Made by a program: the position numbers and the translations under genes
From: Diplonema papillatum
Taxonomy: Eukaryota > Euglenozoa > Diplonemea > Diplonemida > Diplonemidae
Direction of reading: 5' to 3'
Length of the DNA: 64,000 nucleotides
Assembly: GCA_030068145.1 (NCBI GenBank)
Contig: JAPJBO010000224.1
Coordinates: forward strand, 1 to 64,000
The notes under the pieces: model-generated
What the model was told of the DNA's origin: nothing
Seen by the model: only the letters and a program-made list of their open reading frames with translations
Databases searched by the model: none
Shown here: one piece after another, positions 1 to 64,000 of the stretch
Position numbering within the stretch: position 1 is the first letter of the stretch
Layout: each line of letters begins with the position of its first letter

Positions 1-118
1 GGGCATAGGTCTCATGTTTCCCTCAGACTGCGGGGGCTTTGGAGTTAGTTAAAGGGTTTGGGGCTTTTTGGGGGTGTTGGTGGACAGGGGCGCCAGGGGT
101 CTTCAAACCGGCGCGTTT

Positions 119-472
119 AAATTTAGGGAAAACGACAAAGTGGATTCTATATAACTGGATTACGACAAAGTGGATTATAATCCACTTTGTCGCCAATCCA
201 CTTTGTCGCCTAATCCACTTTGTCGCCCCGTATGACGGACCTAAGCTCACTTTTGATGGTTTCAATGAACTCAAACAGCTCAAAATAGTCACTTTCCCTG
301 TGGGAACTTTTTGTGAAAGGGTCCCCCTATATAATTCATGCCGGTTGTCAGAAGCGACAAAGTGGATTATCAAAAGCGACAAAGTGGATTATTACTGGAT
401 TATAATCCACTAATAATCCACTTTGTCGTAATCCAGTTATATAGAATCCGTTTTGTCGTTGACCCTAAATTT
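119..472. mobile_element. Fold-back MITE with ~60-bp terminal inverted repeats
   Basis: The two ends are near-perfect inverted copies of about 60 bp. Both begin AAATTTAGGG and share the core GGATTCTATATAACTGGATT. The motif CGACAAAGTGGATTA occurs about nine times in both orientations, inside the termini and just internal to them, so the element is built from its own subrepeat. The outer bases read TTAAATTTAGGG at each end, compatible with a TA or TTAA target, but no target duplication can be proven because the palindrome hides it. About 120 bp in the middle are unique. It is noncoding: the open frames across it are artefacts of the repeats. It lies upstream of ORF1 and is absent from the deleted copy at 6.6 kb. 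Confidence 0.85.
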
Positions 473-661
473 AACAGAGAAGCATTGCATAATAAAGCTA
501 GACAGCTTTATGAAATGCTTCTCTGTGTTCTAACATCTGCTGCTGTAGCCTAAACGAAATGTGACCCCAATACGATGCAATCGCCTTACAGGTGACTTTT
601 GCATCCGGAATCTCAAGCGAGCTCGAACTCTAAATAAAGCGCAAATCATCTCTCTCGTAAA

Positions 662-1615
662 ATGATCGTTTCCATTGAACTGGCTACAAAAGAAAGTACC
701 CAAATAAAGGCACGAAACAAAATTCAAAAGCGTAAAATGCAATTCTGTATCGGCGTTACGTTTCACTGCTTTACGAAATATCTCCAAGTCCGCACGACGG
801 AAGAGCGTGAGGAGAACGACAACAGCGAGACCGAAGAAAGCGACACCATCGACCTGAAGGAAGAAGACATGAAGTACAACGCCGACTTTATGACTAACGG
901 CTCGCTGCAAACGTTCCACGAGTCCACAATACGGCCGCACCTGCTGGAATGCGGAAACCAGCTTGCAGAAAAGAAAGACGCTCCTTTCCTTAGGGGGGCT
1001 ACCGGTGTCGCACGTCGCTGGTTTTATAAGGAGCGCGACGACGAGACGGAAGTGCTCAACGACGCGGGACTACAAAAGGTCGTCGAAAAGAAGTTGAACC
1101 TCCATATAGTGGTCCGTTTGGAGCTGAAAAAGCACTCGGCAAAGCACGTCCGAAAGCACCTGCTAACACACGACGCGGAAGTGCACGACAACTCATACAC
1201 ATCGCGGGCGGACAGTAGCTCGATGATTACGAACAAGTTGGAGGAGGCGCTGTGTGACAGGTTCGGCAAGGTGGGGCTGAAGTTCGGACCCTCTTGGGTG
1301 CTTTGTATTTGTGGCACAAAGGTCAGCAACCCGCCGGACAGGCTTTCTGACGGGACGTCGTTTGTACGACACGGTTGTCGATGCCCGAAGTTCGCCAAGA
1401 AGCTGTCAAAGAACGCGAAAGCAGACCTAAAAGCTTTCAGAGAAAAAGAAGCTGCTAAAAATAAGAAGAAGGTGGCGGCCAGGAAGGATCTCACAAGGGG
1501 CATGTCCGAACAAGAAAAGGCCAACGCCAAAAAGATGTTTGAAATGGTTGGCTTCAAACGAAAGGCAGACGAGGAAGCAGAGGTCGAGAACCCACGCAAA
1601 GAGGCAAAAATCTAG
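662..1615 (+). CDS. ORF1: unrecognised 317-aa protein with a CxC...HGCxC cluster
   Basis: The frame runs from an ATG at 662 to a stop at 1613-1615; a second in-frame ATG lies at residue 26. I do not recognise the family. Residues about 45-70 are strongly acidic. A compact possible zinc site is C215-I-C217 followed about 20 residues later by H237-G-C239-R-C241. Residues 243-317 are lysine/alanine-rich, probably helical, with several basic clusters that could act as nuclear localisation signals. The stop lies about 270 bp upstream of ORF2 on the same strand. The degraded element at 6.6 kb has lost this ORF while keeping flanking sequence from both sides, so ORF1 and ORF2 probably belong to one mobile element. 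A DNA-binding accessory role is inference only. Confidence 0.6.
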   Translation: MIVSIELATKESTQIKARNKIQKRKMQFCIGVTFHCFTKYLQVRTTEEREENDNSETEESDTIDLKEEDMKYNADFMTNGSLQTFHESTIRPHLLECGNQLAEKKDAPFLRGATGVARRWFYKERDDETEVLNDAGLQKVVEKKLNLHIVVRLELKKHSAKHVRKHLLTHDAEVHDNSYTSRADSSSMITNKLEEALCDRFGKVGLKFGPSWVLCICGTKVSNPPDRLSDGTSFVRHGCRCPKFAKKLSKNAKADLKAFREKEAAKNKKKVAARKDLTRGMSEQEKANAKKMFEMVGFKRKADEEAEVENPRKEAKI

Positions 1616-1881
1616 CTTTCTGGTGATAGCCTCCATCGTAAAGGCATTTCTTTTTTTGTGTGTTCCCGACGATCAATTATAGTTTTTTGTTGTCTCAATT
1701 CTCTTTTGTTCTGGATGTCCATTGGAAGCGACGGCCTGTCTATCCGGCGGCAACTCGGGTATTCGACTAGCTGACGAAGAGAAATTAACGTTTGTAATGT
1801 CGGTGTGTTCAAAACCAATGCAGGGGTTTGTTGCAGGAAAAGGAACGAGAGCGAGTCAGGAAAGCCTGGAACAACGGGGAG

Positions 1882-4188
1882 ATGAAGATTGACGTTACTT
1901 TCGTGAAGCCGTGTGGAATGCGCCATGAAGGTTTTCTCGTCGAGAATGCTGACTGGAACGCTATCGTAGGACTTGCGAAGTCGGTTGGCTACGCGCTTGC
2001 TGGGACATATGTGCGCCTCGCTACCGGCCCCCCTTCAACAGTTTGTCTGGCCGACTGTCCTGTTGTTCTCAGAGAGGACTTGTGGAAGCTCAGTTGCGGC
2101 CATTGCGTGCTTGTACCAGTCCTCGACAAGAATCGCGCTGTGGTGACGGACGGCGGAGGCCTGGCCGACGGAGAACTGCGAGGTATCGTAGACAGCCTGA
2201 TGGCGGAAGATGTCAAGATCCGACGCATACCCCGGGTACTCCTCATTATCCAGCGAGTAAAAGTGAGTCGTTTCAGGGTTGAGCGAGCATGGCAGAGCAA
2301 CCTGGTTGCGCGTGATATCTCGTTTTTGTGTGCCATCGAAGACAAGGATGTCGCCTTGCAGCACGATAGCACACCTGTTAACGAGAATTGGCATGCAATC
2401 CACTTGACAGCAACTTGGATGCAAGGAACATCACAAAGGCACCATTTCCTGAAGGCGTGCCTTTCAACCGTGCACGATGGCAGCATGGTGGAAGACGCAG
2501 TGACAGAAATCTGTTGCTACTTCTCGTCTCTCACGCAAGAACTTCGAGGGCTTGGCGTTCTCGGCCCTGATGCCTTTTTCGAGCAAGACCGCTTCTGCTG
2601 TATGTTTACGGACCGCGGAGCAGGTGTGGGGGGCCTCAAACAACCCCGGGTATACGAACCAGTGCACAGGTTGCATCGGACGATGAGCAGGGTTGTGACC
2701 GAGCTCAAGATTGGGAAGGAGATGACGTTCCTGTGTGCAGCAGCGAACGACGTGGCATCTTCACCTGCATTTGCTGTATGGCTGCGGGAACAGGGCGGCC
2801 CGGAGTTGAAAGGTGTGTTGTGGCAGAGGGCGACGACAGGGAGATTCGGAACGTCCTGGGCAGCCGCGTGGTCTCTATCATGCACCGTTGGTCAGAAGAC
2901 CCTATTGGGATGGTACTTGGACTTCCTCGGCAGCTTTGATGAAACGACAGAGTATTCGAAAAAAAAGAAGAATATCGTCATGTACCTGACTCCTCGTGGT
3001 ACCCAGGAGCGCTTCCGTCGAATAGGTTTAGCATTTGAGATCATTGCATATCCGGCGTTGAGGCGAATCTGGCAGTACGCTGGGGAAGAAGTACTCGACG
3101 ACGACTTTACTGCCGGCTTTGCCAGCGATTTGATGGCTACCCTGGGTCTCTATTTCACAAAAATTCGAACTGGAAAGGACATTTTCGGGAATCCGCTGTG
3201 GATGGAAAAAGCGAGACGAGGTGTGACATTTCCTACGAAGGCCCCGGAAGTAAAGTTTGTGTGCCAGCGGAACTCCGTTCAGCAGTTCATTCGGCGTATG
3301 AAAGCCCACTTAGACGCGGCTGGCTCTATTGCGAGCTATTACGGAGGTCCCGGCGTGCAGATGCCAACCATTAAACCCATAGACGAGGCAACAGATTCAG
3401 CTTTCCTGTCTTCTGTTGCCCACAGGTTTGCCTGCGGCATTGTTGCAGAGCTGACCATGTACAGCAAGGCAACAGCGGATACCCCAAGACCCGTAAAGCT
3501 AGGACCGAGTCTCATAGAGGGCACCGTTGGATCCATGAAACGTCACCTGCAACAGCAGACAAACACGCGCATCCGCGATGAATGCATCAGGGCAAAGCTA
3601 TCGAGCACCAACGCTCACCTGAGCATTCACCAGCCCTACCCAAAGACAATTCAGCAATATGCTGCGCAAAGGATAGAAACTATCCAGGCGAGGAAAGACC
3701 GATGCGGTTTGCTGAAGTTGACCCACTACAAGGCGAAGCAAGTTTCTCATGACGACAGGAAAAAGTGGCAGGCAGAACGCAATGACTTCATCAAAAGGAT
3801 TCCTTGGCGATTCGATGCAGACAGTCATTGGCGAAAGGATGCGCTTGTGCAGCAAGCTGAACGGCGAGGTATCAAGTCCTGCCAAAACTGGAGCAAAGAC
3901 AAGCTTGTGTCTGCATGTCAGGAAGCTGATGAGAAGTTGCTTCTTGACGAGCTAAAACAGCACGCCCTTGCCCGAAGCATGCGATTCCGGGCTAATGTTG
4001 TTGCTGGCAAGTTGCTCCATGACCTGGAACAGAAGGATGCAAAAACCGAAGAACCCGAGGCTTTGCCGCGTCCGAGGTCTCCCTCCCGGCAGCGAAAGAA
4101 GCAACCCCAAGAAGACGAGCCCCCCCTGAAAAAGGTGCGCTTCGAGACAGCTAATAGCGAGGATAGTGAAAGCAGCGAGGAGATGTAG
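1882..4188 (+). CDS. ORF2: unrecognised ~768-aa protein with C-terminal SAP-like segment; possible transposase
   Basis: The first in-frame ATG is at 1882. The frame stays open upstream to about 1828, where a TTGTTGCAG acceptor-like sequence (1828-1836) leaves open a spliced 5' end. I recognise no catalytic family. Near residues 650-685 the pattern KDALVQQAERRGI...WSKDKLVSACQEA resembles a SAP DNA-binding helix-turn-helix. The tail (last ~60 residues) has basic PRPRSPSRQRKK-type patches and ends in an acidic Ser/Glu run. The central region (residues ~300-560) is well-ordered mixed sequence, with no DDE triad I can assign by eye. A diverged copy of its first ~60 codons occurs at 6.6 kb, showing that the gene is repeated. 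Lower GC than the PIP-kinase gene and proximity to a fold-back MITE fit a transposon gene. Function is unproven. Confidence 0.65.
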   Translation: MKIDVTFVKPCGMRHEGFLVENADWNAIVGLAKSVGYALAGTYVRLATGPPSTVCLADCPVVLREDLWKLSCGHCVLVPVLDKNRAVVTDGGGLADGELRGIVDSLMAEDVKIRRIPRVLLIIQRVKVSRFRVERAWQSNLVARDISFLCAIEDKDVALQHDSTPVNENWHAIHLTATWMQGTSQRHHFLKACLSTVHDGSMVEDAVTEICCYFSSLTQELRGLGVLGPDAFFEQDRFCCMFTDRGAGVGGLKQPRVYEPVHRLHRTMSRVVTELKIGKEMTFLCAAANDVASSPAFAVWLREQGGPELKGVLWQRATTGRFGTSWAAAWSLSCTVGQKTLLGWYLDFLGSFDETTEYSKKKKNIVMYLTPRGTQERFRRIGLAFEIIAYPALRRIWQYAGEEVLDDDFTAGFASDLMATLGLYFTKIRTGKDIFGNPLWMEKARRGVTFPTKAPEVKFVCQRNSVQQFIRRMKAHLDAAGSIASYYGGPGVQMPTIKPIDEATDSAFLSSVAHRFACGIVAELTMYSKATADTPRPVKLGPSLIEGTVGSMKRHLQQQTNTRIRDECIRAKLSSTNAHLSIHQPYPKTIQQYAAQRIETIQARKDRCGLLKLTHYKAKQVSHDDRKKWQAERNDFIKRIPWRFDADSHWRKDALVQQAERRGIKSCQNWSKDKLVSACQEADEKLLLDELKQHALARSMRFRANVVAGKLLHDLEQKDAKTEEPEALPRPRSPSRQRKKQPQEDEPPLKKVRFETANSEDSESSEEM

Positions 4189-6560
4189 CGCAGAAACGTC
4201 ACAGGTTTGCAGACTGGGTTATTTCATCAAGATGTTGGAACCGTTTGACCGTCGAGATCCCACAAATTTCGCTTTCCAATTTCCGGAGGACGTGTGCCGT
4301 CTTGTTTTTTGGTCGTTTTATTTTGTTTTTACGCAGTGTCTTCTTCTTCATCCTCTTGGCTTTCCGACCTTCGTGGGCCAAATATCATCAGAATTGTCCA
4401 CATTGTGTGACAGAAAGGTGCAAAGTCGCTAGGAAGTGCTCGCCAAGATCAAGAATCACAGCCCTGAAGTACTCAGCAAAAACTGAAAAAGCAAAAAAAA
4501 AAACGACACCCCCCCCCCTGGTTGAACTACGGGGGAACTACGGGGAACTGGCCCACCGACCACACCAGCAGCTTTCGTTTTTGTTTTGCGCGTGCTGCGT
4601 ATTTCTGCCCTGTGGCATTTTCAGGTGAGGAGTCACCAAAACACGCTGCCCACGTCTTGCAGAAACGCTATCCCGCAAGATTGTTACGTCCCAAAAAGCC
4701 CCCTGTAGCCCATAAGGTACGACACGTGGATAGTAAACTGCGTAGCGTGTAAACAGTCCTTTCGAGAAAGGTTCTTCAGAAAACTATCCTCCAGCAATCG
4801 GAAGCAGTGCCGTACACGTCATAGGCCAGCAGTAGCTTCGGGGAGTCGCTCCTTTAATGAGGTGGCTGGGAAGAGACCCTCTGCTAGGGCGCGGTAACCG
4901 GCGTTCGTGAATTAAGTCCGGCCCACCGGACGACGAGGCCCACCTTCGACTCGTTTCGATGTGATCACTTTTGTAGAGATGCTGCAACAGCATCACATCT
5001 CTCCCATGATGTGATCTCTTCTGTAGAATTTCAACTCGTTTTGGCGTGTTCTCTTCCGCAGAATTTTAACACCAAACCAAACTGTCGCAGCCGGTCACGA
5101 CAGGCTTGTAAATTGTGTGGCCTTCCACCCGAAGCTCCCAGGCGTCCTAGCCTCTTGCTCAGACGACAGAACGACGAAGCTATGGGTGTGCTAGTTTTTT
5201 GTATAAGCACCTGCTTTGTAGGAAATACTTGAGGAGGCTGCCAGCTGCAAAATATCAAAGGAGGTAAATGTGCTGTAGCCCACACGAAACACAGGTGAAT
5301 CTGGGTTCAGTGGTGGGCGTAAGCGTTCAACAATAAGCGTTCAACAACACAACTCCCCCTCTCAGCCTCCGTCGAGCACAAGGCAGTCCCTCAAGTTCTT
5401 TTTCTTGAGAGGGATAAACACGCAGTCTCTTTCCCTCCGAGGTTTTATTGTCGCGACCGAATCCCCGTGTGCTGCAGGCGGTGCCACGGCACCAAGCACC
5501 AAGCATCCATGCGGAGCATCAAGCTCGCGCACACGTATCAGGCTCAAACCCACACCATCGCACACACACGTATCAGGTTACCACACAACGCACACACACC
5601 CTCTCCGGTAGCTCCGGTCCGCTGACCTCCGCGGCCTTTGAAAAGCCTAGTGTTCCTTCCGCGTGGAGGCACACGGAAGAGGGCCTCCGCACCCCGGCGA
5701 GTAGTAAGGTGCCTCTTCCAAGGCAGGTTTTAAGGTGCTTCCTCACGGGCCCCGACGCACGCCGCGTCCTCCTCCAAACACTCACTGTCGTTCTCTTCAC
5801 TCTCTCTCTCTCTCTCTCTCTTGGAATTGTCAGCGCGGTAGCGATGACAGCGAGAACACATATAGGTGGGAGGGGAGAGCAAGGAGGTTCCATGTTTCTC
5901 GACGGAACCCGGAACGAGCTTGCTGCGTCGTAAAACCCCAAACGAAGAAAGAAGTGTCTGGGTGTTCTTTCGAACACCTACACGACGACACAAAATATAG
6001 CTCAAAGCATCTGCAGAATAACACGAAAAGCCTCTTGCCAAACCCCCGAGAAGGACTTAATCTATTGTGTACTTCAACCCAGTTTCTCTTTCTGCCATCC
6101 GCCAGTTCGAGACTAAAGAGGAGAGCGCGATACATTGCCCTGCGAGAATTGTTAGCACTGGTAGCACCGGTCGTTTGTAGCAGTGAGCACGTTTTTGAGG
6201 CGCCGACAGCAGCCGCGGAAGAGACGAGCGTACTTGGTCCGATCTGACATTGACGCTCCGCCAACATTGCGCGTACCGAAGTCCCGCGGTGTCCTTTTGG
6301 GGTCTCACAGTTTCACTGGGGGAGTTGATGCGCCACGAAGGTCCGCGGTTGGTTAAGAAAGATTGAGTTGGAAAGTGACCTTGCCCAAGCTCGTTTCCCC
6401 GAGGTCAGGCAGTCTCTCAACATTAAATCAACATCCCCCCGTTGCGCTCGTGATGTTGAAAGACGTGTTTTTTTTTTTTGCGTGAGTTAAGAACTAGCCC
6501 GAAACCTTAGAGTTTTCCATCCAAGCCCGCCCACCACCAATGGGTTTTCTTGCTTGGGCC
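4189..6560. other. Intergenic region without a supported gene
   Basis: Contains the ORF2 3' flank, an A8/C9 tract near 4494-4520, one dispersed D2 repeat (5203-5393), a CT microsatellite (about 5799-5821) and a short segment at about 6305-6340 that recurs inverted at about 52117-52160. Open frames here are short and compositionally random. Confidence 0.5.
5203..5393 (+). repeat. Dispersed repeat D2, copy 1
   Basis: Starts AAGCACCTGCTTTGTAGGAA, continues through GCTGTAGCCCACACGAAACA and ends near a GAGCACAAGGCAG segment. Copies or parts occur at 22025-22062, 36804-37165, 46123-46335 and 52839-53035. There is no coding capacity and no convincing terminal inverted repeat. It may be a SINE-like or MITE-like family. 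Confidence 0.75.
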
Positions 6561-6567
6561 TTCCACA

Positions 6568-6880
6568 GAAGGGCTAAGCAAAATAAAAAGGGAGCCTTCG
6601 GGGTGTCGGTGGACAGGCGGCGTCGGGGGTGGTGCTTTCGTGATGCCGTGTGATGATGTGTGGAATGCGCATGAAGGATTCGTTGAGAAAGTTGATTCGA
6701 ACGCTATCGTAGGACTCGCAGAAGTCGGTTGGCTCGCGCTTGCAGGAACTTATGTCAAGCTCGCTACCGGGCACCGGGCTACCGGGGCTTCAACTTTCGC
6801 CAGGAGGACTGAAGGAAAAGCTCAGTCGCGACCATTGCGTGCTTGTACTGGTCCTTGAAAATATTCGCGTTATTGGCCTG
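6568..6880 (+). pseudogene. Internally deleted copy of the ORF1/ORF2 element
   Basis: 6637-6880 aligns by eye with ORF2 from about 1898 to 2125: the segments encoding HEGF, NAIVGLA and LALAGTYV are shared. Substitutions and frame-breaking indels follow. Immediately upstream, 6580-6625 resembles 65-115 of this window (GGTGGACAGG...). Sequence from both ends of the 5' portion is therefore joined with about 1.8 kb (the MITE and ORF1) missing. It is nonfunctional. Confidence 0.65.
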
Positions 6881-8300
6881 CTATCCTCACACAGCCAAAA
6901 TACACCACTTTGTATGCCCGCAAAACGACACACAGACGGTACCAGACATCGGCAAAATAGCCGCCGCGACAAGCGACGAGGCGCTGGCGTTTTTCGAATC
7001 GCTGTGAGGCAACCCCCGCCCAGGCCCCCCCCCCCGCCCCCCTGCACCAGTGATCGCGGTAAACAGGAGGCGTTTAACCGTTTAATGTTATATTATAGTA
7101 AACGTTTGTGGTAAACGCTGTTGTTGGGGTGGGGCGTATGCGTCCCTCAACAGCCTCGTCAGGCGTCCAGTCTGACACCCACACATTCACGTGTCTTCCG
7201 CCGGTGTTACCGGGGTCATCAGTGACTGTACCCAGGGTGAGGACACTGAGAACTGGCTCGGACTTTTGTTCTGAAGCTGCAGGACTGAAGAGCAGGATGC
7301 TGCGAGAGCGAAGAAGCCACCAGAAAATGCCTTGACAAACGGGGCTAGACTAGGTAAGCGTAAACGTTTACGTTTACGCGTATTTAAACGCGTTTTACCA
7401 CGCGTTTACTCACGAATCACTGCCAGGTCTCCCTTCCCCCTGCCCCGAACGCAGCAGCCGTTGAAAAAGAACGATAACCGGCCAGCTTGATGTCCTCGGA
7501 CAGAGGCTGTGCGCTTGCAACGCGGCAATGCAGACGGTGGTACATTGCACATGCCTGGGCAGCGGCGTACCGAAAGGACTCCCCATACCGCCCGGGCGTA
7601 TTTTCTTGTCTTACTTGGCCTTGAGTTTTGTGATAAGAATGCAATGTAGTAGTTGGCAGCATACTACATGCAACTTGTCTCCAAACAAGTGAGTTTCGGG
7701 TGTGCACAAACAACAGAAAGCGCCGTACTATATAATATATTAAAGCATACTGTGGCGCAGGACATTTTCTCCTGCTTCACAACCGTTCACGCTCATGATA
7801 TCTAAATCAGCGCCTGCTGTGCCGGATACTACTACATCGTGTTAACAGAAAAGACGACTGGGTGTGCTGCAACGATCAGCAGAGTGTCACTCGTCTCAGG
7901 AGTGGAGCCAGTAGATTTGCATCGGATGGTTACATTGTCTCCCTTGAAAAATGCTAACCACTTTTTTTGCATGCGTCGCAAAATTTTGTCACTCACGTGT
8001 AGCCGGTAACGGAAACCGTTTTTTTTTTTTTAACGGCAGGCCGGTTTTTTTCACGGCTCCAAAAATTGCCCGCCGTGAAAAAATGAGCCCCAGAGTGCTA
8101 GAAAAAGTGGGTCACCGTGAGAAAAATGGGTTCTGGGTTGGTTATGCGGCACCCCCGGTCTTCTTCCTGCATCAAAAACTCCGCGCGGAACTACCCCCTT
8201 CGCTCTGCCTCTGGCCCCCCTTGGTCTACACTGTTGGTTTGTGCCTCATTCAGTCAGCTGCGCTACTTCGGTCGTCCAACTCTGGTTTGTACTGTTCTTG
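6881..8300. other. Intergenic region, no supported gene
   Basis: Contains a C-rich tract (7015-7042), a short inverted cluster of TAAACGTTTA motifs at about 7350-7410 and AT-rich spacer. No open frame shows protein-like composition. An upstream exon of the recombinase-like remnant could lie here but is not identifiable. Confidence 0.4.
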
Positions 8301-8301
8301 C

Positions 8302-8696
8302 AGTGCTTTTCCAGAAGCTGAACAAATGTGTGAGAGTATCCTCGTATACATCGACGGCCTCAAAGACCTCGCTGCGAAGACGCTGTGGTCGAAGCTTTTG
8401 ATGATCCGGGCGGTGATCAAGGCGCGGTTCCCGAAGCGCCGCGACGAATACCCTCTCGTCACCGCAGTCCTGAAGAGGCGCGAAGCAGACTCCGGTGAGG
8501 CACAGGACACAGCGAGTAGGCCGCCGCGATCACAAAAGGCCTCCTGCCGTCGGCCAGCAAAAAGGCGTACGAGAAGGCGTATGATGACTTCATCAGTGCA
8601 ACGGGGCTGCAGAACGGAGTTCTACCAACCGAGGAAGGGAAGGGAACACGTTTTCTTGGGGCCTTCGGAGTGATGAAGACGATGCCTCCGAACTGA
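8302..8696 (+). CDS. Partial tyrosine-recombinase-like (Crypton-type) N-terminal region, two exons
   Basis: Exon a begins after a pyrimidine-rich acceptor (ACTGTTCTTGCAG, ending 8301) and runs to about 8491. A good donor (GGTGAGG) and an AAAAG acceptor define a 44-nt intron at about 8492-8538 (ends approximate) that keeps the phase. Exon b ends at a stop at 8694-8696. The protein contains AAKTLWSKLLMIRAVIKA, then YPLVTAVLKR and KKAYEKAYDDF, which resemble the core-binding region of eukaryotic Crypton-like tyrosine recombinases (TLWS...YP...LKR). The catalytic C-terminal domain (R...HxxR...Y) is absent, and the frame stops about 120 residues after the first exon begins. Either a remnant or a domesticated fragment. 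Family assignment is from memory of the pattern; the two halves are in different frames without the intron. Confidence 0.4.
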
Positions 8697-8894
8697 ATTC
8701 GGAGGAGCTCGGAGTCGGGGCGCGCTTCCTTCTTGGCATTTCCTTTCCTTTTGATGGCTCCTGGGAGGTTCGGCTTTTTTTATTAACTCACGTTTTCGCA
8801 TTTAACTACTTTTAACGATTTTTTGTTAAATAGTACAGCTCATAGTTACGAAAGATTCTTCAAGATATGTAAAATTGAGTGGCCGGAAATAATT

Positions 8895-8970
8895 GGGAAT
8901 TTAATGCCAGCTAATTTCGTGCAAAGCGCCGGCAGAGAACGAAACCACCGAACAGGACACGCATTTTCTT
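8895..8970 (+). repeat. 76-bp direct repeat, copy 1
   Basis: Begins GGGAATTTAATGCCAGCTAA and ends CGCATTTTCTT. A matching copy lies at 11932-12007, so the pair brackets the satellite array. Function unknown. Confidence 0.85.
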
Positions 8971-9084
8971 GTCCGGGGTTTCGGGCTCTGTCGCTTTCCG
9001 GAACTGGCGACACTACCAAGGTCGAATATACTTTTCCCACAGTGGCCGCTGATAGACGCCTCTGGCCCTTATCGGCTGTCGGGC

Positions 9085-11365
9085 GGCCGGGTTGACATGG
9101 GTGGTCTCCGGCCCGCCCCTTCTGATAGACCTGGTGCTATCGGTTACCGCCTTCTTTTCTGGGCATCCGGGCTGACATCGTCGGCCCGGTTGCCCGGCGT
9201 GGCTTCTGATAGACTTAGTGGTCTCTGTCCTGCTATCAGATACCCCGCCTTCTTTTTTTGAGCTTCCGGGTTTGACTTAGTGGTCTCTGGCCTGCCCCGG
9301 CTGCTCTGCGTGACTCCTGATAGACTTAGTGGTCTCTGTCCTGCTATCAGTTACCCCGCCTTCTCTTTTGTTTTTAGAGCTTCCGGGTTTGACTTAGTGG
9401 TCTCTGGCCTGCCCCGGTTGCTCTGCGTGACTCCTGATAGACTTAGTGGTCTCTGTCCTGCTATCAGTTGCCGCCTTCTTTTTCTTTCAAGCTCCCGGGT
9501 GACATGGGGGTCTTTGGCCTCCCCGGTTGCGCGCGTAACCTCTGATAGACTTAGCGTGCTATCGGTTACCCGCCTGCTTCGGCTTCCGGTTGGCATAGTC
9601 AGCCCGGTTGCCCGGCGTGAGTTCTGATAGACTTAGTGGTCTCTGTCCTGCTATCAGTTACCCCGCCTTCTCTTTTGTTTTTAGAGCTTCCGGGTTTGAC
9701 TTAGTGGTCTCTGGCCTGCCCCGGTTGCTCTGCGTGACTCCTGATAGACTTAGTGGTCTCTGTCCTGCTATCAGTTGCCGCCTTCTTTTTCTTTCAAGCT
9801 TCCGGGTGACACGGTGGTCTTTGACCTCCCCCGGCTGCGCGCGTAACTACTGATAGACTTAGCGTGCTATCGGTTACCCGCCTGCTTCGGCTTCCGGTTG
9901 GCATAGTCAGCCCGGTTGCCCGGCGTGAGTTCTGATAGACTTAGTGGTCTCTGTCCTGCTATCAGTTACCCCGCCTTCTCTTTTGTTTTTAGAGCTTCCG
10001 GGTTTGACTTAGTGGTCTCTGGCCTGCCCCGGTTGCTCTGCGTGACTCCTGATAGACTTAGTGGTCTCTGTCCTGCTATCAGTTGCCGCCTTCTTTTTCT
10101 TTCAAGCTTCCGGGTGACACGGTGGTCTTTGACCTCCCCCGGCTGCGCGCGTAACTACTGATAGACTTAGCGTGCTATCGGTTACCCGCCTGCTTCGGCT
10201 TCCGGTTGGCATAGTCAGCCCGGTTGCCCGGCGTGAGTTCTGATAGACTTAGTGGTCTCTGTCCTGCTATCAGTTACCCCGCCTTCTCTTTTGTTTTTAG
10301 AGCTTCCGGGTTTGACTTAGTGGTCTCTGGCCTGCCCCGGTTGCTCTGCGTGACTCCTGATAGACTTAGTGGTCTCTGTCCTGCTATCAGTTGCCGCCTT
10401 CTTTTTCTTTCAAGCTTCCGGGTGACACGGTGGTCTTTGACCTCCCCCGGCTGCGCGCGTAACCACTGATAGACTTAGCGTGCTATCGGTTACCCGCCTG
10501 CTTCGGCTTCCGGTTGGCACAGTCAGCCCGGTTGCCCGGCGTGAGTTCTGATAGACTTAGTGGTCTCTGTCCTGCTATCAGTTACCCCGCCTTCTCTTTT
10601 GTTTTTAGAGCTTCCGGGTTTGACTTAGTGGTCTCTGGCCTGCCCCGGCTGCTCTGCGTGACTCCTGATAGACTTAGTGGTCTCTGTCCTGCTATCAGTT
10701 GCCGCCTTCTTTTTCTTTCAAGCTCCCGGTTGACATGGGGGTCTTTGGCCTCCCCGGTTGCGCGCGTAACCTCTGATAGCCTTGGCGTGCTATCGGTTAC
10801 CCGCCTTCTTCGGCTTCCGGTTGACATAGTCAGCCCGGTTGCCCGGCGGGAGTTCTGATAGACTTAGTGGTCTCTGTCCTGCTATCAGTTACCCCGCCTT
10901 CTCTTTTGTTTTTAGAGCTTCCGGGTTTGACTTAGTGGTCTCTGGCCTGCCCCGGCTGCTCTGCGTGACTCCTGATAGACTTAGTGGTCTCTGTCCTGCT
11001 ATCAGTTGCCGCCTTCTTTTTCTTTCAAGCTTCCGGTTGACATGGGGGTCTTTGGCCTCCCCGGTTGCGCGCGTAACCTCTGATAGCCTTGGCGTGCTAT
11101 CGGTTACCCGCCTTCTTCGGCTTCCGGTTGACATAGTCAGCCCGGTTGCCCGGCGGGAGTTCTGATAGACTTAGTGGTCTCTGTCCTGCTATCAGTTACC
11201 CCGCCTTCTTTTTTCAAGCTTCCTTAAGCTTCCGGGTGTGACATAGTGGCCTCTGGCCTGCCCCGGTTGCCGCGTGTGACTTCTGATAGACTTAGCGTGC
11301 TATCGGTTACCCGCCTTCCTTATGCTTCCGGGTTTGACATAGTGGCCTCTGGCCTGCGGTTGCCG
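9085..11365 (+). repeat. Satellite array with 308-bp higher-order repeat
   Basis: The landmark TGATAGACTTAG recurs at about 9209, 9316, 9432, 9543, 9624, 9740, 9851, 9932 and onward. Spacings cycle 116, 111 and 81 bp, summing to 308 bp. About six higher-order units are visible with edges more diverged than the centre. Almost every monomer carries an inverted pair, TGATAG and CTATCA (or CTATCG), around a short loop. Repeated open frames here (81-115 aa, both strands) arise from the periodicity and are not genes. Confidence 0.9.
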
Positions 11366-11634
11366 CGCACACGCTTGGGGCGGGACTCCCCATCCGGGGC
11401 ATCCTGCACTGCAGAAGGGGGGAAGTCGACCAGCGTGTTGTTGACGCAGCAATAGCGAAGTGCGCTAGGGCCGACCGCTGGCTGGTCCTGGCAGCGCTTC
11501 CGTCCCCTGATGTCGCGAAGGAGACGCGGTTGCTAGCTCCCGTTCGGGGCTTCCTCCCCGCCCTCCTTCGTTCGGGCGCTGCGCCAAAGGTCCATTGGGA
11601 TAAGAGCCATTGGGACAATCCAATAGACACGTGA
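11340..11634 (+). CDS. Uncertain open frame just after the satellite
   Basis: A frame without an ATG stays open to a stop at 11632-11634 and reads protein-like in its middle (VDQRVVDAAIAKCARADRW, then VRGFLPALLRSG). Its last few codons run into the 319-bp direct repeat. I do not recognise it. It could be the last exon of a decayed element gene or a chance GC-rich frame. Listed because the composition differs from the satellite. Confidence 0.2.
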
Positions 11635-11930
11635 GCTGAATGGCGCGGTCGGCCAGCAAACGCAAGCTTGCTCGCCGCCAGCTGAGCTCCGTCTGTTAGA
11701 CTCATAGCCACGGTTGCGCACCTGCCGCCTCCGTCGCTTAGTCAGTCCCGCACAGGCCGCCCCTGCTAGCAGCGGCTGCGCCGTCGGCTCTGTCCCACAG
11801 CTTTAGCAGGCCAGCTAAGGACCGTAACCACGTATTCTGTTTGGGCGAACGCGGCATTAAATGTACGTTAAATGCGCGGGACGAGTGGGAGCAACGGCTC
11901 CGAGTGACCCCTCGAAGGAGCGGAATTTAA
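11612..11930 (+). repeat. 319-bp direct repeat, copy 1
   Basis: Starts GGGACAATCCAATAGACACG and ends CGGAATTTAA. An almost identical copy of the same length lies 1,520 bp downstream; only scattered substitutions are seen. It lacks TG...CA ends, so it is not a typical LTR. The 76-bp repeat begins immediately after this copy. Confidence 0.9.
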
Positions 11931-11931
11931 T

Positions 11932-12007
11932 GGGAATTTAATGCCAGCTAATTTCGTGCAAAGCGCCGGCAGAGAACGAAACCACCGAACAGGACACGCA
12001 TTTTCTT
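11932..12007 (+). repeat. 76-bp direct repeat, copy 2
   Basis: Same sequence as 8895-8970. It abuts the 319-bp repeat on its left and unique DNA on its right. Confidence 0.85.
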
Positions 12008-13131
12008 CCCACCCGCCCGCCCCAGAAAATAGACGGGGGGTAGCCCACTTGAAGGGTTCCTTCTCGGCCAACGAGTCGCGAGGTAATCGGTATGTTGTGG
12101 GCCTTCGGGAGCACGCGTTCCCAGCGGCACGCTATGCGAGCGCCTTCCGAGGCACGGGTTCGGAATCGTCTCCGAAGGAACGGACGGCTGCACGCTGAAG
12201 CGCTCCCTCCATGCGCGAGATATGCACCTCGCTCCCTCCAAGCGCTATAATTAATGTACCCCGCGAACGCCTCCAGCCTCCGAGCTGTCATCGGATACGG
12301 CGGATGCCCGCTCGCACCACTCCCTGTGGACCACGTGCCTGACTCGACCTGTACGTCCTCTCGATCCTCCTGGTCGTGTACAGAGGCCTCACGTGGGCAC
12401 GTCGGTACGGTCCGCAAGGGGGCTCGAGCGCGAGTCTTACGACTGCTGGGTTTGGGACGGTAGGCGCGTATTCGTGTCGGGCCCTGCAGCTGCTAGGGGA
12501 GCACCGCTCCTGGGGGCCTCCAGCCTGCGAGCGATAAGGACAGTGGACGGTGTCCAAGACACAAGGCAAGTGATGCAGACGCCTACATTTGAGGGGGTCG
12601 GTCTGGTCCCGCCCGTTGCATGAGAGGCAGTGTCCTGCCTAAACATTGAACTAAGACTTTTCCCCCTGCGCCACCCGGAGGCGCCCGAAGGTTTGCCGGG
12701 CAAAGTCGTGGTCTTCGCTGCTGAAAGGTGTGGCGGCCGGCGCCTGCCTTGCCAGTGTGTCAAGTATACTTCTTTCAGGGAGGCCCTTGGCACTGCGGAG
12801 AAGCCAGGGGTCCTGTCGTGCCTCAACGAGAGCCGCCCCTCGGGAGGAGTAGAGCGGCCTTCGTCAGCCGCGCCGGGATAGGGGCTGCTGTCCCCTCCTC
12901 AAGACGAGCATGGACTGCGAGTGAAAAGATGGGCGATTGGTCAGCGGACACCATGGTCACCTACTACGGGGACAAGGTCCTCGGGGGCTGTGTCGAGGCG
13001 GGTCATTTTTCTTTCTCTAGCCCACATGTACACTGCGATTCAAAGCGGGCTGACCGGTGAGTAGGTCTGCCGCTCTGCGATGCTCGGACGATGAGGTTGC
13101 GGTCCCTGGCTTGCTAGGGCCGACTCGGCGA
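12008..13131. other. GC-rich spacer between the 319-bp repeats
   Basis: No gene can be supported. Several open frames of 70-130 aa exist on both strands, as expected from GC richness. A short motif around TGCATGAGAGGCAGTG (12616-12631) recurs near 31010 and 31248, so part is dispersed repeat. Confidence 0.4.
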
Positions 13132-13450
13132 GGGACAATCCAATAGACACGTGAGCTGAATGGCGCGGTCGGCCAGCAAACGCAAGCTTGCTCGCCGCCA
13201 GCTGAGCTCCGTCTGTTAGACTCATAGCCACGGTGGCGCACCTGCCGCCTCCGTCTCTTAGTCAGTCCCGCACAGGCCGCCCCTGCTAGCAGCGGCTGCG
13301 CCGTCGGCTCTGTCCCACAGCTTTAGCAGGCCAGCTAAGGACCGTAACCACGTATTCTGTTTGGGCGAACGCGGCATTAAATGTACGTTAAATGCGCGGG
13401 ACGAGTGGGAGCAACGGCTCCGAGTGACCCCTCGAAGGAGCGGAATTTAA
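13132..13450 (+). repeat. 319-bp direct repeat, copy 2
   Basis: Matches 11612-11930 base for base apart from a few substitutions. After it the sequence changes abruptly to AT-rich DNA. Confidence 0.9.
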
Positions 13451-13625
13451 CTTCTTCTTTTCACTTTTGAAAATAGAAAGACTTTTTCTTTTGTAAAATA
13501 TAGCCAATTTTTTGGTGACTGCTGTGAAAGAAAGCTCACAATCAAATGATAAATCGCGGTAAAAAGTGAGGGCGGCAAAATTTACTCTTTGTGCGCCGAT
13601 GGTTTTAGGATGAACGTGCTGAGTT

Positions 13626-14378
13626 TCATTTCAAAAAGGCCGAGCATGCGTCGAACATGTTGATTTTGACGTTGGGCTTGTCACAGTCATCGTCAAAGTC
13701 AGCGTCTTCCTCGTGAACAATGTGGGGGAAGCCTCTCGAAGCACCAAGGAATTCTTGGCGGCCCTGTCGGCTCAGTGAAAACAGGCGACCTCGCAAGTTC
13801 GAACGGTGCTGTTCGGCATGTGTTGGGCCACCTCTTTTGCAACGCTGAAGAAGCTGTCGCAGCAAAGACAAATGTTCGTACTCCTCCCATTCCTCAGTCG
13901 AGATTCTACGAGAGGCTACTGGAAGCGCTTCGTTGCAGTGGCGTCCGGCGCAGATATGCTGGTACAGCTTGGCCGGTCCCGGATTGCTCTACCGCGTCGG
14001 TAGGCGAGGAGCCTGCGAAAGCTGGAACAGAGCCTGGATCACCTTTTCCTTCTTCTTTCTGGCACTACAGGAAAGTCACTGATCCAGTGCTGCACGATTT
14101 CATGCCGAATCAAACGGTCACCAGCCTATCGGTCGTCCCAGGGTACGGTTTGTCAGAAACCCAACCTCAAAAACGCAACCTGCTCCAAGCCTTCTTTCCC
14201 GCACGCTTCTTTCTTCCATACCAATACTTGTAAGCCTGAGCGTTTTCAGACATGTCGGCGACAGGCTTGGTTCGTCTTCTTTATCACTTGGCACATCGTA
14301 GGTCCGGTCCCCTGCTTCTTCTACCTCACTTGCACTGGACGTCTCTTCAGAAGAGTCGCATCTTGGTCTCTTTGGCAT
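13626..14378 (-). CDS. Unrecognised split gene on the minus strand
   Basis: The first exon begins with an ATG at 14378 and encodes MPKRPR followed by an acidic Ser/Glu segment (a possible nuclear localisation signal plus acidic region). The last exon, about 13986-13626, ends with FDACSAFLK and a stop at 13626-13628, after an acidic patch (EEDADFDDD). A middle exon (about 14095-14045, encoding HWISDFPVVPERRRK) can join the last one through a 56-nt GT-AG intron with matching phase; how exon 1 joins is unclear. The His/Pro/Arg stretch followed by a Cys/His segment (CAGRHC) is faintly like transposase C-termini, which is inference only. A plus-strand frame over the same DNA looks like its shadow. 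Confidence 0.4.
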
Positions 14379-14621
14379 GCTTGTCTTTCATAATAAACAA
14401 GGTGCCCGGCAGGTTTTGGTCTTCTGCAGATGCGTGGACACAGCGACTGGTCACGAAGCCCTCTAACTGCGCGCGGTGTCCTTACCTTAGTCCGCGTGCA
14501 CAAGCTTGGTCTAGAAAACAGACGGCAAATTTTACAAAAAAAAAAGATTTTTTTTTTTCCCCAAGAATCTGTCCTCTTCTTCTGAAAGAGGAAAAAGGAA
14601 CTATGACAGCTGTACTGACGG
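14379..14621. other. Spacer upstream of the minus-strand gene
   Basis: Divergent flank of the 14378 start. It includes homopolymer runs (A9, T10) at about 14535-14560 and no recognisable gene. Confidence 0.3.
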
Positions 14622-14829
14622 GAACATTTCCGGAACGGTTGCACATGAAAGAGAAAACGAAGCCAACGAAAAGTGCTAATACAGAAAAACCCCCCCCCAG
14701 AGAGGTTTATACCCTGTACACGCGAAGAACAAGAAACTTTTGCCTTATCATTTCCATCACCTTTGGTCAGTTGATGCTGATCGTCCGTTGCTTCGTTTAT
14801 CAGTGCAAGCCCCAACTCCGGAAATGTTC
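14622..14829. mobile_element. MITE D3, copy 1 (13-bp TIRs)
   Basis: Left end GAACATTTCCGGA, right end TCCGGAAATGTTC: perfect 13-bp terminal inverted repeats on a 208-bp element. A second copy at 36177-36387 is about 95% identical by eye and includes an internal C-run. Shared sequence extends about 12 bp left of the TIR in both copies (CTGTACTGACGG), so the real left end may lie further out. Noncoding. Confidence 0.8.
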
Positions 14830-16013
14830 TGCACGGACCCAGATATTCGGAGGTGAAGGAGTGACTCAATTTTGCGACCCATGGCAAAAAATATGTTATC
14901 CACTGAATAGAGGAAAAATGCATTCTCGTTTTTTTTTATGTTTTGGCCACTCGTGCCGGCACTCGTGGCCAAAATATAAAAAACTCGAGTGCAGTGTTCC
15001 TCCTATTATTCACAGTGAATAAATAGCTATTACCCGTGCAAACAATGTCCCGTGGCGGTTGGTTGCGAGCCACAACCAGAACCCGACCTCTATTTTAAAG
15101 CAAAGGGACGAGGGAAGGATGCAGAACAATGGAACCAAAGTTGTAGTTTGCACCGAAACAGGATCAGAATCCCCCTTTCCAAAGGACCCCACTGATGAGC
15201 TCCAACTTTGGACGGGTCTGGTGTGCACAACACTGTAGTGGAAAAAGCAAAGAAAACATGAAACTTCCCAAAAGCAGGTGAGTTCCGCTAGTGCGCACAA
15301 ACAAAAAGAAGACGTGATGGTAGCATCAAACATGCATGACGAAAGCCAAACGATGCTGCCTTCGCAATACATTACATTCCCCCCCCCCCCCTTCTATCCT
15401 CCGTGAGCTGGTAAAGCCGCGAACATGGGTGGCTCAGCAGGTTTCCACAGTAGTAGTGTTTTGGCCCGGAATGTCGAAAAGTAGGTCCGGAGTGTGGAAG
15501 CGTAGCACCCCCAGGTGTGCGGAAAAGTCGCGTGCGCCGTTGAAAAGCCGCGAATCGTGCAGAAAACGCATATCCTGGGGATGGCAGCACCGACATCCCA
15601 CCACGCCGAACAAGCAAGGTCGAGCTAGAAGACAAGAAAAACAAGACAAGTCGGACAAAGGACCACGGCAGCATGCAAGCTTCCCGCCGTCAGTTTTTTT
15701 TTTTTTGAGCAGGCCAAGTTTGGGCCCTCTCTTCAGGTTGTTCTTCTTTCTCACCTGGTATGTCTTGAGTTAGGGATCTCCATGTGAAGCATGGACATGT
15801 AAACTGTGACAGTGACATGATCTTCAGTTTGGTGTTGGTTCGCTCGTTGCTCGGGCTTACATATCTTTGGAACACATTGCAATGTCTCGAAAAAAAGAAT
15901 GCCACCGCCTGGCCACCTGCTGCCTGCCGGTTCGTTTGAGCTCTACCCACCTTTACACGCATTCACAACACCCCCCCTCACAAACAATGCGCGTCCTGGC
16001 TGTAACAAACCAG

Positions 16014-16148
16014 ACTCACACCGCTGTCCTGTCTGCAGACACTCAGGTTCCGCGCTGATGATGGTCCGCCTTATGGGTCCGTGGCTTAAAGGACCGAACC
16101 ACGGTCCCAGACGGGACCATTCCAAGCACGTTCTTGCAATCCCCCCTC
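16014..16148 (+). repeat. Dispersed repeat D1, copy 1
   Basis: Landmarks in order: ACTCACACCGCTGTCCTG, CACTCAGGTTCCGCGCTGAT, a segment with AAAGGACCGAA, then CAAGCACGTTCTTGCAATCC ending in a C-run. Fuller copies lie at 31310-31935, 38087-38215 and 50785-50905; 3' halves at 23469-23545, 23637-23718 and 55288-55355. It has no TIRs and ends in C (or G) runs, a shape reminiscent of a non-autonomous retroelement with a homopolymer tail. Confidence 0.8.
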
Positions 16149-16503
16149 GTCGACCTTCAAAGACGGAGAGGATTTTGTTAAATGGCCAAGTGCCCATACG
16201 GTGGCTGCGACTCCGTGGCGCAGCGCGGCAGTGGCCGTAAAGCCCTGAAGAACGCAAGCAACGCAAAGCAATCGCGGGTATTCGCGCCGTCCCCTCGAAA
16301 GGAGTCGAAAGCCTCTGACGTTCTTTTTTGGTCGTACCAATGCATATTGCGCAGGACCCATATACAAATGTCTGAATGCATTGTTGGTGGTCAAAGAAAA
16401 TAGTGGCTGCGTACTGCATGAAACTCACCAAAGCGGGTGAGTTCATGATAAACCGCAATAAACGCTAGATAATTACCGACGCGGGTGAGTTCCAAGAAGG
16501 GGC

Positions 16504-16870
16504 TCCTGAGACTGACAGTCAGAGAGAGCGTCTGGTCATGACCACTAGCAGCCTCTTGCGCATATAAAATGGGCATCCAAAATGTGACCGACGACCGCAG
16601 GACATCCTATAACTGACCGTTCTCTTCCTGGGACTGACGGTCAGAGAGAGCGTGTGGTTATGACCACTGCCAGCGTTTTGCGCATACAATATGGGCATAC
16701 AAAATGTGACCGATGACCGCAGGTCATCCTATAACTGACCGTTCTCTTCCTGGGACTGACGGTCAGAGAGAGCGTGTGGTTATGACCACTGCCAGCGTTT
16801 TGCGCATACAATATGGGCATAAAAAATGTGACCGATGTCCGCAGGTCATCCGATAGCTGGCCGGGCCTCT
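16504..16870 (+). repeat. Tandem repeat, ~122 bp x 3
   Basis: Units start at about 16504, 16626 and 16748 with TCCTGRGACTGAC and contain ATGACCACT and GTGACCGATG segments. The first unit is most diverged, and a decayed fourth unit begins at about 16868. Noncoding. Confidence 0.85.
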
Positions 16871-17052
16871 TCCCGAGACCGACGGGCAGAAACGGACCGG
16901 TCAACGTGCCGATGGCCTCAGGGTTTGGTCAGAAAATGGCCAGGCGGCGGGTGGGTGGCGCTGCCGGCACCACTGTGTCTCTGCACCGCCTCGGGGCCGT
17001 GACTGGCTGCGTGCAGGGATTATCCTGTGTGGTTAAAAAAATATTTCTTCGC

Positions 17053-17085
<33 letters not shown>

Positions 17086-17088
17086 GGG

Positions 17089-18690
17089 CGATGCCAAAAG
17101 GGGGGGGGGGGGGTTTGGGCGGAAAAATCCCCGCATAGTTCACCAGGGTCTGACGGGTACTGAGGCCCCATACCCTTCCTAAAACATCATTCTGCGTTCA
17201 AATACGCCCTCAGAAGCCTCCGGAGAGCCTTCTATGATGTCCCAAATGCAATTTTTGTGGGTTTTTAGGGGGTCCCCCCGTCTGCTGGCCGTAAACCGCC
17301 ATAGAAGACACATATGCAACCTGATGCTGGGTCGCTCCTCGGAGCAAAATCTCGGCCTAAACACACGTTTTCGGCGTTCTCTATCATTCTCCAGGTGCAT
17401 TCGACCCTCGGACTTCATAAATTATCTCGCTTACAGGTGTTCCGGGGTGTGCAAAAACAAGGCGAATGGACCCTACAGACCGTACCACGCCCTGCCTGTC
17501 TATACAGGCTTTGGGGTCGAATTGCGCCGCCTTGGCGCCATGTGCACCGTTTTGGTCTCGTTTGTGCTGCTTTGGGATCCACTAAGAACTCTAGTCTGAT
17601 TTGCGGGACGCTTTGCTCGGTTTTGGTGCCCACTTTCACCGTTCAAAGTGCATCCAGTGGTGAAGACTTTGCGCCGAAGCTGGAGAGGAAGCGACCCAGT
17701 AGGCGCCACTTCACCGTGAGCGGGTCTCGGAACAGGACTCAAACTGTGGCCCAGGTGATACTGCCGACCATGGCGGGTGTGTGCGCCACACAGTTTGTCT
17801 GACCAAGCTCACTGCACAGGAGCTTGCCACACATCCCTCGGGTCATGTGCCGCCTGTGCAAAGACATCCAGCGAGAAGCACTTTGCAGCCATGGGTGAGA
17901 AAGATGCCAGAAGGGAAGACATTGCCAGGAAAGCTCTGAAAGCCTGCCCTGAAAGCGGTGAAGCCTGCTTCAAAATCATGAAGTGAACGCGTCGTAGTCA
18001 ACCGCTTGAGAACGGCTGATGATCGCCTGTTACTTAACGCTTGTCCTACTTCGTTCACCAAGCCTTGCAGAATCACCAGAATAGCATAACATGATGCAGG
18101 TAGAAGCCTGAACAGGCCTTAGAACAGTGAAAGTGGGCGCCAAAACCGAGGAAAGCGTCCCGCAAATCAGACCAGAGTTCTTAATGGACTCCAAAGCAGC
18201 ACAAACGAAGCCCGAAACGGTGGATGTGGCGCCAAAGCCAGTGCAGGTTGACCCCAAAGCCTGTATAGACAGGCAGGGCGTAGTTCGGTCTGTCCCCAAT
18301 GCAGGGGGCCATTCTCCTTATCTTTGCACGTCCCGGAACACCTGTGAGTGAAAGAAACCACGAAGCCCGAGGGTCGAATGCACCTGGAGAGTGCTAGAGA
18401 ACGCCGAAAACGTGTGTTTGGGCTGGGATCTTGCACAGAGAAGCGACCCAGCATCAGGTTGCGTATGTGTCTTCTATGGTGGTTTACGGCCAGCAGGCGG
18501 GGGGACCCCCTAAAAACCCACAAAATCGCATTTGGGACATCATAGAAGGCTCTCCGGAGGCTTCTGAGGGCGTATTTGAACGCAGAATGATGTTTTAGGA
18601 AGGGTATGGGGCCTCAGTACCCGTCAGACCCTGGTGAACTATGCGGGGATTTTTCCGCCCAAACCCCCCCCCCCCCTTTTGGCATCGTAC
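17089..18690. mobile_element. 1.6-kb inverted-repeat element, left copy of a palindromic pair
   Basis: Starts GATGCCAAAAGG followed by a G-run and TTTGGGCGGAAAAATCCCC; ends with the same sequence inverted. About 0.55 kb at each end are related inverted repeats, though the two ends have diverged from each other (for instance CTCGGAGCAAAATCTCGGCC versus TCTGTGCAAGATCCCAGCCC). The inner ~0.5 kb is unique to the family. A diverged fragment of the interior also occurs at about 28350-28445, so the family is dispersed. No transposase is visible. Probably non-autonomous. Confidence 0.85.
17777..17986 (+). CDS. Possible small Cys-containing ORF in the 1.6-kb element
   Basis: 69 codons from an ATG to a TGA. 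It reads protein-like after residue ~20 (CHTSLGSCAACAK, then EKDARREDIARKALKACPES), ending FKIMK. It occurs unchanged in the inverted partner copy (19417-19626). It lies in the interior of the element, outside its inverted ends. Function unknown; it may be the last exon of a longer lost gene. Confidence 0.3.
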   Translation: MCAPHSLSDQAHCTGACHTSLGSCAACAKTSSEKHFAAMGEKDARREDIARKALKACPESGEACFKIMK

Positions 18691-18717
18691 CATATATATA
18701 TATAATATATATGGTAC

Positions 18718-20312
18718 GATGCCAAAAGGGGGGGGGGGGTTTGGGCGGAAAAATCCCCGCATAGTTCACCAGGGTCTGACGGGTACTGAGGCCCCATACC
18801 CTTCCTAAAACATCATTCTGCGTTCAAATACGCCCTCAGAAGCCTCCGGAGAGCCTTCTATGATGTCCCAAATGCGATTTTGTGGGTTTTTAGGGGGTCC
18901 CCCCGCCTGCTGGCCGTAAACCGCCATAGAAGACACATATGCAACCTGATGCTGGGTCGCTTCTCTGTGCAAGATCCCAGCCCAAACACACGTTTTCGGC
19001 GTTCTCTAGCACTCTCCAGGTGCATTCGACCCTCGGGCTTCGTGGTTTCTTTCACTCACAGGTGTTCCGGGACGTGCAAAGATAAGGAGAATGGCCCCCT
19101 GCATTGGGGACAGACCGAACTACGCCCTGCCTGTCTATACAGGCTTTGGGGTCAACCTGCACCGGCTTTGGCGCCACATCCACCGTTTCGGGCTTCGTTT
19201 GTGCTGCTTTGGGGTCCATTAAGAACTCTGGTCTGATTTGCGGGACGCTTTCCTCGGTTTTGGCGCCCACTTTCACTGTTCTAAGGCCTGTTCAGGCTTC
19301 TACCTGCATCATGTTATGCTATTCTGGTGATTCTGCAAGGCTTGGTGAACGAAGTAGGACAAGCGTTAAGTAACAGGCGATCATCAGCCGTTCTCAAGCG
19401 GTTGACTACGACGCGTTCACTTCATGATTTTGAAGCAGGCTTCACCGCTTTCAGGGCAGGCTTTCAGAGCTTTCCTGGCAATGTCTTCCCTTCTGGCATC
19501 TTTCTCACCCATGGCTGCAAAGTGCTTCTCGCTGGATGTCTTTGCACAGGCGGCACATGACCCGAGGGATGTGTGGCAAGCTCCTGTGCAGTGAGCTTGG
19601 TCAGACAAACTGTGTGGCGCACACACCTGCCATGGTCGGCAGTATCACCTGGGCCACAGTTTGAGTCCTGTTCCGAGACCCGCTCACGGTGAAGTGGCGC
19701 CTACTGGGTCGCTTCCTCTCCAGCTTCGGCGCAAAGTCTTCACCACTGGATGCACTTTGAACGGTGAAGTGGGCACCAAAACCGAGCAAAGCGTCCCGCA
19801 AATCAGACTAGAGTTCTTAGTGGATCCCAAAGCAGCACAAACGAGACCAAAACGGTGCACATGGCGCCAAGGCGGCGCAATTCGACCCCAAAGCCTGTAT
19901 AGACAGGCAGGGCGTGGTACGGTCTGTAGGGTCCATTCGCCTTGTTTTTGCACACCCCGGAACACCTGTAAGCGAGATAATTTATGAAGTCCGAGGGTCG
20001 AATGCACCTGGAGAATGATAGAGAACGCCGAAAACGTGTGTTTAGGCCGAGATTTTGCTCCGAGGAGCGACCCAGCATCAGGTTGCATATGTGTCTTCTA
20101 TGGCGGTTTACGGCCAGCAGACGGGGGGACCCCCTAAAAACCCACAAAAATTGCATTTGGGACATCATAGAAGGCTCTCCGGAGGCTTCTGAGGGCGTAT
20201 TTGAACGCAGAATGATGTTTTAGGAAGGGTATGGGGCCTCAGTACCCGTCAGACCCTGGTGAACTATGCGGGGATTTTTCCGCCCAACCCCCCCCCCCCC
20301 CTTTTGGCATCG
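18718..20312. mobile_element. 1.6-kb inverted-repeat element, right copy (reverse complement)
   Basis: This is the reverse complement of 17089-18690 at near identity, so 17089-20312 forms one 3.2-kb palindrome. The centre (about 18688-18720) is an AT-rich palindrome, GTACCATATATATA and its complement. The unit ends before another AT dinucleotide tract at 20315-20335. Confidence 0.85.
19417..19626 (-). CDS. Possible small Cys-containing ORF, inverted copy
   Basis: Identical 69-codon frame to 17777-17986, in the right arm of the palindrome. Identity reflects recent duplication of the element, not independent evidence of selection. Confidence 0.3.
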   Translation of the reverse strand: MCAPHSLSDQAHCTGACHTSLGSCAACAKTSSEKHFAAMGEKDARREDIARKALKACPESGEACFKIMK

Positions 20313-22488
20313 ACTCATATATATATATATATACACATATTTTCAAAACAGGCCGGATAAAAAAGGTTTTTTAACCACGGGAGTTTCTGGTGAAAACTTT
20401 TTGTGCTTCCAAGGCCAGTGTCACGGAGGCTAGAGGACCCGCAAGACCCACACGTGGGGTCTACAACAAAGTGGCGAAGCAGCAACACGCCCCACGAAGG
20501 TCGCATACCAGGCCTACAGGTCATCAAAAAAACCTCGCTCAACGTGGAAAATAATCTTTCCGGCCATGCTACAGACTTTTTAACCACGATTTTCCCGAAT
20601 TTCGGGGATTAGAATAATCCCTGACTGCCAGTGCGTGGCAAAAAAAAAGCGCTTTTTTAAGAGCGGCTGCCTGCGCCCCCTCTCCTCTCTTCTTCCCCAT
20701 CCTCTAGCCTGAGCGATTTAGCTTGAGCGCCTCGTGCACCCTCTCGTCCTGACTCTCGACATGAGAGAGGAACGACAGCACGAAGCTCCCGTAAAGCTGG
20801 TCATATATATTGTTACATTGCCAATTTGGAAGCCTTCAAGCAAAAAAACGGCCGAACGAAAAAGAAAAAGGGGAAGTCGGAACGTCGGAAACAAAAATAA
20901 AAGACTGGTATGAAACGGTGAGTCGGCAGGGAGCGCGCATGGCGCGCACTCACACGAGAAGAGACGGTCAGACGGTACCAAGAAGACAGACAGTCACCTA
21001 CTGCGGCACCATACTGAGGAGGGCCTACCGTTGTCTTCGCATTCTGCGGCCATTATTCGTAGACGCAGCATTCCACCACGTTTTCTGGATGTTCGGAGCA
21101 CGGGCGACAACTGCACCTTGCAACCTGCGTAAACGCACAATAAGTACCCTCAATGCTGTAGGCAGATTAGGTGGTGCACAACACTACGGCACGGCCTTTT
21201 CTCGCATTCGAACCAGTACCCACCGATCCTCTTACCTCGTGTAACCACCACTCTTACGACACTCCCACAACGACGAAGGTCACCCGGAGACTTTAAAACC
21301 CCGGAGTTTCAGGCGAACTTTCACTCTGAAAACATTGAGGGCAGCGGCGTTGCACATTCGCTGAACGACAGGTATCCGGCGTGCTGCCTCCCTATGTAGG
21401 CGCACCGGCAACGAAGGCGTTTCTACGCCGGGGCGGCAGTCAACATGTTGCTGATATGGTAGGTGTGTCGTGGCACCCTGCCCGGGAAGTGAATGCGTTT
21501 AAAAACGGGCTCGCCTCGATCCCTGCAGGCAACACGACAACAACATGCAGAAACCTGTACCACCCGAGTAGGACCCTCTACCTAACGTCAATTGCCACCT
21601 GAAACTACGTCCAGGATTCGGGCAAAAACTGGTTGAATGATGACCAGGAACGCCCACCACGAGACAGCACAAGCAACCCAGTCAATGTCCTGCACCTAGC
21701 CCGGAGTGAATATCATCGACAAGGCACCCTCCACGAAGGAACGTGCAGCTTTTCACGTAGCTAACCCGCCCGCCGCGCGATGCGTTTTAAGAGTCACCTC
21801 TGGCGACTGCATCATCCGCGGCCTGTGGATCGTCCTGTGGGCATGGTGTCAACACGAAGCACGTTCCTAGAACTCACTGTTCTTGTGACCGCGCGTCATT
21901 TTCTTGTCTGGCCACCTCAGGGCACCTGGCCGCTTTAGGTCCCTCCTGCTGCGGTTTGGCCATTTCGGGGGGGTTCTTCGCGTTCCACTTGCTTGGACAC
22001 TCTTCTTTTGCTTATTGTTTTCATCGAATAAGCACCTGCTCTGTAAGAAATACTTGAGGGACAAACCATGGGTGCAGGTTGCTCCGTTCTTCTCCAGACC
22101 TGCTTCCGAACCAGAACGGCCCGTACACCACCGCTGCCATACTACGACTATTTCTTCCTAATCCAATGGTCTGACAAAACTCATGGGGTGCCCCGTTTTC
22201 CCCTCTTTCCGCTCAAGCTTGTGATCCTTGGCTAATCACTGGAATGCTGGCGCAGGGACATGACACTCTGCCTGCCTGCTGGTGGTCTAGTGATGAACAG
22301 GTCTGCTCCGGCAGAGTCGCCCCCAACTCCAGAAGAGGACAAGACCAGAGCTGGAGTATGTGTAAGGTGGACTTGTCCTATTGTGACAAGTGCAGTAGTG
22401 GGGTTCTTAAGGTGTATGTGCAGATGCAGACGGGCTTGTGAGCAACATGACTTGTCGTTGCGGCTGCCCGAAAGACGTGTTGCATGCC
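20313..22488. other. Intergenic region, no supported gene
   Basis: Begins with an AT microsatellite. Frames such as 20810-21244 (144 codons) have no recognisable motif and no protein-like pattern. A 38-bp piece of repeat D2 is at 22025-22062. The last few hundred bases are the 5' flank of the duplicated first exon described next. Confidence 0.4.
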
Positions 22489-22790
22489 CACGCAATGTAA
22501 CGCCCCTGACTGCGTGCCAAGGGACGCTCTCTCATTCATCCCGGTGTACCCAACTCGAACTCGACACGTTCCAGGCACACACAAAAACGGGGGGGGAAGC
22601 GCAGAACAAGAACATGTGCGGGACGTGAGCTGCCGACATGAACGTGCTGGCAGCGCAGCACGCGGCGCAGCAGGTGGAAGCGTTCGAGCGGTTCAGCAGG
22701 GAGCATGTCACGGTCGACTATTGCCTGCTGCGCAAGCCTCTGCCCGGGCTGCCCGAAAGACGCACTTGGCTACTGCCCGTGCTGCACGCA
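22489..22790 (+). pseudogene. Tandem copy of the 5' end of the 22.9-kb gene
   Basis: About 302 bp starting CACGCAATGTAACGCCCCTG repeat almost exactly from 22791. The unit contains the upstream sequence, an ATG at 22638 and about 45 codons of the downstream gene's start (MNVLAAQHAA, FERFSREHVTVDY). In this copy six bases are lost after VDY and the frame then runs into the next unit. It is a truncated duplicate and could also supply a second promoter. Confidence 0.75.
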
Positions 22791-22937
22791 CCACGCAATG
22801 TAACGCCCCTGACTGCGTGCCAAGGAACGCTCTTTCATTCATCCCGGTGTACCCAACTCGAACTCGACTTCCAGGCACACATGGAAACCGGGGGGGAAGG
22901 GCAGAACAAGAACATGTGCGGGACGTGAGCTGCCGAC

Positions 22938-25900
22938 ATGAACGTGCTGGCAGCGCAGCACGCGGCGAGGCAGGTGGAAGCGTTCGAGCGGTTCAGCAGG
23001 GAGCACGTCACGGTCGACTACCTCGCGTACTGCCTGCTGCGCAAGCCTCTGCCCGGGCTGCCCGTCGTCGCCGGGGCGAAGCGCGTGGTGCAGGCGTGCC
23101 TCGAAGCCGCCTCCGACCACCGCATGCTGCACGCGATGCACCGCCTGCGGTCCCGCGTGCGCACCGTGAAAGCGGCCATCCGGTGGCACCGAGCGAAGAA
23201 GCGTGCCCTCATAGACCGGATCTGCGGCGACATCCTCGCCGCCCAGGGTCCCCACCAAGCACGGCAACCCAAGCGGAGCGACCAGGCCAAGTCCCCGCGG
23301 CGCGCCAGGCACCCTCCAGCCGCCGACTCCAACCACCGGCCGCACCCTGCGAACGCGGTGGAACCGGACCCGTTCCACCTGTTTGACAGCGCGCAGAGCA
23401 CCGCCCGCACGCTTTACCGCTTGGTCCTCCTCCACGCCGCCGCGGGACCCCCCCCGCACCCCCACTCAACAGACGGGACCAGTGCGGTGTTGAGCACGCA
23501 ACACAATCCATACCAAGCACACTCTTGCAACCCGCCCCCCCACGGCACGAGCCCTGCGGAGCCGCCGCTGCGCGGCGGGCGACTGCGGGGCGGCGTGTGT
23601 AGTCGGACGGCGGACCCCCCCGCGCCCCCCCACGGCGCAGACGGGACCCGTGCGGTGTTGGGCACGTATCCATTCCAAGCACGCTCTTGCACCCCGCCGC
23701 CCCCCCACGGCACGAGCCCTGCGGAGCCCGTGTGTTGTACGGCGGACCCCTCCGAGCAGAGGCGGCTGCTGGTCGCGTGTCTCGGCGCGTTCGTGGCCCC
23801 GGCGCTTGAGCAGCACCGGGCTGCGGTGCTGGATGGGGACACGGCAGGGATCTGCCGGGTGCTCGCCGGCTTGGCCCGCGGAGCGCTCGGGTTTGCGGCG
23901 GGGCTCCGGCTGTCCCGGATCCCGCGGTACTCCCTGGCGCTGCGCAGCCTGCGGCTCGACGACGTCGTTCGTCTCTCGGACGGGATGTCCGGCGTCCACC
24001 GCCACGTCGCGAAAGGCGCCGCCAGCCGCTGCACCTCCTACCACCAGTGGTACTCCCTGTGCGCGTCGGCAGGCTGCCCGCCTAACGAGCGCTTCCCCTA
24101 CCCCGTGCCCCCAGCCGACCCGACCCCCCTCGCCCTGCAGGGCTTCCGGAAGGGCAGCCTGTGCACGGCTGTTTCGTCGGTCCTCCGCATCCGGTTCGCG
24201 GTGACAACCCGCCGCAAGCCGCGTCTCGCAACTCGTCGAGGGAATTCCGCGAGTAGGCATCGCGAACGGCCGTCGGGTTCCTTCGGGCTGGCTGGCGGGG
24301 GAAGTCTTCCGACGGCGGGGCGCGGGGGGGGCGGGGCGAGGAAGCCGCCTGTTTTCCTGCTGCGGGGCGTTGCGCGCGGCAGAGCCGAGGCGGCGCAAAC
24401 AGCCGCCCCCGCACAGGGGGGAAAGGGTGGTCTGGCGTGGGCCGATACCCCCACGGGCGCCGTGGAAGGCCGGGCGGTACGGTACGCGCGCCGGAGGGGG
24501 GGGCGCAACCGCCGCCGGCCGTCGTCGCCGAACCCCGACGGTGTGTCCTCCGGCAGCAGCGGCGCGACGCTGCCGATGTCGCCGCTGGCGCCGGCGCCAC
24601 GATCTGCGGCGGCGCCGCCCGGGCTGCAGGCGGCGCTTTCGCCCGAGAACCTCGCGTTGCACCACCGGCTCCTCGAAACGCCGCCCGGGCCCGGGGCGCG
24701 CGTTGCCGGCACGGCGAAGATACCGCCAGCCGAACAGCAGGTCGGAAGTTCGCAGGGCGGGCGCTCCCAGGCGGCCCGGTGGTGGGCGAGCCCGGTGGTG
24801 GAAAGCGGACGCGTCCAGCCTCACCGGATGCAACCCGCCGCCTTTTTCGGTTGCGAGGGGGGCAGCCAGCCCGCCGTCGTGGCCGTATCCCCTGAAGTGC
24901 AGGACTCCCAGTCGGCTCCCTCGGCAATGCCGCGAGAAGGCGTTCCTGTCTGGACCGAGCCCACCTCTGGTCACGAGGTCACCCCATCCGCCGTTGGGGC
25001 GATGCCCCAAGAAGGCGGTTCCGCTCCCGGCCGCGGAACTTCGCCGCGAGAAAGCGGACGCGTCCAGCCTCAACGGATGCAACCCGCCTTTTTCGGTTGC
25101 GAGGGGGGCAACCAGTCCGCCGTCGTGGCCGTATCCCCGGAAGTGCAGGACTCCCGGTCGGCTCCCTCGGCAATGCGTGTCCACGTCCGAACACCACAGA
25201 CCGAACCCGCCTCTAATTGCAAGAGCTCCCAACCCACCGTCGTGGCCGTCGTGCCCGCAGGAGGCGTTCAGACCACACCCACACCGGGCCAATGCCCGCA
25301 GCCCAAGAACATGCAGTCGACCCCAGCGGCAGAGTCGCGAGACGCCGAATCCCATGCACGGAAAGCATGCGATTCCCCGGTCCTCGCTGCACCAGCCTTC
25401 GGCACGCTTTCAGCCGCGACACAGCCGTCTCCGAGCTCCCAGTCATCTCCACAGGCTCAGCAGGGGCCTGGTACTCCGACCACCCAACCGGAGCAAACGG
25501 CGCCGTCGTCACACACACAGGAAGGTTCCCCGAGCGGGCTATCAGCGCAACCGGCGCTGGACTCCGCTCCCACCGCCCCGTCGAGGTCGGAAGCGGTGAT
25601 GCGGCAGCAACGCGCCGACAGCCTGCCGTCCCCCAACGTCCGCGCCGCCCGGAAGTCGGTTCAACTTCTGCCGCAACAGCAAAGACCCGGCACCCCGCCT
25701 CAGAGGCTGCTCGACCCGCGGAACGACGCGGGCAGGCGGAAACCGTCGCCGCGGCTCGCCGGCTCCGTCGAATCGAAGCTGGCCCGGGGCGGCGCCCACG
25801 GCAGCCCGGCGCAGGCTGCCGGGGTGGCGGGCTGCATGCCCGCGATTGTCCTGAACACCGTGCTCGGGCAAACCAAGCAGCTGCTGGCGCCGGCGGAAGC

Positions 25901-26600
25901 GAGCTCCGCGGTCGATCCGGCGGCGGAGCTGTCCGAGGCCCCGCGCACCCCCCTCGGCGAGCTTGACAGCCCGGTAGAGCACCCGCCCTCGGAGCCGGAC
26001 GACAGCTGCCCGGCCGCCAGCCGCAGGCTGGGCGACGACGTGCGGCGGCTGACCCTGTTCAGCGGGAGCTCCGGGGGGGCGACCGAGGCGCAGGCCCCGC
26101 AGCAGCAGCAGCAGCGGTTGGTGCCTCCTGTCGTGGCGGTGTCGCGGTACGAGCTGTCGGCGGGCGGCGTGGTGGGCCCCGCGTTCGGTTCGGACCGCGC
26201 GCCGTATTCGCCGAGGGCCGCCGTCTCGCGGACGGTGTACAAGGGCCCGCTCACCGTCCACCGCCACCCGCGCACCGGAGGCCACATCGTTGGACCGCCC
26301 CGCAACCCGAAGCCGCAGCGGCCCCGCCGCGGCCCGGCCACAGGCACGCGCTTCGCCGAAGAACGTGCCCCCGTCCACCGGCCGCTGGCCGTCTTGCGCA
26401 GGCTGCCCGCCAACCCCGGCGGGGGGGAGCGCGCACCTGCCAGCCCGCCGTTGTCCGCGGAGGCCGTCGAACCGTGGGACGCGTCGGGCTGCATCGAAGC
26501 CGAGGTCGCCCGCATCCTGCAGCCGCCGCCCGCCTGCTCTGACCCGGTGCTGCTGGAAAATGACGTTTGGGCGTTGCTTTCGGAAATCGTGCTTCGCTGA
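22938..26600 (+). CDS. 1,220-aa proline/alanine-rich protein, unrecognised
   Basis: The ATG at 22938 is the second, intact copy of a duplicated start; the stop is at 26598-26600. Ordered parts: residues 1-110 (helical, basic), about 275-400 (RLLVACLGAFVAPALEQHRA; later CTSYHQWYSLCASAGCPP, which distantly recalls the SAM-like arm of tyrosine recombinases, a weak impression), and the last ~150 residues (PYSPRAAVSRTVYKGP to LLENDVWALLSEIVLR). Between them is Pro/Ala/Gln-rich, probably disordered sequence with an internal duplication (MQPAAFFGCEGG and MQPAFFGCEGG, about 250 bp apart). Residues ~175-270 contain two part-copies of dispersed repeat D1, so either repeat DNA has been absorbed into the protein or this part is an intron. 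Very GC-rich throughout, so antisense frames are long but not credible. Confidence 0.65.
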   Translation: MNVLAAQHAARQVEAFERFSREHVTVDYLAYCLLRKPLPGLPVVAGAKRVVQACLEAASDHRMLHAMHRLRSRVRTVKAAIRWHRAKKRALIDRICGDILAAQGPHQARQPKRSDQAKSPRRARHPPAADSNHRPHPANAVEPDPFHLFDSAQSTARTLYRLVLLHAAAGPPPHPHSTDGTSAVLSTQHNPYQAHSCNPPPHGTSPAEPPLRGGRLRGGVCSRTADPPAPPHGADGTRAVLGTYPFQARSCTPPPPHGTSPAEPVCCTADPSEQRRLLVACLGAFVAPALEQHRAAVLDGDTAGICRVLAGLARGALGFAAGLRLSRIPRYSLALRSLRLDDVVRLSDGMSGVHRHVAKGAASRCTSYHQWYSLCASAGCPPNERFPYPVPPADPTPLALQGFRKGSLCTAVSSVLRIRFAVTTRRKPRLATRRGNSASRHRERPSGSFGLAGGGSLPTAGRGGGGARKPPVFLLRGVARGRAEAAQTAAPAQGGKGGLAWADTPTGAVEGRAVRYARRRGGRNRRRPSSPNPDGVSSGSSGATLPMSPLAPAPRSAAAPPGLQAALSPENLALHHRLLETPPGPGARVAGTAKIPPAEQQVGSSQGGRSQAARWWASPVVESGRVQPHRMQPAAFFGCEGGSQPAVVAVSPEVQDSQSAPSAMPREGVPVWTEPTSGHEVTPSAVGAMPQEGGSAPGRGTSPRESGRVQPQRMQPAFFGCEGGNQSAVVAVSPEVQDSRSAPSAMRVHVRTPQTEPASNCKSSQPTVVAVVPAGGVQTTPTPGQCPQPKNMQSTPAAESRDAESHARKACDSPVLAAPAFGTLSAATQPSPSSQSSPQAQQGPGTPTTQPEQTAPSSHTQEGSPSGLSAQPALDSAPTAPSRSEAVMRQQRADSLPSPNVRAARKSVQLLPQQQRPGTPPQRLLDPRNDAGRRKPSPRLAGSVESKLARGGAHGSPAQAAGVAGCMPAIVLNTVLGQTKQLLAPAEASSAVDPAAELSEAPRTPLGELDSPVEHPPSEPDDSCPAASRRLGDDVRRLTLFSGSSGGATEAQAPQQQQQRLVPPVVAVSRYELSAGGVVGPAFGSDRAPYSPRAAVSRTVYKGPLTVHRHPRTGGHIVGPPRNPKPQRPRRGPATGTRFAEERAPVHRPLAVLRRLPANPGGGERAPASPPLSAEAVEPWDASGCIEAEVARILQPPPACSDPVLLENDVWALLSEIVLR

Positions 26601-26831
26601 TGGCTCCTGGTTTACTGAGACTTGGAGTGATGGTTCGATTCGGTTCTTGGCGTGGCGCTTCCGTTAACGTGTGGGGCCGATTGGCGGAATTTTCTCAAAG
26701 CTTGGACCGGGCCTTACCGTTTGACTGCTGTGCCTCAGCCCTCTGCTCCTCCTATCACACAGAAGACTTGATGATAGCCACCGGCACGCACTGCGCCACT
26801 ATCGCTGCGGGTCTGCACGCGTGTGTTTCTG

Positions 26832-27106
26832 AACGTGTCCCCGTCCACCGGCCGCTGGCCGTCTTGCGCAGGCTGCCCGCCAACCCCGGCGGGGGGGAGC
26901 GCGCACCTGCCAGCCCGCCGTTGTCCGCGGAGGCCGTCGAACCGTGGGACACGTCGGGCTGCATCGAAGCCGAGGCCGCCCGCCTGCTCTGACCCGGTGC
27001 TGCTGGAAAATGACGTTTGGGCGTTGCTTTCGGAAATCGTGCTTCGCTGATGGCCACCCGGTTTTCTGAGACTGGGGGTGTCGGTTCTTGGGCGTGGCGC
27101 TTCAGG
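26832..27106 (+). pseudogene. Duplicated 3' end of the proline-rich gene
   Basis: Copies 26362-26665: the last ~80 codons plus about 65 bp of downstream flank. Relative to the original it lacks about 20 bases within the segment encoding EAEVARILQ, which shifts the frame. It shares the same terminal ...GAAATCGTGCTTCGCTGA. A decayed tandem duplicate, not a gene. Confidence 0.8.
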
Positions 27107-27244
27107 GCCGATCACATGGCATGGCTCTGATTCCACGAAGATTACTGACCCGAAAGACACGTTCCAGAGGGTGGCGAAAATCTCCACATCGTTTTCAGGA
27201 AGAGGCTTCAGGTGCTGAGTATAACACGTGGGTATGAGGCGGAC

Positions 27245-27673
27245 GACCCAGGCTTCCGGGCCCACCTTACTGGAGACCCAGGCTTCCGGGCCCACCTTAC
27301 TGGAGACCCAGGCTTCCGGGCCCACCTTACTGGAGACCCAGGCTTCCGGGCCCACCTTACTGGAGACCCAGGCTTCCGGGCCCACCTTACTGGAGACCCA
27401 GGCTTCCGGGCCCACCTTACTGGAGACCCAGGCTTCCGGGCCCACCTTACTGGAGACCCAGGCTTCCGGGCCCACCTTACTGGAGACCCAGGCTTCCGGG
27501 CCCACCTTACTGGAGACCCAGGCTTCCGGGCCCACCTTACTGGAGACCCAGGCTTCCGGGCCCACCTTACTGGAGACCCAGGCTTCCGGGCCCACCTTAC
27601 TGGAGACCCAGGCTTCCGGGCCCACCTTACTGGAGACCCAGGCTTCCGGGCCCACCTTACTGGAGACCCAGGC
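27245..27673. repeat. 30-bp minisatellite, ~14.3 identical copies
   Basis: Unit begins GACCCAGGCTTCCGGGCCCA and ends CCTTACTGGA. Copies are identical, with no spacers. Because 30 is divisible by 3, several frames on both strands stay open; these are not genes. Confidence 0.95.
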
Positions 27674-28887
27674 CCGTTGACCTGATTTGGAAGCAGGGGA
27701 CGTAGTGGAGGACCCTCCCACTCTTCTCCTGTTTGCTCCTCCCCGCCGCAACCACAACGCGAGGGGAAGCGATTGCTGTGTGTGTGTTGTAGACCTGTTT
27801 TACGTGGTGCCTTCCTGTGCGAGAGGCGTCCACGCCTCCTTCAGTTAGTAACCGCTGATGCACCCGCAGGTTGCGAGTAGGGGTCCGTATTCAACTGGGG
27901 GTGCCTCGTACAGCACCTCGCGATCCCTTCATTGGCAGCTTCACACTCGCCGCAACGCTCCAGTCTGTGGGCAGTGCAGAATTGCATCCGCGGCCTCAGG
28001 CCATCTCCTTCCCGATGGTGCTGTTTATACCGGCAACAGGTCTCCGCTGGCAGATGTGTGTGTGATTTAAGTTCAGGCTTTGAGTAGCATAGCCCACTTG
28101 TCACTTCCACCAGTCGGCTTTGAGTTTCCGACACGCTGCTTTTAGGTCCTGTGACTCCTCTCCGAAGGGTGGGTGGGGCGGATCCCTCGGGGGACGGATA
28201 GCGCGTGGGAGGCTGTCAGCTTCTGCATCCGGCACTCGGCTCAAGACTTCTGTTTTCATCTTGCGGTGTTAGCTGCACGGGGTTTTCGGCCCCGTGCAAC
28301 AGCTGAATGTCTTTACACGCTTGCCTGACTAGCTGTTCCAAACTCCTGGTGCAAGCACCCGTCATGGTCGGCAGTCGCCACCTGGGTCACAGTTCTGAGT
28401 CCTGTTCCGAGGCTCGCTCGCACGGGGAAGTAGTGCGAGTCACTTGTCGCCAGCATTTGCAATGCTGACAACTGCTACCCCTGTGTGTGTGTGTGAGTGA
28501 GTGAGCTTTTGCATTTGCACGCCTTTCCGCTTCTTGCGTTTGCTTGCATGGCGGCTTTTGTGTCGCGCGCCGATTGGCGTATGCATGTTCTTGGAAAAGG
28601 TCAGCGCGGTCGCGATGGCTATGAGAGAACGGGCGGAGGGGTGAGGCCATGACCCCCTTCAGCTTCCTACGCTCCGGGTGTCGTGCACAGCCGCCGTCCG
28701 TTCCTTTTTTTTCGCAGGCTGCCTATCCACCCCCGAAGGTGCTCGATTTTCATCACGACCACGCATTATTCTGCTTGCGCGCGTCAGCGCCCCCCTCCTT
28801 CTCGTAACCTCATTTACACAGTGAAAGTATATACTGCGAAACCTCTTCGTTTTCCCGTCCTTTTCGGTCGCTGGGATGAACAATGAA
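27674..28887. other. Intergenic region with element fragments and a hairpin
   Basis: 28271-28304 forms a hairpin (CACGGGG/CCCCGTG stem with flanking AGCTG/CAGCT). About 28350-28445 is a diverged fragment of the 1.6-kb element (compare 19616-19705: CATGGTCGGCAGT, GAGTCCTGTTCCGAG). A GT microsatellite sits at 28480-28500. No supported gene. Confidence 0.5.
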
Positions 28888-29050
28888 GCAATGCCGGGTC
28901 GCAGCGGGCGACCCGTGGGGCTACGCGAAGCCCGCCCACGTGGCGTACGATCCGCAGTACTGAACCCGGACCCGCGGGTGGCTGTGATCGTCCCGACGGA
29001 GTACACGAACGCAGCGGCGGTTCGTCGACGACCGGGGCGCCGGCAGCGCG
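28888..29050 (+). pseudogene. Decayed copy of the first exon of the 30.2-kb gene
   Basis: Shares GGGTCGCAGCGGG, CGACCCGTGGGGCTACGCGA and the segment encoding NPDPRVAVIV with 30216 onward. Single-base losses (one C in CGCAGTAC-TGAACC) destroy the frame, and the middle is deleted before TTCGTCGACGACCGGGGCG. Confidence 0.75.
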
Positions 29051-29640
29051 CCTCCTTTGTTTGTGCGCTGCTTTAAAACCTGTTTCCTTCACCTGATGGG
29101 AGTGAAGGGCAGTACGCTGTCACCGATTGGTTATTGTTCTTGACAAATTGCGCTTGCGAGACACAAAGGGTTCACCCAGAGAGACCCCAGGAATCCCGGA
29201 ATACCGAGCAAACCTTTACTCTAAAACCTACCAAGTAGACAACGAACCAACGGATCTGGCGCCTCTTTTGTTTGTGCGCTGCTTTTAAACCTGTTTCCTT
29301 CACCTCGTGGGAGTGAAGGGCAGTACGCTGTCACCGATCGGTTATTGTTCTTGACAAATTGCGCTTGCGAGACGCAAAGGTCACCCCAGAAATCCCGGAA
29401 TACCGAGCAAACCTGTACTCTAAAACCTACCAAGTAGACAACGAACCAACGGATCTGGTGCCTCTTTTGTTTGTGCGCTGCTTTTGAACCTGGTTCCTTC
29501 ACCTCGCGGGAGTAGGGCAGTACGCTGTCGACAAATTGCGTTTGCGAGACACAAAGGTCACCCAGCGAGACCCCAAAAATCCCGGAATCCCAAGCCAACT
29601 TTTTTTCTCTAAAAAATGCCAAGTGAACTTTAAGTCTAAA
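29051..29640 (+). repeat. ~200-bp tandem repeat upstream of the 30.2-kb gene
   Basis: Three units beginning near TTTGTTTGTGCGCTGCTTT at about 29058, 29267 and 29467, each continuing through GGGCAGTACGCTGTC and AATCCCGGAATACC. A fourth partial unit is at 29965-30130. Each contains an apparent 5' flank of the small gene, so these are probably duplicated promoter/leader DNA. Confidence 0.8.
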
Positions 29641-29702
29641 TAGTCGCCCGAAAGAAACCGAGCGAATATCGCCGGAAACCCAAAAACAAGACCGGGCAAG
29701 CA

Positions 29703-29950
29703 ATGAGCAACGCCGGGTCGCAGCGGGGCGACCCGTGGGGCTACGCGAAGCCCTCCCACGTGGCTCACGACCCGCAGTACCTGAACCCGGACCCGCGGGT
29801 GGCTGTGATCGTCCTGACGGAGTACACGAACGCGGCGGACGGAGTACACGAACGCGGCGGGCGAGCGGTGCAGTCGGCGCAGTACAACATCCAGTTCGTC
29901 GACGACCGGGGCGACACGCCGGCCGGCGGCGCGCCAGACAACGAACCAAA
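29703..29950 (+). pseudogene. Second truncated copy of the first exon of the 30.2-kb gene
   Basis: Starts with the same ATG context and keeps the frame through VQSAQYNIQFVDDRGDTPAG, then switches abruptly into the ~200-bp repeat (at about 29937). A ~30-bp tandem duplication (GGAGTACACGAACGCGGCGG twice) is inserted. It could be transcribed from the same kind of promoter but lacks the rest of the protein. Confidence 0.75.
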
Positions 29951-30215
29951 GGATCTGGCGCCTCCTTTGTTTGTGCGCTGCTTTTTGTTTTCTTCGCCTT
30001 ATGGGAGAGAGGACAGTATGCTGTCACCGATCGGTTGTTGTTCATGACAATTGCATTTGTTGTTAGACGCAAATATTCCCCGTTGACCCTAAAATCCCGG
30101 AATCTCAAGCGAGCTTCAACGCTAAAAAATACCCAGTGAACTTTAACTCTTAACAACCGCCAAAAAGAAACCGAGCGAATATCGCCGGAAACCCAAAAAC
30201 AAGACCGGGCAAGCA

Positions 30216-31035
30216 ATGAGCAACGCCGGGTCGCAGCGGGGCGACCCGTGGGGCTACGCGAAGCCCGCCCACGTGGCTTACGACCCGCAGTACCTGAACC
30301 CGGACCCGCGGGTGGCTGTGATCGTCCCGACGGAGTACACGAACGCGGCGGGCGAGCGGGTGCAGTCGGCGCAGTACAACATCCAGTTCGTCGACGACCG
30401 GGGCGACACGCCGGCCGGCGGCGCGCGGCGCGGCCAGAAGCCGGGGCGCAGCTCGCTCGCGCACGGGCGCCTGCAGCCCAAGATCGGCCGCAGCCCGAAC
30501 GCGGTGCGCTGGGACGGCACGGTGCCGCCGGGGCTCGTGCAGTCGGGCCGCGTCGGCGGGTCGGCCGGCCTCGTCGAAGCGGGCTCCCCGAGAGCGCGGC
30601 AGCTGCTGGCGGGCCCCACGAGCGCCAGCTCCGGGCTGGCCGACAGGCGGGGCTCCGTGGCGGACCCGACCAGCTTCTTCGACTCCGGCTCAGGTACAAG
30701 CCCCCCCCCCCCCCCGGGCCCCCCCACCAAAAATAAAAACACAAACCGACGGTGACCCCCAAAACCTTTTTCAACCTTTCCAATCCCCTTCAAGCTAAAC
30801 CATCGTACAACGACCCCCCCCCCCTCCCGGGCCCCCCCCCCCATGGTGCCGGTGAAAAAAACACGGGGGCTAGTCCCTCAAGGTTTCATTCCCCACTTTG
30901 GGAGCCGTACACTTTTTTCCCCTCTTTACAACTTTCTATTTTCTATTTTGCATCCCTTTCCTAGACGACATCTTCCTCGAAGAAGACTTGATGCTAGCAT
31001 CAGCCATGCATGAGAGGCAGTGCTCTGCCTACTAA
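30216..31035 (+). CDS. Small unrecognised two-exon gene (~182 aa)
   Basis: Exon 1 is 30216-30693 and encodes a protein starting MSNAGSQRGDPWGYAKPAH and ending DPTSFFDSGS. A donor CAG|GTACAAG, immediately followed by a 15-base C-run, and an acceptor TTTCCTAG at 30964 define a 271-nt intron with matching phase. Exon 2 (30965-31035) begins DDIFLEEDLMLASAM and stops at 31033-31035; its last residues come from a dispersed repeat, so the natural end may lie elsewhere. No domain recognised. The middle is basic and Gly/Ser-rich, the end acidic. Four partial copies of its 5' region precede it. Splicing is inferred from sequence only. Confidence 0.6.
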
Positions 31036-31309
31036 GATTTCCCCCCCCCTGTGCATGAAACATATATATGAGTTGCAAGATTCTGTCTAAACTGTTGTAA
31101 AGACTACACAGGTGAGGTCCAGCCTTAGAGGCTGGTGTTTAGAAAGCGGGTGTCACACCCGCTTTTCGGGTGTGGATTTATGGACTCGGACACACCCTCT
31201 TTAACGTGCTACCTAACTAAGATTCCCCCCCCCTCCCCCTCAAACATGCATGAGAGGCGGTGTTCTGCCTAAACATTAAACTAAGTTTTCCCCCCCTCAG
31301 ACTTTTTAC

Positions 31310-31935
31310 ACCGCTGTCCGCAGACACTCAGGTTCCGCGCTGATGATGGTCCTTATGTGTCCGTGACTGAAGGACCGAAACACTGCGCAGACGGGGACCA
31401 GTGCGTAAAAGTCGGTCTTTGAGTGCGTGAGCCCCTCCGAAGAAAGGTCCATCACACTGACGGGGATCAGTGCGTAAAAGTCGGTCTTTGAGTGCGTGAG
31501 CCCCTCCGAAGAAAGGTCCATCACACTGACGGGGATCAGTGCGTAAAAGTCGGTCTTTGAGTGCGTGAGCCCCTCCGAAGAAAGGTCCATCACACTGACG
31601 GGGATCAGTGCGTAAAAGTCGGTCTTTGAGTGCGTGAGCCCCTCCGAAGAAAGGTCCATCACACTGACGGGGATCAGTGCGTAAAAGTCGGTCTTTGAGT
31701 GCGTGAGCCCCTCCGAAGAAAGGTCCATCACACTGACGGGGATCAGTGCGTAAAAGTCGGTCTTTGAGTGCGTGAGCCCCTCCGAAGAAAGGTCCATCAC
31801 ACTGACGGGGACCAGTGCGTAAAAGTCGGTCTTTGAGTGCGTGAGCCCCTCCGAAGAAAGGTCCATCACACTGACGGGGATCAGTGCGGTGTTGAGCGCA
31901 TATCCATTCCAAGCACGTTCTTGCAATCCCCCCAC
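31310..31935 (+). repeat. Dispersed repeat D1, copy 2, with internal 69-bp tandem expansion
   Basis: Normal D1 sequence on both sides; between about 31391 and 31873 there are seven copies of a 69-bp unit (GTGCGTAAAAGTCGG ... AAAGGTCCATCACACT). The unit is divisible by 3, which produces two long minus-strand open frames that are not genes. A ~30-bp hairpin (AAAGCGGGTGT/ACACCCGCTTT) lies just upstream at about 31143-31168. Confidence 0.9.
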
Positions 31936-32108
31936 ATGAGACCCAAACACTAAGCCAAGCTTTTCCCTGTACGGGCGGCTTTTGGTCGAAAACTTCTTGG
32001 AATTTACACCTGTTCCCGAGGTTTTGACGTGTGTTTGGACGCGTTGGAGGGGTGGATGGGCCGTTTTTCGGTGAAAATAAATTCGGTGCACCCTAGCCCC
32101 CTCCGCAG

Positions 32109-32739
32109 ATTTTGGCCACCTGCAGGCGGCTCCTGGTGGTTCGAAAAGAGCATGACCAACATAGTAAAGTGGGTCCTCCCCTCCTGGCCTCAGGGCTCAA
32201 GGAGGACGGAAGGATCGCTACCTTTCCTGTTGGTAATATGATGGTCAACCACGCACGAAACGAAATCAAAGACTGGCAAATGAAAGTGACTGGTATTCAT
32301 AATACCGGTAATATGGCAAGAACGCTGATCACTAGAGTGAGTCAATAAAACCCCTCGGCAGACTGCTCAAAGGACTGCGCATCATCTTCGGTTGATTGTC
32401 GGCAACGGAATTTAAAAAAAAACAGGTGGTCGTGGACCAGGAAACACAAGCGGCTCCGACGCAGACGGTGAAGCGCCTTCGGTCATACACCGCGACCCGG
32501 AGCGGCACAAGTTCCGCATTGTTCGCGAGCCGGCTGACGAAGCGCTCCGTGCCCACATCATCCAGTCAGGCCAGCTCTTAGCTGTTTCCCAGCACAGGAA
32601 GCACGTCGAAGCAGTGGAAACCATCGCCAAAAGTCTCGAACGGGGGCACCCGTCGGAAGCCACGAACCTGCTCGAAATGCACCTGCGCCACGGCGGACGA
32701 GGCGCTGCGTCGTCTGCTGCGTCCGACGACAGCGGCTAG
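32109..32739 (+). CDS. 3' exons of an unrecognised gene
   Basis: An internal exon begins after a strong acceptor (CCCCCTCCGCAG, ending 32108) and ends about 32307 at a GTAATA donor. A 118-nt intron leads to a final exon, 32426-32739, whose phase fits. The final exon has no ATG and is protein-like throughout: IHRDPERHKFRIVREPADEA, then VETIAKSLERGHPSEATNLL, and an Ala/Ser/Asp-rich end. The upstream part contains SGLKEDGRIATFPVGNMM. I recognise no domain. The 5' exons are not visible; the D1 expansion lies directly upstream, so the gene may be broken, or the first exon may lie further left. Confidence 0.45.
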
Positions 32740-33912
32740 CGGCTCGCGGCAGAACCCAGCATACTGCGGCAGCAAGCTGCACTCCAACGTCTCTCTACAA
32801 GTCCGAACCAGGCAAGCACACAACCATTCGAAAGACGGCCAGTCCGTCTGACTGAGTAAGGTGCGTTTCCGGCAGTTTAGGCTCTGCAGCTTGACCCCCA
32901 ACAAAGTGCTGAATCTTCACTGTATGGGAGAGGGTGCACCGATTGGCGTGTGAGTATTGATGCTTAACCTTCAAGAAAGGAGGTAGGGGGGGATGTTCTA
33001 GAAGTCGGAGCCGTAGCTAGTCTGCAGCAAAACAAATGCGGACTACCTTAAAAAGCTCCTGACGAGTATAAAAATACTCATTTGCGTGCGTGAGTGTTGT
33101 TTGTGAGGCTTGTACTTGTACTTGTACGTGTGCGCGGTGGAATCACTCCATTGCGTGGACTTCCTCCCATCGTGGTCTTCAACTCGTACGGGCCCATGGA
33201 GATGCAAATAATCCAACCAATTGCCAATCAACCTTCTGTACCCATACCTGGCCGATTCCGACTTTGTTCTTCTGCGGGTTATGAGCAACTCGACTGCTGT
33301 GTTTCTCCCGATCGTTTTTAGAGTCAAACTGTTCACCGCAGAGCCGCGCAGAGCCGCCGCAAGCATATCGTCTGCCCTTAGCGGCTAGCAACCATTACAT
33401 GCACTTGCAACCAGTAGTGCACGAACGATCGTTGGGTGCACAAGCAACCGTGTTAGCAACCATTAGGTTTAGTAAGGGATTGCATTAGTACGATCGTCCC
33501 TCGGGACTACTGACAGGCCTTCAACTACCCGAGCAGCGCACTGTGCACGCGTTGCCAATAGCCGTGCTTGCTCACGTGGACGGGCCACCGCGAGGAGGTT
33601 GGCAACTCCGATTCAGATCCTCGCCATCACCTGCATTAACAAGGCTCGATGCGTTAGGGCACCAGCAACCATTAGGTACACTAACAACCGTTCGATGCAC
33701 TAGCAACCGTACAAGCAACCATTAGGTGCACGAGCACCAACCAGCCGTCTTCGACGCTTTTCCCAATGCATTCTCTTCGCCTCTTTCCTTTTTGGGCAAA
33801 GCGTGGCCCTATGAAGCCAACCTTAACTCTAAACAACCGCAGAGGGAGGAAAAGAGTGGGGCGAGTTCCCTCCCCCCTCCCGTGCCCCCCCCCCCCCCCC
33901 CCCCCTTCCCAG
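32740..33912. other. Intergenic/5' flank of the BTB gene
   Basis: 33380-33740 has loosely repeated AGCAACCATTAGGT and related motifs. It ends in a C-rich tract (33864-33906), which could be the polypyrimidine tract of an acceptor TTCCCAG (33912) just before the BTB start. An upstream noncoding exon is therefore possible. Confidence 0.4.
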
Positions 33913-33916
33913 CCCG

Positions 33917-36156
33917 ATGAGCGACAAAGACGGGGCCCGCTGCGCAGCGAAGAGTCCGTTCGGGCTCAGCGCAAGCTTCGGCACGCTGTCGTCGCAGAAC
34001 TGCTTCTCGAGCAGCTTCGCGGGCGGCAGCAGCAGCGGCGGCGCGTCGCCGGCCGCCGCCGGCGGAGGCTGCGCGAAGCTTTCGCCGGCCTCGAAGCTGA
34101 GCGGCTCGCTGCTGCTGGCTGACGACGGCGGCGGCTGCAAGGCCGCCACGCCCGAAGCATGGTCGCCGTCCTGCGGCCGGGAATACACGCATCAGCGCAT
34201 TTACGGCCTCGACGTCCCCCGCAGCGAAAGTCCGAGCGTCGGTGTGTATTTCACTTCAACGGACATGAGGGTGGCGGCACCAGTACCAAAAACGCCGGGA
34301 GATTTGGGACTGCCGTTCATCGGACCAAACACGGAGCAGGAAAAACAACCGGAGGGAAGAAGTCGCCTCCACGTCTTGCAACCTGAGTCTCCCACACACT
34401 ACATATCTTGGAAAGCTGCACTTTCTTCGTGTAGTAGGGTGTCTTGTGGATGTGCATGGAAAAAAAGGGGAGATCTCATTCTCTTGCATCGGGCCGTACC
34501 GTTAACCGCAATAGGTCTCCTAGGCTAAAATCCTCTGGCCGACAGAACAATGTAGGTAAGGGAAGTCGGCAAACTGGATCCGTAACTTCGGGAGAAGGAT
34601 TGGCTCTGAGGACACATGCGGGATTGTCAGTGCGGGTCAACCTCTTCTCACCGTCATCCTCAACGACTGACACTGCCGGAAACCAGAATGAGCAACCTGG
34701 TGGGGCCGTTCTCTAGCAGCCAGTCGACAGTGGTGATAGGAGGAGCTCAATAGCAACATCACAAGACGTCAAAAACCGACCCACCAGCCGTCGCAGTCAA
34801 ACAGCAACCCAAGAACCACCCACCGCATCTCACAGCACCGGTGCAAGTGGGGACGCCGACGCGGGCTACAAGAGAGAGTAAGGAGGAAGACAACTCTATG
34901 CGCCAAAAGTCCAGAAAGTCCATGGTAAAGAGAGAAAACTCAAGATACCGTCACTGAAACGGCACGCGACAAAACGCAGAAAGTAAATAATGCTGTCGAC
35001 AACGAAAGGAAAACTGTTCCAGGTACTCGAGACTACGGCTTGAACACACACACACACATACACAGGAGCGGACCGTGAGGTGCTCGGCGAGTTCTGCGGA
35101 ACCGGAGACTTCTCGGACTGCATCGTGCGCTGCGAAGATGGGGCCGAGATCCCGGCGCACCGGATCATCCTCGCGATGAGCTCGCGGGCGTTTTCAGCCA
35201 TGCTCGGCGGCGGCTTCCGCGAGTCCGAAACGTGCGCGATCGACATCGAGGCGAGCAGGCCGGTCGCGGAGCTCTTCTTGAAGCACGTCTACACCCGCGA
35301 GATCCGCATCACCCCCGACTCCGCCCTCGGGCAGTACCTGCTGGCCGACAAGTACGGATTCCCCGAGCTGCGGGCCGCGTGCTTCGCGGTGCTGGTAGAG
35401 TCGCTGGCGGAAGACACTGTGTTCGACGTGTTCCGCGCGAAGGCGACGCCGGAGCTCGAAGCGGCGTGCATCTCGGAGATCGCCTGCGGCGACGTCGACG
35501 ACCTCGCGCGGGCCACGGGGTTCGCAGAGCTGCCGGAGGCGGATCTATTGCACGTGATGGAGTGCCTTGCCGAGCGGTACCAGCCGTCCGCCGAGTATCT
35601 CTTCCGCTTCGCTTGGCGCTGGACGCAGCACGACGAAGCCAACCGGCGGTGCAGGCCCATCTGGCCGTGTCTCCTCCTCGGGCGGCCCGTGGCGCGTCAC
35701 GACCGCCACGGGCGGAGTGTCGCGCAGCACGACGACGTCGATCCGCGCGACATCCGGTACATGTCGCTGGGCCTCGCGTCCGCCGGCGCCCAGCCCCCGG
35801 CCAAGCCGCCCCTCATCGACGCGGGCCTGCTGTCGATGCCGACCCTCGTCGGGAAGGCGCGAACGGTGCTGTCACCGGCAGACCACGCGGCCCTCATGCA
35901 GCGCCGCCTCCTCTCGTCTCCCCCCCCCTCGGCTGCCGCCCGGAGGTCGCAGTTTTCGGACTCCGGGGCGCTCGACTGCGAGGGCTTTCCCTCCGACCCC
36001 CACCTGCGGTACGCCTGCATCCGCGACTGCCCGCAGTCCATCGTCGAAGCTCTTCTCGTCCGCTTCATGAAGCAGAGAAGCGGTCAGTACTGGCCCGTCC
36101 GGTATGTGTTCGGAGCGGTGGTCCTGACAAGTGCATCGCGCCCTTTCATTTTTTAA
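33917..36156 (+). CDS. BTB/POZ-domain protein, two visible exons
   Basis: Exon 1, 33917-34241, encodes MSDKDGARCAAKSPFGLSAS then a Ser/Gly/Ala-rich low-complexity segment. An 824-nt intron (donor GTGTGT, acceptor CATACACAG at 35065) joins in phase to exon 2, which starts GADREVLGEFCG. Exon 2 encodes a BTB/POZ fold: DFSDCIVRCEDGAEIPAHRI, LAMSSRAFSAMLGGGF, and the LLADKYGFPELRAACFAVL helix pair, then a BACK-like helical stretch. BTB domains dimerise and often act as adaptors for cullin-3 ubiquitin ligases. No Kelch or MATH repeats follow; the remainder is low-complexity. The frame stops at 36154-36156, but a good donor (GTATGT at 36102) suggests the true exon ends there with 3' exons missing, as MITE D3 is inserted just downstream. 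Confidence 0.7.
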
Positions 36157-36176
36157 TAGTACATCTGTACTGACGG

Positions 36177-36387
36177 GAACATTTCCGGAACAACGGCTGC
36201 ACATGAAAGAGAAAACGAAGCCAACGAAAAAAGTGCTAATACAGGAAAACCCCCCCAGAGAGGCTTATACCCTGTACACGCGAAGAACAAGAAACTTTTG
36301 CCTTATCATTTCCATCACCTTTGGTCAGTTGATGCTGATCGTCCGTTGCTTTGTTTATCAGTGCAAGCCCCAACTCCGGAAATGTTC
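36177..36387. mobile_element. MITE D3, copy 2
   Basis: Same 13-bp terminal inverted repeats as 14622-14829; 211 bp. It sits 20 bp past the last in-frame stop of the BTB exon and may have separated that gene from its 3' exons. Confidence 0.8.
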
Positions 36388-36803
36388 TTTCATAAGCGCC
36401 GGTACACCAGGGAAAGCCTGCTACACGGGAGACAAGCTTCACGTGTTCGGCGGTACTGCAGAGCCACGGGCCTACGGGTCAAGTGGCTACGATTTCCTAA
36501 ACTGCAGAACCACAGCATCAAGGCGTGGCGCACCTTGCGGGGCTTGGCGCTTGCGCTGTACACAAGCTCGTCGAGACGGTCAGCCACAGGACAGAGCGGA
36601 CGGGCACTGCGCTGACTCCGACTCAAGCCTTGCAAACTGTGGTTGACCGTCAAGTTCCTGGACCAGGAGCGGCCTTTTTCTTCTACATAAGTGCCAGCTA
36701 GGAAGGAATTGCTCGACAACAGCTAGAACCGAAGGGATCCAAAGTGCTGTATCTACCGAACCACGTGTTGAACAGGTGAGGTCATGCGGGTCCACCCCTA
36801 TAT
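36388..36803. other. Spacer, no supported gene
   Basis: No repeat or gene recognised; the random open frames on each strand have no motif. Confidence 0.35.
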
Positions 36804-37165
36804 AAATACTTGAGGAGACTGCCAGTTGCGAAATCTCATAGGAAATACTTGAGGAGACTGCCAGTTGCGAAATCTCATAGGAAATACTTGAGGAGACTGC
36901 CAGTTGCGAAATCTCATAGGAAATACTTGAGGAGACTGCCAGTTGCGAAATCTCATAGGAAATACTTGAGGAGACTGCCAGTTGCGAAATCTCATAGGAA
37001 ATACTTGAGGAGACTGCCAGTTGCGAAATCTCAAAGGAGCAACGATGACTCGCCACTATCCTCCCCACACTATCGCAACAGTATTCCAGTCTCAAAGGAG
37101 ATACATGTGCTGTAGCCCACACGAAACACAGGTAAATCTGGGTTCAGTGGCGGGTGTAAGCGTCT
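36804..37165 (+). repeat. Dispersed repeat D2, copy 3, with six 39-bp tandem units
   Basis: 36804-37037 is six near-identical 39-bp copies of the AATACTTGAGGAGACTGCCA segment, which occurs once in other D2 copies. The usual D2 3' part (GCTGTAGCCCACACGAAACA, CAGGTAAATCTGGGTTCAGT) follows. No spacer-repeat structure like CRISPR. Confidence 0.9.
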
Positions 37166-37421
37166 AGCACGGAGGAAATGAGAAGCTCGTCACCACGTGG
37201 CGATCTCAGTCGCGTCCTGAATCCAGCTTTACGGAAGAAACGAGGTACAGGCTCTGTGCTCAACGAAAACGACGCACTCTTCCCATGCTGATCCCCGCGT
37301 TCAGGCGGACAAGCGATGAACTTAAGCACACATACACACAGAAAGCTGTACGCACACGTGGCTGCCGAATCTCGGCACCACGTTCGGCACGAGACCGTGT
37401 GGTCTGCCCTGCAGAGCCTCG

Positions 37422-37895
37422 TCAACCGGCATTACGCGGAGACTGACGGGCAGGGCTTGTTTCAGTACAAACCGTAGTCGCGATCCTTCGCTTCTCTCGC
37501 TCCTCCCTGCCCGCTCCCTTGTTTCTCATGGTTTCGGCAGAGTGTTCCATTTGATGTGGCTGCCACGAGTTTCTGGTCTTCCCCGTCTCATCAAATCCCA
37601 ATAACGTCCTGTGATCTGACCCCAACCGACGCTCTACGGTGTCGAATGTGCATGCTGCCCTGATGGGGTGTAACAACGTCTTGAAGGGTTGCCCGCCACA
37701 ACTCGCCAAAGACCACTGAACCCCGAGGTTCTTGATTACCTGGCCAATGGGCGACGAGAATGTATCCTTTTCCCTTTTCTCGAGGCATTGGATAGCATAC
37801 TCGATGGCTTCAATCTGGTGAGCTGGTGCGTTCGAACACTGTTCCTCGAAACCGCCAAATGTGCGTTTCAACGTGGACGGCAATTTCAGCACCAT
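37422..37895 (-). CDS. Possible minus-strand ORF, unrecognised
   Basis: 157 codons with an ATG at 37895. The composition is protein-like: MVLKLPSTLKRTFGGFEEQC, IEAIEYAIQCLEKREKDTF, IGQVIKNLGVQWSLASCGG. No homology recognised, no flanking repeat and no splice evidence. It is not an obvious shadow because the opposite strand is not more coding-like. Could be chance. Confidence 0.25.
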   Translation of the reverse strand: MVLKLPSTLKRTFGGFEEQCSNAPAHQIEAIEYAIQCLEKREKDTFSSPIGQVIKNLGVQWSLASCGGQPFKTLLHPIRAACTFDTVERRLGSDHRTLLGFDETGKTRNSWQPHQMEHSAETMRNKGAGREEREKRRIATTVCTETSPARQSPRNAG

Positions 37896-38086
37896 TGGCC
37901 TGCCGCTTATCTGAAATACGGAGTAGTCCGCTGTGACAGGCTAAGAACAGCCACGGTGTTCGGCTGACGATTTCCAAAGCCGTCTGGTCCCGTGAGGTTC
38001 GCACTTCGAAGGCAATGGTTGCATTTTGGAGAAAGAAAAACAGGTTGGTGCGACTGAAACTCTCACCGACCAGACCAAACCAGCCC

Positions 38087-38215
38087 CTCACCGCTGTTCT
38101 GCCTACCGACACTCAGATTCCCGCGGTCCCGCGGGGTCCCGCGGTGAAAAAAGTCCGCGTAAAGGGACCGAAATACGAGGTATCAGTCCACGCGCGTTCT
38201 TGCATTGGGGGGGGA
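38087..38215 (+). repeat. Dispersed repeat D1, copy 3
   Basis: Retains ACCGCTG, CCGACACTCAG, AAAGGGACCGAAA and GCGCGTTCTTGCATT. It ends in a G-run instead of a C-run and is followed by a G/A tract. Confidence 0.6.
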
Positions 38216-38272
38216 GGGGGCAGTGCTGACACTACCCTGAGAGCCCCCAACGACTTTGCAAGGGACCCCCCC

Positions 38273-38629
38273 AGGCATCTTGTTAAGAACCATCCATCCA
38301 TCCATCAGCCGGCTGACCCCCCCCCCCCCCCCCCCCCCCAGGCTATTTTCACTGTGGAGGGGGGAGACGCTACCTGTCACACTCTAAGGTGGTCACCACG
38401 GTGGGCGGTCAGAAAAAAAAAATTTTTTTTTGCCCCAAATACCCCAAATACCACACTTTGGAAAATTTTTGTGGGCCCACTTTTGGCAGGGAATTTTGAC
38501 CATTTCACCTTAGAGAATTTGACCACCCAGCCTCCAAGGCAACTGCACTGTAGAGGGGGGGGGGGGGGGGGGGGGTCTGGTTTATCCGGCCATCCGGCCA
38601 AAGTGGCTGATCCTTAACAAGAGCGCTGG
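38273..38629. mobile_element. 357-bp non-autonomous derivative of the RT/USP/SAP element
   Basis: Left end (L) AGGCATCTTGTTAAGAACCA; right end (R) ...TCCTTAACAAGAGCGCTGG, so TCTTGTTAAG is inverted at the two termini. Between lie a long C-run, block M (CACTGTGGAGG..., CCCAAATACCCCAAATACC..., CAACTGCACTGTAGAG), a G-run and R. The same blocks appear in the same order, spread over 42262-48542, with the RT/USP frame between L and M and the SAP gene inside M. It therefore looks like a copy that lost both cargo segments. Confidence 0.7.
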
Positions 38630-38679
38630 ACCCCCCCCCCCCCCCCCCCCCCATCCACATGCATTGGGGGGGGGGGGGA

Positions 38680-38880
38680 CAGGGTCTTTATTAGCGGCCC
38701 AGGGTCTTTATCCGCGGAGAAAAAGTCTTTATTCGCGCCCGAAAAGTCTTTATTCGCGCCCAAAAAGTCTTTATTCGCACCCAAAAAGTCTTTATTCGCG
38801 CAAAAGTGGCTTTTTACGCGGAAAAAGCGCTCTTTTCGGGGGAAAAAAGTCTCTAATAGCGCTCGCTAATAAAGACTTTT
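38680..38880 (+). repeat. ~22-bp tandem repeat with inverted end
   Basis: About six copies of AAAAGTCTTTATTCGCGCCC, followed at 38848-38880 by the motif in opposite orientation (TAATAAAGACTTTTT). It has the same fold-back style as other elements here. A C20 and a G12 tract lie just upstream. Confidence 0.75.
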
Positions 38881-38984
38881 TCCGAAGTTTCAGAAAATTT
38901 GCACGATTGCAAAAGTTGGCACCAATTTTTTTCGTCAAAAGTTTGGGCCAAAAATTTTTGGGTCTCAAATACCCCGAGATAGAC

Positions 38985-40360
38985 AACCGACTCCAGATAT
39001 GCAAACTCTTTCGAACGCTGCACACGGGTATCCTTCAAGTGACCTCTAACTATCATGTTGCATAAGGCGTATCCGGATCTGAAAGCCGAAGACTTTGTAA
39101 CACTTTACCGCAACCGAAGTCGCGAACCGGGTTCGGCTTGCACTGCAAAAGCAGCATAATTGTGTCTTGCGCACGAGCGCGGAAATCCGCCACCCGCCAT
39201 TCGGCTAGATATTGCAAGAACACAATTGCGAAGCGTACTGCAAACGGATAGTGTTACGAAGGCGAACGAATCATGCGGAACCTATGGAGGGGCCCCTCGA
39301 CAGCTTTCAGAACACGGCATAGTGAGCCACGATACGGATAAGCGTGTGCACATTCTACTTCCGGTTGGTCGGATCTGCATTTCCCGAACGCAAGCGAAGG
39401 ACGGTGGGCTAACAACCCAAATGGCCACAGACGGAGTCTGAGGCTCTCCACATTACATCACGCAAGAATGGCTGATTCCTTCCTGAAGTCATCGGCTGTC
39501 TTTGTGCCCACAGGAAGCGCGAACTGAACGCAAGGACCTTCCAGACGTGGAACACTGTACGGAGAGAAGACCACGCAACGGAGCAGGCGCCCACAAGTAG
39601 TTTCTAACAGGACTAATCCCTCACACCGAAGTGATCATGAGTTGCCTTAACGAAACGAACCTTGTGGAGCTGAACTCAGGCTGATAGGTGGGCCTTCTAC
39701 AACTTAGCACCGGTCAGCAAGTAAACGTATCCGACCCCTGGCACAGAAGGCACGCGGTGGCTATCGGTAAACTGCATCGCGCACTCAGACAGAATTGTCA
39801 GCATGTACTTGGAACCCCTTCTCACGATCAGTAACCTGGACGACAATTACGCCGGAAGAAAGAAAGGACTGACGAATATCCTCGGGCTGTTTCGAAAATC
39901 TTCACACAAAATACAGTCTACAATACATGGGTCAAAAGGGATTCCCCCCCCCAAAAAAAAGACTCCAGATACGCAAACTCTTTCGAACGCTGCACACGGG
40001 TATCCTTCAAGTGACCTCTAACTATCTGTTGCATACGCGTATCCGGATCTGAAAGCCGAAGACTTTGTAACACTTTACCGCAACCGAAGTCGCGAACCGG
40101 GTTCGGCTTGCACTGCAAAAGCAGCATAATTGTGTCTTGCGCCCGAGCGCGGAAATCCGCCACCCGCCATTCGGCTAGAGTGCAAGAACACAATTGCGAA
40201 GCGTACTACAAACGGATAGTGTTACAAAGGCGAACGAATCATGCGAGAACCTATGGAGGGGCCCCTCGACAGCTTTCAGAACACGGCATAGTAAGTCAAG
40301 AGTCGGATAAGCGTGTACACATTCTACTCCCGTTTGATCTGCATTTTCCACCTTGCCCCC
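38985..40360 (+). repeat. Segmental repeat blocks B-A-B
   Basis: Block B (ACTCCAGATAYGCAAACTC to CACATTCTACT) occurs at about 38988-39362 and again at 39960-40325. Block A (TGGCCACAGACGGAGTCTG to a C-run/A-run) is 39420-39958. Blocks A-B, in the same order and about 98% alike by eye, recur at about 61550-62460. Both lead into a G-rich telomere-like array. No gene recognised. Confidence 0.85.
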
Positions 40361-40403
40361 CTTTCTTTGATCTGCTGTGTGTATTTGCAAAAACAGTTCC
40401 GGC

Positions 40404-40745
40404 ACATTATGCGGGTTTGCGGTTAGGGTATGCGAGTTTGCGGGGTTTGCGGGTTAGGGTATGCGGGTTTGCGGGTCTGGGTATGCGGGTATTAGGGTTG
40501 GCGGGTTCGGGTATGCGGGTTTGCGGGGCTTGCGGGTTAGGGTATGCGGGTTTGCGGGTTCGGGTATGCGGGTATTATGGTTGGCGGGTTCGGGTATGCG
40601 GGTTTGCGGGTTTTTGCGGGTTAGGGTATGCGGGTTTGCGGGTCTGGGTATGCGGGTATGAGGGTTGGCGGGTTCGGGTATGCGGGTATTAGGGTTGGCG
40701 GGTTCGGGTATGCGGGTTTGCGGGGTTTGCGGGTCTGGGTATGCC
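40404..40745 (+). repeat. Telomere-like degenerate G-rich array, copy 1
   Basis: Irregular strings of GCGGGTT, TTAGGGT, TTCGGGT and ATGCGGGT. About ten TTAGGGT-type units are scattered among variants. It lies interstitially, next to block B. Degeneracy and position argue against a true telomere. Confidence 0.8.
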
Positions 40746-41795
40746 AGCCCGGAGCTTCGCGTCCTCCAGTGATAAGAGGCGCTCTGCTGTGGCGGCCCTA
40801 ACTCCGCGACTGTGCCGGGGTGTCGTATCGTCATCGGGCACGATGGTCGCTGGAGCTTGGGGGTCTTCTGGTGGAAGTGGTGCAGGGTGCAGGGGTGCTG
40901 CAGCCTGACCGGTTTGGAGGTTGTTGATCGGGGGGACGGGAAGCTGGTTTTGAAGTGGCGGTGCATGGTGGCGAAGTAGAAACTCGCTATCGGTTAGTCG
41001 TGATGAAAGAGTACAGTGTACAAAGCAATTTACGTGTACAGCAAAGCGATTTACAATAGTTGCGTTGATCAAAGCGAATACACAGCGTGCCACAGCCCCC
41101 CGCCTTCGTATCTGGGTCGTATCTGTGGTTATCAGGGTGTGTGTTTATCAATCGGGGTTGGTCTGTGTTCTGGGTTTGGGCAATTTTTTGACCAAGAATT
41201 TTCGACAAAAATTTCGACCAAAAATTTTTGACCAAAATTTCACGGATTGGAAACGATAGTTATATAAAACGATCATTTTCGAAAGTGAAATATCATCGTT
41301 TTTTATCGTTTTCAAAAAACGATCGTTTTTTGCTTCTCAAATTTTCCTGTTGTAATTATGAACCAACCAATCTTTGGCGCGTCTATTTCTTGTGCAAAAT
41401 TGACTTTGGTGGCCAGATTCAGCTGTTTCATGGCCTTTCATGTAGGAAAGGGTAGCCAACATGCTCTTTTTCTCGTCCTTTTCCGCAATCGTGCGCTTTC
41501 TAGCCCACTCAAGGATTATCGACATGTATCCTTTCCAACTCAACTCTGAGGCTGGCGGCGTAGACTGAAGGTTTGCTGCTCATCGAAGTGCTTTTTCTAC
41601 TTATTTGTGGACTCATCCTCGAACACTAGCTGCAATTGCGCTTCCCAGCTGTGGCTTCTCCCGCCGGATGCCCTCGGCCGCGCTCCTGTGCTGTGGCGGC
41701 TTGTGGCAACTCTTGACCAAGCCAACAAGTTTCTGCTATTTCCAGCTTCTTGTCCAGCTCGTCCGTTTTGATGTACTTCTTCATGATTCCTGGGG
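40746..41795. other. Intergenic region, no supported gene
   Basis: AT-rich at 41170-41340, with repeated TTTTTGACCAAAA and AAAACGATCATTTT motifs. Minus-strand frames at 41337-41543 and 41597-41884 have some protein-like runs (WARKRTIAEKDEKKSM) but are broken and unrecognised. Confidence 0.35.
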
Positions 41796-42259
41796 GGGGG
41801 GGTCGAATACAAGAGGTACCTCTTGTATTCGGCGTGCTGATCCTGCAATTTTTCCGAAAAAAGAAATAGAAAACAGCACCGCAAACCCGGAACCCGCGGG
41901 AACTCCCTTCTTCGTCCCGTCTATTTGGCACGGTTCTCTTCATCGGAGCTGAACGCGAGCACATTCGCCGAAAAAGGTCTGCTACATGGGCCAGCAAAGA
42001 AATGTCACCAACCAGTGGGTCTATTCCCGTCCTTTCCATTGAAAATCTGTGGGTTCCACGCCCGGTGCCCCGCATCTGGCAAAGACCCACGAACCACGCA
42101 CATGTTTTTTGGTCCCCGGGTCTATTTTTCACGGTTCTCTGCATCGGGATCAGAAAATCGTCGAAAAGGTCCGTTATGCGGACCAAGGAAAAATCCAACC
42201 TTTTTCCAGATTTCCAAAATGCCTCTTCTATTCAAGGTACCTCCTGTATTCAACCCCCC
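41796..42259. mobile_element. TIR element with G/C-run ends
   Basis: Left end: G-run, TCGAATACAAGAGGTACC; right end: GGTACCTCCTGTATTCAA, C-run. These are imperfect inverted repeats of about 22 bp. The left end contains a perfect 28-bp palindrome (41805-41832, centred on GGTACC). The right end abuts the L block of the RT/USP element. Confidence 0.65.
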
Positions 42260-42336
42260 CCAGGCATCTTGTTAAGAACCATCCATCCATCCATCAGCCG
42301 GCTGACCCCCCCCCCCCCCCCTCCTCGCTTTTTGAC

Positions 42337-43509
42337 AAGGGTCGCAAGTTCCGACCGGACGGTGGGGAAGAAGCCGTTTGCAGGGAGGTCGACAAAGCTG
42401 TGACCCAGTTCGTTGAGGAGCAATTCAAGGACGCCCCTCCGCACTTCGCAAGGATGCTACGGAGGAAGATACTAGCCACGGTTGACCTCTCCCGGGTGGG
42501 AGCCGATCCGGAGCTGACGGCTGGAGCGCGTAAAAAACTGTTGGAGTTGCAGGAACATCTCGTGATCCTGCCCGTGGACAAGAGCTCGCATGATTTCGGC
42601 TTCGTGTGTAAAAGATTTTACAACCAGGACTTACACGCGAAGGTCAATCACAGTACGAACTACTCCCCGAGCGAAGAGACGCCTCAACAAGTCATTGCGA
42701 GGCACAAGGCCTACCTCGGACGGGAAGGATTACACTCATCGAACGTCCTCCCATACCTATATGGCACCCTGAAGCTGCACAAGGAAGTGACGTCCATGCG
42801 GTACATCGCTGGGGTTTCGCGGAAGAACTGTGTCGACTCCGACTCCGAGGCGGCCGATGCTGGACGGGACGCCCGCCCTAAGACCACGTTCTCGTCTACG
42901 ACGGACGCGCAACTGGACCTGACCGGCTTGCTGAAGGCGATCATGAGCATCCTCCGGCGGGAAGACGACATTCGGTTCAACGCGACTGGGTACCGGTACT
43001 TCTGGATCACGGAGTCGAGCGACGACACGGCCTTCTTCCTGAAGACACACGCGGACGAACTCGCGCAGCTGGACGCTGGTACATTTGACTTCACAACGAT
43101 GTATGACCAGCTGGAGCTTGAGGAGCTTCTTAATGCGGTTGCGGACACGATTAATGAGGCCTTCGCGGCGGAGGCTGCACGTTTGAACGTGGACGCGGGA
43201 AGACTCGTATTAGTACGTCCGAAGAGCCAACACGGGCCGACTCGTAAGAAGCGCTGTTTCGCCTTTAAGGTAAACACGGAGGTACGGTCACATGAAGCAG
43301 CGTATTCGGCGCAGGAGCTCAAGACCCTCTTGTCTTTCTGCCTGGTGAATACCTATGTTCTGGTCAATAGGGTTCTCATGAGGCAGACGCTAGGCATCCC
43401 AATGGGTGCGAACGCTTCCCCGGACATCGCCAACCTCTTTTGCTATGCGAAAGAGCGAAAATACATGATGCGACTCTTGGAAGACGCACTGCGGCATTGC
43501 TTAGCCTGA
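42337..43509 (+). pseudogene. Reverse transcriptase, N-terminal part (Penelope-like/telomerase-like), frame broken before the catalytic DD
   Basis: An open frame extends from upstream repeat DNA, but RT-like sequence starts at about 42337 right after a C-run, so the 5' end seems truncated. Motifs: LVILPVDKSSHDFGFVCKRF (fingers), LPYLYGTLKLHK (the P-x-x-YG-x-x-K-x-HK type of Penelope-like elements), TFDFTTMYDQL (motif A with catalytic Asp) and LGIPMGANASPDIANLF (motif B). The frame ends at 43507-43509, and motif C lies in the neighbouring frame. Hence a one-base deletion or -1 shift; no slippery heptamer is visible. It would synthesise cDNA from element RNA. No GIY-YIG endonuclease is seen in the retained part. 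Confidence 0.7.
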
Positions 43510-45515
43510 CACGCCGCTTCATTGACGATCTGTTGTGTTTCGGCACAAAACCCCCACCGGAATCTGTGTACAACATGAGGTACAAACAGACAAACGCCAA
43601 GGTTGGGGACGCCACTTTCCTTGGTATTCGGATTCGACATGAAGTCTCCGAGATGTCCGGGAGGAGATACATGCGCCTGTCAGTCCTCGACAAAGCGAAG
43701 GCATACCGATACCAGCCCTTGGCGTACACATCCGTGCTCTCCACGGCTCCATCGAACTTTGGGTCGAGTATCCTCATCGGAGCGCTTGTGCGTAACGGCA
43801 GGATTGCGAACAACCTCCATGACTTTAAGACCGAGATGAACAACACGGTGCTGAAGCTCATGAGACGGGGGTACCGCAAGAGTGTCTTAAAAAGTGGGTT
43901 TCGTAAATGGTTACTAGACACGTACCCAGAAGCGAAGTTCGGTGATCACTGCGAGAAGATCCGTGCGCACTTCGTGTGGCTCGTACATGAAGTGGAACGC
44001 ATTCTGCAGATGCCCGACTTGGAGTCCATCGACCAAGCGGTCGAGAGGCTGCTCGCTGAGAAGGCCTTCGTGAGATACAGGGACCGTCCTCGACCTGGCA
44101 CACGAACGGAACGAGATACGCCCGATCGGCCTTCCACTGCGGCTCCGAAGCAGCGTCGTGATCTTGTGCCCCAGGATGGGACGACTAAAGGAAAGCGCAA
44201 GCGCAGAGACGATGAGGCTGCTCAGCCTGGACCGAAACGGCGCTGCGACGTGTCCCATGCAGTGCCTGACATGCTGGAATCATCACCCGCTGTCGGCCGC
44301 CAAGCTGTCATTTGTATCCAACGGCCCTCCCGCATGTTCGACCCGTCACCGTTTGAACCTGCCGGCCTCCCGAACCTTGGGAATACTTGTTTTCTCAATG
44401 CGGTACTGCAGCTCTTGTTGCGTGTGGAACCGATCGAGAACATGTATTACAGTCTTGCGCAGAATCCTCTGAATTTCCGGGGGTTCCTGAAGGAGTTCTT
44501 GACGTACTTCGTCCTACTGGTAAGCTCGCGCTCGGGGAGGAGCCAGCTCAGCCAAGACAGCCGAAGGATAGGGGCTGAAACAATCCTCGCCATGCTCCCA
44601 ATGTTCTGCGATGCGCGACAGCACGACGCGCACGAGGCTTTGGTTGCAATTCTGGATAGGACAGACAGCTCCCTAGGGCCGGACGAGACGACGGAGGCTT
44701 GTCCGGATTGGCGGCTTTTCCAGACGTGCCTGGAAAACACGATGACGACAACAACACGATGTATCGCCTGTGGCGCCACATCCACCCGTCATCAACTGGT
44801 ACGGTGTCTTCAAGTCCCTCGTGGAAGGCCGGTGGAGGACGCATTCTGTGTTCGTGGAATTATGAATCCGGAGAGGAGGTGTGACTGCGGAGCTGCTGGA
44901 TCCGTTGTGGAGACCATGAACGTGCATGTGGCGTCCGAGTGCCTGCTGTTGCAGTTCGGCATTTACGCAAGCGATGGTGCGAGACTACGGAATGACGCTT
45001 CCCTACCGCTCCTCCTGCGACTGCCGGACGGCACACTACGCCTTTCCGCGGTGGTTGTACACACGGGACAAAATACGACAAGCGGCCATTTTGTCACATA
45101 CGTCTTGCAAGGGATGCAATGGACGCTTTTCGATGACGAACGAGTCTTGCACGTCGACAACGTTCCTTGGACTGACATATACCTCGCCGCATACGTACGA
45201 ATCCCCAATGCGTCCCACGAGGTGGTCGAACGCTTGCCATCACCTACTATGATGGCAACAACAGTCCCACTGCAGGTCCCGCTGATACCTTCTAGTCCGC
45301 CCTGTACCGACGCGAATCTGGCATCTTGCCAACCCATGCCCTCCGACGCTGCTTTGGCAGCACACGACCAGCCACCTGAACAGCCCAAGGACCCCCCGGA
45401 ACTGCGCTGCAAGCGCTGCTTCACCGACCGCACCAAGGACGGTCGATTGTTCCGGGGCCTCAGAGGCCTGCATGTGCACGAACGTCTCTGCACGTACGTC
45501 AACTTCGGGGAGTGA
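43440..45515 (+). CDS. Reverse transcriptase C-terminal part continuous with a ubiquitin-specific protease (C19) and a C2HC finger
   Basis: Frame coordinates give 691 residues; the biological join with the upstream RT is near 43490. Residues 25-31 RRFIDDL are RT motif C (catalytic DD), followed by FLGIRI and thumb-like helices to about 205. A basic linker (GKRKRR, GPKRR) has likely nuclear signals. Residues 309-590 form a full USP: Cys box GLPNLGNTCFLNAVLQLL (C317), QHDAHE (394-399), zinc-finger cysteines CIAC (441-444) and CDC (481-483), and the His box SGHFVTYVLQGMQWTLFDDERV-type region (H550, D565/566). Residues 657-684 form C-x2-C...H-x3-C. All catalytic USP residues are present, so the protease half looks active: it would remove ubiquitin from proteins. 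I know no established RT-USP fusion. The stop is at 45513-45515. Confidence 0.75.
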   Translation: MLCERAKIHDATLGRRTAALLSLTRRFIDDLLCFGTKPPPESVYNMRYKQTNAKVGDATFLGIRIRHEVSEMSGRRYMRLSVLDKAKAYRYQPLAYTSVLSTAPSNFGSSILIGALVRNGRIANNLHDFKTEMNNTVLKLMRRGYRKSVLKSGFRKWLLDTYPEAKFGDHCEKIRAHFVWLVHEVERILQMPDLESIDQAVERLLAEKAFVRYRDRPRPGTRTERDTPDRPSTAAPKQRRDLVPQDGTTKGKRKRRDDEAAQPGPKRRCDVSHAVPDMLESSPAVGRQAVICIQRPSRMFDPSPFEPAGLPNLGNTCFLNAVLQLLLRVEPIENMYYSLAQNPLNFRGFLKEFLTYFVLLVSSRSGRSQLSQDSRRIGAETILAMLPMFCDARQHDAHEALVAILDRTDSSLGPDETTEACPDWRLFQTCLENTMTTTTRCIACGATSTRHQLVRCLQVPRGRPVEDAFCVRGIMNPERRCDCGAAGSVVETMNVHVASECLLLQFGIYASDGARLRNDASLPLLLRLPDGTLRLSAVVVHTGQNTTSGHFVTYVLQGMQWTLFDDERVLHVDNVPWTDIYLAAYVRIPNASHEVVERLPSPTMMATTVPLQVPLIPSSPPCTDANLASCQPMPSDAALAAHDQPPEQPKDPPELRCKRCFTDRTKDGRLFRGLRGLHVHERLCTYVNFGE

Positions 45516-46122
45516 TGTATGCCCTGCGGAACAGCCGGAATCTCGGCCTAGCGGGGCTGAGTTCAGGTACGGTGCCCACTGTAAATAAGAGGACGCATTG
45601 CTGAAGTGCTGCGTCGGCGACGTTTGCTTTTCGTGCCGCGTCTGATGACGACCTGCCGACTTGCGTTTAATGTACTGGAGGTTCGTTAAAGACCGCCTGG
45701 CCGTGTGCTAGGCGTAGTTTAAGGTTGTACTGATCTACAAACAACCACTTACGAGCTTGTCAACCCCACCGATTTTCTATCTTCTTTCCCCCTCCCCCTT
45801 TTCGACGTTGCTGTTGACTAACGGTTAGGTCGGACCCTTCCCCGGTGAACATCCCATGAAAGTAACAGTGTTGACTTAGACCGATACGGGCTACATGGCA
45901 ACCCCTGCTCAACATGTATGCACGTGGGGGGCCCAGGGCCACATTCATTGCGAATGTGTTCGTGGTGTCGGTCGCAGAAGTCTTTTGTTTTGGCTAGCCA
46001 AAGAGAGAAAAAGAGCGAAAGAGTACGTACAGTAGTGAGTAGAGAAGAGAACGAGTGTAAAAGAAAGGAGGTAGCACGGACTACCAGGCCAGCGGAGACC
46101 ACCGCAAAAAGAAATTTTCTTT
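45516..46122. other. Spacer inside the composite element
   Basis: No gene recognised; a short C-rich run and random frames. It may hold the 3' untranslated part of the RT/USP gene. Confidence 0.35.
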
Positions 46123-46335
46123 TGTATAAGCACCTGCTTTGTAGGAAATACTTGAGGAGGCTGCCAGCTGCAAAAGATCAAAGGAGGTAAATGTGCTGTA
46201 GCCCACACGAAACACAGGTGAATCTGGGTTTAGTGGCGGGCGTAAGCGTTCAACAAAAAAGACCCATTTTGTAGTTGTATTGTTTCTCCCCCTCTAGCCT
46301 CCTTCGAAGTAAGCACAAGGCAGCCCCTCGAGTAT
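46123..46335 (+). repeat. Dispersed repeat D2, copy 4
   Basis: Closest to copy 1 (5203-5393): TAAGCACCTGCTTTGTAGGA ... TGCTGTAGCCCACACGAAAC ... CAAGGCAG. It lies between the USP stop and the second C-run of the composite element, so it may be a later insertion. Confidence 0.85.
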
Positions 46336-46376
46336 TTCCCCTACTTCATCCCACAAAACCATCACCAACAACAACG

Positions 46377-46408
<32 letters not shown>

Positions 46409-46863
46409 TTGGTATTGGCACTGTGGAGGTGGACCGTACCTGTCACGCTCTAAGGTGGTCGCCACGGTGAATGGTCAAAAAAAAAATTTTTTTTTTTGGG
46501 GCCCAAATACCCCAAATACCACACTTCGGAAAAATTTTTGTGGGCCCATTTTTGCAGGGGATCTTGACCTTGACCTTTTCACCTTGTACGAATCTGCCTG
46601 CCCAGTCGGTGGGAGTTTTTTCGCTTTTTGTTTCTGGCCAAGAAGAAGAACTAGCCCCGACACAGTGCGACGGTTTCTCACTTGCGTTTGTCGTTTGTCG
46701 TTTGCCACAAAGAGGCCGGCCCCGAGTACCACCACTGATGAGTGCCCTGAGTATCATCGAGTGACCCGAACGACCGCAAGACATCAGCACAACACCAATC
46801 CAGGACTATTCAAATTTTTCTTGTCGAAATCAACACCTTACCTAAATTCTTCTCGTCTCCAAA

Positions 46864-48432
46864 ATGTCCGGTCTGCGCACTTGCAAGCAACTGTTCCCTG
46901 TCGGGCACCCTGACTTCTATAAGCAGGCTTTGGCTGTCATCAAGTCGACTCCGGCGAGCTTGATTTGGTCACCAACCGACTGGAATGCTGCGAATTGCAA
47001 CTTGGGCAGCATCTGGAAGCACGAGAAGTTCGCGGACACTGCCGCTGTCATGAGTGCTGTAGTGCGCATGACGAACGAGCTTCCCCTGTCGCAAAAGGAA
47101 CGGACTGCCAAGGCGTGGTTCAAGAACGACTGGCAGTCATTTGTGGGCAAACGTCCCGGTGCACCCATGGAGGAGTTGAAGACGCTTTGGAAGCAAGACT
47201 TTCCGACGCTGCAAGCAGCTCTCGACGCCCTGCAAGCACTGCAGGTACCAGAACCCAGCCCTTCTCGTTCGAAGACAGGGAAGGAGCTGTACGCTGGCAA
47301 GTACGGCGACTTGCAGGCATTTGCAAAGCGGTGCCTCGGTAGCGCCTGGAACGAGGATAGTTCCACCGCCGTAACAGCGTGTCTGACCAGCATTTGGAAG
47401 GAGCAGTTCAGTGACCTGGCTGCTGCTGAGGCAGAGGCTCGTGCCAGATTGCAGGCTGTCGTTGCAGACGATATCGGAGACGAATCAGTGGACGAGTGCG
47501 CGGCTATGGAGGGGGCTGAGCACATTGACGAGGGCGCTACCAAGGTCGACGAAGAAGTTGTTGACGCGGAAACAGACGACACAAGCACCGCTGATACGGT
47601 TGCTGAGCCGCCTAAGAAGCGAAGGAAAATGGTTGCCGATATCCAGGCCCTGTTGAGGGCGCAAAACCTTGCGACGACGGGCACGCGGGCCGAACTGGAA
47701 TCGAGGCTGGCCCAGGCGACGGGGGATGTGCCCTCTGGCGATCAAGAAGCGAGGTTTGAGGCCCGCGTCATCGACCACGGATGGGCCCTGGTGGAAAGCC
47801 CGAAGCGCCTGTTCCTCGAATCGTTAGAGTCGCAAGGGTTTACGATCGACCTCGCGACAACGACGACAACTCAATACAATATGAGTTGCTCGTACGTAAC
47901 GCTGTACGTGGCTTCGGCTCTGCAGCGCAATCAGTGCGGGCCAGCCCACCTGCCGACTGTACTACAGCTGCAGCAGTTTTGGAGGGATGTTGCCACCCCT
48001 TCCATGCTCCACATGACGAAGGCGAGACACTCTGCAGTGACGGATGCCCTAACCAGTGAGATCTTCCTGGGGTTGACGACAAACGAGGTGGCCGCTTTCT
48101 GTTCCCATCACAAGATGCGCTACATCTCTCGGGGCCAACATGAAACGTGTGTCCCCAGGATTCACGGTATCACCCCGAACGAAGTGTGCATCGCTTTCGT
48201 TGCAGAAAGCTACGACGCGGTTGGACACTTCTTCGTGCTGCAGTTTTTGCCTAGACAGGCAGCGTCCACTGCCTTGCCGGCACCCACCAACAAAGAGTTG
48301 CACCCGTTCTTTGCTCGTTATTTTCTCGTAATAAATAGCTATTTTTTTTGGGCCCAAATACCCCGAATACCACACTTTGGAAAAATTGTGTGGGCCCATT
48401 TTTGTCAGGAAATCTTGACCATTTCACCTTAG
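46864..48432 (+). CDS. SAP-domain protein with triple WK repeat and possible papain-fold peptidase
   Basis: The ATG at 46864 follows an A/C-rich leader. The last ~30 residues read into repeat block M, so the original C-terminus is probably near 48340. Three related segments, LGSIWKHEKFADTAA (48-62), LKTLWKQDFPTLQAA (105-119) and LTSIWKEQFSDLAAA (174-188), form a repeated helix motif. An acidic linker (200-245) leads to the nuclear signal PPKKRRK (249-255), then a SAP fold (256-287: IQALLRAQNLATTGTRAELESRL), which binds DNA, often scaffold/AT-rich sites. Beyond residue 300 a Q353-x4-C358-G pattern (LQRNQCGPAHL) and H455 (AVGHFFVLQFL) are spaced like a papain/C39-type cysteine peptidase; that is inference. 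It lies downstream of RT/USP on the same strand and is flanked by direct repeats. Confidence 0.65.
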   Translation: MSGLRTCKQLFPVGHPDFYKQALAVIKSTPASLIWSPTDWNAANCNLGSIWKHEKFADTAAVMSAVVRMTNELPLSQKERTAKAWFKNDWQSFVGKRPGAPMEELKTLWKQDFPTLQAALDALQALQVPEPSPSRSKTGKELYAGKYGDLQAFAKRCLGSAWNEDSSTAVTACLTSIWKEQFSDLAAAEAEARARLQAVVADDIGDESVDECAAMEGAEHIDEGATKVDEEVVDAETDDTSTADTVAEPPKKRRKMVADIQALLRAQNLATTGTRAELESRLAQATGDVPSGDQEARFEARVIDHGWALVESPKRLFLESLESQGFTIDLATTTTTQYNMSCSYVTLYVASALQRNQCGPAHLPTVLQLQQFWRDVATPSMLHMTKARHSAVTDALTSEIFLGLTTNEVAAFCSHHKMRYISRGQHETCVPRIHGITPNEVCIAFVAESYDAVGHFFVLQFLPRQAASTALPAPTNKELHPFFARYFLVINSYFFWAQIPRIPHFGKIVWAHFCQEILTISP

Positions 48433-48542
48433 AGAATTTGACCACCCAGCCTCCAAGGCAACTGCACTGTAGAGGGGGGGGGGGGGGGGTCTGGTTTATC
48501 CGGCCATCCGGCCAAAGTGGCTGATCCTTAACAAGAGCGCTG

Positions 48543-48573
<31 letters not shown>

Positions 48574-48700
48574 AGGGGGGCAACGGGCAACGGGGCAACG
48601 TCCCGTAGTGCGCACCCTGGGGTGGTGGCCCTAAGCAGCCAGATTGCGGAGTCGTTGGCAGAATCTGACCTGACCCCCCCCCCCCCCCCCCCCCCCCCCC
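48543..48700. other. C-run junction DNA
   Basis: Two long C tracts (48543-48562, 48674-48700) flank about 110 bp of unique DNA between the composite element and the next fold-back element. Confidence 0.5.
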
Positions 48701-50008
48701 TAGGGCTATGTAGGATGGAAACGTTGGAAACGTTTCCGTTTCCGTTTCCGTTTCCTTCTTTTTGGCGGTGGATGGAAACGCCGTTTCTTTTCAAAAGAAA
48801 CGGCTGGTATGCCACTAGTATACTGGCTGAAGGTCCGACCGGAAATGTGTGTCGAACGGCGGACCCCGCAATCCAGTGGGAAACCATGGACAAGGTGGCT
48901 TTAAAAAAGAGGGAGGAAAGAAGCATAAGAGTTGCGACCGCGTGGAGCAGACGCAACCACACGCATCCGGTTGTGATGACTTTGAGGTCTGCAGCTCTTT
49001 ATACCAATGGCTGTTGTAGCGACGATGCTCTGTTATGCGAGGCCGTTGGCCAACGCGCTGAAGACGATCGGGAAAGCACATCCGCTTCCAATAATAGGCT
49101 ATACAGATACGATCGTTCAGGACAGCGGGAGCACCGCCGCGCCACAGGCTACAAGACCGGGGTTTTTCGGCGGCGTAAGACAAAGAGGGAGTGCAATCAG
49201 CATCAGGAGGTGAGAAGGGCACACGTATGCCGGGGCAATGTTGAACCCGCCAGAAAAGCGATGGCCACGCAGTAACGTGTGCGTTAAACATCGCTTGCCA
49301 CAGTGCACCTTGCATACGACGACGGGTGGCAACCGTCACCGGAAGGGGCACCATCGGGCGGTGTTGTCGGAGCATAGACAGCGACGGCAGGAAGAACCCC
49401 ATCGACAATGCAGAAGAGGACGGCAGATTCAAAAAGCCCCACTCGGCACGGCTGCCGATACAAGTAAACATGAGAACGTGGGTTGGAAGCAGCAGAGGAC
49501 GAAGTGGTAGGCACAGAAGAGTGGAATCTGGTGTCAGAAAACCTCAGCATCCGCATGTGACGACATTCTGCATCATTAGCTTGTGGTTACCTATTTGCTC
49601 GTGTCAGATCGCCGATGAAAGAAAGCGGTGAGCATCAGCGACTGCTCTGCACAAACGAGACCGCGACGACACACAAGAAGGGGCCGAGCCAAGTCGAAGA
49701 ACAGCCCAGGAAGGGCCCTGAAGAGTCAGAGAGCCCGCCAGAAGACGGAGGAAGAGAAGTGCCCGCTAGTAGATCAAAAGAAGAAGGTGATCCCGCCCTC
49801 TGAAAGGAAAGCCAAAATTTGGCTGGAAACGGACACCTGACGGACACACAGAAGGACCCGCGAAGTGGTATCCTATAGGACCCCTCAGCATGACCTTCCG
49901 GCGTTTCTTTTAAAAGAAACGGAAACGTTTCCGTTTCCGTTTCCGTTTCCATATTTCGAAAAAACTAAAAGAAACGGCGTTTCCATCCAACTTAGCCCTG
50001 GGGGGGGG
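48701..50008. mobile_element. 1.3-kb fold-back element with GGAAAC subrepeats
   Basis: Left end: C-run, TAGGGCTATGTAGGATGGAA, then (GGAAAC)n-type repeats in both orientations. The right end is the inverse: CGTTTCCATCCAACTTAGCC, CTG, G-run. Both sides also carry a CGTTTCTTTT/AAAAGAAACG palindrome. The ~1 kb interior (48830-49890) has no recognisable gene; its frames on both strands look random. Confidence 0.75.
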
Positions 50009-53000
50009 TCTCTTCGGCAGCCCTTGGCGGTGTCCCCGGGCTGCTCGGAAGACCAAGACTTTGTTGTTGGGATCCCCACGGCGGCAGTGTGTCCCAGCCG
50101 TGAATCAGGGGCACTGGGCTGCGGGCCGTGATTACGGTATCCTGAGCCGGTCCATCCCCTCTTGATAGACCGTGATAGACCGAAGAATACAGCACCGGGC
50201 AATTCGATGCAGCTCTGGGGACTAGAGATGGACCTGATAGGACCATGGTGGACCGTGATTCATTGTGGTAAACAGCGGCAGGCACTTCGATGCAGTTTTA
50301 AGAGGACCGGCTCGTATATCCGGCGACGAGGGCATAGCTCTTGAAGGCTCCCTTGTTGGTTTGGACGATGTGCACCACCAGTAGCTCCCTCATGGTCGAA
50401 CCGGCGTACGGTCGGTTAGTGCTCACTCCAAACTCCGAGTTCCGCGTGACTTCCCCGCCAGCCGTGACCGAAGATCCTGTTATCCTGTTGGTACTAACAA
50501 GTCTTGCGGGTTGCCCTTCAATGTATTGTGCAAGTCAAAAAAGGACGCAGGCAGCGTGTTTTGGTGGTTGATCAGAATTCCGAGACGAACCCGAAAATGA
50601 CACTGAGGCAAGTTCAAGTGGGAAAACGATCAACCGGCACGCACAAACAAAACGAAGCGCCTGTCCTTTTCTTCTGGACTCGACCCCCCCCACACCTCGT
50701 ACTTCGAACCCAGTCTAGCAAACAAAAAGGGCGGCCTTCCGACCCCCCCCGGGGCCCTCCGCGACGCCACCTGACGAACGAGACTCACAACGTTGTCCTG
50801 CTAGCAGACACTCACGCTTCCGCGACGATTCTGGTCCGCTTGGTGTGTCTGTGGCTTAAAGGACCGAAATTAAGGAGCACGTTCTCACATCCCCCCCCCC
50901 ACACTCTCGCTTCTCAAGTCCCCAGCTTTCATCTCTAGCACCTTGAAGTATTTGCCTGAACTCGCGATGTGTATCAGATACACTGGCGTCAGGAGCTTTT
51001 GACAGAGACTGCTGACAGATGATTTGATCAGAGTGCGCCACTCAGGCTCCGACAGGTGGCGGGCTACGTCGGATAAGCATCTCGCCGGCTCTGGCGGAGG
51101 GGTGTTTGCGCTCAGGCTGCGGCACTCAGACTTTTTCGCAGGCTTTCCTTTCCTGGCTGCGAGCAATCGGCTGACCCCTTTACGCCCGCAGCCGGAGCTC
51201 TTGGTCGCGAAGCGAGGACTGTCGCCTGGGGGGGCTAGAACTGTGTGCTCTGTGAACCGTCGATTTACTGGCAACAGTCTTCTTCGTTGATACGGTAGCG
51301 CGCATAACGAAAGTCAAGTGATGATCAAGTTGAAGGCCAACTCAACCCCCCCTGCTTCGGATTAAGCACCCTCACCCTCCTCCTGTTTCGAAACACTGGG
51401 AGAGGCGACCCTTTAACGAAAGTCAAGTGATGATCAAGTTGATGACCAACTCAACTCCCCGCTTCGGATTAAACACCTTCACCCTCCTCCTGTTTCGAAA
51501 CACTGGGAGAGGAGACCCTTTTCCTCTCCAACTGAAAGAACGCACCTGGGCTCAGGGCGGGGTGCGGGGCATATCGCGCTCCACTTTAGCCTGGCATGAC
51601 CTCGTCTCGATCGTCTCAAAAAGGCGGGGTCCCTTTCCTCGAACAGTCGTTCGCGATTTGAGCATAGACGACACAATTTAAACACAAACCGAGACGCTCT
51701 GTAAACAGAGCATCTCTTTTCTGGGAGAAATAGGTCTCAGAATCCACATGAGACAATGCCCCCAACACCCAAACCTGAAACGGTATCATACCCAGTTTCA
51801 CTGGAGAGCGCCCTTCCCGGCGAGCTCGAAAAGAAAGCTTTGCTGGTCTGCCACACAAAGGGGTGGAATCACTTCGGAATCACTTCGGAAATGGGGTAGT
51901 ACGTGCAGGGGGTCCGGGGTGCACATCCCATCCCACCGAAAAGCGACTGTCTGCACCCCATGTGTTTTGGAGAGTGGAATCACTTCGGAAATGGGCCCTG
52001 TGTGGCAGACCATTTGCCCTTTTCTTTTAACCAGCCACATTCTTTTATCGGTCCAGATCCCGGCGATGCAGATTATCGCTACATCCTCTTTGCATCCTAA
52101 CCGAAAACTCTTATCGGCTTTCGTGGGGCATCAACTCCCCCAGTGAAACTGTGATGCTCTCAGGTGAACAACAACTGGGCTCCTGTGCGAATCGAGATTA
52201 ACCCCCAAGATCCGATGTTCTCATACATTATCCGTTGCCCCTCGTGACTGCCACCGCTTGGATAGCGAACGCCTAACAGTGTCACGGCGAAGTGGCAGCT
52301 ACCCCTTTGTACGAAGGACAACCCTTCTCGCCTGCTACAATACGCTGGTTACGACCAAACAGTAAATGTCGTGCAGCATAGAGCAATGCGGGCGCCGCGC
52401 ACAAAGAAATTGCAACAGTACCCGAGCCCCTGAGACCCCTGGGGTTTCGAGCTAGCTTTCGCGCTGCGAAAAAGCTGCAATACTCGAGGCTTCTCTACCA
52501 ATACAAGCACATGTCGGTGAGGCCTGTCAGGGGTCTGTCTCGCCAAGATCCGACGGCTTTTTGTTGCTAGTTTGGATCGGCACCCTTTCATAGAACCCGG
52601 ATAGAGCAAGGCGCAAGCGAGAACCCAGCGCAAACCCTGATACTGATCGCACCTTAGTTGAGAAGTTCGTGCACTGCTTCGTTCTACGATTGGAACCCTG
52701 AAACAAGAACGATCCACTGCGTCAGTAGGGAAGGTGAGAAGGTCCATCGTTGAGGTAAGTGAGCAAGAAACGAAAAAGGCCAAGAAGGGGACTGGAAGAA
52801 GAGGTGATTAAAGAGACACTCACGAGTTTCTTTGTCTGAATACGCACCAGCTTTGCAGAAAGCACTCAAAGGAAGGAATGTACTGTAGCCAACTCGAAGC
52901 GCAGGAAAAAGTAAAAAACTGGATTTCGCGCCGGGTGTATTTTGTTCAACAAAAAAGGAAACACAAACGTAGTTGTTTGGTGTTTCTCCCCCCTCTAGCC

Positions 53001-55122
53001 TCCGTCGAAAACAATACCGGGCGGCCCCTCGGCGTATTATTTTTTCCTTGTTTTGTTCTCGTTCCTCCTTCATTCGTTTGTCGCATGCCTTTCTTTTCCT
53101 GCATCGTCTCGGTCTGATAGCAACCAAAAGTTGTGTTCCAAACCAAAGTTTCTTCAGCATTCTTCCCGCTTGTCTCCACGATGCGTAAACAGGCGCCATA
53201 CTGAATGCACAATCCGTACGTGGTGCCCACAATCTGGTGCAGTACCTAATATGTGAGCGCGGTTCTGCATCACAACAGCGGCGGCCTTGTCCACAGCACT
53301 TACCATGCCGACATACCCTCGCCCTGCTTGGCCAGCTCTGTCTCCAGCTCCCGTCGTGGAACTTTGTGCCGCACGTAGTTGTGCTGCACGCGGTCGAGTT
53401 GAAGCAGGTTGTTGCCCGCCTGCCTCTGCGGTGCCCCTTGTCATCCGTCGAAGTATGCGACGCCCATGATCCAAAGGCGCAAAAGCTGTAGAACGCCTCA
53501 AGCTGCTCACCCTGGCAGATGTGCCATCCCTGAGATAGCGCGACTCCAAGCGGAATCGCGAACCCCAAACATGGCGCCATACTGAATGCACAACTGGTGC
53601 AGTACCGAATGTGTGAACGCGGTACGCGCTGGCACAGCCTGTGCATGCACAGTCTGAATGCAATGCTGCGTGAAAAGCCTGAAACAGGTACGCCTACTGC
53701 AAGCACGCACGACCTGGGCTTAATTTCGTCCTGGAGGAAGGAGGTGCATTGCTAGAGAAGTCACAGCCATATGCATAGCCGTATGCATACGTATGCATAG
53801 CCGTATGCAGCGCCGTATGCGTATGCAGGTTTGGGCGCATACGCGTATGCGGCCTGTGTGCAGCTGCGCCCGGTCGTGCTGCACGTATGATGGGATACTA
53901 GCACGCACAGTCTGGCGTGTTGCTGCGTACGGAATCTGAATCCGGTGCGCATGATGCGGCGCGTGCAAGATTTGGTTGCAGTGCACGGAATAGCGGCACA
54001 GCCACATCTGCCAGTCCGCCCGTCCGTCGCAATGAAAAAAGTCCCTGCGATGACTAGATTTTGGGTCGTCGACGTGACCCTATTCGAGTTCTGAGAAATT
54101 CTTTGCGGGTGAATTCCACCGTAAGCACTCTCAACATCCACCCGAAACAGGAGCAGGGAAGGGCGCGGGGCACCGGGACACTAGGTTGGCACACGGTGGC
54201 TTCCCACAGAAAAACGCGGGAGGGGTTCTAAAGGACGCTTTCTTCCCTCGCCACCACCTACCCCTCCTCCCCACCGCCCCAACTCCGTGGATTCCAGACG
54301 GTGTTTTGCACGCCAGAAAGGAAAAGAAAAAAGGTGCAAGGGAGAGCAGCGGCATCATTTTTTTAGACTGCTTTCCCTCTCTCTCTCTCTCTGAACTTCG
54401 GAAAAGGTGTTGCTGTGGGGTTGTACTTGGGCAGCAAGCCCGCCTGTCACCGTCGCCAAGTTCTCCCTACGCTCCCAGTCGTCCACGGCTTCTTACGCTT
54501 CGGTTGCGAAGTTCTGGATCTGGCGCAACAAACAAAAAAAAGAAGTGATCTTGTTCTCACTCTCTTTCTCTCTGATTTTGTTGCCGTATTCGTGGGGGGG
54601 TGTTGTTGGTTGCTCCTGTGGTCTCGTTCGTGTGTTTCGTACTTGATCGAGCAGGTCCACCCCCCACCGCACGCCAAGCCCGCCCTTCGGTAAAAGTTCG
54701 CCCAGAGCTTCTTTCACTTTGTTCACGAAGGCGTTGATCTTTCTCTCCCCTCTCGCACACAACACAGCAGCGGCAATTCTTTGTAGATTCGACACACAAA
54801 CACTTGACCCAACGCAATTAGTTCCGCGCTCATTCCGCTAAAGTAACCGATTTTCTTTTGCCGCTTTTGTACCATTTTTGTTCTCTGTTTCTTTTTTCTC
54901 TTTTTTTTTCTTTGTTCTTGTATCGTTCTTTGTTCGCCCCTCTTCCCCAAACATTTTCCCTCCCGGGGACCCTGCGCACATCCGTATTTTCCAACTACTG
55001 GTGGCTCGTGCTGTATTTCGTTGCCTGCTCAAAGCATCTGCAGAATCACCACACGATAAAGCCGTCAGGCTAAACCCCGTCGTTTTTCGCAGTTTTCTTT
55101 TTTTGAGCACGCCCGCACTAAA
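50009..55122. other. 5.1-kb region with small repeats and no supported gene
   Basis: Contains D1 copy 4 (50785-50905), two ~110-bp tandem units (about 51308-51417 and 51417-51525: AACGAAAGTCAAGTGATGAT...), a repeated GGAATCACTTCGGAA motif (51865-51990), D2 copy 5 (52839-53035), a pair of ~65-bp direct repeats (53190-53260 and 53568-53635: GGCGCCATACTGAATGCACA), a GTATGCATA-type minisatellite (53765-53860) and a CT microsatellite (54376-54392). Long open frames (up to 340 codons on the minus strand at 52684-53706) carry no motif and cross repeats. Confidence 0.5.
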
Positions 55123-55270
55123 GGGGGTCGAATAATAACAGATATTTGACACGTGGTTGTCTAAAAACACTACCATTAGTTGATCCTGCGACTAGTTCGG
55201 CTACCCGGAACTTTTTCTATCATTCGACAAATCGAATAATAACACAGGTGTTGGTATTCGACCCCCCCCC
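55123..55270. mobile_element. ~150-bp MITE with G/C-run ends
   Basis: Left GGGGGTCGAATAATAACA, right TGTTGGTATTCGACCCCC: inverted with two mismatches. It is related in end sequence to the element at 41796 (GGGGGTCGAATAC). Confidence 0.7.
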
Positions 55271-55912
55271 CCTCCCTTTACTACTCCACGGCGCAGACGG
55301 GACCAGTGCGGTGTTGAGCACATATCCATTCAAGCACGTTCTTGCAATCCCCCCTTTACTACTCCCTGTGGCGCCAACCTCGCTCGCTATTCTTTCTTTA
55401 AGGAGGCGGCGACGACACGGGCGGCCGTCCAAACCGACTCCCAGCGACCCTGTTGTTGAGTGCCTGGGCAAAGGGCGCCGCCCCCCTCCTCCCCTGCGTG
55501 CCCTTCCCCGGTGCGGAGCCGGCGAGGGTACCCCCAGGGGTTTAGCTCGGAAGGAGTGGTTTCGCCCCTCCGGCGGAGATCACCGTGTAACTGGACGTCT
55601 GCCAACAGGACTGCCCGTGTACTACAGGCACATCCCCTTCGGGAGAACGGAGGGATAGCAAGAGCGAGAGCTTGGAACAATTGCTCGACGCCACACGGGT
55701 CCTACCCAGTGGTACACCGTGTTTTGGTCTCAAGCCACGAAAACACAAGGCGGACCTGCGGCCCACGTGTTGGCGGGCGGGGGCTTGCCGCGCGGTTTCC
55801 GAGGCAGGGGGTGGTGGGGGGCGGCAAGGTCCTTGCACACTTGGCAGAACACGCCTTGCGTTCTTCGGCTCTGTGACCGGCGCGATCTGGCGGTCGGCTG
55901 CGGCGTCGCACG
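55271..55912. other. 5' flank of the PIP-kinase gene
   Basis: Starts with a 3' half of repeat D1 (55288-55355), then GC-rich DNA. No TATA-like or other promoter element stands out; transcription start unknown. Confidence 0.4.
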
Positions 55913-58630
55913 ATGCAGGACCTCGGCAGGGTGCGTGCGATGTTCGGGGTCGCGGCGGATGAGCCGTACCTGGGGACGCTGTGGGACGAAGGGTACGTGG
56001 CCTGCGAGTGCGCGCGGCGCGGAGCCGCGCGTGTGTGGCTATTTCAAAGCTGCATCGGCCTCGAGTTCGAGCTGGAGCAGGCGCCGGAGGCGTTCGACTT
56101 CCGGGCGATCCACCTCGAGCCGTCGTGGAAGGCGTTCATCCAGCGGAACAGCTTTTCGGTCCCCCCCGTCTGCTACGCGGAGCTGGCCATCGTGAGCGTC
56201 GACAAATCCCGGGCAACCGCCTCCCTCGTCTTCACCGACGCAAACGGCTGGGAAGCGTCCCGCGCGATACAGTTCGTGTGGCAGCACGCGAACAACGAGT
56301 TGTCCGAGCGGAATCACTTCCATCTCTCGTGCAACCGGTTCATCGACGTCGTCGCGGTGTCGTGCAAGTACCCGGTCGAGGACTACTGCACGATCAACGG
56401 GGTGGCGAAAGGGGCGGGCCGGCTGAAGCTGCAGGCGGACGGCGTTCTGCACTTCTTGCCGTCGCAAAAGGAAGGGGCCCCGAGGGACTGGCTGCTGGAC
56501 GACATCATCATGATCCGGAAGGGCAAAGGCCTGGCCCTGGCGGTGTCGCTGGAGATCATCGTGCTTTCGTCGGAGGAGGGGGACACCGAGACCTTCGTGT
56601 TCACCAACTTCACCGACATCAACAAGTTCGAGACGGCGCTGACCAAGTCGTGGTGCCTCAACTGCAACAGCGTCGTGAACTTCCGCCTGAACCACAACGG
56701 CGTGAACGAGAAGCACGGAGACGCTCTGTTCTGCCCTTCACCGCACCGGAAGAAGCGGGCGTCCCCCTTCTCGTTCAGGGAGATCCCCGACAAGGTGTGC
56801 TTCTCCGTGAACGAGGTGGTGACCCTCCTCAAAACCTTCCAAACGATGGACGAGGACCGGTCGGGGATGCTGTCCAAGCCGGAGTGGATCGTGTCCCTCG
56901 GCCCGGTGTTCCGCCACACGCAGGTCCCGCACGCCGTGTTCTCGGTCTTCGACCAAGACAACGACAACTGGATCTCGTTCCCGGAGTTTCTGTTCGGCTG
57001 CCGGGTCTTGCAGCTGGGCAGCGAACAGGACCGAATGCAGTACCAGTACCGGATTTTCGATTCAGCCGGCACCGGGTACATGACGAGAGACCAGTTCTAC
57101 CAAGTGTCTCTGGTCATCCAAGAGGTAGTCGGGTTGCGGATCCCGACGAACATGACGCTCGAGGACTACTGCCGGCGGCTGTTCGCGAAGATGGACCACC
57201 ACAGGACCGGGAGGGCGGACATCGTCACCTTCAAGGAGTCGCTACAAAACGACGCCGCCTTCGCCGAGGCGCTGGAGGCGATGACGAACGCGCGCCGGAA
57301 GGTCGAAGACGCGAAGGGCAGCAAACGGGCCGGCAAGCCCGTGTGGTTCGGCGACCCGCAGTGGCTGCAGTGCACCGCGATCCTGCTGGGGCTGAAGCTC
57401 TCCGAGGACCACCGCGTGAAGGCGAAGATGATGCGGCCGGACCAAGGCATGCTGCCGGAGCACTACACCGAAAAGGCGATCTGGGAGCTCGGCTCGAGGC
57501 AGCTGCTGGCCGACGCGAAAGCGGTTTCCAAGCGGAAACCAGCCCCCGGCGTCGAGTCGAAGGGGTCCAGAGTACACCCGCTCATCGCGTACGAGAGTTA
57601 CTTCATAGACTACTCTCCGCAGGTTTTCCTCGCGGTCCAAGCCCGGTTCGGGGTCTCGCCTGACGCGTACAAAGAGTCCCTCGGGATCGATCAGCTCCAC
57701 CTCAGTCTCCTCGTGGGGAGTCTGAGCAACCTCAATTCCGTCGCCAGCTCCGGAAGGAGCGGCGCCTTCTTCTTCGCGTCCCACGACGGCAAGTTCATCC
57801 TGAAGACGATCGACAAGGAGGAGGGCAAGATCCTGCGGCGGTTCCTCCCGGCGTACTACGAGCACGTGATGAGGTACCCGACGACGCTTTTGACGCGGTA
57901 CTTTGGGCTGCACGCGCTGTGCTACGGGGGGGAAAAAATGTACTTCCTGGTCATGAACAACGTGCTGACCCCGCCGGAGCCGTTTCGGCTGACGATCTCC
58001 TACGATCTCAAGGGGTCCACCGTCAACCGGACGACCCCGTTGAACCGGCGGAAACACGACGTCGCATTGAAGGACCTCGACTTCAAGCGGAAGCTGGACG
58101 TCGAACCCGAAACCCGCAGGGCCCTCATGGCCCAGATCCGGGCCGATTCCGAGCTCCTGCAGAGGTGCCGGTTGAACGACTACTCGCTGCTGCTCGGCAT
58201 CCACACGGCGACTGACACCATCCCGAGCCCGCCTGTAGGGTTCGCGGGGAGAAACGAGCCGTTTTTCATGCGGTTCCACGGCGGCATCGCGTCGCGGGAC
58301 CGGCGGGAGATTTACTACGTCGGCATCATCGACCTCCTGACGGAGTTCGGGATCAAGAAGAAGGGCGAGTACACGGTGAAGACGGTGTGGTACAGCACCC
58401 GCGGCGGGAAGGTGTCGTGCGTGCCGCCCGAGGAGTACCGGGAGCGCTTCGTGCAGTTCATCGAGTCGATCTTCCCGCCGCCCATCAACAGCTGGGGAGA
58501 GGCGCCCAAGCGCGGGTCGAGCGTCCCGTCCGAAGCCCCGTACATGTCGATCCGCGGCCGGACGCCGAGCTCCTTCACGCCGCTGGCCGCTAGCGTCGAC
58601 ATGCTCTCGCCCCCTTCATCCCCGAGGTGA
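55913..58630 (+). CDS. GRAM/EF-hand phosphatidylinositol-phosphate kinase (PIP5K-type), 905 aa
   Basis: A single uninterrupted exon; the ATG at 55913 has no in-frame alternative nearby upstream. Residues ~160-245 look like a GRAM/PH-type membrane-binding fold (GRLKLQADGVLHF...DIIMIRKG...FTNFTDINKFETAL); residues 20-150 may be a second, diverged one. EF-hand loops: 313-324 DEDRSGMLSKPE (canonical), 347-358 DQDNDNWISFPE (near canonical), 383-394 and 428-439 (degenerate). The kinase domain spans about 555-855: glycine loop SGRSGAFFFASHDGKFILKT (K631 ATP-binding), YDLKGSTVNR (697-706), NDYSLLLGIH (catalytic, D756), YYVGIIDLLTEF (D807, metal-binding), a KKK activation-loop patch (815-817) and VPPEEYRERFVQFI at the end. 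All key residues are present, so it is predicted to make PI(4,5)P2 at membranes under calcium control. EF-hand/PIPK fusions are known in apicomplexans. Very GC-rich codon use. Confidence 0.9.
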   Translation: MQDLGRVRAMFGVAADEPYLGTLWDEGYVACECARRGAARVWLFQSCIGLEFELEQAPEAFDFRAIHLEPSWKAFIQRNSFSVPPVCYAELAIVSVDKSRATASLVFTDANGWEASRAIQFVWQHANNELSERNHFHLSCNRFIDVVAVSCKYPVEDYCTINGVAKGAGRLKLQADGVLHFLPSQKEGAPRDWLLDDIIMIRKGKGLALAVSLEIIVLSSEEGDTETFVFTNFTDINKFETALTKSWCLNCNSVVNFRLNHNGVNEKHGDALFCPSPHRKKRASPFSFREIPDKVCFSVNEVVTLLKTFQTMDEDRSGMLSKPEWIVSLGPVFRHTQVPHAVFSVFDQDNDNWISFPEFLFGCRVLQLGSEQDRMQYQYRIFDSAGTGYMTRDQFYQVSLVIQEVVGLRIPTNMTLEDYCRRLFAKMDHHRTGRADIVTFKESLQNDAAFAEALEAMTNARRKVEDAKGSKRAGKPVWFGDPQWLQCTAILLGLKLSEDHRVKAKMMRPDQGMLPEHYTEKAIWELGSRQLLADAKAVSKRKPAPGVESKGSRVHPLIAYESYFIDYSPQVFLAVQARFGVSPDAYKESLGIDQLHLSLLVGSLSNLNSVASSGRSGAFFFASHDGKFILKTIDKEEGKILRRFLPAYYEHVMRYPTTLLTRYFGLHALCYGGEKMYFLVMNNVLTPPEPFRLTISYDLKGSTVNRTTPLNRRKHDVALKDLDFKRKLDVEPETRRALMAQIRADSELLQRCRLNDYSLLLGIHTATDTIPSPPVGFAGRNEPFFMRFHGGIASRDRREIYYVGIIDLLTEFGIKKKGEYTVKTVWYSTRGGKVSCVPPEEYRERFVQFIESIFPPPINSWGEAPKRGSSVPSEAPYMSIRGRTPSSFTPLAASVDMLSPPSSPR

Positions 58631-58744
58631 CGCGCCCACGAGGATTTTGGTTGCCATCGGCAGTCCACCCACGTGCCCGGGATTTTGTGCTCTTCGTCGT
58701 TGCGTCAGGCACGGGTGTCGTTGTTTTAGTTGCGCACATCGAGC

Positions 58745-59100
58745 CGACAACGTCGGCATCACCGGCCTTTTGACGGAGTTCGGGAGTTAGAAGGGCGGCG
58801 GGTACACACACAGGGAAGGCGGTTTGGTACAGCACCCAGTCCACCCAAGCGTCCGGGAGTTCGCGCTCTTCATCGTTACAATAGGCGGGGGTGCCGTTGT
58901 TTTAGTTGCGTCCAACAAGCACCCGCGGCGGGAAGGTGTCGTGGGTGCCGCCCGAGGAGTACCGGAAGCGCTTTCGTGCAGTTCATCGAGTCGATCTTCC
59001 CGCCGCCCATCAACAGCCGGGGCGGGGCGCCCCAGCGCGGTCGAGCGTCCCGTCCGAAGCCCCGTACATGTCGATCCGCGGCAGGACGCCCTGAGGTGAT
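58745..59100 (+). pseudogene. Decayed copy 1 of the PIP-kinase 3' end
   Basis: Repeats 58318-58610: ACGGAGTTCGGGA, TACAGCACCCGCGGCGGGAA (split by an inserted copy of the downstream flank), GCCGCCCGAGGAGTACCGG, CGAAGCCCCGTACATGTCGA. Several indels break the frame; the 3' flank (GGTTGCCATCGGCAGTCCAC) is also repeated. Not functional. Confidence 0.85.
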
Positions 59101-59173
59101 GCGCCCACAAGGATTTGGGTTGCCATCGGCAGTCCACCCAAGCGTCCGGGATTGTGTGCTCCTCGTCGTTGCA

Positions 59174-59420
59174 TTAGCTGCGGGAGACAACGTCGGCATC
59201 ACCGGTCTTTAGACGGAGTTCGGGAAAGAAGGGCGGTGGGTACACAGGGAAGGAGGCGGTTTGGTACAGCACACCAGTGGTATGTGTGTGCGCCCCCTGG
59301 GGAGCACCGTAGTGCGCCCGTGCGGTTTATCGGGTCGCCACCCATCAACAACTCCGCCCCGAACGCGATTCGCGCGTCCCTCCTGAAGCTCCGTCCACAT
59401 CCGTTCACAACCAGGCGCCC
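59174..59420 (+). pseudogene. Decayed copy 2 of the PIP-kinase 3' end
   Basis: More diverged and shorter: AACGTCGGCATCACCGGTC, AGACGGAGTTCGGGA, GGTTTGGTACAGCACACC, CGCCACCCATCAACAACTCC. It contains stops and deletions. Together with copy 1 it forms a graded series away from the intact gene. Confidence 0.75.
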
Positions 59421-60738
59421 AACCTCCTTGCGCCGCCGCTGACGTACTATCGCTTCCACTCATATGACTAGGAGGGGGTTTTCAAGTTCATGCATCGAGT
59501 CGTACCTGGCGGCAAGTGCCAAGTTGGTGATTATACACACTGCGCGCCAGGTCGAAGACGTATCCGAAAAGGGACCCTGTTTGCTGCGAATTGAATCCCC
59601 GTTTAGGAGTCGTTAACAGAAACCTGTTGGGGGAGTGAACGCGGGAGTGAAAGATTGTGACAAGATCAACACGAATTCGCCTGTATTTTTAGCGCCAAAA
59701 TGCGGGAGTGCCGCTCCCACATTGCGGGTGGAATGCTCCAGCATTGCGGGTGTGAGTGAATGGTGTGCCACTCCCGCATTGCGAGTGTAAATGCAAAAGA
59801 AATAAGAGAGAAAACCCGACCGCACAAACACTCCCCATCCGGTGGGGGAGTCCGCCGTGTGAGGAGACCGGAAACTCCCGGTTAGATGGTCCGTGCAACT
59901 CGTCTTTATCTCTCTCTTGTTGTTCTGGTTCGTTTTCTCCCGGCTCCCGCGATTGTGAGCAGCATAAGCTCAAAGGGGGGGGAACCGCATCAATTGTTTC
60001 CCTGCAGCATTGGCGTGCTTTCGAGGAAAGACTTCGGGGAGATCTTCCCTTCAACAGGGCGAGCCGCCCATTGTACAGTGTACCATTGCAATATTCCCAC
60101 GACGCGGTCCAGCCGCGCCGTCGGGACTCTGCAGCTCCATCTTTTCTGACGCTTGAAGTTTTTCTTTTTAGCCCCATGCAAAATGTGCGAGGAAACCGAG
60201 TAGGACCTTCTGATCATGATCATTCGCCAATTTGCTGCCTGAAAACCTTGTCCAGGTTTTGGGTTCAGGGTTGTGGTCAACGAAACCTGTAGCTTCCCTT
60301 TCTTCTTTCTCCTACTCTCGCGGTGCACGGTTTCTTTCTTTTCGCGATACAAGTCAAGAGTTTGCCTTCTCCCGAGCCGCGGGGGAGGCGGGGCCGGCGA
60401 TTAATTTGGCAGATCTGATGCACAATTACGAAAGACCTGCCCTCCCTTTGACCGAGGCTGAGCCGGGCGGACACTCTAAGAAGAGAAGGTGAAAAAAGGT
60501 CGAATCTCCCGGGAAATGGTCGTTCCGTGCGGTTTTGGGGGGGTGATTTCGATGGGCCGGAAAAGATGAGTTTTTCTCTTGACCCCACCTTCGAGGAAAC
60601 CACTCAGAGACGCTGTGGGGGTGGGTCACCCTTTGCAGTGCAAGTCTGATGGGGAAGTACGGTGCGGTCAAAATGAAGGGAGTCGATAAACCCGTGTTGT
60701 GGCAACAAGCGAAAAATTAGTGCCAACTCTGGGGACCG
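59421..60738. other. Intergenic region, possible terminal exon
   Basis: 59630-59790 has scattered GCATTGCGGGTGTG-like repeats. 60360-60492 reads protein-like to a stop (INLADLMHNYERPALPLTEA, ending HSKKRR) after an acceptor-like GATACAAG; it could be a last exon of an unseen gene, but the support is weak. Confidence 0.3.
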
Positions 60739-61303
60739 GGGGGGGGGGGGGGGGGGGGGGGTGTTTTTTTCTGGAAGGGTTCGGTTTTGGGGTCGGTTTC
60801 GGGTTCGGTTTCACCTTGCCTTGGGTTGTTAGCCCACCGTCCTCCCCGGTTCTGGGTTCGGTTCCGAGTTCGGTCTATCGGGTTCGGTTCCGAGTCCGGT
60901 TTCCTATCGGGCATTGGTTCGGTTCTGGGTTCGGTCTATCAGGCACTGGTTCGGTTTCGTGGGTCGGCTTCCCGGTTCGGTTTCGGTTCAGTTTCGGGTT
61001 CGGTTTTGGGTTCGGTTTCCAAAACTAATTCTGGATGGTTCGGTTTCGGGTTCGGTTTCCAAGTTCGGTTTCCAAAACTCATTCTGGAAGGTTCGGTTTC
61101 GGGTTCGGTTCGGTTTTGGGTTCGGTTTCCAAAACTAATTCTGGATGGTTCGGTTTTGGGTTCGGTTTTGGGTTCGGTTTCCAAATCTAATTCTGGAAGG
61201 TTCGGTTTTGGGTTCGGTTTTGGGGTCGGTTTCGGGGTCGGTTTCAAAACCGAACCCGAAACCGACCCCAAAACCGAACCCTTCCAGAAATAAAACACCC
61301 CGA
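60739..61303. mobile_element. Fold-back element built of 12-bp GGTTCGGTTTYG units
   Basis: Left end after a G27 run: TGTTTTTTTCTGGAAGGGTT then CGGTTTTGGGGTCGGTTTCG...; right end is its inverse, finishing CCTTCCAGAAATAAAACA. The inverted ends exceed 50 bp. Between are dozens of variants of GGGTTCGGTTTC interrupted by TCCAAAACTAATTCTGGA spacers. The single-frame ORFs rich in Gly/Ser/Val/Phe are repeat artefacts. Confidence 0.85.
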
Positions 61304-63090
61304 CCCGGGGGGGGGGTGTGGGGCTAATTTATTCCGGGGTGGCTTTTTTTCCGACTTTTTTTCCGACTTTTTTATTCCGGGAGGTGAAAATTTGTTCCGG
61401 GAGGTGAGAATTTGTTCCGGGAAGTGAAAATTTGTTCCGGGAAGTGAAAATTTGTTCCGGGAAGTGAAAATTTGTTCCGGAACAAATTTTCACCTAATTT
61501 CACGGGACCCGGACCGAACCCAGAACTGGGGAGGACTGGGCTGACAACCCAAGGTGGCAACAAACGGAATCTGCACTCCACATTACATCACGCAAGAATG
61601 GCTGATTCCTTCCTGAAGTCATCGACTGTCTTTGTGCCCACAGGAAGCGCGAACTGAACGCAAGGACCTTCCAGATGTGGAACACTGTACGGAGAGAAGA
61701 CCACGCAACGGAGCAGGCGCCCACAAGTAGTTTCTAACAGGACTAATCCCTCACACCGAAGTGATCATGAGTTGCCTTAACGAAACGAACCTTGTGGAGC
61801 TGAACTCAGGCTGATAGGTGGGCCTTCTACAACTTAGCACCGGTCAGCAAGTAAACGTATCCGACCCCTGGCACAGAAGGCACGCGGTGGCTATCGGTAA
61901 ACTGCATCGCGCACTCAGACAGACTTAACAGCATGTACTTGGAACCCCTTCCCACGGTCAGTAACTTGGACGACAATTACACTGGACGAACGCAGGAAAT
62001 GACGAATATCCTCGAGGCTGTCGTAAATTCTCTTCTCAAAAAATATTAAAATACATAGGGTCAAAAGGGCACCCCCCCGAAAAAAAAAAAAGACTCCAGA
62101 TACGCAAACTCTTTCGAACGCTGCACACGGGTATCCTTCAAGTGACCTCTAACTATCTGTTGCATACGCGTATCCGGATCTGAAAGCCGAAGACTTTGTA
62201 ACACTTTACCGCAACCGAAGTCGCGAACCGGGTTCGGCTTGCACTGCAAAAGCAGCATAATTGTGTCTTGCGCCCGAGCGCGGAAATCCGCCACCCGCCA
62301 TTCGGCTAGAGTGCAAGAACACAATTGCGAAGCGTACTACAAACGGATAGTGTTACATAGGCGAACGAATCATGCGAGAACCTATGGAGGGGCCCCTCGA
62401 CAGCTTTCAGAACACGGCATAGTAAGTCAAGAGTCGGATAAGCGAGTGTGCACATTCTACTCCCGTTTGATCTGCATTTTCCACCTTTCCCCCCTTTCTT
62501 TGTTCTGCTGTGTGTATTTGAAAAACGTTATCGCATGCGGGTAAGCGGGGTTTGCGGGTTAGGGTATGCGGAGTTTGCAGTGTTAGGGTACGCGGGGTTG
62601 CGGGTTCGGGTATGCGGGTTTGCGAGGTTAGGGTATGCGGGTTTGCGGGTTAGGGTATGCGGGTTTGGGTATGCGGGTTTGCGGGGTTTGCGGGTTAGGG
62701 TTTGCGGGGTTAGGGTACGCGGGTTCGGGTTTGCGGGTTTGGGTATGCGGGTTTGCGGGTTCGGGTATGCGGGGGGGGTTCGGGTATGCGTACCTTACAC
62801 AAAAATTGTAAAAATCACACACAAATGGTGAAAATCTGGAAAATTTGGCAAACCCCAAATTTTCAGTTTCCGGAACAAATTTTCACTTCCCGGAACAAAT
62901 TTTCACTTCCCGGAACAAATTTTCACTTCCCGGAACAAATTTTCACTTCCCGGAACAAATTTTCACTTCCCGGAACAAATTTTCACTTCCCGGAATAAAT
63001 TTTCACTTCCCGGAACAAATTCGTCGGAAGAAAAGCCTGAAAAAAAGCTCACCCAGGAATAAATTAGCTCGACCCGGGGGGGGGGGGGTT
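61304..63090. mobile_element. 1.8-kb fold-back element enclosing blocks A, B and the telomere-like array
   Basis: Left: GGCTAATTTATTCC, a T-rich stretch, then five copies of a 20-bp unit GGGAAGTGAAAATTTGTTCC (61377-61480) ending in a perfect 30-bp palindrome (61464-61493). Right: about eight inverted copies of that unit (62870-63020), then the inverse of the T-rich/TAATTTATTCC end (63028-63075). Inside are block A (61550-62085), block B (62090-62460) and the G-rich array. The inner blocks duplicate 39420-40745. Confidence 0.75.
62531..62790 (+). repeat. Telomere-like degenerate G-rich array, copy 2
   Basis: Same family as 40404-40745: GCGGGTTAGGGTATGCGGGT and variants, following block B in both places but with different unit order, so the array has diverged or expanded independently. 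Confidence 0.8.
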
Positions 63091-63360
63091 GCGCTTTTAT
63101 CTTCTGCTGCAACCCAAACCGGATCTTTTTTGAACGACTCTTTCACTTTTTCCGTTGTCGATGGCACACTTACGCGGTGGGCAGCCACTGGGCCTGCGAG
63201 TGCAAAGAGCAACAGCTGGGATACAACGGTGAATCAGGCCAAAGTGCTTCTTTATTTGCAAGCACGAGCGAAGAGGAAAACTGGGATACGGTCAGATATC
63301 CACTGGTCCAGACACGCCTGGGACAAGGTGAAACTTCGGTGGGGAAACTTTCGCTTTAGA

Positions 63361-63435
63361 TGATCACCGATGAACCAAACGTTGCCAGTCTGCTGTATTT
63401 TGCGTTTGCAGCAGGGAGTTCGATGCCTGTGGTCG
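63361..63435 (+). pseudogene. Short diverged copy of part of the 63.6-kb gene
   Basis: ATGATCACCGATGAACC...CTGCTGTATTTTGCGTTTGC matches the intact gene's segment at 63631-63692 (encoding MITDEPAKAA...LLSFAFAA) with about 6 bp missing. Another partial duplicate beside an intact gene. Confidence 0.6.
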
Positions 63436-63555
63436 ATCGAATGCCCTTTGTGCGCTGGGTTTCACAAGAAAGTCGTCGTTTAATTTCCACAGGGGGTTGG
63501 TCCTGCGGGGGTGGGTGGAAGGGGACTGGCCCTGTAGCAGTACTATTCTGCAACC

Positions 63556-64000
63556 ATGTGGCGCAACGGGTGGTTCATCCTCAGCACGATGCTGTCGGCC
63601 TGCTCACTCATCCTGGGGCTGGGCGTGAAGATGATCACCGACGAACCGGCGAAGGCGGCATATGCTTGCCTGCTGTCCTTCGCGTTTGCGGCGGTGGTCG
63701 GGTGCCTGTGCGAGCAAACCATCGCAAGCGAGATCGACCTGCTGCGCCGCACGTTGGCAGAGAAGGACGACGAGCTGCCGCCCTTCCGCTTCGGGGAAAC
63801 GCGCGCCGCGAGCAGAAGCCTTTCGAAGCACCGCAAAAAGACCGCGAACATCGTGAAGCACCTGCAAGACATCCGCAGCCCGCTGGTCATGCGCCCGGTC
63901 CAAGGTGGCCAACCGGTGTGTACCCCGTTTGATCTTTTCAGTGTGAGTATATTTTTGTTGAACGGTGAACACAACAGCACCTCGGCTTTGTTTCTATCCG
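63556..64000 (+). CDS. Small membrane protein with two predicted TM helices (5' part; runs off window)
   Basis: ATG at 63556. The protein starts MWRNGWFILSTMLSACSLIL, giving a hydrophobic helix (residues 5-25), a short loop MITDEPAKAA, and a second helix (residues 36-55, ACLLSFAFAAVVGCLC). It then runs through a charged stretch (EIDLLRRTLAEKDDELPPF) and a basic one (KHRKKTANIVKHL). No stop before the window end; a donor GTGAGT at 63943 makes exon 1 most likely 63556-63942 (129 codons). No family recognised. Hairpin membrane anchor with a cytosolic tail is an inference. Confidence 0.6.
   Translation, partial: MWRNGWFILSTMLSACSLILGLGVKMITDEPAKAAYACLLSFAFAAVVGCLCEQTIASEIDLLRRTLAEKDDELPPFRFGETRAASRSLSKHRKKTANIVKHLQDIRSPLVMRPVQGGQPVCTPFDLFSVSIFLLNGEHNSTSALFLS

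Follow-up and report, generated by a model that had tools for sequence, protein, structure and literature searches.

A Penelope-like element of Diplonema papillatum that probably joins a reverse transcriptase and a ubiquitin-specific protease in one protein

The window analysed here, a whole stretch of 64,000 nt from the marine protist Diplonema papillatum, carries a copy of a mobile element in which the coding sequence of a Penelope-like reverse transcriptase (RT) continues into that of a ubiquitin-specific protease (USP). We interpret the element as a probable autonomous member of those Penelope-like retrotransposons that have their endonuclease at the N terminus, encoding a single protein of ~1486 residues with a GIY-YIG endonuclease, a CxC motif, a telomerase-related RT, a nuclear-signal-like linker, the USP and a C2HC-like finger; we give this reading a probability of about 0.78. 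The initial annotation had already described a single mobile element containing a Penelope-like RT and a whole USP, and the genome bears this out to a degree far beyond chance: RT and USP are adjacent, and both spanned, in 55 of 66 genome matches, the other 11 being pieces. The window copy belongs to family A, and its features and those of its surroundings are as follows.

42306..42321 (+): C-tract of 16 nt at the 5' junction, the target site
42325..46377 (+): RT-USP Penelope-like element, family A, 5'-truncated copy, interrupted by a nested insertion at 46123-46334
42325..43485 (+): RT, first part, with LFDKGRKF ... LPYLYGTLKLHK ... TFDFTTMYD ... GIPMGANASP
43486..43489 (+): frame of the window copy broken here by the loss of 10 nt (two gaps); other copies have one uninterrupted frame
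43490..44066 (+): RT, second part, with RRFIDDL and the thumb; end approximate
44187..44249 (+): linker, basic, with a bipartite nuclear-signal-like stretch (KGKRKRRDDEAAQPGPKRRCD); labelled by eye
44352..45206 (+): USP domain (C19), with the Cys box GLPNLGNTCFLN, RQHDAHE, TSGHFVTY, LFDD and two Cys-pair finger positions
~45402..45491 (+): C-terminal C2HC-like finger (LRCKRC...LHVHERLC), by eye; the stop codon is next, at 45513
45516..46377 (+): 3' untranslated region, ending ...CACCAACAACAACGA, split by the nested insertion
~46123..46334 (+): another repeat, inserted within the 3' region (nested insertion)
46378..46408 (+): C-tract of 31 nt at the 3' junction
46409..48330 (+): outside the element; a different repeat unit, truncated in this copy, with a SAP-domain ORF (from 46864)

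The initial annotation described RT motifs running directly into an intact C19 USP. The RT does run into the USP, which matches PF00443 (E 1.8e-23) and has its Cys box at 44364-44399, its His at 45087-45089 and the finger; the RT motifs themselves are split between two frames, one covering 42325-43485 and the other running from 43486 onward. An intact frame opening at 42262 had to be given up. Positions 42262-42324 are flanking repeat and C-tract outside the element, and the copy is dead, being 5'-truncated and carrying both the 10-nt deletion and the nested insertion, of which 46120-46256 is 97.8% identical to window positions 5197-5333. Nor does the element reach 48542 as first drawn; it ends at 46377, before the 31-nt C-tract. 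The N-terminal endonuclease is missing from this copy, which begins at the position equivalent to residue 497 in the 1562-aa frame of locus L031. Alignment with L031 gave 0 mismatches in 3808 aligned columns and a single deletion, that of 10 nt, split over two gaps. Because no substitution was found across these columns, the window copy is young.

Elsewhere in the genome the frame is open. No internal stop occurs in 54 of the 55 matches that span RT and USP; 13 of the genome matches lie in an open frame of 1562 aa and one in a frame of 1570 aa. Reading from the N terminus, a GIY-YIG endonuclease is followed by the CxC motif and the RT; after a basic linker come the USP (residues ~1176-1460 of the L031 frame), which has its catalytic Cys and His, and the finger. 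The endonuclease of intact copies (residues 165-207 of 1562) matches PF01541 at E 1.1e-4, with 22.9 bits against a cut-off of 22.6; its conserved residues are present, and its predicted model matches GIY-YIG enzymes with modest Z. Between endonuclease and RT, L031 carries the CxC motif (CPC...HIQGHACGQAH), a region in which C, C and H are nearly invariant across the aligned rows, the first row being the endonuclease part only. The RT aligns to proteins of GIY-YIG/RT type, among them P0078 (E 9.8e-45) and P0022 (E 1.2e-39), the latter also carrying a GIY-YIG domain. The C-terminal GIY-YIG of canonical Penelope elements is absent, the C-terminus being USP and finger. In an Rfam scan of five loci, with E values as high as 0.5 admitted, no hammerhead ribozyme motif appeared; the only five matches were sub-threshold, of microRNA type and all at L034 2795-2879. 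A pseudo-LTR search covering some copies found one head-to-tail pair, on C712, and viral contigs searched with P0006 and P0001 gave nothing informative. The initial annotation had also raised the case of copies in which the RT ends before the USP. None ending cleanly there was seen in the genome among 64 of 1133 candidates scored with the RT/USP frame as query, a choice of query and sample by which an RT-only family could be missed.

On the whole, the conditions that the initial annotation set for its own refutation turn out to favour it. Rather than being one host gene, the USP of the element is a dispersed repeat. In GenBank the D. papillatum element proteins P0128 and P0129 are called 'putative ubiquitin carboxyl-terminal hydrolase 16', as might be expected if RT sequence had inserted into a host USP gene. 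This origin is very improbable, however, since P0128 and P0129 have the endonuclease and the RT within one frame and come in clusters of 10 and 11 member sequences, and since the near-identical, dispersed copies share a fixed 3' end at C-tracts. The present results correct the annotation of these two element proteins, listed as host-like ubiquitin hydrolases. In a further GenBank gene model, P0002 (97-100% identical where matching), the RT core and USP are skipped as introns, which we take to be a putative prediction error. In its main text, the D. papillatum genome paper does not use the word Penelope.

Copies insert into poly-C tracts, as their junctions show. Of 16 distinct 5' junctions 12 have a C-tract, as do 29 of 30 3' junctions; the long 5' C-run is missing at L003, L016, L019/L020 and L034. 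The 3' end of the window copy is identical to that of 29 other loci (L002-L030), and target duplication is clear in one copy and likely in others. Because loci L001-L030 were the 30 top scorers among the 66 matches, they are skewed to near-identical copies.

The SAP-domain protein, which the initial annotation made part of the element, proved to belong to a separate repeat. Its ORF (46864-48432; PF02037, E 1.5e-5) takes its final residues from yet another repeat, starting after ~48317-48330, and its comparison with solved structures gave nothing informative. In the window 1.35 kb separates the RT-USP and SAP frames, which share a strand, as they would if both formed one larger mobile element, but this idea is scarcely credible. 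All seven other copies of the SAP unit examined (L056-L062) are without RT-USP, and no SAP unit follows the C-tract within 1.5 kb downstream of any of the RT-USP loci L002-L030. For the window copy it is refuted by two empty sites, L057 and L058, at which the flanks are the same as those of the window copy and the C-tract is unbroken; the RT-USP copy therefore inserted beside a SAP unit. Window positions 38266-38501 were considered as this copy's exact empty site and rejected, the left flank being identical and the right flank only 86% alike. The longer SAP ORF of L057 looked by eye like a transposase, a label dropped because Pfam gave SAP-type matches only.

The Cys box, the His box and the USP fold are all present, placing the domain in peptidase family C19. 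The USP is under purifying selection, a point that the initial annotation had put forward for checking. By a simple Nei-Gojobori count, its dN/dS was 0.17-0.19 in unsaturated pairs (dS ~0.3 to 0.7); pairs with few USP changes were left uninterpreted, and family A against B, a comparison saturated at synonymous sites, gave overlapping bootstrap ranges for USP and linker. That the USP is a passenger, the captured end of a host gene, unneeded for mobility and decaying, is improbable. A passenger would be expected to evolve faster than the RT, as the USP does (dN/dS ~0.19 vs ~0.03), and to be lost or to decay, and two relatives (P0004 and P0135) have no detected USP and two others (P0133 and P0137) have a degraded QDAHE-type box. 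Against this stand the low dN/dS itself, the near absence of stops in spanning matches, the retention of catalytic Cys and His in 11 of 11 aligned element USPs (P0005, too partial, was omitted from the USP alignment and tree) and the occurrence of the USP in two distant RT groups.

The second of these groups comprises P0010, P0011 and P0012, which we take to be Naiad-like proteins and which also carry GIY-YIG, CxC, RT and USP in that order. They differ from the Diplonema type in having RTs only ~22-25% identical to that of L031 and no C-terminal finger by eye; fingers like that of the window copy were seen by eye in P0004, P0128, P0133, P0135 and P0137. In the RT tree the three proteins group apart from the Diplonema type. 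This tree has 36 rows, 35 of 140 proteins plus L031, and includes no telomerase, canonical Penelope or Chlamys sequence; 38 were picked at first, of which P0009 and P0013 were dropped for repeat RT blocks, and P0017 and P0092 lie outside. RT-USP fusions are present also in a second, distant group of N-terminal-endonuclease Penelope-like elements. The constancy of the USP held in part: in the genome it is dispersed together with the RT, but elsewhere P0004 and P0135, of the same clade as the Diplonema elements, have RT and finger with no detected USP. The USP is therefore not obligatory in the wider clade; either it is dispensable in some relatives or it is absent from the P0004 and P0135 records, the label 'no USP' deriving from Pfam scans of records many of which are short and may stop before a USP. 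For P0005 and P0001, the label of USP carrier comes from scores below Pfam's cut-off. A single clade of USP carriers was rejected on the RT tree (p-AU 6e-56). One origin on the USP tree, with only two non-element USPs and long branches, gave p-AU 0.084, so that repeated loss from an old fusion may be the history instead. Tentatively, at slightly less than even odds, Penelope-like elements with an N-terminal endonuclease may have made deubiquitination a recurrent part of how they propagate, an intact USP having been captured independently behind the RT in two or more distant branches (Diplonema and Naiad-like).

Anatomy, dispersal, target, truncation, target duplication and USP selection are read from sequence; the mechanism that we propose goes further. 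The endonuclease would nick the genome at a poly-C/poly-G tract, and the RT would begin cDNA on the nicked end, presumably primed there, copying the element RNA from its 3' end. Such a start at the RNA 3' end would explain the constant 3' ends and the frequent 5' truncation of copies. Assays of nicking and primed synthesis have been carried out for the anole Poseidon element (PMC11167929). A second, staggered cut would then produce duplications of the C-tract and adjoining bases. The USP, being part of the same protein, would enter the nucleus with endonuclease and RT and there remove ubiquitin. Its substrate could well be the element's own protein/RNA complex on DNA, which would be spared degradation or removal before synthesis ends; we give this slightly less than an even chance. 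That the USP instead works on host targets where the element inserts (ubiquitinated H2A/H2B, PCNA or repair proteins like FANCD2), opening chromatin or damping repair, seems to us somewhat doubtful. The initial annotation had suggested that the deubiquitinase could have either kind of role, shielding proteins of the element or acting on histones. Its position in frame with endonuclease and RT, behind a nuclear-signal-like stretch, would suit such a role. Its best structural matches (structural alignment, VIA-align) were USP46, USP12, USP35 and USP1, and PDB titles among the matches include USP46, USP12 and USP1 complexed with UAF1/WDR48 and USP1 with ubiquitinated FANCD2. Beyond these titles, the link from USP46, USP12 and USP1 to host-protein substrates is presumed. 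However, identity to these structures is ~24%, which gives the fold and not the substrate, and the Z scores of the 50 listed entries differ by no more than 3.3 (26.8 to 23.5). The Ginger paper (PMC2836005) proposed that ubiquitin and SUMO proteases borne by transposons have a part in DNA repair. Whichever the substrate, a deubiquitinase inside the replicating enzyme would make it directly possible to ask whether retrotransposition is limited by ubiquitin, for which one active-site mutant would suffice. The pure C-tract target is unusually well defined, and many near-identical copies, open frames and empty sites occur in one genome.

Naiad and Chlamys, reportedly described by Craig and colleagues in 2021, are said to be Penelope-like elements with an N-terminal GIY-YIG endonuclease. 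Elements of this type have a CxC motif before a telomerase-related RT, 5' truncation and insertion at simple repeats; the Naiad endonuclease has a CCHH motif, which that of Chlamys lacks. The Diplonema element shares the N-terminal GIY-YIG, CxC, telomerase-related RT, 5' truncation and simple-repeat target, but adds the USP and C-terminal finger and targets a pure C-tract. Its endonuclease also lacks the CxxC pair of Naiad-like rows (absent in L031, P0128, P0001 and P0137; present in P0010, P0011, P0012, P0018, P0022 and P0034), and it is without CCHH, one of the features reported for Chlamys. No report of an RT-USP element was found in the literature searched, whose coverage of Penelope-like work was incomplete. 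Host USP12, USP46 and USP1 share fold, Cys and His boxes and finger Cys pairs with the element USP, but have no RT and are distant in structural alignment. Among DNA transposons, PMC2836005 describes Ginger1 elements carrying OTU or Ulp1 and a Trichomonas vaginalis IS5-like transposase carrying peptidase C19; these share with the Diplonema element the fusion of a ubiquitin/SUMO-pathway protease, in one case C19, but have no RT. The non-LTR retrotransposons NeSL and Utopia (PMC4640811) likewise combine a retrotransposon protein with a ubiquitin-like protease domain; theirs, however, is an Ulp1-like (SUMO type) protease, N-terminal in position, with a restriction-like endonuclease and an RT of another lineage.

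The core claim of the initial annotation, that a reverse transcriptase (RT) is joined to a ubiquitin-specific protease (USP) in a mobile element, proved right and can be put more strongly. Searching all 2910 contigs of the assembly (271 Mb) with the RT/USP frame gave 66 matches, a lower bound because 64 of 1133 candidates were scored; 55 of the 66 span both the end of the RT and the USP, 54 of these without an internal stop, and the remaining 11 are pieces. Identity to the window frame was 97–100% for 56 of the 66 matches (family A), 61% for six that form a second family (B), 76% for one and 88–93% for three decayed matches. The open frame around the match is 1562 aa long in thirteen cases and 1570 aa long in one. 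The element encodes endonuclease, RT and USP in one frame, and the USP is under selection. In the copy L031 the first methionine of the frame is residue 77, and the frame carries the following features:

from residue 164, GIY-YIG
from residue 466, CxC motif CPCQRYLLDGYHIQGHACGQAH
residues about 500–1060, RT
from residue 1121, basic stretch
residues 1180–1445, USP (Pfam)
residues 1526–1555, C2HC-like finger

The two longest copies, L031 and L034, were traced upstream to about 7.3 kb and 7.8 kb, respectively, and have diverged tandem repeats in their 5′ regions.

The window does contain the annotated RT motifs and USP, but they are split over two reading frames, 42049–43509 and 43440–45515. The second frame matched the USP domain (PF00443, E 1.8e-23); the Pfam scan gave no RT match in either frame, and the RT was identified through alignment with relatives. 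Protein search gave Diplonema papillatum, a diplonemid, as the source of the window. Window positions 42325–46122 aligned to L031 (contig C1606 of the same genome) with 0 substitutions over 3808 columns, and in this alignment the frame of the window copy is broken by one 10-nt deletion (two gaps, 43486–43489). The copy starts mid-protein, adjoining a 16-nt C-tract. Its 3′ region is split by a foreign repeat at about 46123–46334, beyond which the element's final bases continue to a terminus at 46377 (...CACCAACAACAACGA) followed by 31 C. The window copy is young but dead. The intruding repeat is dispersed, with another copy at window 5197–5333 and a partial one at 37092–37163. The window also holds a tandem array of about 307-bp units (9119–11343) and an apparent 3.2-kb palindrome (17089–20312) whose two 1611-nt arms are 99.5% identical and join at a C-run/AT-rich centre.

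The SAP-domain protein, which had been annotated as part of the same element, belongs to a separate repeat unit (46409–48330). Its ORF, which begins at 46864 (PF02037, E 1.5e-5), has at least 89 matches of its own (scored candidates: 87 of 154); 66 of the matches are distant (26–30% identity), and most of these lie in 1417-aa frames. The seven best copies besides the window (L056–L062) are 99.7–100% identical to window 46398–48317, L057 in two blocks with the short one at 99.0%, and RT-USP is absent from all seven. No SAP ORF was detected in the RT-USP loci L002–L034, most of which were covered for 1.5 kb downstream, and no other RT-USP 3′ junction continues into the SAP unit. In two of the SAP copies, L057 and L058, an unbroken C-tract connects the left flank of the window element (...CATCAGCCGGCTGA) with its right flank (TTGGTATTGGCACTGTGGAGG), and these loci are empty sites of the RT-USP element; L062 has a slightly diverged version of this junction. 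The separate SAP copies and the empty sites rule out RT-USP plus SAP as one element for the window copy; the RT-USP element inserted into a C-tract at the border of a SAP unit. Past about 48317–48330 the window SAP ORF reads into another repeat; it is the N-terminal part of a longer ORF, open over 985 aa in L057. Six of the seven copies L056–L062 have the SAP unit next to a C-tract.

The 3′ end is identical across all 30 loci L001–L030, and in 29 of them a C-run of at least 6 lies within three bases past it; the sole exception, L016, runs into CTCCCC. Counting L019 and L020, a duplicated stretch of one contig, as one, the 17 rows give 16 distinct 5′ junctions. Twelve of these have a C-run of at least 8 within the 30 preceding bases, against a background of 189 in 20000 random window 30-mers; L003, L016, L019/L020 and L034 were without it. 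A target duplication of 38 bp is clear at contig C779 (L016), and one of C25 plus ACTTTG is likely at contig C260 (L011). Shorter candidates, C12TTC (L031), C10TCG (L005) and C10AGG (L033), could partly be due to chance. L034 sits head to tail behind the 3′ end of another copy. At L033 (contig C253) a 5′-truncated second-family piece (88% to L035) lies directly behind the 3′ C-tract of a family-A copy; here the same C-tract was used repeatedly. A short C-tract-bordered repeat, CATCTTGTTAAGAACCATCC...GGCTGA, occurs at window 38266–38332 and 42255–42321 and in the flanks of L007, L057, L058 and L062; it is a landing site for several units. The sequences show that the element has spread recently into C-tracts, with fixed 3′ ends, truncated 5′ ends and target duplication. 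The junction pattern fits nicking at C/G tracts, synthesis that would be primed there and frequent 5′ truncation.

By the families of its domains, the protein would nick DNA, carry out primed reverse transcription and remove ubiquitin. The USP may act on the element's own protein-RNA complex, to which we give a probability of about 0.45. Other possible substrates are chromatin or repair proteins where the element inserts, toward which the USP12/46/1-like fold leans, although this fold is not a specific pointer. Some other role, such as polyprotein processing, takes the small remaining share, the Pfam scan having detected no ubiquitin-like domain in the element frame; that the USP is a mere passenger is very improbable.

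Among related proteins with RT and USP from sources other than D. papillatum, RT identity to P0001 was 44% for P0133, 41% for P0136 and 33% for P0137. P0005, from D. papillatum and 39% identical to the window frame, has the RT and the start of a USP, which scores under Pfam's cut-off; P0004 and P0135 have RT and finger, with no USP detected in their database records. The D. papillatum GenBank entries P0128 and P0129, each named 'putative ubiquitin carboxyl-terminal hydrolase 16', begin with endonuclease and RT. Two more gene models among P0128, P0129, P0130 and P0138 contain element sequence under host-like names, ribosomal RNA-processing protein 12 and magnesium/proton exchanger. A second RT-USP set, which we take to be Naiad-like, comprises P0006 and P0010, P0011, P0012, P0017 and P0092, the last five sharing 52–61% identity with P0006 within the searched stretch; P0010–P0012 additionally have an N-terminal GIY-YIG. 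The RT tree comprises 36 rows; its branches are long, it lacks an outside root, and rows labelled 'no USP' may in part be incomplete. In it the two USP-bearing groups separate, and the group of P0006 and P0010–P0012 (98/94 support) is placed among proteins without detected USP. A single grouping of all USP carriers is rejected in this tree (p-AU 6e-56), which requires at least 4 USP gains or losses. A single origin of the USPs is neither supported nor rejected (p-AU 0.084) by the USP tree, which includes just two USPs from outside such elements.

The literature searched, which did not extend to the main paper on this Penelope-like group, yielded no description of an RT-USP element, and the word Penelope is absent from the main text of the D. 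papillatum genome paper (PMC10161547). The element is a retrotransposon of known kind whose predicted function is testable. Proteases are carried by other mobile elements: Ulp1 or OTU proteases by Ginger1, Mutator and Helitrons, and peptidase C19 by a Trichomonas IS5-like transposase (PMC2836005), and Ulp1 by the nematode retrotransposons NeSL and Utopia (PMC4640811).
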